Below are positions 1 through 36,690 of a stretch of DNA of 36,690 nucleotides, in pieces (positions within the stretch are counted from its first letter, which is position 1; each line of letters starts with the position of its first letter). The position numbers and the translations under genes are program-made. The DNA comes from Bacteroidetes bacterium RIFCSPLOWO2_12_FULL_35_15. GTDB taxonomy: Bacteria > Bacteroidota > Bacteroidia > 2-12-FULL-35-15. The notes beneath the pieces are model-generated. The model had not been told where the DNA came from and did not search any database. It worked only from the letters and a program-made list of their open reading frames with translations. The DNA lies in contig MEPB01000084.1 of NCBI GenBank assembly GCA_001769385.1, positions 790-37,479 on the forward strand, in the 5' to 3' direction.

Positions 1-82
1 CGGTTGTGCTTTTAATTTATATTTGCGGTAACGAATAACAGAGTGCAATTAAGTCCGCACTTCTTTTAGCTTCGTTCGTTAG
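1..82 (+). repeat. Partial attC-like repeat (R0), left-truncated
   Basis: Right half of the ~172-bp intercassette repeat: the -7 box TATATTTG, the inner arm TCCGCA-CTTC-TTTTAG and the terminal GTTAG at 78-82. The left half lies outside the window, so the array continues upstream. Confidence 0.85.
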
Positions 83-98
83 CCACAAGGTTATAGAC

Positions 99-1623
99 TG
101 CATCGTCCTGAAATAGGTTGACTAAAAATTAAACACTTTTAGCAAACTATGACAACACAGAAAAAATCACCATGTCGAAAAAAAGAGTACTTAAAAATCA
201 GTTTCGACCTCAAACTTTCCATCATTGACCAAATTAAAAATGGACAAATTTCAGTAAATCACGCTGCTAAGGTTCATCAAATTTCTCGGAGTTCAATTAC
301 GTATTGGATGAAAAAATTATGTTTCTTTGAACAAAATAATAAAGCCATGAACAAGAACGAAGAAAACAAAAAGCTCAAAGAAAAAATTGAGGAACTTGAA
401 TTCATTAAAGAATTACAGCAAGACATTATTGCGGATTTAGAAGTAACAACAGGGCAGGCTCTTGCAAAAAAGTTATTGCCCGAAACATTAGCAAAAGAGA
501 TAGAGAAAAAGAAACGAAACCTTACAAAGTAAAGTGGCTCTATCAGTGTTTCGGGGTTTCCAAACAAGCATATTATAAGCGTATACAGACAGATATTCAA
601 AAAGAACTACAAGCCATTGCAATTAATAAAATAATCAAACCTGTTAGAGAAATAATGCCTAAATGTGGTGGTAGAAAATTGCATATTGATATTAAAGAAA
701 ATATGATAAAACAAAATGTACATATGGGAAGAGACCGCTTTTTTAAATTACTAAGAGAGAATCATTTGTTGATTGCAAAAACAAAACGATTCCACATTAC
801 AACTAATTCAAACCATTTTTTTCATACATCTGCAAATCTTGTTAAAGACCTTGAAATAACACATGCCGAACAGGTGTGGGTAAATGATATTACCTACATC
901 CAATTACAGTCACAACACGCATATTTAGCACTAACTACAGATGCTTATTCTAAAAAAATTATGGGTTGGAAAATCGATACAAATATGAGAGTTGATTTAA
1001 TAAAAGATGCTTTAACAATGGCTATAACTAATAGAACGTACAAGCATAAAAATATTATCTATCATAGTGATAGAGGCATACAATATTGCTGTCCGGACTT
1101 TACAAATTTTGCAAAAAAAAGAGGAATGATTACAAGCACAACACAAAATTCTGATCCTTACGAAAATGCTATTGCTGAAAGAATAAACGGAATATTAAAA
1201 TATGAATTTGGTTTAATCAAAACTATTCCAAACCTTGAAATAGCCACTAAAATGGTTAAACAAGCGGTTGATACTTACAACAACCGAAGAATACATTACA
1301 GCCTGGATATGAACACACCTGCGTTCGCTCACATCAACCAAACTCATAAATATAAATCATACAAGAAAAATTATTATGGAAAAAATAATTTACATTTGAA
1401 TCATCAAGTCGAAACAGAAACAAGCTCTGCTGGAGAGCAACTTGTTAGGGATACACTTGATGAACGACAAAAATGTAAAGTCAATGGATTATAAATCGCA
1501 TAATCCATTGATATTTTTAGAGTTCAAAATGCCTTAAAAAACTTACACACAGAAAATTTAATACAATGACAAATTCAATTATTATTTAAACAAAAAAGAG
1601 TCAACCTATTTCAGGACAAGACA
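99..1623 (+). mobile_element. IS3-family insertion sequence, copy 1 (1525 bp)
   Basis: The ends are TG...CA with terminal inverted repeats sharing GTCCTGAAATAGGTTGACT (left end at 105-123, right end reverse complement). A 3-bp direct repeat GAC flanks it (96-98 and 1624-1626), marking a simple transposition event. It lies 16 bases after the GTTAG of the preceding attC, so it interrupts the 5' leader of cassette 1 and separates the attC-borne promoter from the cassette gene. A second copy at 12948-14472 has the same length but differs at many bases. Confidence 0.9.
149..1494 (+). CDS. IS3-family transposase OrfAB (programmed -1 frameshift)
   Basis: DDE transposase made from two overlapping frames. 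OrfA (149-532, 127 aa) has a helix-turn-helix (around residues 35-55, with VNHAAKVHQISRSSITYWMK) and a leucine-rich coiled coil (around residues 70-100). OrfB is in the -1 frame and is open from before 472 to 1494. The heptamer A AAA AAG at 466-472, in the OrfA frame as GCA AAA AAG, is the classic IS3-family slippery site, and slipping there gives a fusion of about 448 aa. OrfB shows the rve catalytic triad: D in VWVNDITYI, D in IIYHSDRGIQ and E in DPYENAIAERING. No stop interrupts the fused frame, so the enzyme may be active. A start at 655 for OrfB is only an internal methionine and is not favoured. Confidence 0.88.
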
Positions 1624-1688
1624 GACTGACAACCATTAATTATGAAGACAGTTTTTTCGAAAGACAAATCATCAAAACCTTGACAATA

Positions 1689-2242
1689 ATGACAAAAAAA
1701 CTAATACTTATTGCACTTTCCTTTTGTACCATAGGGCACGCACAAAATGACAGCACAAGCACATCAAAAAAAATTCGATTTATGTAGAAATAGGAGGCAA
1801 TACACTTTTATATTCAATAAACTATGAAAGAAAATTTTATCAGAAAAAGAAAATGCAATTTTGCGGTAGAATCGGAATGATGATTTCACCATCATTAGGA
1901 GAACCAAAATTGTTAATAATGTTCCCTGCTGAAATGGACATATTGATAGGAAAAAATAATAATTTTTTTGAAACTGGAATTGGCTTTACTTACAATATTT
2001 CAAAGTACGAAGATTATGTTTTAGGATATGGGACAACTCCATCAAAAACATATTATTATCACAACCACCTAGCTATACTTCGCATTGGATATAGATTTCA
2101 AAAAACGAAAGGCGGTTTTTTGTTTCGGATTGCAGCTTTGCCACTCCTTATTTACAAACCAGAATACATTCCTCAAATCTCTACCGGACAAAAATATTCC
2201 GCTAAAATTTGGGCAGGTTTAAGTTGTGGATATAATTTTTAA
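1689..2242 (+). pseudogene. Small outer-membrane beta-barrel protein, frameshifted at a poly-A tract
   Basis: Cassette 1 gene. From ATG 1689 the frame encodes a signal peptide (MTKKLILIALSFCTIGHAQ) and then stops soon after an A8 run at 1766-1773. With one more A in that run the frame would continue as SIYVEIGGNTLLYSINYERK and join, without a stop, the long frame ending at 2242. The restored product is about 185 aa with alternating aromatic strands and a C-terminal aromatic residue (AKIWAGLSCGYNF), typical of small Bacteroidota outer-membrane barrels. The downstream part alone would lack the signal peptide. It could be a pseudogene, a phase-variable gene or a sequencing error in the homopolymer. 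IS copy 1 ends 65 bases upstream. Confidence 0.7.
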
Positions 2243-2665
2243 ATATTTTTAATTCACTCAGACAACAGAAAAAAGAAGACCTTGTAAATAAAAAAACACC
2301 GACCGTTATAAAATGTCAACCAATGTGTATTTCGATCGTTATTTAGAAAAAGAATAATTCAAAATTGTTTCGTTACGACCGTTATATAAATAATTAACTC
2401 GACTTTTTCACGACCGAGCATTGAAAACATGAAAACGTTTGGACTTTTATTTTGTGGTAAAAAAAAAAGATTGACTGTTGTAAAACAATGACTACTATGC
2501 GTTTCGACCGTTATTCAAAAAAAAAGTGAAATATATTTCTTTGCGACCATTACAATATATTGACTTCTGAGTATTAGGACTTTTGTTTAGAAAAAGTTTT
2601 ATTTATTGTTTGACATTTGGACAATTAGAATTAATATTACGCGGACAAAAAAAGAAACCCTGTGG
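2243..2665. other. Non-coding 3' part of cassette 1 with degenerate internal repeats
   Basis: No convincing ORF. The motif CGACCGTTAT and near variants recur at about 2300, 2334, 2378, 2509 and 2546. The block around 2320-2390 resembles that around 2495-2565, suggesting an old imperfect duplication. The cassette ends TGTGGCTAAC at 2661-2670, the reverse complement of its own start GTTAGCCACA at 78-87. Confidence 0.5.
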
Positions 2666-2837
2666 CTAACACCACCTAAAATAAATGCGGAGATACTGCA
2701 AGTTGCAAATGTTTGTCACAGCGGTATAAATTTATTTCTAAACATTTGCAGGGATCGGTTGTGCTTTTAATTTATATTTGTGGTAACGAATAACAGAGTG
2801 CAATTAAGTCCGCACTTCTTTTAGCTTCGTTCGTTAG
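2666..2837 (+). repeat. attC-like repeat R1 (172 bp), reference copy
   Basis: Layout of the type copy. Left arm: CTAAC (2666-2670), spacer ACCAC, CTAAAA (2676-2681), TAAA, TGCGGA (2686-2691). Centre: hairpin TGCAAATGTTT (2704-2714) with AAACATTTGCA (2740-2750), its loop holding the palindrome ATAAATTTAT (2726-2735). Then the -7-like box TATATTTG (2773-2780) with a TTTG 24 bases upstream (2745-2748). Right arm: TCCGCA (2809-2814), CTTC, TTTTAG (2819-2824), spacer CTTCGTTC, GTTAG (2833-2837). The paired arms, unequal spacers (5 and 8) and variable outer bases match the R''-L''-L'-R' plan of integron attC sites. Confidence 0.85.
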
Positions 2838-2864
2838 GTGCAACGCTTTCAGACGACAATATTT

Positions 2865-3563
2865 ATGAAAAAGATACTATTACAAATTTTCACTTTGACA
2901 ATTTTTCTAACATCGGGTGTTTCAGAAAAAGAACAAAATGCAGCTTCAAAAGTAGCTGCTCTATGGAATGCAGAGAACTCTTCAATTGGACATACTAAAA
3001 CTGCCGACACGGAAAAAGGAACCCATAATGTTATGGTTGTTACCTTAAAAAACTTAAAAACAGTTGACGACAAATACTCAAAAGACAAGATAACATCAGC
3101 TTCTGCATTGACTCTTATTGAAAATCTGAGAAAAGAAGATTATCAAGACTTTGACCAAATTAAAATTATTATTGAGAACAATTCTACTTCTTACGAAAAG
3201 ACATATGAAATAAATAAATTAGTTAATACAATTCTATTACTTAATGAAATTACTCAGTTCTTTGACTATTCGAGTACTCGTGACACATTGAATTTAAAAT
3301 CAATAATAAGTTCAAAAGACATTCCAGATTCGGGATTGATTAGTATTCTTCAAGCAAATAATCAAATAGACTCCACTTACGGAAAATTAAATCATATAAC
3401 AATCACAGGTTTTCGTTATGACCATGTTAACAAAACAAATGAACCTGCGATTGTTGCTTGGACAGATGTGTTTAACGGCAATACTTTGACAAATTATTCA
3501 TTTTATATTTCGGAAGAAAGTAAAAAAATTATTTACATCGGAATTAATGATGGAGAGAAATAA
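2865..3563 (+). CDS. Secreted hypothetical protein, first of two identical cassettes (2)
   Basis: 232 aa from ATG 2865, with an N-terminal signal peptide (MKKILLQIFTLTIFLTSGVS) and a soluble mixed alpha/beta body with no recognised domain. A GTG at 2838 would extend the frame by nine residues, but ATG 2865 places the signal peptide at the very start and is preferred. It is the only gene of its cassette, starting 28 bases after the attC end and stopping 9 bases before the next. The cassette ends with GCACCTAAC, the reverse complement of its start GTTAGGTGC. Asp codons are mostly GAC, as in many cassette genes here. I do not recognise the family. The next cassette is an exact copy. Confidence 0.75.
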   Translation: MKKILLQIFTLTIFLTSGVSEKEQNAASKVAALWNAENSSIGHTKTADTEKGTHNVMVVTLKNLKTVDDKYSKDKITSASALTLIENLRKEDYQDFDQIKIIIENNSTSYEKTYEINKLVNTILLLNEITQFFDYSSTRDTLNLKSIISSKDIPDSGLISILQANNQIDSTYGKLNHITITGFRYDHVNKTNEPAIVAWTDVFNGNTLTNYSFYISEESKKIIYIGINDGEK

Positions 3564-3572
3564 GCGCAGCAC

Positions 3573-3744
3573 CTAACACCACCTAAAATAAATGCGGAGA
3601 TACTGCAAGTTGCAAATGTTTGTCACAGCGGTATAAATTTATTTCTAAACATTTGCAGGGATCGGTTGTGCTTTTAATTTATATTTGTGGTAACGAATAA
3701 CAGAGTGCAATTAAGTCCGCACTTCTTTTAGCTTCGTTCGTTAG
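3573..3744 (+). repeat. attC-like repeat R2
   Basis: By eye identical to R1 over its whole length, consistent with a 907-bp tandem duplication of cassette plus repeat. The -7 box TATATTTG is present. Confidence 0.85.
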
Positions 3745-3771
3745 GTGCAACGCTTTCAGACGACAATATTT

Positions 3772-4470
3772 ATGAAAAAGATACTATTACAAATTTTCAC
3801 TTTGACAATTTTTCTAACATCGGGTGTTTCAGAAAAAGAACAAAATGCAGCTTCAAAAGTAGCTGCTCTATGGAATGCAGAGAACTCTTCAATTGGACAT
3901 ACTAAAACTGCCGACACGGAAAAAGGAACCCATAATGTTATGGTTGTTACCTTAAAAAACTTAAAAACAGTTGACGACAAATACTCAAAAGACAAGATAA
4001 CATCAGCTTCTGCATTGACTCTTATTGAAAATCTGAGAAAAGAAGATTATCAAGACTTTGACCAAATTAAAATTATTATTGAGAACAATTCTACTTCTTA
4101 CGAAAAGACATATGAAATAAATAAATTAGTTAATACAATTCTATTACTTAATGAAATTACTCAGTTCTTTGACTATTCGAGTACTCGTGACACATTGAAT
4201 TTAAAATCAATAATAAGTTCAAAAGACATTCCAGATTCGGGATTGATTAGTATTCTTCAAGCAAATAATCAAATAGACTCCACTTACGGAAAATTAAATC
4301 ATATAACAATCACAGGTTTTCGTTATGACCATGTTAACAAAACAAATGAACCTGCGATTGTTGCTTGGACAGATGTGTTTAACGGCAATACTTTGACAAA
4401 TTATTCATTTTATATTTCGGAAGAAAGTAAAAAAATTATTTACATCGGAATTAATGATGGAGAGAAATAA
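3772..4470 (+). CDS. Secreted hypothetical protein, second identical copy (cassette 3)
   Basis: The 232-aa translation is identical to the gene at 2865, and the nucleotide sequence is the same at an offset of 907 bases with no difference seen by eye, including the leader. It has the same signal peptide and no known domain. Perfect identity argues for a very recent duplication, either re-insertion of the same cassette or unequal exchange between repeats, or for an assembly artefact. It doubles the dose of an exported protein of unknown role. Confidence 0.72.
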   Translation: MKKILLQIFTLTIFLTSGVSEKEQNAASKVAALWNAENSSIGHTKTADTEKGTHNVMVVTLKNLKTVDDKYSKDKITSASALTLIENLRKEDYQDFDQIKIIIENNSTSYEKTYEINKLVNTILLLNEITQFFDYSSTRDTLNLKSIISSKDIPDSGLISILQANNQIDSTYGKLNHITITGFRYDHVNKTNEPAIVAWTDVFNGNTLTNYSFYISEESKKIIYIGINDGEK

Positions 4471-4479
4471 GCGCAGCAC

Positions 4480-4652
4480 CTAACACCACCTAAAATAAAT
4501 GCGGAGATACTGCAAGTTGCAAATGTTTGTCACAGCGGTATAAATTTATTTCTAAACATTTGCAGGGATCGGTTGTGCTTTTAATTTATATTTGTGGTAA
4601 CGGAAAAGCAAAGTGCAAGTAAGTCCGCACTTCTTTTAGCTTCGTTCGTTAG
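4480..4652 (+). repeat. attC-like repeat R3 (173 bp)
   Basis: Identical to R1/R2 through the central hairpin and -7 box, then switches to the other right-arm subtype (GGAAAAGCAAAGTGCAAGT in place of GAATAACAGAGTGCAATT), which is one base longer. Ends GTTAG at 4648-4652. Confidence 0.85.
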
Positions 4653-4682
4653 TGCCAATTATAAAAAAAACTTTGTAGACAA

Positions 4683-5306
4683 ATGAATTTTGGACGATTT
4701 TTTAATAAGCTTGCGATTGCAGTTATTGTAATCATAATTGTTGGTTGGCTGATAAATCTTGCGCTCCATAAACTTGAAAATAATCGCTTGGAAAAAAATG
4801 AAAGAGATGAAAAACTGGCAAAGGGAACTTGTGTTTTCGACAAAGTAGACTTAGACAGCTTAGTGATCTCCAAGTGGGAAAAGACCTTTAAACCAATCTT
4901 GAGTGTAACTGACTTTAAAAAATATTTTAATGACGAATTGCTTAACGTGAAGTTAAACGACACTTTGCAAGATGTACAAACGATTAAAATCGACAATAGT
5001 GATTTTTCATTTCATAATATTGGACAGAACATCTTTGTAAATGCAATAAATATAGACAAGACAAGCCAATTCACTTTTAATGTTAAAGAGAAATTAAACG
5101 TTACTCCCGACTACGACCTTGACAATTTTAAAGAACAATTTCCAAAATCCTTTTCGTGCAGAGAAAACGTATCAACATCGACAAAAATTGAAGAATTTGC
5201 TTTGAGACTTGACAACTCTAACAAAGCTTCTGAACTCCAGTTTATCATCCTATATTTCAATCGAGCCGACAACTTATGTCTTGTTGAATTTTATTACCAA
5301 GAATGA
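4683..5306 (+). CDS. Membrane-anchored hypothetical protein, first of two identical cassettes (4)
   Basis: 207 aa. A single N-terminal membrane segment (around residues 10-29, IAVIVIIIVGWLINLALHK) is followed by a charged stretch and a soluble domain of about 165 residues, probably facing the periplasm. There are two cysteines in the body, at KGTCVF and SFSCRE, and a third near the C-terminus in NLCLVEF. I recognise no family. Asp codons counted by hand are 13 GAC to 3 GAT, unlike the resident genes further right. The cassette starts GTTAGTGCCA and ends TGGCACTAAC, perfect reverse complements over ten bases. ATG 4683 is the natural start, 31 bases after the attC end. Confidence 0.75.
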   Translation: MNFGRFFNKLAIAVIVIIIVGWLINLALHKLENNRLEKNERDEKLAKGTCVFDKVDLDSLVISKWEKTFKPILSVTDFKKYFNDELLNVKLNDTLQDVQTIKIDNSDFSFHNIGQNIFVNAINIDKTSQFTFNVKEKLNVTPDYDLDNFKEQFPKSFSCRENVSTSTKIEEFALRLDNSNKASELQFIILYFNRADNLCLVEFYYQE

Positions 5307-5321
5307 AAAATATAACTGGCA

Positions 5322-5494
5322 CTAACACCACCTAAAATAAATGCGGAGATCCTGCAAGTTGCAAATGTTTGTCACAGCGGTATAAATTTATTTCTAAACA
5401 TTTGCAGGGATCAGTTGTGCTTTTAATTTATATTTGTGGTAACGGAAAAGCAGAGTGCAAGTAAGTCCGCACTTCTTTTAGCTTCGTTCGTTAG
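5322..5494 (+). repeat. attC-like repeat R4 (173 bp)
   Basis: Differs from R3 in the left half (GATCCTGCAAG, GGGATCAGTTG) but has the same right-arm subtype (GGAAAAGCAGAGTGCAAGT). TATATTTG box present. Ends GTTAG at 5490-5494. Confidence 0.85.
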
Positions 5495-5524
5495 TGCCAA
5501 TTATAAAAAAAACTTTGTAGACAA

Positions 5525-6148
5525 ATGAATTTTGGACGATTTTTTAATAAGCTTGCGATTGCAGTTATTGTAATCATAATTGTTGGTTGGCTGATAAATC
5601 TTGCGCTCCATAAACTTGAAAATAATCGCTTGGAAAAAAATGAAAGAGATGAAAAACTGGCAAAGGGAACTTGTGTTTTCGACAAAGTAGACTTAGACAG
5701 CTTAGTGATCTCCAAGTGGGAAAAGACCTTTAAACCAATCTTGAGTGTAACTGACTTTAAAAAATATTTTAATGACGAATTGCTTAACGTGAAGTTAAAC
5801 GACACTTTGCAAGATGTACAAACGATTAAAATCGACAATAGTGATTTTTCATTTCATAATATTGGACAGAACATCTTTGTAAATGCAATAAATATAGACA
5901 AGACAAGCCAATTCACTTTTAATGTTAAAGAGAAATTAAACGTTACTCCCGACTACGACCTTGACAATTTTAAAGAACAATTTCCAAAATCCTTTTCGTG
6001 CAGAGAAAACGTATCAACATCGACAAAAATTGAAGAATTTGCTTTGAGACTTGACAACTCTAACAAAGCTTCTGAACTCCAGTTTATCATCCTATATTTC
6101 AATCGAGCCGACAACTTATGTCTTGTTGAATTTTATTACCAAGAATGA
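5525..6148 (+). CDS. Membrane-anchored hypothetical protein, second identical copy (cassette 5)
   Basis: The translation is identical to the gene at 4683, at an offset of 842 bases, with the same leader and tail. It keeps the N-terminal membrane helix and the three cysteines. R4 and R5, which follow the two copies, share the same left half (GATCCTGCAAG, GGGATCAG), while R3, which precedes the first copy, differs. The left part of the repeat therefore travels with the gene upstream of it, as integron cassettes predict. Confidence 0.72.
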   Translation: MNFGRFFNKLAIAVIVIIIVGWLINLALHKLENNRLEKNERDEKLAKGTCVFDKVDLDSLVISKWEKTFKPILSVTDFKKYFNDELLNVKLNDTLQDVQTIKIDNSDFSFHNIGQNIFVNAINIDKTSQFTFNVKEKLNVTPDYDLDNFKEQFPKSFSCRENVSTSTKIEEFALRLDNSNKASELQFIILYFNRADNLCLVEFYYQE

Positions 6149-6163
6149 AAAATATAACTGGCA

Positions 6164-6336
6164 CTAACACCACCTAAAATAAATGCGGAGATCCTGCAAG
6201 TTGCAAATGTTTGTCACAGCGGTATAAATTTATTTCTAAACATTTGCAGGGATCAGTTGTGCTTTTAATTTATATTTGTGGTAACGGAAAAGCAGAGTGC
6301 AATTAAGTCCGCACTTCTTTTAGCTTCGTTCGTTAG
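6164..6336 (+). repeat. attC-like repeat R5 (173 bp)
   Basis: Same as R4 except GCAATTAAG in place of GCAAGTAAG in the right arm. TATATTTG box present. Ends GTTAG at 6332-6336. Confidence 0.85.
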
Positions 6337-6346
6337 CAACAACCGT

Positions 6347-6988
6347 ATGAAGACAATTCACAACTTGACAATCGGACTTTTAGTTATGGTACTCGGTTGC
6401 GGACAATCTAAAAACAAATCGGCAAACAGCATTATCAATTCAACTAATCCTACCACCGCGACTACTTCCTCCTCTATTTCGACAACCTCAGAGCCGACAG
6501 TTGACTTAGTTGTAAGTGAAAATGAAATTTACGAGTTTATGAAAATTGTAATTGCTGAACAAAAACTTTCTTACGACAATGGGTTTGACATCTCTGCTCC
6601 TGACTATTGGACAAAAGAATCTTTAATGACTTATTTAACTGACACTATAAAAAAGAAACAGACGACAAAAGCGGACAATTTTACGTTTTCTACTTTTACT
6701 TCTTTCACCGCTAATAAATGCCTGACAATGCAGGACATTAACTTTATGTTAAAACAAAAAAACGCATTGACAAATTTCAAATGGGACAGTAAACAATTTA
6801 ATTTCAATAAAGACAATAACAAAAATTGGTACACATTTTCTGTTCCACTTTTCTCAAAAGACAAAAATAAAGTTGTAATACAAATTGGCAATCTATGTTC
6901 TGGCTTGTGCGGAACTGGCTGGACAGTTTTGTTTACAAAGGAAAACGGTAAATGGAATTCATGGACAGGAGAAAAATGGATACATTAA
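6347..6988 (+). CDS. Lipoprotein, hypothetical (cassette 6)
   Basis: 213 aa from ATG 6347. The lipoprotein signal peptide has the lipobox LVMVLGC (Cys about residue 19), then a Ser/Thr-rich linker (about 25-55) and a folded C-terminal domain ending in NLCSGLCGTGWTVLF and KENGKWNSW. Two conserved-looking cysteines in the C-terminal motif could bond. The open frame runs back through the attC to a GTG at 6278, but that would add 23 residues encoded by repeat DNA ahead of the signal peptide, so I reject it. The start lies only 10 bases after the attC end. The cassette starts GTTAGCAA and ends TTGCTAAC. Function unknown. Confidence 0.75.
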   Translation: MKTIHNLTIGLLVMVLGCGQSKNKSANSIINSTNPTTATTSSSISTTSEPTVDLVVSENEIYEFMKIVIAEQKLSYDNGFDISAPDYWTKESLMTYLTDTIKKKQTTKADNFTFSTFTSFTANKCLTMQDINFMLKQKNALTNFKWDSKQFNFNKDNNKNWYTFSVPLFSKDKNKVVIQIGNLCSGLCGTGWTVLFTKENGKWNSWTGEKWIH

Positions 6989-7039
6989 CAAAACATTTTC
7001 TCTGTGTGGACATTGACGCAGAATAAAAAACGGCTATTG

Positions 7040-7211
7040 CTAACACCACCTAAAATAAATGCGGAGCAACTGCAAGCTGCAAATGTTTGTCGCAGCGGTA
7101 TAAATTTATTTCTAAACATTTGCAGGGATCGGTTGTGCTTTTAATTTATATTTGCGGTAACGAATAACAGAGTGCAAGTAATTCCGCACTTCTTTTAGCT
7201 TCGTTCGTTAG
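7040..7211 (+). repeat. attC-like repeat R6
   Basis: 172 bp. Small changes in the left half (GAGCAACTGCAAGCTGC, GTCGCAGCGG) leave the arms paired. TATATTTG box and GAATAACAG subtype. Ends GTTAG at 7207-7211. Confidence 0.85.
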
Positions 7212-7271
7212 CGGTAAGCTGGTAGACGTACTAAATGACATAAAATAACATTTCAGCATTCACTTTTTATA

Positions 7272-7886
7272 ATGACAGACCTCAGACAAATAGCAGACGA
7301 TATATACAGTAAGGAAAAAACGAATTCTCATTACGACCTTGTTGTTAATTATGAAAAATACAAAGACGTTTTAGACAAATACGACTATAACGATTCTCAA
7401 GAAAAGTATGATTTATTTTTGCAATTAAAAGCAGACTATGCAATAGCTTTAGCTGAAATCAAAAGCTACAGCAAGGCATTACCACAAATTGACAAGGCAC
7501 TCGACTTGTTTACTTCAGACAAACAATTTGACCTTGAGAAAGTATATACAATAAAATTCTACGAACTTCTTATTTGGAATCGTGGCAGAAGTAATTATTA
7601 CCTTGAGAATTATTCATTAGCCAAATCGGACTTTGAATTACTGACAAAGCAATATCCAGACAATACTATTTATAAAAAATGGCTGGTTGCAACGACCGGT
7701 ATAAAGAAAAATAAGATCAAGAATATTTTATGGTACGGCTTGGCAGGGGCTCTCCTAGTCGAATCGTTCCTAGACAAATGGGTTGTCGCTAAAAACATTT
7801 TTCTAATAGTCGGACTGCTTTGTTTAATTGCAGCAGTGGGACTTGAAATAAATATGTACTTACGAAAGAAAAAGTATGTTGCGTAG
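7272..7886 (+). CDS. TPR-like protein with C-terminal membrane hairpin (cassette 7)
   Basis: 204 aa from ATG 7272. Residues about 1-140 form helical pairs resembling tetratricopeptide repeats (ADYAIALAEIKSYSKALPQI; SNYYLENYSLAKSDFELL), a fold for protein binding. Residues about 150-195 form two membrane segments (WYGLAGALLVESFL and NIFLIVGLLCLIAAVGLEI), and the tail is basic. There is no N-terminal signal, so the TPR part probably stays in the cytoplasm, held to the inner membrane by its C-terminus. A 61-base leader separates it from the attC, longer than in other cassettes. The cassette starts GTTAGCGGT and ends ACCGCTAAC. Confidence 0.72.
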   Translation: MTDLRQIADDIYSKEKTNSHYDLVVNYEKYKDVLDKYDYNDSQEKYDLFLQLKADYAIALAEIKSYSKALPQIDKALDLFTSDKQFDLEKVYTIKFYELLIWNRGRSNYYLENYSLAKSDFELLTKQYPDNTIYKKWLVATTGIKKNKIKNILWYGLAGALLVESFLDKWVVAKNIFLIVGLLCLIAAVGLEINMYLRKKKYVA

Positions 7887-7954
7887 ACAGTTTAACAAAT
7901 GCTTCGACTTGAATACTTGCAAGACTTTTGAAAGCTAGAAGTTCAGCCTAACCG

Positions 7955-8127
7955 CTAACACTACCTAAAATAAATGCGGAGTTCCTGCAAGTTGCAAATG
8001 TTTGTCACATCGGTATAAATTTATTTCTAAACATTTGCAGGAATCGGTTGTGCTTTTAATTTATATTTGCGGTAACGGAAAAGCAGAGTGCAAGTAAATC
8101 CGCACTTCTTTTAGCTTCGTTCGTTAG
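7955..8127 (+). repeat. attC-like repeat R7 (173 bp)
   Basis: Minor changes (CTAACACTACC, GTCACATCGG, GGAATCGG). TATATTTG box and GGAAAAGCAG subtype. Ends GTTAG at 8123-8127. Confidence 0.85.
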
Positions 8128-8137
8128 CGGTAATACT

Positions 8138-8623
8138 ATGAAAGGACAGACGACAAATATTAAGTTTCATTGGTTTTCTAAATCATTACTAATTTCGCTT
8201 TTAACTTTGTTAAGTATTTTAGTTTTTGAGAATTCGACAGCGCAAACAAAAAAAAATACCAATACTACAAGTCAATCAGAAAAAGATTCAAGTAAAATTT
8301 ATGTCATGTGGGATGATTTTAGTGACATACCAACCTTCAAAGACGGTGGTGACGTAGGGATGAGAAAGTTTATAAATAATAACCTGAAATTTCCAAATGG
8401 CTTAAAGTCTAGCGGAAAAGTTTATTTAAGTTTTACGGTCGACACTTTAGGAAACGTAAAAGACGCAATAATTTTAAAAGGTCACACTAAAGAGACGGAC
8501 GAAGAAGCGTTAAGAGTAGTTAATCTACTTAAATTTATTCCAGCAAAAAGACAAGGTAAATTAATAGAAACAAAAGTTAACTTGCCAATTAGTTTTACGG
8601 TGACTGACGACAAGCAAAAATAA
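8138..8623 (+). CDS. TonB C-terminal domain protein (cassette 8)
   Basis: 161 aa from ATG 8138. A signal or anchor segment (about residues 14-36, SKSLLISLLTLLSILVFENS) and a short linker precede a TonB C-terminal domain (about 65-155) with the features FINNNLKFP, GKVYLSFTVDTLGNVKDA, DEEALRVVNLLKFIPAKRQG and VNLPISFTV. In TonB this fold contacts outer-membrane receptors in energy transfer; here it is stand-alone and periplasmic, as in many Bacteroidota genes of unknown partner. Two resident paralogues occur at 26236 and 26661. The cassette starts GTTAGCGGTA and ends TACCGCTAAC. The start is 10 bases after the attC. Confidence 0.82.
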   Translation: MKGQTTNIKFHWFSKSLLISLLTLLSILVFENSTAQTKKNTNTTSQSEKDSSKIYVMWDDFSDIPTFKDGGDVGMRKFINNNLKFPNGLKSSGKVYLSFTVDTLGNVKDAIILKGHTKETDEEALRVVNLLKFIPAKRQGKLIETKVNLPISFTVTDDKQK

Positions 8624-8642
8624 TTTTAATAAAGTACTACCG

Positions 8643-8814
8643 CTAACATCACCTAAAATAAATGCGGAGCAAGTGCAAGATGCAAATGTTTGTCACAGTG
8701 GTATAAATTTATTTCTAAACATTTGCAATGAAGTTTTGTGCTTTTAATTTACATTTGTGGGAACGGAAAGCAGAGTGCAAGTAAATCCGCACTTCTTTTA
8801 GCTTCGTTCGTTAG
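8643..8814 (+). repeat. attC-like repeat R8, the most diverged in the centre
   Basis: 172 bp. Changes include CTAACATCACC, GAGCAAGTGCAAGATGC and AATGAAGTTTTGTGC, yet the central stem survives and the -7 box remains within consensus as TACATTTG. Ends GTTAG at 8810-8814. Confidence 0.82.
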
Positions 8815-8837
8815 GCGTCATTTTAAAACAGAACCCT

Positions 8838-9329
8838 TTGAAACCACAATATTACATATTGACACTAGTTTTTTTGACAACGGCTTTTTCCTGCGACCGA
8901 ATAAAACGCAAGACAGAAGAGATTGTTGACAATGCAAAAGACAATATCATTTCGCATTACGACTCTAAAATACCCGACACAAAATGGAACAAAAAGCGGT
9001 TTGACGAATTCTTTCACTTTGCTCCGACCTCGGATGTAAAGAACATATATTGCTTCGCAGATGAAATAGCGTTTGACCATACCTACATGTTTTCATTTAA
9101 TTGCAATATGACAACTCTTTATAAAATTATTTCAGAACTTGAACTGGTACAGGCAGACAGTCCAGACAATTCCAGTGAAGGCATACAGCAAGACTTTGAT
9201 TGGTGGGACAAAGAAAAACTAAAAAATTTGACGCCTTATTGCAAAAAGGAGGACGAGCACCGAACATATTGGTATTTATGGTACGACATGACAGACAAGA
9301 AAGCGTATTATATCGAATTTGATATGTAA
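8838..9329 (+). CDS. Lipoprotein, hypothetical, with TTG start (cassette 9)
   Basis: 163 aa. TTG at 8838 is the only start that gives a complete lipoprotein signal peptide (KPQYYILTLVFLTTAFSC, lipobox TAFSC, Cys about residue 19). The next in-frame ATG is far inside. The mature part is acidic and rich in aromatics (FDWWDKEKL, YWYLWYDM), with no family I recognise. It should sit on the periplasmic or surface side of a membrane by its lipid. The cassette starts GTTAGGCGT and ends ACGCCTAAC. Asp is mainly GAC. Confidence 0.7.
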   Translation: MKPQYYILTLVFLTTAFSCDRIKRKTEEIVDNAKDNIISHYDSKIPDTKWNKKRFDEFFHFAPTSDVKNIYCFADEIAFDHTYMFSFNCNMTTLYKIISELELVQADSPDNSSEGIQQDFDWWDKEKLKNLTPYCKKEDEHRTYWYLWYDMTDKKAYYIEFDM

Positions 9330-9342
9330 AAAAAACGAACGC

Positions 9343-9514
9343 CTAACACCACCTAAAATAAATGCGGAGTTCCTGCAAGTTGCAAATGTTTGTCACAGCG
9401 GTATAAATTTATTTCTAAACATTTGCAGGGATCAGTAGTGCTTTTAATTTATATTTGCGGTAACGAATAACAGAGTGCAAGTAAGTCCGCACTTCTTTTA
9501 GCTTCGTTCGTTAG
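9343..9514 (+). repeat. attC-like repeat R9
   Basis: 172 bp, with GATCAGTAGTGC in place of GATCGGTTGTGC. TATATTTG box and GAATAACAG subtype. Ends GTTAG at 9510-9514. Confidence 0.85.
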
Positions 9515-9542
9515 TAGCAAGCTTAAAAAAAAATGACAAACC

Positions 9543-10085
9543 ATGTTAGCAGACAAAATAGACAGACCTTTAGCTGGACAATTTTCTGAAATACATTTTG
9601 GGATTGTAACACCAGACAATCTTTGGGTGAAATTTTTAGACAGCCAATATCAAGAATGGGTTGGTTCATTTGCTAACGGGTGGAATAAAAAGGCGACCTA
9701 TATTTTTAATTTTCATAAAAGCGAAAAAGCAATTGTAGTTGCTGGTGGTATTGGCTATTTTGTTGATATTTCAACGCGACAATTACTTAATGAAGACAAC
9801 TTAATTGATATTAGTTTTGCTATAGAGGATACCGAACGTAACAGAATTATTTTTTCAAACGGACTCGACCTCCGAACATTTAATTTAAATAATCAAGAAA
9901 CTATTCTTTTTGACGAATACTATTTTGACGACATTGAAAAATTAGAAATAAAGGAGGACAAACTTTTTGTTGAATATCATAATTATCAAAGCAAAACAAA
10001 TCCCTTTATTTTTGAAATGAATCTTGTGACAAATGAAAAACACGACACATTTTTTGGAGAGAATAAATCGAAAAACATAAAATAA
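9543..10085 (+). CDS. Hypothetical cytoplasmic protein (cassette 10)
   Basis: 180 aa from ATG 9543. There is no signal peptide or membrane segment, so it is one of the few cassette products likely to stay in the cytoplasm. The sequence is beta-rich with repeated aromatic/hydrophobic strands (GIVTPDNLWVKF, KAIVVAGGIGYFVDI, RIIFSNGLDLRTFNL), which could be a small propeller-like or barrel-like fold; no family is recognised. Another ATG at 9533 is in a different, short frame. The cassette starts GTTAGTAGC and ends GCTACTAAC. Confidence 0.68.
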   Translation: MLADKIDRPLAGQFSEIHFGIVTPDNLWVKFLDSQYQEWVGSFANGWNKKATYIFNFHKSEKAIVVAGGIGYFVDISTRQLLNEDNLIDISFAIEDTERNRIIFSNGLDLRTFNLNNQETILFDEYYFDDIEKLEIKEDKLFVEYHNYQSKTNPFIFEMNLVTNEKHDTFFGENKSKNIK

Positions 10086-10099
10086 AGAAAAGCCAGCTA

Positions 10100-10271
10100 C
10101 TAACACCACCTAAAATAAATGCGGAGATACTGCAAGTTGCAAATGTTTGTCACAGCGGTATAAATTTATTTCTAAACATTTGCAGGGATCGGTTGTGCTT
10201 TTAATTTATATTTGTGGTAACGAACAAGTGAGTGCAAGTAAGTCCGCACTTCTTTTAGCTTCGTTCGTTAG
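10100..10271 (+). repeat. attC-like repeat R10
   Basis: 172 bp. The right arm carries a third variant (CGAACAAGTGAGTGCAAGT). TATATTTG box present. Ends GTTAG at 10267-10271. Confidence 0.85.
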
Positions 10272-10293
10272 TTGCAATTTTATAACCACAACA

Positions 10294-11304
10294 ATGAAAA
10301 GTATCCTGACTGTATTTTTTATTATTTTCAATGTAATCGCTTATGGTCAATCATTCAATGTAACTACTGATACTTTTGACATCTCATTGAAAGAATTAAT
10401 CAAACCAGCTACTAAAGTTGATTTGACACATGCGATAAAATTTCAAAACAAATATTACTGCTTCTTTGAAGAAAGAAAAAAAGACAATAGCAGACAAGAT
10501 TTAAAATTCTGTTTTATTGTTTCTAATTACGCAAAAACAATTCAAAAAATAAAAGTTCCGAACGAAATTCAAAATACTGTTTACTACGACCTATTTTTAA
10601 GACATGACACCATTTTCGTGAAGACATACATGGACGGTGAGACATACTACTTCAATATAGACAAATTAGCATGGGTTACAATTAAAGATGCTGACGATAT
10701 GATATTTGAAGATGAACGATATTACTTCACCTATCTCGACTTTGGAGAATGGGGTTCAACAACTTGGTGCAAGGACAAGCTTACAGGTAATGAATATGAG
10801 CTTGCATCATCAGGAACAATTATTAACAAAATTGATAGTGTCTATTACATTACGGCAGGACTGAAAATTTTAAAAATTGAGAATCCATTAAAGTTGAAGC
10901 AATGTAAAAATGGTTACTTCTATGAAACCGTCAGACAGAAAAAATTCTCAGAAGGAACAAACTCTTTAGCAGGTGCTGAAGTTCTTTTTGATGACACAAC
11001 CTATTCTGAATTTGAGCAGAAAGAACCTAAACTTATCGTTGCTACTTCTTTTGTAGCAGACAATAAACTTTTCCATTTGTGCATGGACAGCACACAAACA
11101 TTTATTGCAAAACTTGAAAATGGGCACATGACACCAATTCAAATAATAGGTAAAAATATTTCAACATTTGACTGGACTTATTCTGACAGAAATAAAGTTC
11201 AAAAAGACAGTAGTCAGCTATTAAAATTTAAGACCAAAAATCTGTTTGGGTTAATTGAAATAAAAGGACAAGAAATAAATATTCATTATTTACACTTTAA
11301 ATGA
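10294..11304 (+). CDS. Secreted hypothetical protein (cassette 11)
   Basis: 336 aa from ATG 10294. The signal peptide (MKSILTVFFIIFNVIAYGQ) has a typical Bacteroidota cut before the mature protein. The mature part is beta-rich (FQNKYYCFFEERKKDN, YYFTYLDFGEWGSTTWC, FIAKLENGHMTPIQIIG), compatible with a propeller-like exported protein, but no named domain is evident. The open frame extends upstream through most of the attC (to about 10147), which would place repeat-encoded residues before the signal peptide; rejected. The cassette starts GTTAGTTGCA and ends TGCAACTAAC. Confidence 0.72.
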   Translation: MKSILTVFFIIFNVIAYGQSFNVTTDTFDISLKELIKPATKVDLTHAIKFQNKYYCFFEERKKDNSRQDLKFCFIVSNYAKTIQKIKVPNEIQNTVYYDLFLRHDTIFVKTYMDGETYYFNIDKLAWVTIKDADDMIFEDERYYFTYLDFGEWGSTTWCKDKLTGNEYELASSGTIINKIDSVYYITAGLKILKIENPLKLKQCKNGYFYETVRQKKFSEGTNSLAGAEVLFDDTTYSEFEQKEPKLIVATSFVADNKLFHLCMDSTQTFIAKLENGHMTPIQIIGKNISTFDWTYSDRNKVQKDSSQLLKFKTKNLFGLIEIKGQEINIHYLHFK

Positions 11305-11326
11305 CAACGGAAAGAAAAAACTGCAA

Positions 11327-11498
11327 CTAACACCACCTAAAATAAATGCGGAGTTCCTGCAAGTTGCAAATGTTTGTCACAGCGGTATAAATTTATTTCT
11401 AAACATTTGCAGGGATCAGTTGTGCTTTTAATTTATATTTGTGGTAACGAATAACAGAGTGCAATTAAGTCCGCACTTCTTTTAGCTTCGTTCGTTAG
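11327..11498 (+). repeat. attC-like repeat R11
   Basis: 172 bp, with GAGTTCCTGCAAG and GGGATCAGTTG. TATATTTG box and GAATAACAG subtype. Ends GTTAG at 11494-11498. Confidence 0.85.
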
Positions 11499-11518
11499 GC
11501 ACAATTTATAGAAAAAAA

Positions 11519-12745
11519 ATGAAGACACTACTTTTGACAATCTTTTTATCAATTTATATTAATTTTTGTTTTAGCCAAAAAGACACGACATTCTTTGACA
11601 AAGACTGGAAAAAATGCGTAAGAACCGAAGCCCATTTTTTTAGAGTAATTAAAAAAGATGGAGACAATTATTTAGTAAAGGATATGTATATAAATAATCG
11701 TCCTCAAATGATTGCAATCTGCTCTTCAATTGAAGAACCATTAATAAAAAACGGAAAATGCACCTTTTATGATGAAAATGGTATCATAACGAGTCAAGGA
11801 TCATACAGTAATAATAAACAAGTTGGGCTGTGGATGAAACTCAAAAATAATGGACAAGATACCACACTGGTTGAATATAGTCTTAATGGAGATTTTAATT
11901 ATATAAAATCTACTAATAAGAATAATGTAGTAACTACTTTAAATTTATCAAAAACACATACGACTACTATTCCGTTTATTGAAAAAGAAAACAAGTTGTA
12001 CATTGACGTATATTTTGGAAAAAATAAAATAAAAAAAGTATTAGTTTTTGATACAGACGCACCTTTTTCAGCTGATGAATCTATTACCAATGACACATCC
12101 TTTTCTAAAATTATAAATGGTAAAACCTCAAAAATTAACACAGTTAATGGAAAAAAATCGACTGTAAATCATTATGTTGCGAATGAAATTAGTATCGGAG
12201 ACATCAGCTTTAACCAAGTTGAAATGTGGGAACATCAAAATAACAATCTGAATAATGGTTTGTTTGGAAGTAATGTTTTAAAAACAGGAATTTGGCAAAT
12301 TAACTTTGTTAAACACACTTTGACTTTTGCAGACAATATTGAATTAATAAAGGATCTGAAATCTTATATCAAAATCCCCATTCATATTAATGAAAAAAAT
12401 CAAATAATGGTGGATTTAAATTTTGACGAAATAATTATAAAAGATATTGCTGTGGACTTTGGATTTAATTTGACTGTAGCATTGTCAAAAGTAGATTTTG
12501 ATCTCATTGACAGCAATCATAAGGCTATTGTTGCGACTGGATCTTCAAATTCCTCTAATGACAAAGTCCGGACAAATTTTTACACCCTAAAAAATAAAAA
12601 ATATTTAATTGGAAATACTGAATTTAAAACTGACATTTTTTCTAACGACATCAATCGTAAAAACCTTATTGGCGTAGCTTTTTTTAAGCAATTCGACATT
12701 TTGATACTTGATTACAAAAACAGAAATCTTTACATCAAAAAATAG
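11519..12745 (+). CDS. Secreted MORN-like plus retropepsin-like protein (cassette 12)
   Basis: 408 aa from ATG 11519 with a signal peptide (MKTLLLTIFLSIYINFCFSQ). Residues about 75-105 hold a MORN/YwqK-like unit (GKCTFYDENGIITSQGSYSN, then KQVGLWMKL). Residues about 160-405 resemble the two-lobed retropepsin-like aspartic proteases common in Bacteroidota, including the closing GVAFFKQFDILILDYKNRNL and the LFGSNVLKTGIWQINF segment. The usual catalytic DTG is DTDA (in VFDTDAPFS) in lobe 1 and DFG (in VDFGFNLTV) in lobe 2, so activity is doubtful. It may be a degenerate protease or a binding domain. The cassette starts GTTAGGCACA and ends TGTGCCTAAC. Confidence 0.7.
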   Translation: MKTLLLTIFLSIYINFCFSQKDTTFFDKDWKKCVRTEAHFFRVIKKDGDNYLVKDMYINNRPQMIAICSSIEEPLIKNGKCTFYDENGIITSQGSYSNNKQVGLWMKLKNNGQDTTLVEYSLNGDFNYIKSTNKNNVVTTLNLSKTHTTTIPFIEKENKLYIDVYFGKNKIKKVLVFDTDAPFSADESITNDTSFSKIINGKTSKINTVNGKKSTVNHYVANEISIGDISFNQVEMWEHQNNNLNNGLFGSNVLKTGIWQINFVKHTLTFADNIELIKDLKSYIKIPIHINEKNQIMVDLNFDEIIIKDIAVDFGFNLTVALSKVDFDLIDSNHKAIVATGSSNSSNDKVRTNFYTLKNKKYLIGNTEFKTDIFSNDINRKNLIGVAFFKQFDILILDYKNRNLYIKK

Positions 12746-12759
12746 AAAATAAACTGTGC

Positions 12760-12931
12760 CTAACACCACCTAAAATAAATGCGGAGATACTGCAAGTTGC
12801 AAATGTTTGTCACAGCGGTATAAATTTATTTCTAAACATTTGCAGGGATCAGTTGTGCTTTTAATTTATATTTGCGGTAACGAATAACAGAGTGCAAGTA
12901 AGTCCGCACTTCTTTTAGCTTCGTTCGTTAT
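12760..12931 (+). repeat. attC-like repeat R12
   Basis: 172 bp, ending GTTAT (12927-12931) rather than GTTAG because the next cassette start is TTATAGCC. TATATTTG box and GAATAACAG subtype. IS copy 2 begins 16 bases further on. Confidence 0.85.
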
Positions 12932-12947
12932 AGCCAATTTTATGCAC

Positions 12948-14472
12948 TGCATCGTCCTGAAATAGGTTGACTAAAAATTAAACACTTTTAGCCAACTATG
13001 ACAACACAGAAAAAATCACCCTGCCGAAAAAAGGAGTATCAGAAAATTAGTTTTGATCTCAAACTTTCCATCATTGATCAAATTAAAAACGGACAAATTT
13101 CAGTAAATCACGCTGCGAAGGTTCATCAAATTTCTCGCAGTTCAATTACTTATTGGATGAAAAAATTATGTTCCTTTGAACAAAATAATAAAGCCATGAA
13201 CAAGAATGAAGAATTAAAAAAACTCAAAGAAAAAATTGAGGAACTAGAATTCATTAAAGACTTACAGCAAGATATTATTGCTGATTTAGAAGTAACCACC
13301 GGGCAAGAGCTTGCAAAAAAGTTATTGCCCGAAACATTAGCAAAAGAGATAGAGAAAAAGAAACGAGACCTTACAAAATAAAATGGCTCTATCAGTGTTT
13401 CGGGGTATCTAAACAAGCGTATTACAAGCGTATTAAAGTCAGTAATCAAAAGGAGTTGCAAACGATAATGATAAAAGAAATTATAAAGCCAGTTAGAAAT
13501 ATAATGCCAAAATATGGTGGCAATAAATTATATCTTAAAATCAAAAATGATTTAATAAAACAGAATGTTGATATTGGAAGAGATCGTTTTTTTAAACTCC
13601 TGAGAGAAAACCATTTGTTGATTAAAAAAACAAAAAGATACCATATAACAACGGACTCTAAACACTTTTTTTATACATCTCCAAACCGTATTAAAGACCT
13701 TGATATAACTCACTCAGAACAGGTCTTGGTAAATGATATTACCTACATCAAACTTCAGTCACAACACGCATACCTTGCCTTGACTACTGATGCGTATTCC
13801 AAAAAAGTTATGGGTTGGAATATCGATACAAATATGAAAGTGGAATTAGTGAAAGGGGCATTACAAATGGCTTTAAAAAACAGAACATACGATCATAAAA
13901 ACATAATCTATCATAGCGATAGAGGCATTCAATACTGCTGCCCGGACTTCACTGATTTTGCACAAAAAAAAGGAATGGTTCTTAGCACAACTCAAAAATC
14001 AGATCCTTATGAAAATGCCATAGCTGAAAGAATAAACGGAATATTAAAATATGAGTTTGGCTTAATAAATACGTTACCAAACCTTGAAGTAGCAACTAAA
14101 ATGGTTAAGCAAGCAGTGGATATTTATAACAACGAAAGAATACACTACAGCCTGGAAATGAATACACCAGAGTTTGCTCATGCCAACCAAACTCATAAAT
14201 ATAAATCCTACAAGAAAAATTATAATGAAAAAAATAATTTACATTTGAATCATCAAGTCAAAACGGAAACAAGCTCTGCTGGAGAGCAACTTGTTAGGGA
14301 TACGCTTGATGAACGACAAAAATGTCAAATCAATGGGAAATCAACCCGATAGCCCATTGATATTTTTAGAGTTCTTGATGCCTAAAAAAACTCACACAAA
14401 GAAAATTTAATACAATGACAAATTCAATTATTATTTAAACAAAAAAGAGTCAACCTATATCAGGACAAGACA
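12948..14472 (+). mobile_element. IS3-family insertion sequence, copy 2 (1525 bp)
   Basis: Same length, ends and gene layout as copy 1, but diverged at many positions (right end ACCTATATCAGG against ACCTATTTCAGG). Flanks are CAC on the left and AAA on the right, so there is no target duplication. The interrupted cassette has non-matching ends (start GTTATAGCC, end GCACCTAAC), which suggests that the left and right flanks come from different cassettes. Confidence 0.88.
12998..14352 (+). CDS. IS3-family transposase OrfAB, copy 2 (programmed -1 frameshift)
   Basis: OrfA runs from 12998 to 13381 (127 aa) with the same helix-turn-helix and coiled coil. The slippery heptamer A AAA AAG is at 13315-13321, and the -1 frame is open from there to 14352, giving a fusion of about 451 aa. 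Catalytic residues are kept (VLVNDITYI, IIYHSDRGIQ, DPYENAIAERING). The residue two before the first motif's Asn is Leu here and Trp in copy 1. The C-terminus differs slightly from copy 1 because the stop is later. Both reading frames look intact. Confidence 0.87.
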
Positions 14473-14478
14473 AAAAAC

Positions 14479-14913
14479 ATGCTAAAACTGACAGAAGAAC
14501 AAGTAAAAAAAATTGCAGAACAACTTGACTGTGGTTTCCGTTGCTTTATTCATCGGCAGACAGGAGAACTTATAACGCTTCCTGATACTTTAAGGTACCT
14601 GGAAATGGACACAGAAGCATGGGCAGACGAACAAGGGAAACTCGACAATAACTTTGACGAATATTTTGAAATAGACCTGTTAGAATCGAAAGACTCATTT
14701 GAAATTATGGCTGACTTTACAGAGCAGTTGGACGACAAAATTAAATTGAAAGCTGATTTAATTAAATCCTTGAACAAAAAAAAACCATTCAGAGAATTTA
14801 ATTTTGTAATTAATAATTCTGGAATATACAGACAACAGTGGTTTGACTTTAAAAATGAAAGACTGAAAATGTGGGTGAAGAACAGACTGAAATATATAAG
14901 CGACACCGAATGA
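14479..14913 (+). CDS. UPF0158 family protein (cassette 13, right part)
   Basis: 144 aa from ATG 14479, only six bases after the IS end, so its native leader and attC-borne promoter lie beyond the element or are lost. The C-terminal half fits the UPF0158 family: a helical segment with DSFEIMADFTEQLDD, then AxxGxG-like KKKPFREFNFVI, and a final WFDFKNERLKMWVKNRL. The function of the family is not established. There is no signal peptide, so it is cytoplasmic. The cassette end GCACCTAAC does not match the start seen left of the IS, so the 5' end of this cassette was probably replaced. Confidence 0.72.
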   Translation: MLKLTEEQVKKIAEQLDCGFRCFIHRQTGELITLPDTLRYLEMDTEAWADEQGKLDNNFDEYFEIDLLESKDSFEIMADFTEQLDDKIKLKADLIKSLNKKKPFREFNFVINNSGIYRQQWFDFKNERLKMWVKNRLKYISDTE

Positions 14914-14927
14914 AAGAACGGCAGCAC

Positions 14928-15099
14928 CTAACACTACCTAAAATAAATGCGGAGCAAGTGCAAGATGCAAATGTTTGTCACAGCGGTATAAATTTATTTC
15001 TAAACATTTGCAGGGATCGGTTGTGCTTTTAATTTATATTTGCGGTATCGAATAAAATAGTGCAATTAAGTCCGTCCTTCTTTTAGCTTCGTTCGTTAG
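14928..15099 (+). repeat. attC-like repeat R13
   Basis: 172 bp. The right arm is altered (TCCGTC in place of TCCGCA, ATCGAATAAAATAGTG), so pairing with TGCGGA is weaker. TATATTTG box present. Ends GTTAG at 15095-15099. Confidence 0.82.
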
Positions 15100-15134
15100 C
15101 AGTAATTGTAAGACAGTGCTAAATTCAACCGACA

Positions 15135-16763
15135 GTGCAAAAACGAACAGACAGACATAAAACAAAAACAACATTGAGGACAACAACCGTTTTATTTTTC
15201 ATCGGACTTTTTTGTGCTGACACTGTGTTCGGACAGACACTAAAAGAACGACTTGTTCTCACCGACTCGAAGGATTCAATTTATTTGAAAGCCAAGGCAA
15301 CAAGTTTTGACAAGTTGGGCAATTACTGTTTTGAGGTAGAAATTAACGACAGTGACTATTTTTATACAAATACTGACACCATCGGTGCATTCAAATTCAT
15401 TGGTTCTACATTTGGCAACGGTGGCGACATCGCTTACACCAATCAATATGGAGACAAGGAAGATAAACCATGGTATTTTAAAAATTACAACGGAACAAAA
15501 ATTTATGGACAGGTTGTAGGAAAGCAAAGACGATTTATGGATGGTCATACAAACCAAAACATGGCTATCACCGTTACCTACAATGATTCCGTTTACTATT
15601 ACGCAAATGACAAACTTATTTCCAAAATCCATAAAGATAAAGCAGACGGAATTGAAACTTCTGACTGGTGTTCTTTTAGTGAAAATGGAAATACAATTTA
15701 CTACTCAAAAAAAGACGACTTGTATTCCATTTATGTAAATGGCAATCTCGTTGACACATCCTACTCAAATTACTACCAACTAAGAATAAACAACAACGGA
15801 CAATATATTTTCGGAGAAGGGAGAAAGCCAAAAGAAAAAGTTGGCAAATATGATTTTATGTTTTTTACACATTCAAACGACACAGTTCTTGGACCTGTCA
15901 GAACAGTTTGGGATTGCGACCTTAAAGAAAATGGAGGATACTATTACAGCGGAGACGACAATGGAACAGACTATATCGTAATCAACAACAAACTGCACAA
16001 AAGCCTGGATGCAATTTCAAACATCACACTCATAGACAAGACAAATTATCTGTTCACTTACAAAGAGAATGGAGCAGACAAAATAAATGTGAACGGCAAG
16101 ACCTACATAGTTCCGTTCAGCGAAATCTATTACCCCACACTTGATAAACAAGGGAACTTCGCTTTTTATGGAATCAAAGATTTTTACCTCTTCAAGTTTG
16201 CAAACGGAACGCAAGACCCCAAATCAATTACAAAATATGATGTAAGACCAATTCCGCTTTACATAAGTCCTGAAGGTAAAACCCTTCTGTATTTCAAAAC
16301 AGACGATTCAATTTACATTTATCAAAATGAGAAATTGTTGTTTCCTGCTTTCAGCAGTTCAATCAATTTCAATGTTCAACCTTATACTGAAATTTTGCCA
16401 AACGATTTTGAAAGGGGAAAAGCAAAAAACGGAAACAGTTTGTTCTACATTGAAATTGACACAGTATGTTATTTTGTTTTCAATGGACAGTTTTCAAAAC
16501 CTTTGCTTATAGCAAAAGAAAATCCCTACATGAGAGAAAAGAAATTGGGTGAAATTGTAGCGGGCAAGTTTAACGACAACGGATTTTTTGCAATTCAAAA
16601 AACAGGTAATGACAAATTTCTCATAAACATCAATAACATTTATTACAAAGAGATTAGCGGAGTTCAGGAAATTCTGAGAAAGGGCTACTACTTTGACGGG
16701 AAAGAGTTGGTGTTTTATGGTATCAAAGGGCTTTCGTTTTACCAATACACTTTAACTCTATGA
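15135..16763 (+). CDS. Large secreted hypothetical protein (cassette 14, first gene)
   Basis: About 542 aa from GTG 15135, or 529 aa from TTG 15174. The latter puts the signal peptide (RTTTVLFFIGLFCADTVFGQ) right at the N-terminus and may be the true start; there is no ATG. The mature part contains many short beta units of the form NGxxxxY/F (SFSENGNTIYYSKKDDLYS, NNNGQYIFGEGRK, DLKENGGYYYSGDDNG, DKQGNFAFYGIKDFYLF), suggesting a WD40-like or propeller fold exported to the periplasm or surface. It overlaps the next gene by four bases (ATGA), so the two are likely co-translated. Cassette start GTTAGCAGT. Confidence 0.7.
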   Translation: MQKRTDRHKTKTTLRTTTVLFFIGLFCADTVFGQTLKERLVLTDSKDSIYLKAKATSFDKLGNYCFEVEINDSDYFYTNTDTIGAFKFIGSTFGNGGDIAYTNQYGDKEDKPWYFKNYNGTKIYGQVVGKQRRFMDGHTNQNMAITVTYNDSVYYYANDKLISKIHKDKADGIETSDWCSFSENGNTIYYSKKDDLYSIYVNGNLVDTSYSNYYQLRINNNGQYIFGEGRKPKEKVGKYDFMFFTHSNDTVLGPVRTVWDCDLKENGGYYYSGDDNGTDYIVINNKLHKSLDAISNITLIDKTNYLFTYKENGADKINVNGKTYIVPFSEIYYPTLDKQGNFAFYGIKDFYLFKFANGTQDPKSITKYDVRPIPLYISPEGKTLLYFKTDDSIYIYQNEKLLFPAFSSSINFNVQPYTEILPNDFERGKAKNGNSLFYIEIDTVCYFVFNGQFSKPLLIAKENPYMREKKLGEIVAGKFNDNGFFAIQKTGNDKFLININNIYYKEISGVQEILRKGYYFDGKELVFYGIKGLSFYQYTLTL

Positions 16764-17596
16764 CAAAATTTTCTTTTACTATACTTTTTTTTATTGTAGC
16801 TTCAAGTCAAAACTTGTTCGGACAAAAAATGCCATCAGATTACTTTGACGAGGGAGAAAAATTTAGCGAAGCCAAGGATTACAAAAATGCACTTACTTCT
16901 TTTAAATACATTGTAAAGCACTATCCTAAAAACACTTTATTTCCAAAAGCGTTTTACAATACGGGGTACCTATATTTCATGGACAACCAATACGATAGTT
17001 CCATTGTTGTTTTCAAATCAATCCTGACAAGCAACTTTAACGAGAAAGAAAATGCAGGTGGTGGTATTATGGACGACCCTTACACAAACTACCGACATAG
17101 AGCAAGTGAAATACTAAGCGATATTTACTACAACAAAAAAATGTATGACACCGCTTTGCATTACTTCGCTTTATCAGACACTCTTTATCCTTATCTCCAT
17201 TTTTGCGGTAACGAATATGCTGCGAATGACATTCACACCGCTTTAACTTACTCCGACCTTTACCATAAACTTGACAACAAAGACAAAGCAATTGAATGTT
17301 TATTGCCTGCTGTTTTCGTGACGCTTGCAAACAACTCAAAAATTATTTCCGAACTCAAGACTCTTTTGAAGAAAAAGAAGAACCTTAAAAGACAACTTGA
17401 TAATGCTTTGGATAGCATATATTCAAAGACAATTCAAAGAGACACTTATAGCTACACACGATACTATTTCAAATTTCTTAACGCAGAAATTGCAGTTCCA
17501 AGCGGATATGAAGACGAAAAGAAAAAGTTTGACAAGGACGAAGCAATCAATGACATTAAGAAAACTGAATTCTATAAAATGATTAAGAACTTATGA
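16760..17596 (+). CDS. Exported TPR-repeat protein (cassette 14, second gene)
   Basis: 278 aa from ATG 16760, overlapping the previous stop. A signal peptide (TKFSFTILFFIVASSQNLFGQ) is followed by TPR units: YFDEGEKFSEAKDYKNALTS, KAFYNTGYLYFMDNQYDSSI, EILSDIYYNKKMYDTALHYF and DLYHKLDNKDKAIECLLPA. TPR arrays bind partner proteins; the first units resemble BamD/YbgF-type periplasmic TPRs. Overlap and matching export signals suggest it works with the propeller-like protein upstream. This is the only two-gene cassette in the array, and its end (GCCGATAAC) does not pair with its start (GTTAGCAGT). Confidence 0.75.
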   Translation: MTKFSFTILFFIVASSQNLFGQKMPSDYFDEGEKFSEAKDYKNALTSFKYIVKHYPKNTLFPKAFYNTGYLYFMDNQYDSSIVVFKSILTSNFNEKENAGGGIMDDPYTNYRHRASEILSDIYYNKKMYDTALHYFALSDTLYPYLHFCGNEYAANDIHTALTYSDLYHKLDNKDKAIECLLPAVFVTLANNSKIISELKTLLKKKKNLKRQLDNALDSIYSKTIQRDTYSYTRYYFKFLNAEIAVPSGYEDEKKKFDKDEAINDIKKTEFYKMIKNL

Positions 17597-17617
17597 CGAC
17601 AGAAAGAAAGGCAGCCG

Positions 17618-17790
17618 ATAACACCACCTAAAATAAATGCGGAGTTCCTGCAAGTTGCAAATGTTTGTCACAGCGGTATAAATTTATTTCTAAACATTTG
17701 CAGGAATCGGTTGTGCTTTTAATTTATATTTGTGGTAACGGAAAAGCAGAGTGCAAGTAAGTCCGCACTTCTTTTAGCTTCGTTCGTTAG
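17618..17790 (+). repeat. attC-like repeat R14 (173 bp)
   Basis: Begins ATAAC (17618-17622) rather than CTAAC. GGAAAAGCAG subtype, TATATTTG box. Ends GTTAG at 17786-17790. Confidence 0.85.
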
Positions 17791-17800
17791 CGGTCATGCT

Positions 17801-18691
17801 ATGACGACACACAGAATGAACATTAGAACTAAAATAGAAATTCTCAAAGGTGACATCACAAAAGTGACAGTTGACGCAATCGTAAATGCAGCGAACACTT
17901 CTCTTTTAGGCGGTGGCGGTGTAGACGGTGCAATACATCGAGCTGGCGGACAAGCAATTTTACACGACTGTAGAAAAATAATCGCAGGACAAGGTAGTTG
18001 TAAAACAAGACAAGCTGTTATCACGACAGCAGGAAATTTGAAAGCACAATTTGTAATTCATACGGTCGGACCAGTTTGGAACGGTGGACAAAAAAACGAA
18101 GCACAAAAACTCGCGGACTGTTATAAAAATTCTTTGCAGTTAGCCGTAGACAATGACTGCAAGACAATTGCTTTCCCTTGTATTAGCACAGGTGTTTATG
18201 GCTATCCTGTAAATCAAGCTGCAAGAGTTGCGGTTGACACAGTTACGGAATTCATTTCTCATTCAGACAAAATTGATAAAGTGATTTTTGTTTGCTTCGA
18301 TGACGACAACTTCTATTTTATAAAAAGTCAACTCAACTATAAAGTTTATACGGTTCCCTCAAAACTATTTGCAGACAATGAAATCATTGGAACTGTAAAT
18401 ATTGGTTTGGAAGACGATGGAATGGGAGTTTTATCAGGACAACTTATACCAACTGACAAATACAGTAAGTATCGTGACTTTTTTCGCAAAACATTTATTG
18501 AAGACCGAGACGACAACCTTATTCGTATTAATAAGTTCACCAAGGACAACAAATTCAAAGTTGTTGCGAACGATGGAACTGAATTTAAAGAACCTGTTGC
18601 CGGACTTATCATTTACGACTTTGACAGAGAACCTATACAAGTTGAACTAAACGGAATTGACAACGACATATGGGGAAAATATTACAAATAG
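17801..18691 (+). CDS. Macrodomain (ADP-ribose/O-acetyl-ADP-ribose hydrolase type) protein with C-terminal extension (cassette 15)
   Basis: 296 aa from ATG 17801 (or ATG 17816). Residues about 10-175 are a MacroD/YmdB-type macrodomain: [52 protein letters not shown] and [17 protein letters not shown], with the Asn, Asp and glycine-loop residues used to bind and cleave ADP-ribose esters. Residues about 180-296 form an extra domain of unknown type ([33 protein letters not shown]) not usual for YmdB. No signal, so cytoplasmic. A longer frame from GTG 17732 is encoded by attC DNA and is rejected. The cassette starts GTTAGCGGT and ends ACCGCTAAC. Likely role: reversing ADP-ribosylation or processing NAD-derived metabolites; inferred from the family. 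Confidence 0.9.
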
Positions 18692-18709
18692 ACAAAGAAG
18701 CACGAACCG

Positions 18710-18882
18710 CTAACACCACCTAAAATAAATGCGGAGATACTGCAAGTTGCAAATGTTTGTCACAGCGGTATAAATTTATTTCTAAACATTTGCAGGGATC
18801 GGTTGTGCTTTTAATTTATATTTGCGGTAACGGAAAGGCAGAGTGCAAGTAAATCCGAACCTCGCTTAGCTTTGTACGTTAG
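18710..18882 (+). repeat. attC-like repeat R15 with decayed right arm
   Basis: 173 bp. The left half and TATATTTG box are intact, but the right arm reads TCCGAACCTCGCTTAGC and TTTGTACGTTAG in place of TCCGCACTTCTTTTAGC and TTCGTTCGTTAG, weakening the stem. Ends GTTAG at 18878-18882. Confidence 0.82.
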
Positions 18883-18909
18883 TAGCAATGCAAAACGCAA
18901 AACCGACCA

Positions 18910-19926
18910 ATGAAACTGCAAAATATTCTTCTGCTATTTTCACTTACAATATTAATTTGTTGTGATCACGATGGACAGGAAAGAAAGAATTCAATTCTTC
19001 CTTGGGCTTTGTCAGTAGAAAATATTTTGAAAACTTTACCTGACACAAATTTATCGAAGAATGATTTACATAACTACTATAAATTAAATAACGCCATTAT
19101 ATTTAATTCAATTGTTAATGCCGTGAAGAATGGAAAGTTAAAAGCATATCGCTATTATCCTGATGCGAAATTAAGCAAGGAAGAGTTTAACAGTATTTTT
19201 GATTATTGGGATTCCACAATGGAAGGAAATTGCGAGGGTGCTCTTTTACCCGCACCCATAAGAACTACATTATCGCCTGATGATATAGTTGAAATAAGAT
19301 TTAAGGAAAGTATGGAATTCGATACTTTATCTTACAGGTTAATTAAAAGAGTAAGCATGGTTCAGTTTTTAAAAAACAAAATAAATGTGTATGGAGAAAT
19401 TATTGGTAAAGTCACTTTATTTAATGTTAAGTTAAATGAAAATAATATTCCGTCAAAAAATAATACAATCGTCTGGGCAGAAAAATCAGAATCGTTTATT
19501 CCGATGAAACGTGATAGTTTGTGGGACGAAGAAGAATGGTACCAGAAATATATTATGGACAAAGAAGTAATCTATAATTCTATCACAAAAACAGGTTTAA
19601 TCGGAAAAATAAAAGTGTTTTCAAATTATCCTGAAGAAGAATTAAATCAAAAGCAGTTTTATAATATCATAAACAAATGGGATTCCACTAATATTGATGA
19701 TGATATAAACAACTCCAATATGCAACCTGATTTTATTCCAACAAGAAGTACTTATACTTTTGACGATATTGTCCAAATTAGATTCCAAGAAAAAATAGAG
19801 TTTGATACTGTTTCTTGTGTCTTAACAAAGGAAGTAAATGTTTTGAAATTTTTCGTTCAGAATTGGAATGAATACGGGAAGAACGTTGGGTTGAAAAAAT
19901 TATACGAAGTAAAATTAAACAATTAG
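18910..19926 (+). CDS. Lipoprotein with two homologous halves, hypothetical (cassette 16)
   Basis: 338 aa from ATG 18910. Lipoprotein signal with lipobox LTILICC. Two tandem related domains follow. The first (about residues 55-175) carries YYPDAKLSKEEFNSIFDYWD and SPDDIVEIRFKESMEFDTLS; the second (about 220-338) carries NYPEEELNQKQFYNIINKWD and TFDDIVQIRFQEKIEFDTVS. The DDIVxIRFxExxEFD pattern is faintly like the repeated core of gliding-motility protein GldN, but I would not assign that. By hand count Asp codons are 17 GAT to 4 GAC, opposite to neighbouring cassettes. The cassette ends pair poorly (start GTTAGTAGC, end GCACATAAC). Confidence 0.72.
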   Translation: MKLQNILLLFSLTILICCDHDGQERKNSILPWALSVENILKTLPDTNLSKNDLHNYYKLNNAIIFNSIVNAVKNGKLKAYRYYPDAKLSKEEFNSIFDYWDSTMEGNCEGALLPAPIRTTLSPDDIVEIRFKESMEFDTLSYRLIKRVSMVQFLKNKINVYGEIIGKVTLFNVKLNENNIPSKNNTIVWAEKSESFIPMKRDSLWDEEEWYQKYIMDKEVIYNSITKTGLIGKIKVFSNYPEEELNQKQFYNIINKWDSTNIDDDINNSNMQPDFIPTRSTYTFDDIVQIRFQEKIEFDTVSCVLTKEVNVLKFFVQNWNEYGKNVGLKKLYEVKLNN

Positions 19927-19951
19927 TTCGCTGAAACAAGATGCACAGCAC

Positions 19952-20122
19952 ATAACACCACCTAAAATAAATGCGGAAATTGTGCAAGTTGCAAATGTTT
20001 GTCACAGCGGTATAAATTTATTTCTAAACATTTGCAGGGATCGGTTGTGCTTTTAATTTATATTTGTGGTAGCGAATAACAGAGTGCAATTAATCCGCAC
20101 TTCTTTTAGTTTCGTTCGTTAT
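19952..20122 (+). repeat. attC-like repeat R16
   Basis: 171 bp, beginning ATAAC and ending GTTAT (20118-20122). Left arm GCGGAAATTGTGCAAG; right arm has lost two bases (AATTAATCCGCAC). TATATTTG box present, followed by GTAGCGAATAACAG. Confidence 0.82.
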
Positions 20123-21515
20123 GCGTAATATGACAACAATGAGACACCGACTTTTAAAAACAACAATCTTCGGACTTTTAACAACACTTATTGCTAGTTG
20201 TGGTTCTGATAAACCAAGTTCAGCTAATTCGGAAAAAATTACTTTTCCGACAATTGAATTTACAATATCTGCAACATCAGACACAACAGTTTTTGGACAG
20301 CAAGGAACTCGACTTTTTATAGAAAAAGGAACTTTTCAATTTGCTGACGGAACTCCCGTAACTGATTCCGTAAAAATAAAGGTTAAAGAATTTTATAAAA
20401 AATCTGATATAACACTTGCCGACCTATCAACAGAATCAGATGGAAAATTTCTTGAGACTGGAGGGATGTTAAATATTACCGCAAGTTCTAACGGTAAAGA
20501 AATTGAAATAAAAAATGACAAAAGAATTGTAGTTCACTTTCCGAAGCAACAGAATAGCTACAAACAAATGAATCTATTTTATTCAAGCAAAAACGCAAAC
20601 GACACTTCCGTAACAAATTGGGAAGTTGATACAGTAAACCTTGTGAAACGAACACTAAAACTAGGTTCATATGGATGGCAATGTCCAGAAATGGATGATT
20701 CTACCAGTTATGATTTCAAGCCCAAAAACTATGTCGATACAGGGTATTATTGGAATCCAATAGATTTTTATGTGAGTGCATATAATTTCAGCGAACAAAC
20801 GAAAAAGGAAACCGAAACATTTCTTAATCAAAGAAATGGTAGCGGATTATGGGAAAATGAATATGGCACTGAATGTGAAATGACAATTTCAACAGATGGC
20901 AAAATAAGAAACCTTCGCATAAATTCTAAAGTTTCAAAAGCAACAAAAAACGAAATACTCTATTTCCTTCAAAACATCCCGGTATTGGAACCAGGTAAAA
21001 ATAAATTCGGGAAAACTATTGAAAGAAAAGGTTTTCTATTTATTACAGGTGGCAACATTATCCCACTTTACAAGACAAAGGAAGAGTATTTAAAATCTTT
21101 CAATAGCAAATATTCGAAATACGAAAAGACACCGATAAAGAATATTGACAACGCTGAACTTGAATATTATATTTTTAGTGTGGCAAAATTAGGTTGGATA
21201 AATTGTGACCGATTTTTAGAATCTGAAAAGACTGTAGACTACTTTGTAAAAACCGAAGAAGTGAAAGACACTAAAATAAAAATGGTATTTAAAGATATTG
21301 ACGGTGTATTAATGGCAAACTCAACAAATGGAAAATTCGTTTTTTCAAAGATTCCTATCGGCAGACAAGTTACAATTGTTGCTATTAAAAACACAAATGG
21401 ACAATTTCAGACAGCATTTCAGGAAGTTACAATTTCAGACAAACCAATGGAGACATTAGCTTTTAAAGAAACGACCTTGACAGAATTGAAACAACAACTT
21501 GAAAAACTTAACTAG
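20121..21515 (+). CDS. Large lipoprotein, hypothetical (cassette 17)
   Basis: 464 aa from ATG 20121, whose first two bases are the last two of the attC GTTAT box; internal ATGs at 20130 and 20139 are also possible and would leave the signal peptide intact. Lipobox LIASC (Cys about residue 27). Residues about 45-150 (TVFGQQGTRLFIEKGTFQFA, VKIKVKEFYKKSDITLAD, ETGGMLNITASSNGKEI) resemble beta-sandwich N-terminal domains common in Bacteroidota surface lipoproteins. A C-terminal stretch (about 385-455) looks like a carboxypeptidase-regulatory-type beta domain. The cassette starts GTTATGCGTA and ends TACGCATAAC. Function unknown. Confidence 0.74.
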   Translation: MRNMTTMRHRLLKTTIFGLLTTLIASCGSDKPSSANSEKITFPTIEFTISATSDTTVFGQQGTRLFIEKGTFQFADGTPVTDSVKIKVKEFYKKSDITLADLSTESDGKFLETGGMLNITASSNGKEIEIKNDKRIVVHFPKQQNSYKQMNLFYSSKNANDTSVTNWEVDTVNLVKRTLKLGSYGWQCPEMDDSTSYDFKPKNYVDTGYYWNPIDFYVSAYNFSEQTKKETETFLNQRNGSGLWENEYGTECEMTISTDGKIRNLRINSKVSKATKNEILYFLQNIPVLEPGKNKFGKTIERKGFLFITGGNIIPLYKTKEEYLKSFNSKYSKYEKTPIKNIDNAELEYYIFSVAKLGWINCDRFLESEKTVDYFVKTEEVKDTKIKMVFKDIDGVLMANSTNGKFVFSKIPIGRQVTIVAIKNTNGQFQTAFQEVTISDKPMETLAFKETTLTELKQQLEKLN

Positions 21516-21526
21516 GCATACTACGC

Positions 21527-21602
21527 ATAACATAAAAGATGCAATACCTTTGTCGACACGCTAAAAAGCCCAATGCGCGGCAATCGCATATTTAGCCGTT
21601 AG
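21527..21602 (+). repeat. Terminal attC-like site of a different, shorter type (76 bp)
   Basis: Starts ATAAC right after the cassette 17 end and closes with GTTAG (21598-21602). Inner pairs are TAAA/TTTA (21533-21536 with 21591-21594), ATGC/GCAT (21539-21542 with 21586-21589) and TTGTCG/CGGCAA (21550-21555 with 21578-21583). It shares no obvious sequence with the 172-bp repeats and lacks the TATATTTG box, but it has the same box plan and the length of a classical attC. It marks the right end of the array. Confidence 0.7.
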
Positions 21603-21621
21603 GCACAATACAAGAAAAAAA

Positions 21622-21801
21622 AATCCATTAGTAATAAATCCGAAACTCACTCAAGCAGTTGAAGGAAAATATCGAGAAAGACGTTTTTGTCTTTTGAGAG
21701 ATTTGAGTTTACTGCTTGGTAAAGTTCCCGGTGTAAATCTGTTAATGCCTAAACAATTACTTCACCAAATTAAACACTTGACCCTAGGATCACTAATATA
21801 A
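21622..21801 (+). pseudogene. Open fragment after the last attC, probably a gene remnant
   Basis: An open frame of about 59 codons with no start codon near its 5' end, containing KYRERRFCLLRDLSLLLGK. It follows directly on the last R' box, whose start bases (GTTAGGCAC) have no matching GTGCCTAAC downstream, so it may be the truncated remains of a final cassette. I do not recognise the family. Confidence 0.35.
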
Positions 21802-21964
21802 TGTTATTGGCAAGCAGAATGAGGGATCACAGCCAATTTTATATTTCTTTATTCTTCAAAATTGTTTTATTTATAATAAAGATTTTTCTATTTTTGAAAT
21901 AGACATCAAAAACAAATCAATTCATTTTTAGTCATATACTACTGGAACAAAAAGCCCTTTAAAC
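21802..21964. promoter_or_regulatory. Intergenic leader before the membrane-protein gene
   Basis: AT-rich. A TATTTTTG (TAnnTTTG type) lies about 70 bases before the ATG at 21965 with a TTG 24 bases upstream, the same spacing as in the attC repeats. Weak promoter candidate only. Confidence 0.3.
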
Positions 21965-22348
21965 ATGAAATTATTTATCCATTTTGTTAGAAACGATTAT
22001 AGAGCCAGAATTACTTATTTCATAGGGCTTCTCTTGTTTTTTGATACAACGTTAATTTTTCCGTTCGTTAACTTTTTCCCAACTTCAATACTCCTATCAG
22101 AATTAGGATTTAACGCAACTCTTATTCTATTTGTATTTTTAATATACAAAAACAGGTACCATCCTAATAATTTGGATTTATTTACCAAGCTTGTTTTTCC
22201 GTTAACAATAGGAGCATTTCTTCCTTTTTTATTGAACCATTTAAAATTAGACAGCCAAAACTTTATCGGACTAATTGCGATACTAGTATTATTAATTCTA
22301 TTTATAATCTATTTTACCTTTAATTCTTTTGCTGTCTACAAGAAATAG
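21965..22348 (+). CDS. Small integral membrane protein, hypothetical
   Basis: 127 aa from ATG 21965 with four hydrophobic segments (about residues 17-33, 44-61, 74-91 and 100-121) joined by short loops, so it is an inner-membrane protein. It has a basic N-terminus (HFVRNDYRARI) and tail (VYKK), no conserved motif that I recognise, and lies outside the cassette array. It is followed by another small gene after 77 bases, possibly in the same transcript. It could be a decayed or orphan resident gene. Confidence 0.6.
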   Translation: MKLFIHFVRNDYRARITYFIGLLLFFDTTLIFPFVNFFPTSILLSELGFNATLILFVFLIYKNRYHPNNLDLFTKLVFPLTIGAFLPFLLNHLKLDSQNFIGLIAILVLLILFIIYFTFNSFAVYKK

Positions 22349-22425
22349 ACTGCATTTATAAAGACGAATGCACTAATCCCTTTTAGCACAGAAATAAATA
22401 TAAAAAATTCTTAAAAGTATTGAAA

Positions 22426-22794
22426 ATGACTCAAAGATTAACTGACATACAATTAAATAATGAGGACTCATTAAAACTTTTATTAGAAGATTTTAGTAAG
22501 CACGAAAAGAAAATGAAAACTAATATAAATCAAAAAGTAAATACAAAAGTATCTTTTCAGGAAAGGGCAAGGTTAGGAAACGAGGCATTAGCAAAACAAC
22601 TGCCAGTTACATTAAGTCAAGCAAGGGCCCAAGCTATTTCTGTAATGATATGGAGCGTTTCAAGAAGTAAAGAGCAAAAAGACGAAGCAATTAAATATAA
22701 TTTAAGAATGTATTTTCCTGAATTATCGGAGGAGCAAATTAATGACGGTATATTTAAATTATACTCTATTTATAACGAATCTGAGACTAAATAA
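22426..22794 (+). CDS. Small helical protein, hypothetical
   Basis: 122 aa from ATG 22426 (a TTG two codons earlier is less likely). Almost wholly helical and charged, with a lysine-rich middle (KHEKKMKTNINQKVNTK) and a C-terminal helical domain (QARAQAISVMIWSVSRSKEQ, FPELSEEQINDGIFKLYSIY). No signal or membrane segment. Family not recognised; the size would suit a small regulatory or binding protein. Confidence 0.6.
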   Translation: MTQRLTDIQLNNEDSLKLLLEDFSKHEKKMKTNINQKVNTKVSFQERARLGNEALAKQLPVTLSQARAQAISVMIWSVSRSKEQKDEAIKYNLRMYFPELSEEQINDGIFKLYSIYNESETK

Positions 22795-22852
22795 ATTTTC
22801 AAAAATTAATTTCTGTACTAAAAGGGATAGGTGCGAAATAATTCGATAAAAA

Positions 22853-22885
22853 TTTGGAAACGATTATTTTTTTTGTTTATATTTG
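22853..22885 (+). promoter_or_regulatory. Bacteroidota-type promoter
   Basis: TTTG at 22853-22856 and TATATTTG at 22878-22885 with a 21-base spacer, a close match to the TTTG / TAnnTTTG consensus. No gene starts downstream on this strand; a terminator follows at 23035. Confidence 0.6.
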
Positions 22886-23015
22886 TTTAGTTCTTTAGAA
22901 ATCAAACGAGTCAAAACAAGCCGAAACACTGGGTATTTCACCAATTGTTCACCGTGTAAATTAAGACTCTTTTAAACCATTGATATTAGAGAGGTTTCCG
23001 GAAAGGTTGTAAAAC

Positions 23016-23029
23016 CCCAGCGGGATCAC
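23016..23029 (+). repeat. 14-bp direct repeat, left copy
   Basis: CCCAGCGGGATCAC, also present in the same orientation at 26179-26192. Both copies lie just before a strong terminator hairpin. Candidate attachment-site scar or shared RNA 3' element. Confidence 0.5.
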
Positions 23030-23034
23030 CCGAT

Positions 23035-23075
23035 GGGACTGAGAAGTAGAAATACACTCAGTCCCTTTTTCTTTT
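23035..23075 (+). terminator. Intrinsic terminator
   Basis: Perfect 9-bp stem GGGACTGAG (23035-23043) / CTCAGTCCC (23057-23065) with a 13-base loop and a following T-rich run. Confidence 0.75.
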
Positions 23076-23414
23076 GCTCCAAAAGCATTGATTTTACAGC
23101 AAATTCTAAAAATAATTTTCATCATACCATTGGTTCGATATTGATTATTATCAAAAAACAATTTTTCTGGGAATACCGAACCAATAATTTGTTGTTTGGT
23201 CAGCAAATCCGCTCTATTGTAGTCAGTCGCCATTTGTCTGATTAATCCAAACCCTTCATCCAAATATTTCTTGTAGTTGGAATCCAGAGTGGAAAGAAAG
23301 CAATTAAAATAGATGATTGAAGGTGAAAAAACACCCGCAATGGCTTAATTAAATAAGGAATTTGATTATTAATTTATATCAGAATAGTACTAATTTTTTT
23401 TCCTCCATTGCAAT

Positions 23415-23591
23415 CTATACTTCATTTAACAGACTCTCTGCCCATTTCTCACTGTGTTTTAAGGTTTCAAGGGGAGCAAATCTATTGACCAGAAAATAAA
23501 CTTCTAAATATCCTTGTTTGTAATATGCCGGTTTATTAATTATTTCCAAACCGTATTCCTTCATTTCCAGGATCAAATTCCCGAACGGCAT
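23415..23591 (-). CDS. Small hypothetical ORF, possibly the tail of a decayed gene
   Basis: 58 aa from ATG at 23591 on the minus strand (MPFGNLILEMKEYGLEIINK, ending KHSEKWAESLLNEV). The sequence is protein-like, with amphipathic helix and strand patterns, and the frame is open a little upstream (LPKTLF). The preceding small ORF at 23617 may once have been joined to it. Family not recognised. Confidence 0.35.
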   Translation of the reverse strand: MPFGNLILEMKEYGLEIINKPAYYKQGYLEVYFLVNRFAPLETLKHSEKWAESLLNEV

Positions 23592-23616
23592 AAACAGCGT
23601 TTTTGGCAGATATAAT

Positions 23617-23697
23617 TTAAAAATTATTTATTCTGAACCCTAAGTTATCGTCAATGCAAATAACTTTTTCTCCAATTTTAAATAGTTGATCTCTCAT
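23617..23697 (-). CDS. Very short ORF overlapping the end of the propeller gene
   Basis: 26 aa (MRDQLFKIGEKVICIDDNLG...), starting in an ATGA overlap with the stop of the upstream gene at 23694. The FKIGEKVICIDD opening resembles the start of small phage/plasmid-type hypothetical proteins, but the frame stops at once. Most likely the 5' remnant of a decayed gene. Confidence 0.3.
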   Translation of the reverse strand: MRDQLFKIGEKVICIDDNLGFRINNF

Positions 23698-25772
23698 TTA
23701 TTTATAACAATTTTCTTTTTCAATAGTTCTTTTTCAGTTTTTACGCGAAGTAGATAAATGCCACTTGAAAAGTTTGATAGATCAATACTTTCATTGCCTG
23801 ATGAGTAACCTTCAAAATGATAAACAATTTTCCCATTCAGATCATTTATTGTAATTGCGATTTTTTGGTTTGAAGGGATAGTGAAATAAATTATACCTGA
23901 ACTTGGATTGGGATATAAGTCAATTGATGCCTGTTCTGACAGTACTTCGAACCCTGTAACAAGTGTTGATGAATAAGCCCCGGCATCTGTTCCGGCATAA
24001 AGTCTTCCTCCTTCACTGGTAATGTTTTTCACAAAAAGATTTGACAGCGCATTATTAAAAGACGCCCAATTATTGCCATTGTTATCTGATGTAAATATTC
24101 CACCACCCCATGTAGTTGCATAGATAACCCCATTTTTTTCAATTACTTCTGTAACTTGATTATTATTTATTCCATTATTTGAGGCCGTCCAGCTTGTTCC
24201 ATTATCGGATGATTTATAAATGCCATTACCATCTGTACCAACATACAGATTACTGCCACTTATCAAAATTGAATTTATTTTTACGGATGGCAGATTTGAA
24301 CTTATGGTCTGCCAGTTCAGTCCAAGATCATTGGTAGAATAAACTTTTCCGGAATAGGTGCCGACATAAATTGTTGCAGTATTTGAAGCCAGTGCCGTCA
24401 GCCCATCCGGAAAACCGGTTGGTATTTCTGTCCAGTTTACACCATCATCAATCGTTTGAAATAAGCCTCGTGGAGTAAATTGTGCACCGCTTGTGACGGC
24501 AAGTACCCGCTGGTTATCTGCTTTCAGAATAAATGCATCACTTGTAAGACCTGTGTTTGCAGGTATCCATGTGCTGCCATTGTTGTTTGATCTGAAAACA
24601 TTTTCATTTTGAGTGGATACAAAAATGGATGTGTTTTTCGTGGTAAGTGCAAGAATATTGAATGATGTCAATCCGTTGTTTGTTCTGGACCAGGTGATAC
24701 CATTATCACTTGAAGTATAAACTCCGGTTCGGCCGGAACCGGCAATTACCGTTGTGCTATTTGACGCTATTGCTGTAATATCATTCGCATTCAGTCCATC
24801 ATTAGATTCTGACCAGTAGCCTCCATTGTTTGGGGAACGATAAACACCATTTACCGTTGCAGCCAATACATTGATTCCACTCACCATCAGATCATCCACA
24901 GAAGGATAATTGTGTGGCAAACCAGTAGGGAAAGGTTGATCCGGCATTCCGCTGTTCACCGGTGTCCAGCTGCTTCCATTATTAACAGAAGCAAAAATAC
25001 CCTCTGAATATGTTCCTGCAAAAATAGTTCCTGACTTTATTGTAAAAGATTTTGCCCACATGCCTGCAGGAAAACCTGTATTTGAAGAAGTCCAGTTAAG
25101 TCCTCTATTAACTGATTTCATTATTCCTGAACTGGTACCTGCATAAATGGTGTTGCCATTTGTGATGAGTGCGTAAACAAAAGTGTTGGAAGGAAATTCA
25201 CCTGCAACACTTGTCCAGGTATTTCCATTATTACTTGATCGGTAAAGTCCCAATCCGTATGAACCTGCAAAAACGGTATCGCCCATTTCAGCAAAGGAAT
25301 AAATGGCATAGTTAATCGGGATTCCTGTATTGGCTATTGACCAGTTGTTGCCATTGTTTGAAGAGAAAAAAACGCCATCTGCAGTTGCTGCAAATAATCC
25401 TGTGGAGGCTGAAAAAAGTTTTGTGATACTAAAGTTTGTGAGCCCTGTATTCTTGGCTGTCCAGGTGTTTCCATTATTTGTAGAAAGGTAAACACCACTT
25501 TCATTTATTCCGGCAAAAATGGAACTTCCGTTTACAGCAAATGAGACAACCGTCTTTCTTTCGATGCCAGCGTTTGCCACATTCCAGTTTTGACCATCAT
25601 CGGAAGAAACGAATACTCCATTTCCTGTACCCGCGAATAAATTACTTCCTGATTTCGCCATCGCATTTATTACTCCACCATAGGGACCATTCGTTTCCCA
25701 TTGGCCAAAAGAGAAAGGAATGTTTATAATAAAAAGAATTTCTAAAAAATATTTGTGTAATTGATTTTTCAT
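23694..25772 (-). CDS. Secreted BNR/sortilin-like propeller protein with T9SS type A sorting domain
   Basis: 692 aa from ATG at 25772, with a signal peptide (about residues 1-23, ending IPFSFGQ). Residues about 24-600 hold many units of the form GTxxGVFxSxNNGxxW (GNGVFVSSDDGQNWNVANAG, ADGVFFSSNNGNNWSIANTG, GNGIYKSSDNGTSWTASNNG), the Asp-box/BNR pattern of sortilin-like beta-propellers. The last ~85 residues are a T9SS C-terminal domain (SIDLYPNPSSGIIYF, NDLNGKIVYHFEG, FSSGIYLLRVKTE), which directs export through the type IX system and surface attachment or release. A TTG/TACTTTTG promoter lies 63 bases upstream. Ligand or partner unknown. Confidence 0.9.
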   Translation of the reverse strand: MKNQLHKYFLEILFIINIPFSFGQWETNGPYGGVINAMAKSGSNLFAGTGNGVFVSSDDGQNWNVANAGIERKTVVSFAVNGSSIFAGINESGVYLSTNNGNTWTAKNTGLTNFSITKLFSASTGLFAATADGVFFSSNNGNNWSIANTGIPINYAIYSFAEMGDTVFAGSYGLGLYRSSNNGNTWTSVAGEFPSNTFVYALITNGNTIYAGTSSGIMKSVNRGLNWTSSNTGFPAGMWAKSFTIKSGTIFAGTYSEGIFASVNNGSSWTPVNSGMPDQPFPTGLPHNYPSVDDLMVSGINVLAATVNGVYRSPNNGGYWSESNDGLNANDITAIASNSTTVIAGSGRTGVYTSSDNGITWSRTNNGLTSFNILALTTKNTSIFVSTQNENVFRSNNNGSTWIPANTGLTSDAFILKADNQRVLAVTSGAQFTPRGLFQTIDDGVNWTEIPTGFPDGLTALASNTATIYVGTYSGKVYSTNDLGLNWQTISSNLPSVKINSILISGSNLYVGTDGNGIYKSSDNGTSWTASNNGINNNQVTEVIEKNGVIYATTWGGGIFTSDNNGNNWASFNNALSNLFVKNITSEGGRLYAGTDAGAYSSTLVTGFEVLSEQASIDLYPNPSSGIIYFTIPSNQKIAITINDLNGKIVYHFEGYSSGNESIDLSNFSSGIYLLRVKTEKELLKKKIVINK

Positions 25773-25834
25773 TTTTTGTTTGATTTAGGTTCTGATGAAG
25801 GATTATTTTTTTATTTCCAGTCTTAAAAATCATT

Positions 25835-25862
25835 CAAAAGTATTGCAAGGGATTGCAAACAA
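25835..25862 (-). promoter_or_regulatory. Promoter of the propeller gene
   Basis: On the minus strand TTG (25862-25860), 17-base spacer, then TACTTTTG (25842-25835), matching TAnnTTTG. It lies 63 bases upstream of the ATG at 25772. Confidence 0.55.
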
Positions 25863-26178
25863 TATGTAATATTCGTTAACAGGGATTTTAGTATAGCCAG
25901 AAAGTGAAAAATGTTTGCTTGTGAAAGCCTTTCGAATCTTCAGGCCTTATGCTTTTAGCAACCAGTCGAATGCTCTGTTTAACACCACTTTTTTTGAAGC
26001 ATAATAAGAAAATGATCCTATAACCATTATCACAATAATGCCAAAACCAATAATATATCAACAAAAAAACATTGCTCTACAGCGCTTTATCCATACCTAT
26101 TTGAGGTTAAAATCTTGGCAGTTAACACGATAGAATCAATAGAACTGAATAGAGGAAAATATAGGAGAGCTGGCTTCA
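25863..26178. other. Intergenic region with one gene fragment
   Basis: No complete gene. Apart from the fragment at 25947-26057 there is a short hairpin (GCTGG-CTTCAC-CCAGC, near 26169-26184) leading into the 14-mer. Confidence 0.4.
25947..26057 (-). pseudogene. C-terminal fragment of a membrane protein
   Basis: An open stretch of 36 codons bounded upstream by a TGA: one hydrophobic helix (IIGFGIIVIMVIGSFSYYAS) followed by KKVVLNRAFDWLLKA and a stop. This looks like the last transmembrane helix and tail of an acyltransferase- or transporter-like protein whose body is gone. Low certainty. Confidence 0.35.
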
Positions 26179-26192
26179 CCCAGCGGGATCAC
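26179..26192 (+). repeat. 14-bp direct repeat, right copy
   Basis: CCCAGCGGGATCAC, identical to 23016-23029 and in the same orientation, immediately before the terminator at 26193. Confidence 0.5.
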
Positions 26193-26233
26193 AAAAAGGT
26201 CGAAATTAAAGAAATTTAATTTCGACCTTTTTT
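26193..26233. terminator. Strong bidirectional intrinsic terminator
   Basis: 18-bp stem AAAAAGGTCGAAATTAAA (26193-26210) with its complement (26215-26232) around a GAAA loop, A-run on one side and T-run on the other. It starts 3 bases after the stop of the minus-strand gene at 26236, which it should terminate. Confidence 0.8.
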
Positions 26234-26235
26234 GT

Positions 26236-26628
26236 TTAACGAAGATAAAATTTTATCGGAAGATTATACTGTACGCTTACAAGATTGCCATTTTGAGTTC
26301 CGGGGTTCCATTTGGGCATTATGCTTATCACACGCAAAGCTTCCTTATCACAACCCTGGCCTCCGGCAACTCCTCTTAATATTTTTATACCACTTAGTGT
26401 GCTATCCTTCTCCACCACAAACGTGACATAACATGTACCAGTGATATTATGTTCTTTTTCAAACTCCGGATAGGTAATATTCGTTTGAATAAATTTCATC
26501 ATTTTGTCATTCCCACCGGGAAAAGTAGGCATTTTTTCTACAATTGCAAAAGGTTGTTCGGACTGATTTAATTGTCCATAACAAATGCCGGAACAAAACA
26601 ATATGCCTACAAGAATCAGGTTTTTCAT
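26236..26628 (-). CDS. Secreted stand-alone TonB C-terminal domain protein
   Basis: 130 aa from ATG at 26628. Signal peptide (KNLILVGILFCSGICYGQ), short linker with VEKMPTFPGG, then a TonB C-terminal domain: MMKFIQTNITYPEFEKEHNI, GTCYVTFVVEKDSTLSGIKI, CDKEALRVISIMPKWNPGTQ and VQYNLPIKF. No membrane anchor remains after cleavage, so it is a soluble periplasmic version of unknown partner. It is the downstream member of a tandem pair (32-base gap) with 26661 and ends at a strong terminator. It is similar to the cassette-borne gene at 8138. Confidence 0.88.
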   Translation of the reverse strand: MKNLILVGILFCSGICYGQLNQSEQPFAIVEKMPTFPGGNDKMMKFIQTNITYPEFEKEHNITGTCYVTFVVEKDSTLSGIKILRGVAGGQGCDKEALRVISIMPKWNPGTQNGNLVSVQYNLPIKFYLR

Positions 26629-26660
26629 GATGTGGAAATTAAAAATATAATTTGTTTTTT

Positions 26661-27062
26661 TTAACGAAACGAATATTTTATTGGCAAATTAAACTGAACC
26701 CTTACAAATTTACCATTCTGTTTTCCAGGTTTCCATTTTTTCATTCTGGAGATTACACGCACCGCTTCTTTATCACAACCCGGCCCACCTGGCACTCCTC
26801 TCAATACCCTTATATCACTCAATGAACCATCCTTCTCTACCACAAATGTTATGTAGCACGTGCCGCTGATACCTGCCTCTTTTTCAGCCTTTGGATACTT
26901 GACATTTTTTTGAATGAACTTCTTCATGGCAGCTTCACCACCTTTATAAGATGGCATTTGCTCTACAATAGTTAAAGGAGCATCTGTATTATTAGATGTT
27001 GCTTTCTGAGCAAAAGAAAGGCCGGTGCAGAAAAGTAAGGTCAGGAGAAAAATATTTTTCAT
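26661..27062 (-). CDS. Secreted stand-alone TonB C-terminal domain protein, paralogue
   Basis: 133 aa from ATG at 27062. Signal peptide (KNIFLLTLLFCTGLSFAQ), the linker motif VEQMPSYKGGEAAMKKFIQ, then the same domain as its neighbour (GTCYITFVVEKDGSLSDIRV, CDKEAVRVISRMKKWKPGKQ, VQFNLPIKY). The two are clearly a tandem duplication and probably one transcript, ending at 26193. A conserved Cys pair (GTCY and GCDKEA) could form a disulfide in the periplasm. Confidence 0.88.
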   Translation of the reverse strand: MKNIFLLTLLFCTGLSFAQKATSNNTDAPLTIVEQMPSYKGGEAAMKKFIQKNVKYPKAEKEAGISGTCYITFVVEKDGSLSDIRVLRGVPGGPGCDKEAVRVISRMKKWKPGKQNGKFVRVQFNLPIKYSFR

Positions 27063-27153
27063 GAATATATTGTTTTTGATTTGCTATGTTTTTCAAACTT
27101 ACAATAATTACTGGAAATATTTTCAAATTTATTTATTTTGTTCTACCTAATTT

Positions 27154-29295
27154 CTACCCCTTAGTCAACCCCTTCCTGCTTAAAGCAATTCGCTTGCGAT
27201 CAATATCTATTTCCGTAACTCTTACCATTACCGTTTGCCCCACTTTTATGATGGAGGAAGGATCAGTAATAAACCTGTCGCTTAGTTGTGAGATGTGTAC
27301 CAATCCATCCTGATGAACACCTATATCTACAAATGCACCGAATTTAGTTACGTTGGTAACAATGCCAGGAAGGAGCATTCCAACAATCAGATCTTTTATA
27401 GTATTCACTGTATTATCGAATTCGAAGATCTCAAATTCCTTCCGTGGGTCGCGGCCCGGTTTTTCTAATTCTTTTAAAATATCTTTTAAGGTAAACTCCC
27501 CTATTTTTTCAGTAATATATTTTTTAATGTCAATTTTTTCACGAATTGTTTTTTCATTGATCAGGTCTTCCAATTTACAGTTGGCATCTTTTGCCATTGC
27601 CTCCACAACAGTATAACTCTCGGGATGCACAGCACTTGCGTCCAATGGATTTTTTGCATTACGAATGCGTAAGAATCCTGCACATTGTTCAAATGCTTTT
27701 TCGCCCATGCGCGGTACTTTTAATAATTGTTTACGTGTTTTAAATGCACCATGCTCATTCCGGTATTTTACAATATTGTTTGCCAAGGTCGGGCCTAAAC
27801 CCGCAACATAGGTGAGCAATTCTTTACTTGCCGTATTTAATTCAACACCAACTTTATTCACACTACTTTCTACTACTTCATCCAATTTTTTCTTTAATAG
27901 TTGTTGATCCACATCGTGTTGGTATTGTCCCACACCAATCGATTTCGGATCTATCTTCACTAACTCTGCCAGTGGATCGGCTAATCTGCGACCAATACTA
28001 ACAGCGCCACGCACCGTAATATCTTTATCCGGAAATTCTTCCCGTGCCACATCACTTGCACTGTAAATACTTGCTCCACTTTCATTCACCATTATTATAA
28101 GAATAGTCTCCGGTAACTTTTTAATGGAACGTATGAATGTTTCTGTTTCACGTCCTGCTGTACCATTACCAATGGCAATAGCTTCGATAGAATAAGTTGT
28201 TGCCAACCGAAGTACTTCCTGCTCTGCGCCTATACTTCCACTTTGTCCGGTGTGCGGATAAATCACACTGTCTTCCAGTAATTTCCCTTGCTCATCCAAC
28301 ACTACTACTTTGCAACCTGTTCTGAATCCCGGATCGATCGCCATCATTCGCTTTTGTCCGAGTGGCGCAGCTAACAGGAGTTCCCGTATATTATCAGCAA
28401 ACACATTGATCGCTGCTTCATCCGCTATTTTTTTTGTAAGCACCCTGTATTCAGTTTCCATACTTGGTTTGAGTAAACGTTTGTATGAATCTTCGATGGC
28501 TTGTTTTACCAATGCCGTACATTGGTTTTTATTTTTCAGGAACAAAAGCTCTAAATTATTTAGGGACTCTTCAATCTCAGGTGAAATATCGATACTCAAA
28601 AAGCCTTCGTTCTCACCTCTACGCATAGCTAATAAGCGGTGACTCGGACATTTCATCAGTGACTCTGACCAATCAAAATAGTCTTTGTATTTTTCGCCTT
28701 CTGCTTTTTTACTGCTACGAACTTTACTTGTAATCGTGGCGGAATTTTTAAACAGATTTCGCAAAGTTGTTCGCGCTTTTTCGTCTTCACTAATTATTTC
28801 GGCAATAATATCCAATGCCCCGGCTATTGCTTCTTCGTTTGTGTTTACGCCTAATTCACAGTTGACATACGACCTTGTTTCATTCTCTATCGAATTGCTT
28901 TCTTGCTTAAATATCAGCAATGCCAATGGCTCCAATCCTTTTTCTTTGGCTGCAACAGCACGTGTTTTGCGTTTTGGTTTGTAAGGCAAATAAATATCTT
29001 CGAGTCGGTTTATATCTAATACATTCTCAATTTTTTGTTTTAATTCGGATGTTAATTTCCCCTGCTCCTCAATACTTTTTAAAATAAATGTTCTACGACT
29101 TTCAATTTCTTCGAGTTCGGCCTGTAAACTTTTTATGTTGATGATCTGCACTTCATCTAAGCCAGCGGTGGCTTCTTTGCGGTAACGCGCAATGAATGGA
29201 ACTGTGCCTCCTGCTTTTAATAATTCAAGCGTTGCAGAAACTTGTTTTTTATCGATAGAAAGTGATGATGCAATTATTGATTCAAAGTTGTTCAT
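27154..29295 (-). CDS. tex: Tex family S1 RNA-binding protein
   Basis: 713 aa from ATG at 29295, close to the usual Tex length (about 720-780). In order: an N-terminal helical Tex domain (about 1-190, PFIARYRKEATAGLDEVQI), a YqgF/RNase H-like domain (about 320-450, MAIDPGFRTGCKVVVLDEQG, AIGNGTAGRETETFIR), helix-hairpin-helix units (about 490-560, YVAGLGPTLANNIVKYRNEH, LLKVPRMGEKAFEQCAGFL) and a C-terminal S1 domain (about 640-710, GIVTNVTKFGAFVDIGVHQD, GLVHISQLSDRF). Tex is a cytoplasmic, transcription-associated nucleic-acid-binding protein. It appears to be a single-gene unit; no terminator is obvious in the 91 bases after it. Confidence 0.95.
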   Translation of the reverse strand: MNNFESIIASSLSIDKKQVSATLELLKAGGTVPFIARYRKEATAGLDEVQIINIKSLQAELEEIESRRTFILKSIEEQGKLTSELKQKIENVLDINRLEDIYLPYKPKRKTRAVAAKEKGLEPLALLIFKQESNSIENETRSYVNCELGVNTNEEAIAGALDIIAEIISEDEKARTTLRNLFKNSATITSKVRSSKKAEGEKYKDYFDWSESLMKCPSHRLLAMRRGENEGFLSIDISPEIEESLNNLELLFLKNKNQCTALVKQAIEDSYKRLLKPSMETEYRVLTKKIADEAAINVFADNIRELLLAAPLGQKRMMAIDPGFRTGCKVVVLDEQGKLLEDSVIYPHTGQSGSIGAEQEVLRLATTYSIEAIAIGNGTAGRETETFIRSIKKLPETILIIMVNESGASIYSASDVAREEFPDKDITVRGAVSIGRRLADPLAELVKIDPKSIGVGQYQHDVDQQLLKKKLDEVVESSVNKVGVELNTASKELLTYVAGLGPTLANNIVKYRNEHGAFKTRKQLLKVPRMGEKAFEQCAGFLRIRNAKNPLDASAVHPESYTVVEAMAKDANCKLEDLINEKTIREKIDIKKYITEKIGEFTLKDILKELEKPGRDPRKEFEIFEFDNTVNTIKDLIVGMLLPGIVTNVTKFGAFVDIGVHQDGLVHISQLSDRFITDPSSIIKVGQTVMVRVTEIDIDRKRIALSRKGLTKG

Positions 29296-29457
29296 AAGAA
29301 GATACTGAATATAAAATGTTTTGTGATCTTTCGTAAAAATAGTTATTAAGGATTGATGTACATGATTTAATTTTTATTCCAATCACTTACATATCCCATA
29401 CTGCAAATGTTCGTATTCCTCTTTTTTACTATTTGATTCAAGATTTCTGATTGTTCA

Positions 29458-30009
29458 ATGGCTGGTAAATTTGAAATAGAAACAAGTAATTCACTGCTCA
29501 AATTCAGAAAGAAAAAAGAAAAGAAGTTTTTCATAAATCTAATTTACTCTTATTTCCAAAGTAAAAATAATTTCACAATACTAAATTCCTTAGCCAACAC
29601 CTCTCTTCAGATGATGTATTTTTGGTGTATGGAACTGATCTTAAAACAACCAATAAATAAACCAGCTTGTATCTGCATTTTATTTGACAGGGTAATTGAT
29701 TCAGAAAAACTAAATTCATCCTGGTTGAAACACAAGGAATATTTTTTCCTTCTTACTTTTGAGATCGACAATTCAAATCTGGATATAATACTAAAACAGG
29801 AAGAACTTGGGTTGACTCACCGGTATAAAAATGTAAGTCATTTTCCTGATAAATTATTTCGTTTCCTGTACAACACAAAAGATTCGGAAGTTTATAATTT
29901 TTGTCATATTACCGCATATTACGACAAACACATTTTAGCGAAGGCATCCATTTCTCGTACCAATTGGGTACTTAAAGTGGAACGCATAAATGTACTAAAA
30001 GAGAAATAG
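29458..30009 (+). CDS. Hypothetical protein
   Basis: 183 aa if started at ATG 29458; a shorter product from an internal Met near residue 52 is possible. The N-terminal ~40 residues are very basic (FRKKKEKKF). The body (about 60-183) alternates hydrophobic and charged segments (ACICILFDRVIDSEKLNSSW, EYFFLLTFEIDNSNLDIILK, AYYDKHILAKASISRTNWVL) and looks like a soluble alpha/beta domain. No family recognised, no signal peptide. It runs divergently from tex and 54 bases ahead of the acetyltransferase gene. Confidence 0.55.
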   Translation: MAGKFEIETSNSLLKFRKKKEKKFFINLIYSYFQSKNNFTILNSLANTSLQMMYFWCMELILKQPINKPACICILFDRVIDSEKLNSSWLKHKEYFFLLTFEIDNSNLDIILKQEELGLTHRYKNVSHFPDKLFRFLYNTKDSEVYNFCHITAYYDKHILAKASISRTNWVLKVERINVLKEK

Positions 30010-30063
30010 CATTATCTTTACCGTTTAATTTTTTCAGCAAAAAAAAATAAAAATATTTCGAAA

Positions 30064-30543
30064 ATGGCTTTAAGCAATTTTGAACGTATGATTCAACTGG
30101 CAGAAGAAGTTTTTGCCGTTAAGAACGATCCAGATCAGCTCGATGTAAACCAGGATGTGATCGAACGATTGCAAAAGATACATCCCTCCACCGTTTCTGA
30201 ACAGGATGATGGTAATGGCCCTGTTGCTTGGGTGTTGGTGATACCTACCACGCTTGAGCTGATGAACCAATTTCTGGGAAACAAAATTTCAGAGAAGGAA
30301 CTATTCGAATTAACCCCTATTGGTGCATCGTATGAAGCATTATACCTCTGCTCGGCTATGGTGTTAAAAGAGTACAGGAGAAAGGGTATTGCAAAAAAAC
30401 TAGCACTGGCTGCAATTGAAAATATCCGCAAAGACCATTCTTTGAAAGCACTTTTTGTATGGCCCTTCAGTAAAGAAGGTGAACAGGGTTCAGAAGAAGT
30501 AGCACGTTTAACATCTTTGCCATTGTATAAACGATCTAACTAA
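30064..30543 (+). CDS. GNAT-family N-acetyltransferase
   Basis: 159 aa from ATG 30064. The central core has the GNAT motif A, YLCSAMVLKEYRRKGIAKKL (about residues 97-116), with the RRKGIA pyrophosphate-binding loop for acetyl-CoA, followed by the helix LALAAIENIRK. The N-terminal half (PSTVSEQDDGNGPVAWVLVI) supplies the strands before it. The C-terminus is short, ending SLPLYKRSN. It should acetylate an amine on a small molecule or protein in the cytoplasm; the substrate cannot be read from sequence. Confidence 0.75.
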   Translation: MALSNFERMIQLAEEVFAVKNDPDQLDVNQDVIERLQKIHPSTVSEQDDGNGPVAWVLVIPTTLELMNQFLGNKISEKELFELTPIGASYEALYLCSAMVLKEYRRKGIAKKLALAAIENIRKDHSLKALFVWPFSKEGEQGSEEVARLTSLPLYKRSN

Positions 30544-30606
30544 ATAGATAATTCATCTATTTGATTTTCCATATCTCATAAATTATCAGACCTTTGTAAC
30601 TGTTTT

Positions 30607-32454
30607 ATGACAAAGAAAATAGAATTACTCGCACCGGCTAAAGATCTGGTTCATGGAATGGCTGCCATCAACTGTGGTGCAGATGCCGTTTATATTGGCG
30701 CTCCACAATTTGGAGCACGTGCAAATGCCAACAATTCCATTGCTGATATTGAGGCATTGGTAAAATACGCACATCTGTATGGAGCACAGGTATTCACAGC
30801 TGTAAATACAATCATTTATGATACTGAACTGGAAACCTGTCGCAAAATGATCTTCGAGCTATACAATGCAGGTGTTGATGCACTCATTGTTCAAGATATG
30901 GGGATCCTTGAAATGGACCTTCCTCCTATTACCTTACACGCCAGCACACAAGCAAATAACCGTGATGCCGACAAAATTAAATTTCTAGAAAAAGCAGGGA
31001 TCAAACGTGTGGTATTGGCCCGCGAACTTAATCTACATCAGATAAAAGAAATTTCGGATGCCACTCCTGTTGAACTGGAGTTTTTTGTGTCGGGTGCATT
31101 GTGTGTGGCTTTTAGCGGAAATTGTTACATGAGTGTGGCAGGTGGCGAACGAAGTGCCAACCGTGGCGAATGTGCTCAAAATTGCAGATTACCGTATAAC
31201 TTAATTGATGGTACAGGAGAAACTTTGCTTTCGAGCAGTCACTTGCTTTCTATTAAAGACCTTGATGTTTCAGACCAAATTCCAAATTTAATTGAAGCAG
31301 GTATCACTTCTTTTAAAATTGAGGGCCGACTCAAAGACATGGTATATGTAAAAAATAATGTGTCGTTCTTACGAAAGAAGATAGATGCTGTTTTAAATGG
31401 CAGTAAAAATTATATCAAAGCATCCTCCGGAAAAAGTATTTATGGTTTTGAAGCTGCATTAGATCGTAGCTTTAATAGAGGGTATTCAAACTATTTTGTG
31501 AACGAACGAAAGGATAAAATTGGATCCTGGGAAAGTCCGAAATCAAAAGGACAATTTATCGGTAAATTGATTCAAACAAAAGGGAATGCCTATTTTATTG
31601 AAAACGGAAACACACTTAACAATGGCGATGGCTTATGTTTTACGAATGACAAAGGTGAATTTGGAGGTTTTCAGGTGAATACGGTGACGAACGATCTGAT
31701 AGTTCCCAATGAGATGAAGAGCATTAGTAACGGAACAGACATTTTCCGTAACAACGATCTGGCCTTCGCGAAACTTGTTGAACGTGAAGATAGCGCTATA
31801 CGTAAGATCAATACAAAACTTTTATTATCAGAAACCGAAACAGGGTTTCAATTATTGGTTACTGATGAAGATGGATATGAAAGCTTTGCTAACTGCCTTC
31901 ATACAAAAGAGCAAACAAAAAATAACGAATCGATCATCGCAAACATAAAAACGCAACTTTCCAAAACAGGGAATACAGCTTATGTTGCAGCGGAAATAGA
32001 AATTCAATTTTCAGAGAATTGGTTCCTTCCTATTTCAAAGATCAATGAATTACGAAGATCCGTTTACGAACAATTATCCGCAACAAGATCAAAAAATTAT
32101 AAACGGGAAGAATACCCGATAGAAAAAACATCGCATCCGTATCCTGAAACTGAACTTGATTTCACCTATAATATTTCCAACAAACTTGCCCGTAAATTTT
32201 ATGAACGACACGGAGCAAAAAAAATGGAGCAGGCCATCGAATTGCAAGAAAAAAGAGACAAAGCCTGCGTGATGACTACAAAATATTGCATCAAATACGA
32301 GTTGGAACAATGTCCTAAATATCATAAGGACCAAGTGGAGAAAAAACTGATCGAACCACTTATACTTACTCAAGGAAATAATCACTATCAATTAAAATTT
32401 AATTGTGGACCTTGTGAAATGGAGATCTGGGAGAAAGATAACAAAGAGGTTTAA
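30607..32454 (+). CDS. Peptidase U32 family protein (tRNA/rRNA hydroxylation type)
   Basis: 615 aa from ATG 30607. The N-terminal TIM-barrel-like U32 domain (about 1-330) shows ELLAPAKDLVHGMAAINCGA, ADAVYIGAPQFGARANA, LHASTQANNRDADKIKFLEK and the cysteine-rich FVSGALCVAFSGNCYMS with RGECAQNCRLPY. A later part (about 555-615) has more cysteines (KACVMTTKYCIKYELEQC, FNCGPCEMEIW). E. coli members RlhA and TrhP introduce 5-hydroxycytidine in 23S rRNA or hydroxyuridine in tRNA, with clustered cysteines probably holding an Fe-S cluster. I do not assign a single symbol because length and domain order fit neither exactly. Cytoplasmic; probably a single-gene unit. Confidence 0.88.
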   Translation: MTKKIELLAPAKDLVHGMAAINCGADAVYIGAPQFGARANANNSIADIEALVKYAHLYGAQVFTAVNTIIYDTELETCRKMIFELYNAGVDALIVQDMGILEMDLPPITLHASTQANNRDADKIKFLEKAGIKRVVLARELNLHQIKEISDATPVELEFFVSGALCVAFSGNCYMSVAGGERSANRGECAQNCRLPYNLIDGTGETLLSSSHLLSIKDLDVSDQIPNLIEAGITSFKIEGRLKDMVYVKNNVSFLRKKIDAVLNGSKNYIKASSGKSIYGFEAALDRSFNRGYSNYFVNERKDKIGSWESPKSKGQFIGKLIQTKGNAYFIENGNTLNNGDGLCFTNDKGEFGGFQVNTVTNDLIVPNEMKSISNGTDIFRNNDLAFAKLVEREDSAIRKINTKLLLSETETGFQLLVTDEDGYESFANCLHTKEQTKNNESIIANIKTQLSKTGNTAYVAAEIEIQFSENWFLPISKINELRRSVYEQLSATRSKNYKREEYPIEKTSHPYPETELDFTYNISNKLARKFYERHGAKKMEQAIELQEKRDKACVMTTKYCIKYELEQCPKYHKDQVEKKLIEPLILTQGNNHYQLKFNCGPCEMEIWEKDNKEV

Positions 32455-32494
32455 ATTGTATTCGTATTTTAACTAAAAATAAATTTCTTATTTC

Positions 32495-32998
32495 CTAAAG
32501 CTTTCTCTTTCGCCTATACGCATCTAATATTTTTTTGGGATAATTGGATGTATCGATCTCTACATACATTGCCCAGATATCATTATTATTCAGTACAAAT
32601 ACGGAAGGAAATTTTTCAAAACAAAAATCAATTGCCTTAATATAATCCTGATATTTTGTCGAATTATTAAAAGCAAAATGCACCCCATTCCGTACGTCTT
32701 TTTTCTTTTTTATATTGTTTAACAATAACCTGGCTCTATTCAATATTTCTCGATTGATAGTTGTGTCGGATGTCAAATAAAAAGTTTTATACCGCCTCTT
32801 CTTCTTTATTTTTTTAATACTATATTCCTTGTTAAAAAACTGACCTCGTGATGGAGTAAAATTGAGTTCAATGCAATTTGGATGCGTTTTACGTTCAATA
32901 TATAATTCAGCTAATTTCTGAAACCCAAGTATAGGAAAGAGTGTCAAGCTAATTAACCCTACCGGAAAAAATAATTTTCTTCGACTGCGATGTTTCAT
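32495..32998 (-). CDS. Small membrane-anchored hypothetical protein
   Basis: 167 aa from ATG at 32998. A basic N-terminus (KHRSRRK) and one membrane segment (about residues 9-25, LFFPVGLISLTLFPILGF) precede a soluble domain of about 135 residues with lysine-rich patches (SIKKIKKKRRYKTFYLTSD, NNIKKKKDVRNGVHFAFNN) and a C-terminal alpha/beta part (YIKAIDFCFEKFPSVFVLNN). The layout (short tail, one helix, small periplasmic alpha/beta domain) recalls ExbD, but the ExbD helix signature is absent. Convergent with the U32 gene, 40 bases away. Confidence 0.6.
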   Translation of the reverse strand: MKHRSRRKLFFPVGLISLTLFPILGFQKLAELYIERKTHPNCIELNFTPSRGQFFNKEYSIKKIKKKRRYKTFYLTSDTTINREILNRARLLLNNIKKKKDVRNGVHFAFNNSTKYQDYIKAIDFCFEKFPSVFVLNNNDIWAMYVEIDTSNYPKKILDAYRRKRKL

Positions 32999-33327
32999 AT
33001 AATTAAAATTATCACAAATGAATTTCCATTCTGATCGATCGAAATAATTAAATAATTGATCTAACGGAAAGACGTGAAGAAAAATGATATTCCATAAAGC
33101 ACGGTGATAATTATTTTTGAAATACGTATCAATTTTGATTTCTGCCCTTCATTATGCCCACGCATATATAAAACAGTAAAATTCAAAGACAATAATTCGA
33201 AGAGAAATGAAAATGAAAATTTTTTCTGTAAATTATAATTACATTGAGTGTCATCCAAATATTATAAATATTATTTGTACTGGAGAGAAATTTCAACTTA
33301 TTGCAGATGTATTCTATTTCTGAAATT
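32999..33327. other. Intergenic region without a supported gene
   Basis: AT-rich. Short minus-strand ORF-like stretches (for example 33061-33258) have low-complexity, Phe/Leu-rich translations and no good start context. No terminator or repeat stands out. Confidence 0.5.
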
Positions 33328-34629
33328 TTATTTTCTGACCTCCACAACTTCCGTTTTTAATACATTTAATTTTAAAGGATATTTTCCTGAATTTAAAACA
33401 AACGCCAGGTCAGTAGCTTCATCCAGCGTGAAATTTCCTGTAATATTTGACTTGCCTCCCTCAATCTGACTTTGAACAACAGGATGAACATATACAATCC
33501 CATCTAATGTTATAGCAATTTGTCTGCCTATATTATCTGAAGTCATTCGTCTCCACGTTCTCGTTCCTTCTGAACTCATTTGCATAAATATTTCATTTCT
33601 ATTTTCATTCGGAAGGACACTGGCACTTGTAATAACGCTACCGTCTATCATTGGACCATTTGCTCTATTTCCTTTTAGTGCTATTACTTCACAATAAGTT
33701 TGATCCTGTTGTTGTATTGGTTTTGAGAATACTAACCTGCAATGAAGCGGAAGAAAATACGATACCGAATCCAAAAGAAAAAGCCGGCTTAGTTCTGCTG
33801 TATCCTTTATTTGTACTGACCCAATTACAGATCCGGAAATTAACTGCCCATCACCTGAAGTAAGAGGAGTTAAAAGAGAAAACAAAGGATACATAGAAAC
33901 TAAAGAATCTGCCTCTTTTTTATTTTGTTTTTCTAAAAGGGAAATTAAAGATGAACTGGTTTCCAAAGATCCATTCTTCAGTTCTTCTTTAATTGAATTG
34001 TCTGGAGCATTGCTCTTGTAATTTTTTTTTACTAAATAACCATTGATCTGATTCAGATACGTAAATATCTCTGTATTATTATAGGTTTCCCAAAAGCCTA
34101 ATTCACCAATAGTTGAAAGAATACTCTCTATTCTTTTTGTGTCTTTGATTCCTGGTACTTTAACAATAAAGTGATTTCCATTGTCAGTTTCAACACTTGC
34201 AATTCCTGCCCCTTCAATATTAGCTAGTCTTTTTATAATGATATTATTTGTGGACAAAAACAACTTCTCCCATTCTTGTTTTAATACTTTGACAACATCT
34301 TCATTTGTGGAATTAAAATTAATTTTCTCGCTCCACTCCAGTTTCATAAAAATTGTTGCAAACCTAATTTCAGGAAAATTTTTCTCCTCCACTTTTCTAT
34401 ATGAATTAATAAATTCATCAAAATCTTTTACCTGATCTTCCTTAATTTCTGTCAACACTTGTTGTAGTTGTTCATCGTTACCCTCAACGATTGCCGCTTT
34501 TAAAAAATCGGAATAACTCAATTTAAGTACAATCCGGACACCACCATCTTTTTCGAAAGTCGGAACGTTCTTACATCCTAAACATAATATACTTACAACT
34601 AAACTCAATAAAATAATCTTGCTTTTCAT
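33328..34629 (-). CDS. Lipid-anchored SecD-like protein lacking the membrane channel helices
   Basis: 433 aa from ATG at 34629. Lipoprotein signal with lipobox LCLGC (Cys about residue 19). Residues about 25-190 match the first periplasmic region of SecD/SecDF (GGVRIVLKLSYSDFLKAA, NIIIKRLANIEGAGIASVET, HFIVKVPGIKDTKRIESIL, IGELGFWETY). Residues about 325-430 match the SecD segment before TM2 (GSVITSASVLPNENRNEIFM, GRQIAITLDGIVYVHPVVQS, GGKSNITGNFTLDEATDLAF, VLNSGKYPLKL). In SecD these parts sit between TM1 and TM2 and help pull exported proteins using the proton gradient. Here TM1 is replaced by a lipid anchor and TM2-TM6 are missing, so it cannot conduct protons by itself. It may be an accessory or diverged paralogue in the periplasm. 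Confidence 0.82.
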   Translation of the reverse strand: MKSKIILLSLVVSILCLGCKNVPTFEKDGGVRIVLKLSYSDFLKAAIVEGNDEQLQQVLTEIKEDQVKDFDEFINSYRKVEEKNFPEIRFATIFMKLEWSEKINFNSTNEDVVKVLKQEWEKLFLSTNNIIIKRLANIEGAGIASVETDNGNHFIVKVPGIKDTKRIESILSTIGELGFWETYNNTEIFTYLNQINGYLVKKNYKSNAPDNSIKEELKNGSLETSSSLISLLEKQNKKEADSLVSMYPLFSLLTPLTSGDGQLISGSVIGSVQIKDTAELSRLFLLDSVSYFLPLHCRLVFSKPIQQQDQTYCEVIALKGNRANGPMIDGSVITSASVLPNENRNEIFMQMSSEGTRTWRRMTSDNIGRQIAITLDGIVYVHPVVQSQIEGGKSNITGNFTLDEATDLAFVLNSGKYPLKLNVLKTEVVEVRK

Positions 34630-34934
34630 GAATTCAAGATAAATAGTTTTTGAAAATTAATTTTATGATTCTTGTTCGTGTGTATCCTTAGATTTTAAAA
34701 ACACCCTAATAATTAAATCAAAAATATACTATTTATTTTTTCATCTTCTATTTTTCTTCAACATATTGATCTTTTTTTTGTTAAGATTAAATAATATGAT
34801 ATACATCAGCAAATAAGGATGTTTGATAGATGATTCGCATCTCTTCTCTAAAAAAAGTGCTATCAAATACCGTATTTTTTTTGTTTATGATATGCAACAT
34901 TAATGTAATTAGAATTTAATTGTAATTTCGATTT
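34630..34934. other. Divergent intergenic region
   Basis: Strongly AT-rich region between the minus-strand SecD-like gene and the plus-strand TPR/phosphatase gene; it must hold both promoters. A minus-strand TATTTTTG (TAnnTTTG type) occurs near 34725, but no well-spaced TTTG partner is clear. No repeat or ORF seen. Confidence 0.4.
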
Positions 34935-36690
34935 ATGAAAAAAATAATGGTTCACATCGTGCTTATTTTTTCATTCCTGATTCAGTACTCTTTTTGCTTT
35001 TCGCAGCATACTGTAATTGACTCTCTGCTCTCCATTTTAAAAACCGACAGCCCTGACAGCAATAGACTAATTCAGTTAAATAATATTTCAATTGAATATA
35101 AAGACCTTGGTATTTACGACAGTGCAATTTATTATGCTAATGCTGCATTAGTACTAAGCAATGCGATCTATAAAAAATCCAAAGATCAAAAGATCAAACA
35201 ATCGGCAAAAAAAAGTGAAGCATCTTCATACAATACTATCGGGAATATATATTCTGATCAAGGGAATTATCCTCAAGCATTAAAAAATTATTTTTCTTCG
35301 TTGAGAATTCGGGATAGCCTAAACGACAAAAAAGGAGTTGGAGATTCTTACAACAATATCGGAATTATTAATGATCTGAAAGGAGACTATCCCGAAGCTT
35401 TAAAAAACTATTTTATCTCGTTAAAAACCAGAGAATCAATTGGAGATAATGAAGGCATTGCTTCTTCCTATGGCAATATAGGACTTGTTTATTCCAATCA
35501 GGGTAATTATCCTGAAGCATTAAAAAATTTTCTTGCTTGTTTGAAAATAAGAGAAGCAACTGGTGACCAAGAAAGTGTTGCTGATGCTTATAATAACCTG
35601 GGATTGATTTATGACTATCAGGGAAATTTTTCTGAGGCATTAAAAAATTATAACGCTTCATTAAAGATCAGAGAATCAATAGGCGATAGAGAAGGTATTG
35701 CCGATTCTTATAATAATATTGCAATTGTTTATTCCTATCAAAACAATTATCCTGAAGTATTGAAAAATTTTCTGAGATGTTTGAAAATATATGAAGAGCT
35801 CGGCAACAAAGCTGGCATTGCTTCTACCTATGGGAATATCGGAATGGTATATTTCAAACAAAAAAAATACAAAGAAGCAGAAGAATACCTTCTGGCTTGT
35901 AAAAAACTATCAAAAGAGATCGGGTATAAAGACATTTTGAAAAATGCTTACAGCTATTTGACCAAATTGGATAGCGCAACAGGAAATTTTAAAGGAGCAT
36001 ATGAAAACCATAAACTATATATCCTTTATCGTGATAGTATTGATAATGAAGAAACCCGTAAAAAAACCATTCAAAGTCAAATGACCTATGACTTTGAAAA
36101 AAAAGAATTAGCCACCAAAGCAGAACAGGATAAAAAAGATGCAGTTGCTTTAGCCGATAAAAAACGTCAACAAATTTTCTTTTGGTTTCTTGCAGCGTTA
36201 GCAATAGCAATAGCAATAATTGCTGTAGTAATTTTCAGAGGATTACAGCAAAGCAAAAAAGCAAAAAGAGTAATTGAGATCCAACGAGATGAAATTTCAG
36301 AGCAAAAAGAAATAGTGGAACATCAAAAATTAATAGTGGAAGAACACCAAAAAGAAATTGTTGATAGCATCACGTATGCAAAACGAATTCAATACACATT
36401 GCTTGCCAATAAACAATTACTTGAAAGTAATTTACCTGAGCATTTTGTTTTATTTAAACCCAAAGATATTGTTAGTGGAGATTTTTATTGGGCAACGGAA
36501 AAAAGTTGGCAGTCGACAGTCAACAAAGAAGAAAAAATAAAAAGGTTTTATATTGCCGCTTGCGACTCAACAGGGCATGGTGTACCAGGAGCATTTATGA
36601 GTTTGCTGAACATTTCTTTTTTGAATGAAGCCGTAAATGAAAAAAATATTTTAGAACCTCATGAAATATTAAACCATGTTCGAAAAAGAT
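34935..36690 (+). CDS. TPR - transmembrane - SpoIIE-type serine phosphatase protein, 3' end outside the window
   Basis: At least 585 codons, open from ATG 34935 to the window edge. A signal peptide (about residues 1-24) is followed by about seven TPR units of ~40 residues (about 90-345; NNIGIINDLKGDYPEALKNY, GNIGLVYSNQGNYPEALKNF, NNLGLIYDYQGNFSEALKNY), a coiled coil, one membrane helix (about 416-434, FFWFLAALAIAIAIIAVVIF), a second coiled coil and the start of a PP2C/SpoIIE phosphatase domain (KPKDIVSGDFYW and ACDSTGHGVPGAFMS, with metal-binding Asp). Such Bacteroidota proteins sense in the periplasm through TPRs and dephosphorylate anti-sigma-factor antagonist-type targets in the cytoplasm. 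The nearly identical TPRs also make ~120-bp direct repeats in the DNA. Confidence 0.85.
   Translation, partial: MKKIMVHIVLIFSFLIQYSFCFSQHTVIDSLLSILKTDSPDSNRLIQLNNISIEYKDLGIYDSAIYYANAALVLSNAIYKKSKDQKIKQSAKKSEASSYNTIGNIYSDQGNYPQALKNYFSSLRIRDSLNDKKGVGDSYNNIGIINDLKGDYPEALKNYFISLKTRESIGDNEGIASSYGNIGLVYSNQGNYPEALKNFLACLKIREATGDQESVADAYNNLGLIYDYQGNFSEALKNYNASLKIRESIGDREGIADSYNNIAIVYSYQNNYPEVLKNFLRCLKIYEELGNKAGIASTYGNIGMVYFKQKKYKEAEEYLLACKKLSKEIGYKDILKNAYSYLTKLDSATGNFKGAYENHKLYILYRDSIDNEETRKKTIQSQMTYDFEKKELATKAEQDKKDAVALADKKRQQIFFWFLAALAIAIAIIAVVIFRGLQQSKKAKRVIEIQRDEISEQKEIVEHQKLIVEEHQKEIVDSITYAKRIQYTLLANKQLLESNLPEHFVLFKPKDIVSGDFYWATEKSWQSTVNKEEKIKRFYIAACDSTGHGVPGAFMSLLNISFLNEAVNEKNILEPHEILNHVRKR

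Follow-up and report, generated by a model that had tools for sequence, protein, structure and literature searches.

The question raised by this locus is whether a recombination site can also act as the promoter of the gene that follows it. In the textbook integron the cassettes are promoterless and are silent when they lie far from Pc. The window analysed here (36,690 nucleotides; contig C84:790-37479 of a 5.39 Mb genome in 110 contigs, the named near relatives of which are uncultured Bacteroidetes/Chitinophagaceae MAGs) has its left 21.6 kb filled by a cassette array. The original prediction was that every long attC-like repeat of this array carries an outward -7 box and so offers a promoter to the next cassette.

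The array contains 17 long repeats, 16 of them complete, alternating with mostly one-gene cassettes that all run in the same direction; genome-wide there are about 41 strong copies on five contigs. On sequence grounds the array is integron-like and chromosomal, and its long repeats are genuine attCs, because their cassette ends are complementary and their arms covary. In 13 of 16 cassettes the bases after the GTTA of one repeat are complementary to those before the TAACA of the next, in runs of 7-9 bases (4.75 of 6 for cognate ends versus 2.72 for non-cognate ends), so that the G^TTRRRY crossover is accompanied by mutually complementary cassette ends. The imperfect palindromic arms (R''L''/L'R') show compensatory changes in 12 of 16 pairs between species (0/500 shuffles), and the arm helix has a covariation score of 0.384 compared with 0.167 in shuffled sequences (0/500 shuffles). 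An Rfam search gave no match. The array resembles CALIN and chromosomal integron cassette arrays (IntegronFinder 2.0, PMC9024848) in its attC sites, its co-directional one-gene cassettes and its complementary cassette ends; it differs from them in the length of its attCs (~170 nt), in the lack of a canonical IntI in the genus, and in being headed by a recombinase without the IntI-specific domain.

Some other features of the array were recorded. Two whole cassettes are tandemly duplicated (2838-4470, with a 241-aa gene, and 4651-6165, with a 207-aa gene), and since the copies are practically identical the duplication looks recent. Two related IS3-family-like insertion sequences (orfA/orfB) lie at 149-1494 and 12998-14352, each shortly after an attC, and the cassette with the second copy has ends that are no longer complementary. 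The array closes with a short attC of another type (about 80 nt, 21523-21602, plus strand, read by eye), which has neither the long loop nor a TAnnTTTG. The letters TACGCATAA at its left end complement TTATGCGTA at 20119 (by eye).

It was found that every long attC carries the box as predicted: TAYATTTG has a constant position in the 16 complete repeats, and the partial one has it there too. All lie on the plus strand. The partial attC at the window edge (1-81; the rest of the repeat is in contig C84:672-871) has its box, TATATTTG, at 18-25. In the first complete repeat, R1 (2666-2836), a TTTG at 2745-2748 precedes the box TATATTTG at 2773-2780 by exactly the 24 nt that had been noted. The other complete repeats, with their boxes in brackets, are 3573-3743 (3680-3687), 4480-4651 (4587-4594), 5322-5493 (5429-5436), 6164-6335 (6271-6278), 7040-7210 (7147-7154), 7955-8126 (8062-8069), R8 at 8643-8813 (8750-8757), 9343-9513 (9450-9457), 10100-10270 (10207-10214), 11327-11497 (11434-11441), 12760-12930 (12867-12874; an insertion sequence copy is next), 14928-15098 (15035-15042), 17618-17789 (17725-17732), 18710-18881 (18817-18824) and 19952-20121 (20059-20066). 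The box reads TATATTTG in all long repeats except R8, where it is TACATTTG, and it points towards the next cassette gene; both details agree with the original prediction. The predicted distance of 60-100 bases to the start codon proved slightly too narrow, being mostly 54-123 nt with a median of about 85.

The window holds 21 TAYATTTG matches compared with 6.4 ± 2.1 in shuffles, and only four of them fall outside attCs (1391, 14240, 15407 and 22878). The chance of meeting TAnnTTTG in a single shuffled repeat is P = 0.18, and that of meeting TATATTTG is P = 0.015; since the attC copies are homologous, the 17 boxes amount to a single event. Genome-wide, TAnnTTTG is present in 50 of 53 scorable attC matches (46 with TATATTTG, three with TACATTTG, one with TATTTTTG; three are without), and the attCs of the genome contain 52 forward boxes and 3 reverse ones. 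The box had also been said to persist where nearby bases vary. Within the genome this part of the claim has little force: 49 of the 163 eight-base windows of the attC equal the box in invariance, and conservation there is uninformative because whole repeats are near-identical. The box may be a part of one attC subtype that is passive or serves recombination and starts no transcription, for example one copied along by cassette duplication or homogenisation. We give this explanation clearly less than an even chance; the roughly 95% identity of the long attC copies over their whole length and the two cassettes duplicated intact speak for it.

A comparison across the genus bears on this point. Homologous DNA is present in 22 of its 36 genomes, and 75 attCs outside the window's genome, from 40 regions, could be scored. 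TAnnTTTG occurs at the homologous place in 22 of them; the other 53 lack it and mostly have TTTAATAAAGTTT instead. The two forms coexist in several species, sometimes in one genome. When box-bearing attCs from nine species (45-82% identity) were compared, no other 15-mer was as well conserved as TTTAATTTATATTTG, although the subtype is partly defined by the box and the conservation rank is inflated for six of the box columns. Mean identity is 0.92 in the box columns, compared with 0.48 in the spacer before and 0.51 in the stretch after; over these eight columns box-less attCs reach a mean of 0.65, which is rank 101 of 180. When the attCs were classified blindly by their flanks only, 19 of the 26 A-like sites proved to have the box, as did 3 of the 45 B-like ones. 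The claim of persistence, weak within the genome, is thus strong in the comparison of species, for one subtype of attC. As a general property of attCs the box is not supported, since the majority of sister-species attCs are without it.

Base pairing does not explain this conservation, as far as covariation can tell. The helix that would pair the box scores 0.085, compared with 0.082 in shuffled sequences, and a single-sequence fold in which the box is kept by pairing with the L'' arm was rejected for this lack of covariation. The box is thus an unpaired island in one subtype and is absent from the other. Since the other subtype has no -7 match at those columns, the box is dispensable for the existence of an attC, yet in one subtype or lineage it is kept, unpaired. 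Box-less attCs contain one TAnnTTTG in all, against 7.6 ± 3.0 expected from shuffles. These results weigh against a passive box: between species it outlasts its flanks, no pairing holds it, and recombination in the other subtype manages without it. A variant of the same explanation, in which the box is kept as something that the recombinase or a host factor reads in TTTAATTTATATTTG, gains from the hexamer TTTAAT just before the box, which is conserved in both subtypes and suggests a role of this stretch unrelated to a -7 element.

Several other readings of these segments were rejected. Matches covering only positions 33-121 of the query were considered as promoter units outside attCs and turned out to be attCs with divergent arms. 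The idea that the attC's right half encodes an N-terminal extension, from a GTG behind the box (MVTEKQ...), was dismissed by eye, because one-base length variants give in-frame stops in many copies. As an alternative -7 element of box-less attCs, TAAAGTTT failed, being enriched in neither G035 nor G000. As separate observations, the attC loops of the genus (L075-L114) look mosaic, with differing terminal hairpins joined to a box-bearing or a box-less segment, and in other Bacteroidia families outward TAnnTTTG boxes (TATATTTG, TAAATTTG) occur in some, not all, attCs (L219, G063:C6, near 8720 and 15948; L214, G128:C5, attC 7841-7913).

We then consider whether the box is the -7 element of the host itself. 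In Flavobacterium psychrophilum TAnnTTTG spans -12 to -5 (PMC9723704), and the attC box matches this Bacteroidota sigma-A consensus exactly, as had been predicted. The motif is also native to this genome. Across 800 kb of other, unrelated DNA of this genome, the 80 nt upstream of ATGs contain TAnnTTTG 88 times in forward and 22 times in reverse orientation; the corresponding counts are 12 and 0 for TATATTTG and 7 and 2 for TACATTTG. Distances in this survey are approximate, gene starts having been set by a simple longest-ORF rule. Single-base variants mostly have no strand bias, and TAnnTTCG is biased more weakly (31 versus 14). The sister species G035 gives 68 forward and 15 reverse. The forward bias before ATGs in both genomes therefore marks TAnnTTTG as a native -7 element. 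Exact identity with it, together with the useful orientation, further opposes a passive box.

The surroundings are less favourable. The native partner of TAnnTTTG is a TTG with a peak at 19-20 nt upstream, and no -33 TTG at this spacing is present in the attC; its only upstream TTG lies at 24 nt, a position fixed by the TTGC arm of the hairpin. The native forward excess is limited to 0-60 nt from the ATG, and the attC boxes, at about 85 nt, lie outside this range. The attC box thus differs from the Bacteroidota sigma-A promoters of PMC9723704 in the missing, correctly spaced -33 TTG and in its greater distance from the start codon, and both departures count in favour of a passive box. Forward and reverse native boxes could not be told apart by the sequence that surrounds them (AUC 0.51); therefore only the 8-mer speaks for a promoter, and a promoter score built on these surroundings was dropped for lack of power. 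A scan for sigma-70-type promoters showed no excess (67 versus 71.6), and terminator-like matches in the attCs are on the minus strand only.

Taken as a weak, -7-only promoter, the attC box is plausible, with about an even chance of being one. The proposed cassette promoter is favoured by the native -7 match, the orientation and the conservation in the subtype, and is disfavoured by the absence of a -33 at native spacing and by the distance to the ATG. In the subtype concerned, the box lies in the loop that separates the terminal hairpin from the L' arm, and TATATTTG is the -7 element of the housekeeping sigma factor in this lineage of Bacteroidota. We infer that RNA polymerase most likely binds the box as a weak, -7-only promoter and may initiate about 5 nt after it. 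The transcript would begin with an untranslated leader, about 50-115 nt long, that spans the right half of the attC, and would then enter the gene of the next cassette, the expression of which may be raised. Any cassette would thus bring, at its 3' end, a promoter for the one inserted behind it. The attC is nearly the sole place for such a promoter, because cassette leaders (from attC to ATG) are short, with a median of 19.5 nt, and another TAnnTTTG is found in only 2 of 38. Leader promoters occur in 6 of 37 cassettes after box-less attCs versus 4 of 57, which is no clear compensation for the missing box; this counts against the promoter, as does the absence of the box from 53 of the 75 attCs of relatives.

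There are precedents in Vibrio. In Vibrio sp. DAT722 a sigma-70-type promoter bridging an attC raised a transcript about 40-fold (PMC2945992), which is similar in that the cassette behind an attC is transcribed from a promoter located there, independently of Pc; there it is one site at one junction, whereas here a -7 element recurs at a fixed attC position throughout a subtype. In a gene-less Vibrio cassette (F2), 5' RACE mapped transcription starts within the attC (PMC11014356), again a case of transcription from within an attC; unlike here, those are individual gene-less cassettes, and the promoter is no conserved component of the attC and has a different consensus. Cassette-borne promoters have been reviewed (PMC8876359). 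That cassette promoters free genes from Pc is therefore already known from Vibrio (PMC2945992, PMC11014356), and novelty would be confined to a promoter that is built into the attC and spread over a whole subtype. In the literature searched, mostly open-access papers, neither a promoter element as a fixed part of a family of attCs nor an attC promoter in Bacteroidota was found.

The array heads suggest another source of transcription. No integron integrase above the TIGR02249 cut-off (265 bits) was found in the 36 genomes of the genus or in 6 others; the array recombinases score 188-220 bits. One of them is a 547-aa tyrosine recombinase at G000:C93:1453-3093 (on the minus strand of L044, G000:C93:1-12000), whose best NCBIfam family is NF040815, 'XerA / integron integrase', and whose closest solved structure is V. 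cholerae IntI4. The additional IntI-specific domain around patch III was not found: the profile match stops at about 179 and resumes at 239, and residues 178-246 of IntI4 (69 aa) face only 26 aa of this recombinase, so the domain is missing. Downstream on the same strand are higBA-like genes, an attI-like segment, a cassette and, where the contig ends, an attC of the same type as in the window, of which only the first half is present (L044 6-96). Similar heads were found in G034:C44 and G031:C43 within the genus and in G063:C6 and G128:C5 outside it. At all five, the two ends of the first cassette, next to attI, are complementary by eye (TTACGCGC/GCGCGTAA; TTATGCGT/ACGCATAA; TTATAAGT/ACTTATAA; TTGCCAGCA/TGCTGGCAA; TTGGCGGTA/TACCGCCAA). 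Seven of 8 genomes with the long recombinase have attCs compared with 7 of 28 without it (hypergeometric P ~0.003, by hand). This recombinase probably moves the cassettes. The IntI-specific domain is stated to be needed for integron recombination (PMC9668308, PMC8138268), and movement by an enzyme without it would therefore be a real departure. In the same genus, L192 (G017:C32:152001-168000) has at about 7996-9737 a 359 aa recombinase without the IntI domain, divergent from the adjacent attC, which is the classical integron orientation.

The array could be expressed mainly by long transcripts that enter at such a head, started by the recombinase promoter or by a Pc close to attI, or that come from adjacent cassettes, with the attC boxes contributing little. 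We consider this possible, at well under an even chance. The recombinase gene points into the array just before attI, in this genome and in relatives; TATATTTG boxes also lie between recombinase and attI in G010 and G029; and arrays of box-less attCs must get expressed somehow. Against it, the more than 40 attCs spread over five contigs would, by analogy with other integrons, be too far for one transcript.

Joining the two lines, we tentatively propose, as somewhat less probable than the promoter itself, that there are integron-like platforms in Bacteroidota, with a Xer/IntI-type recombinase that lacks the IntI-specific domain, lies directly before attI and is transcribed towards the array, together with one attC lineage that has a built-in -7 promoter. 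If these arrays are served by a recombinase without a supposedly necessary domain, the definition of an integron would become wider. The promoter role is directly testable on the box-bearing and box-less attC subtypes that occur in nature. If the attC does carry the promoter core of the host, a large array could be expressed everywhere, and the promoter would be shuffled together with the 3' end of the previous cassette. Should the joint platform reading be true, recombination site and promoter would travel as one part, and expression would be independent of the position in the array.
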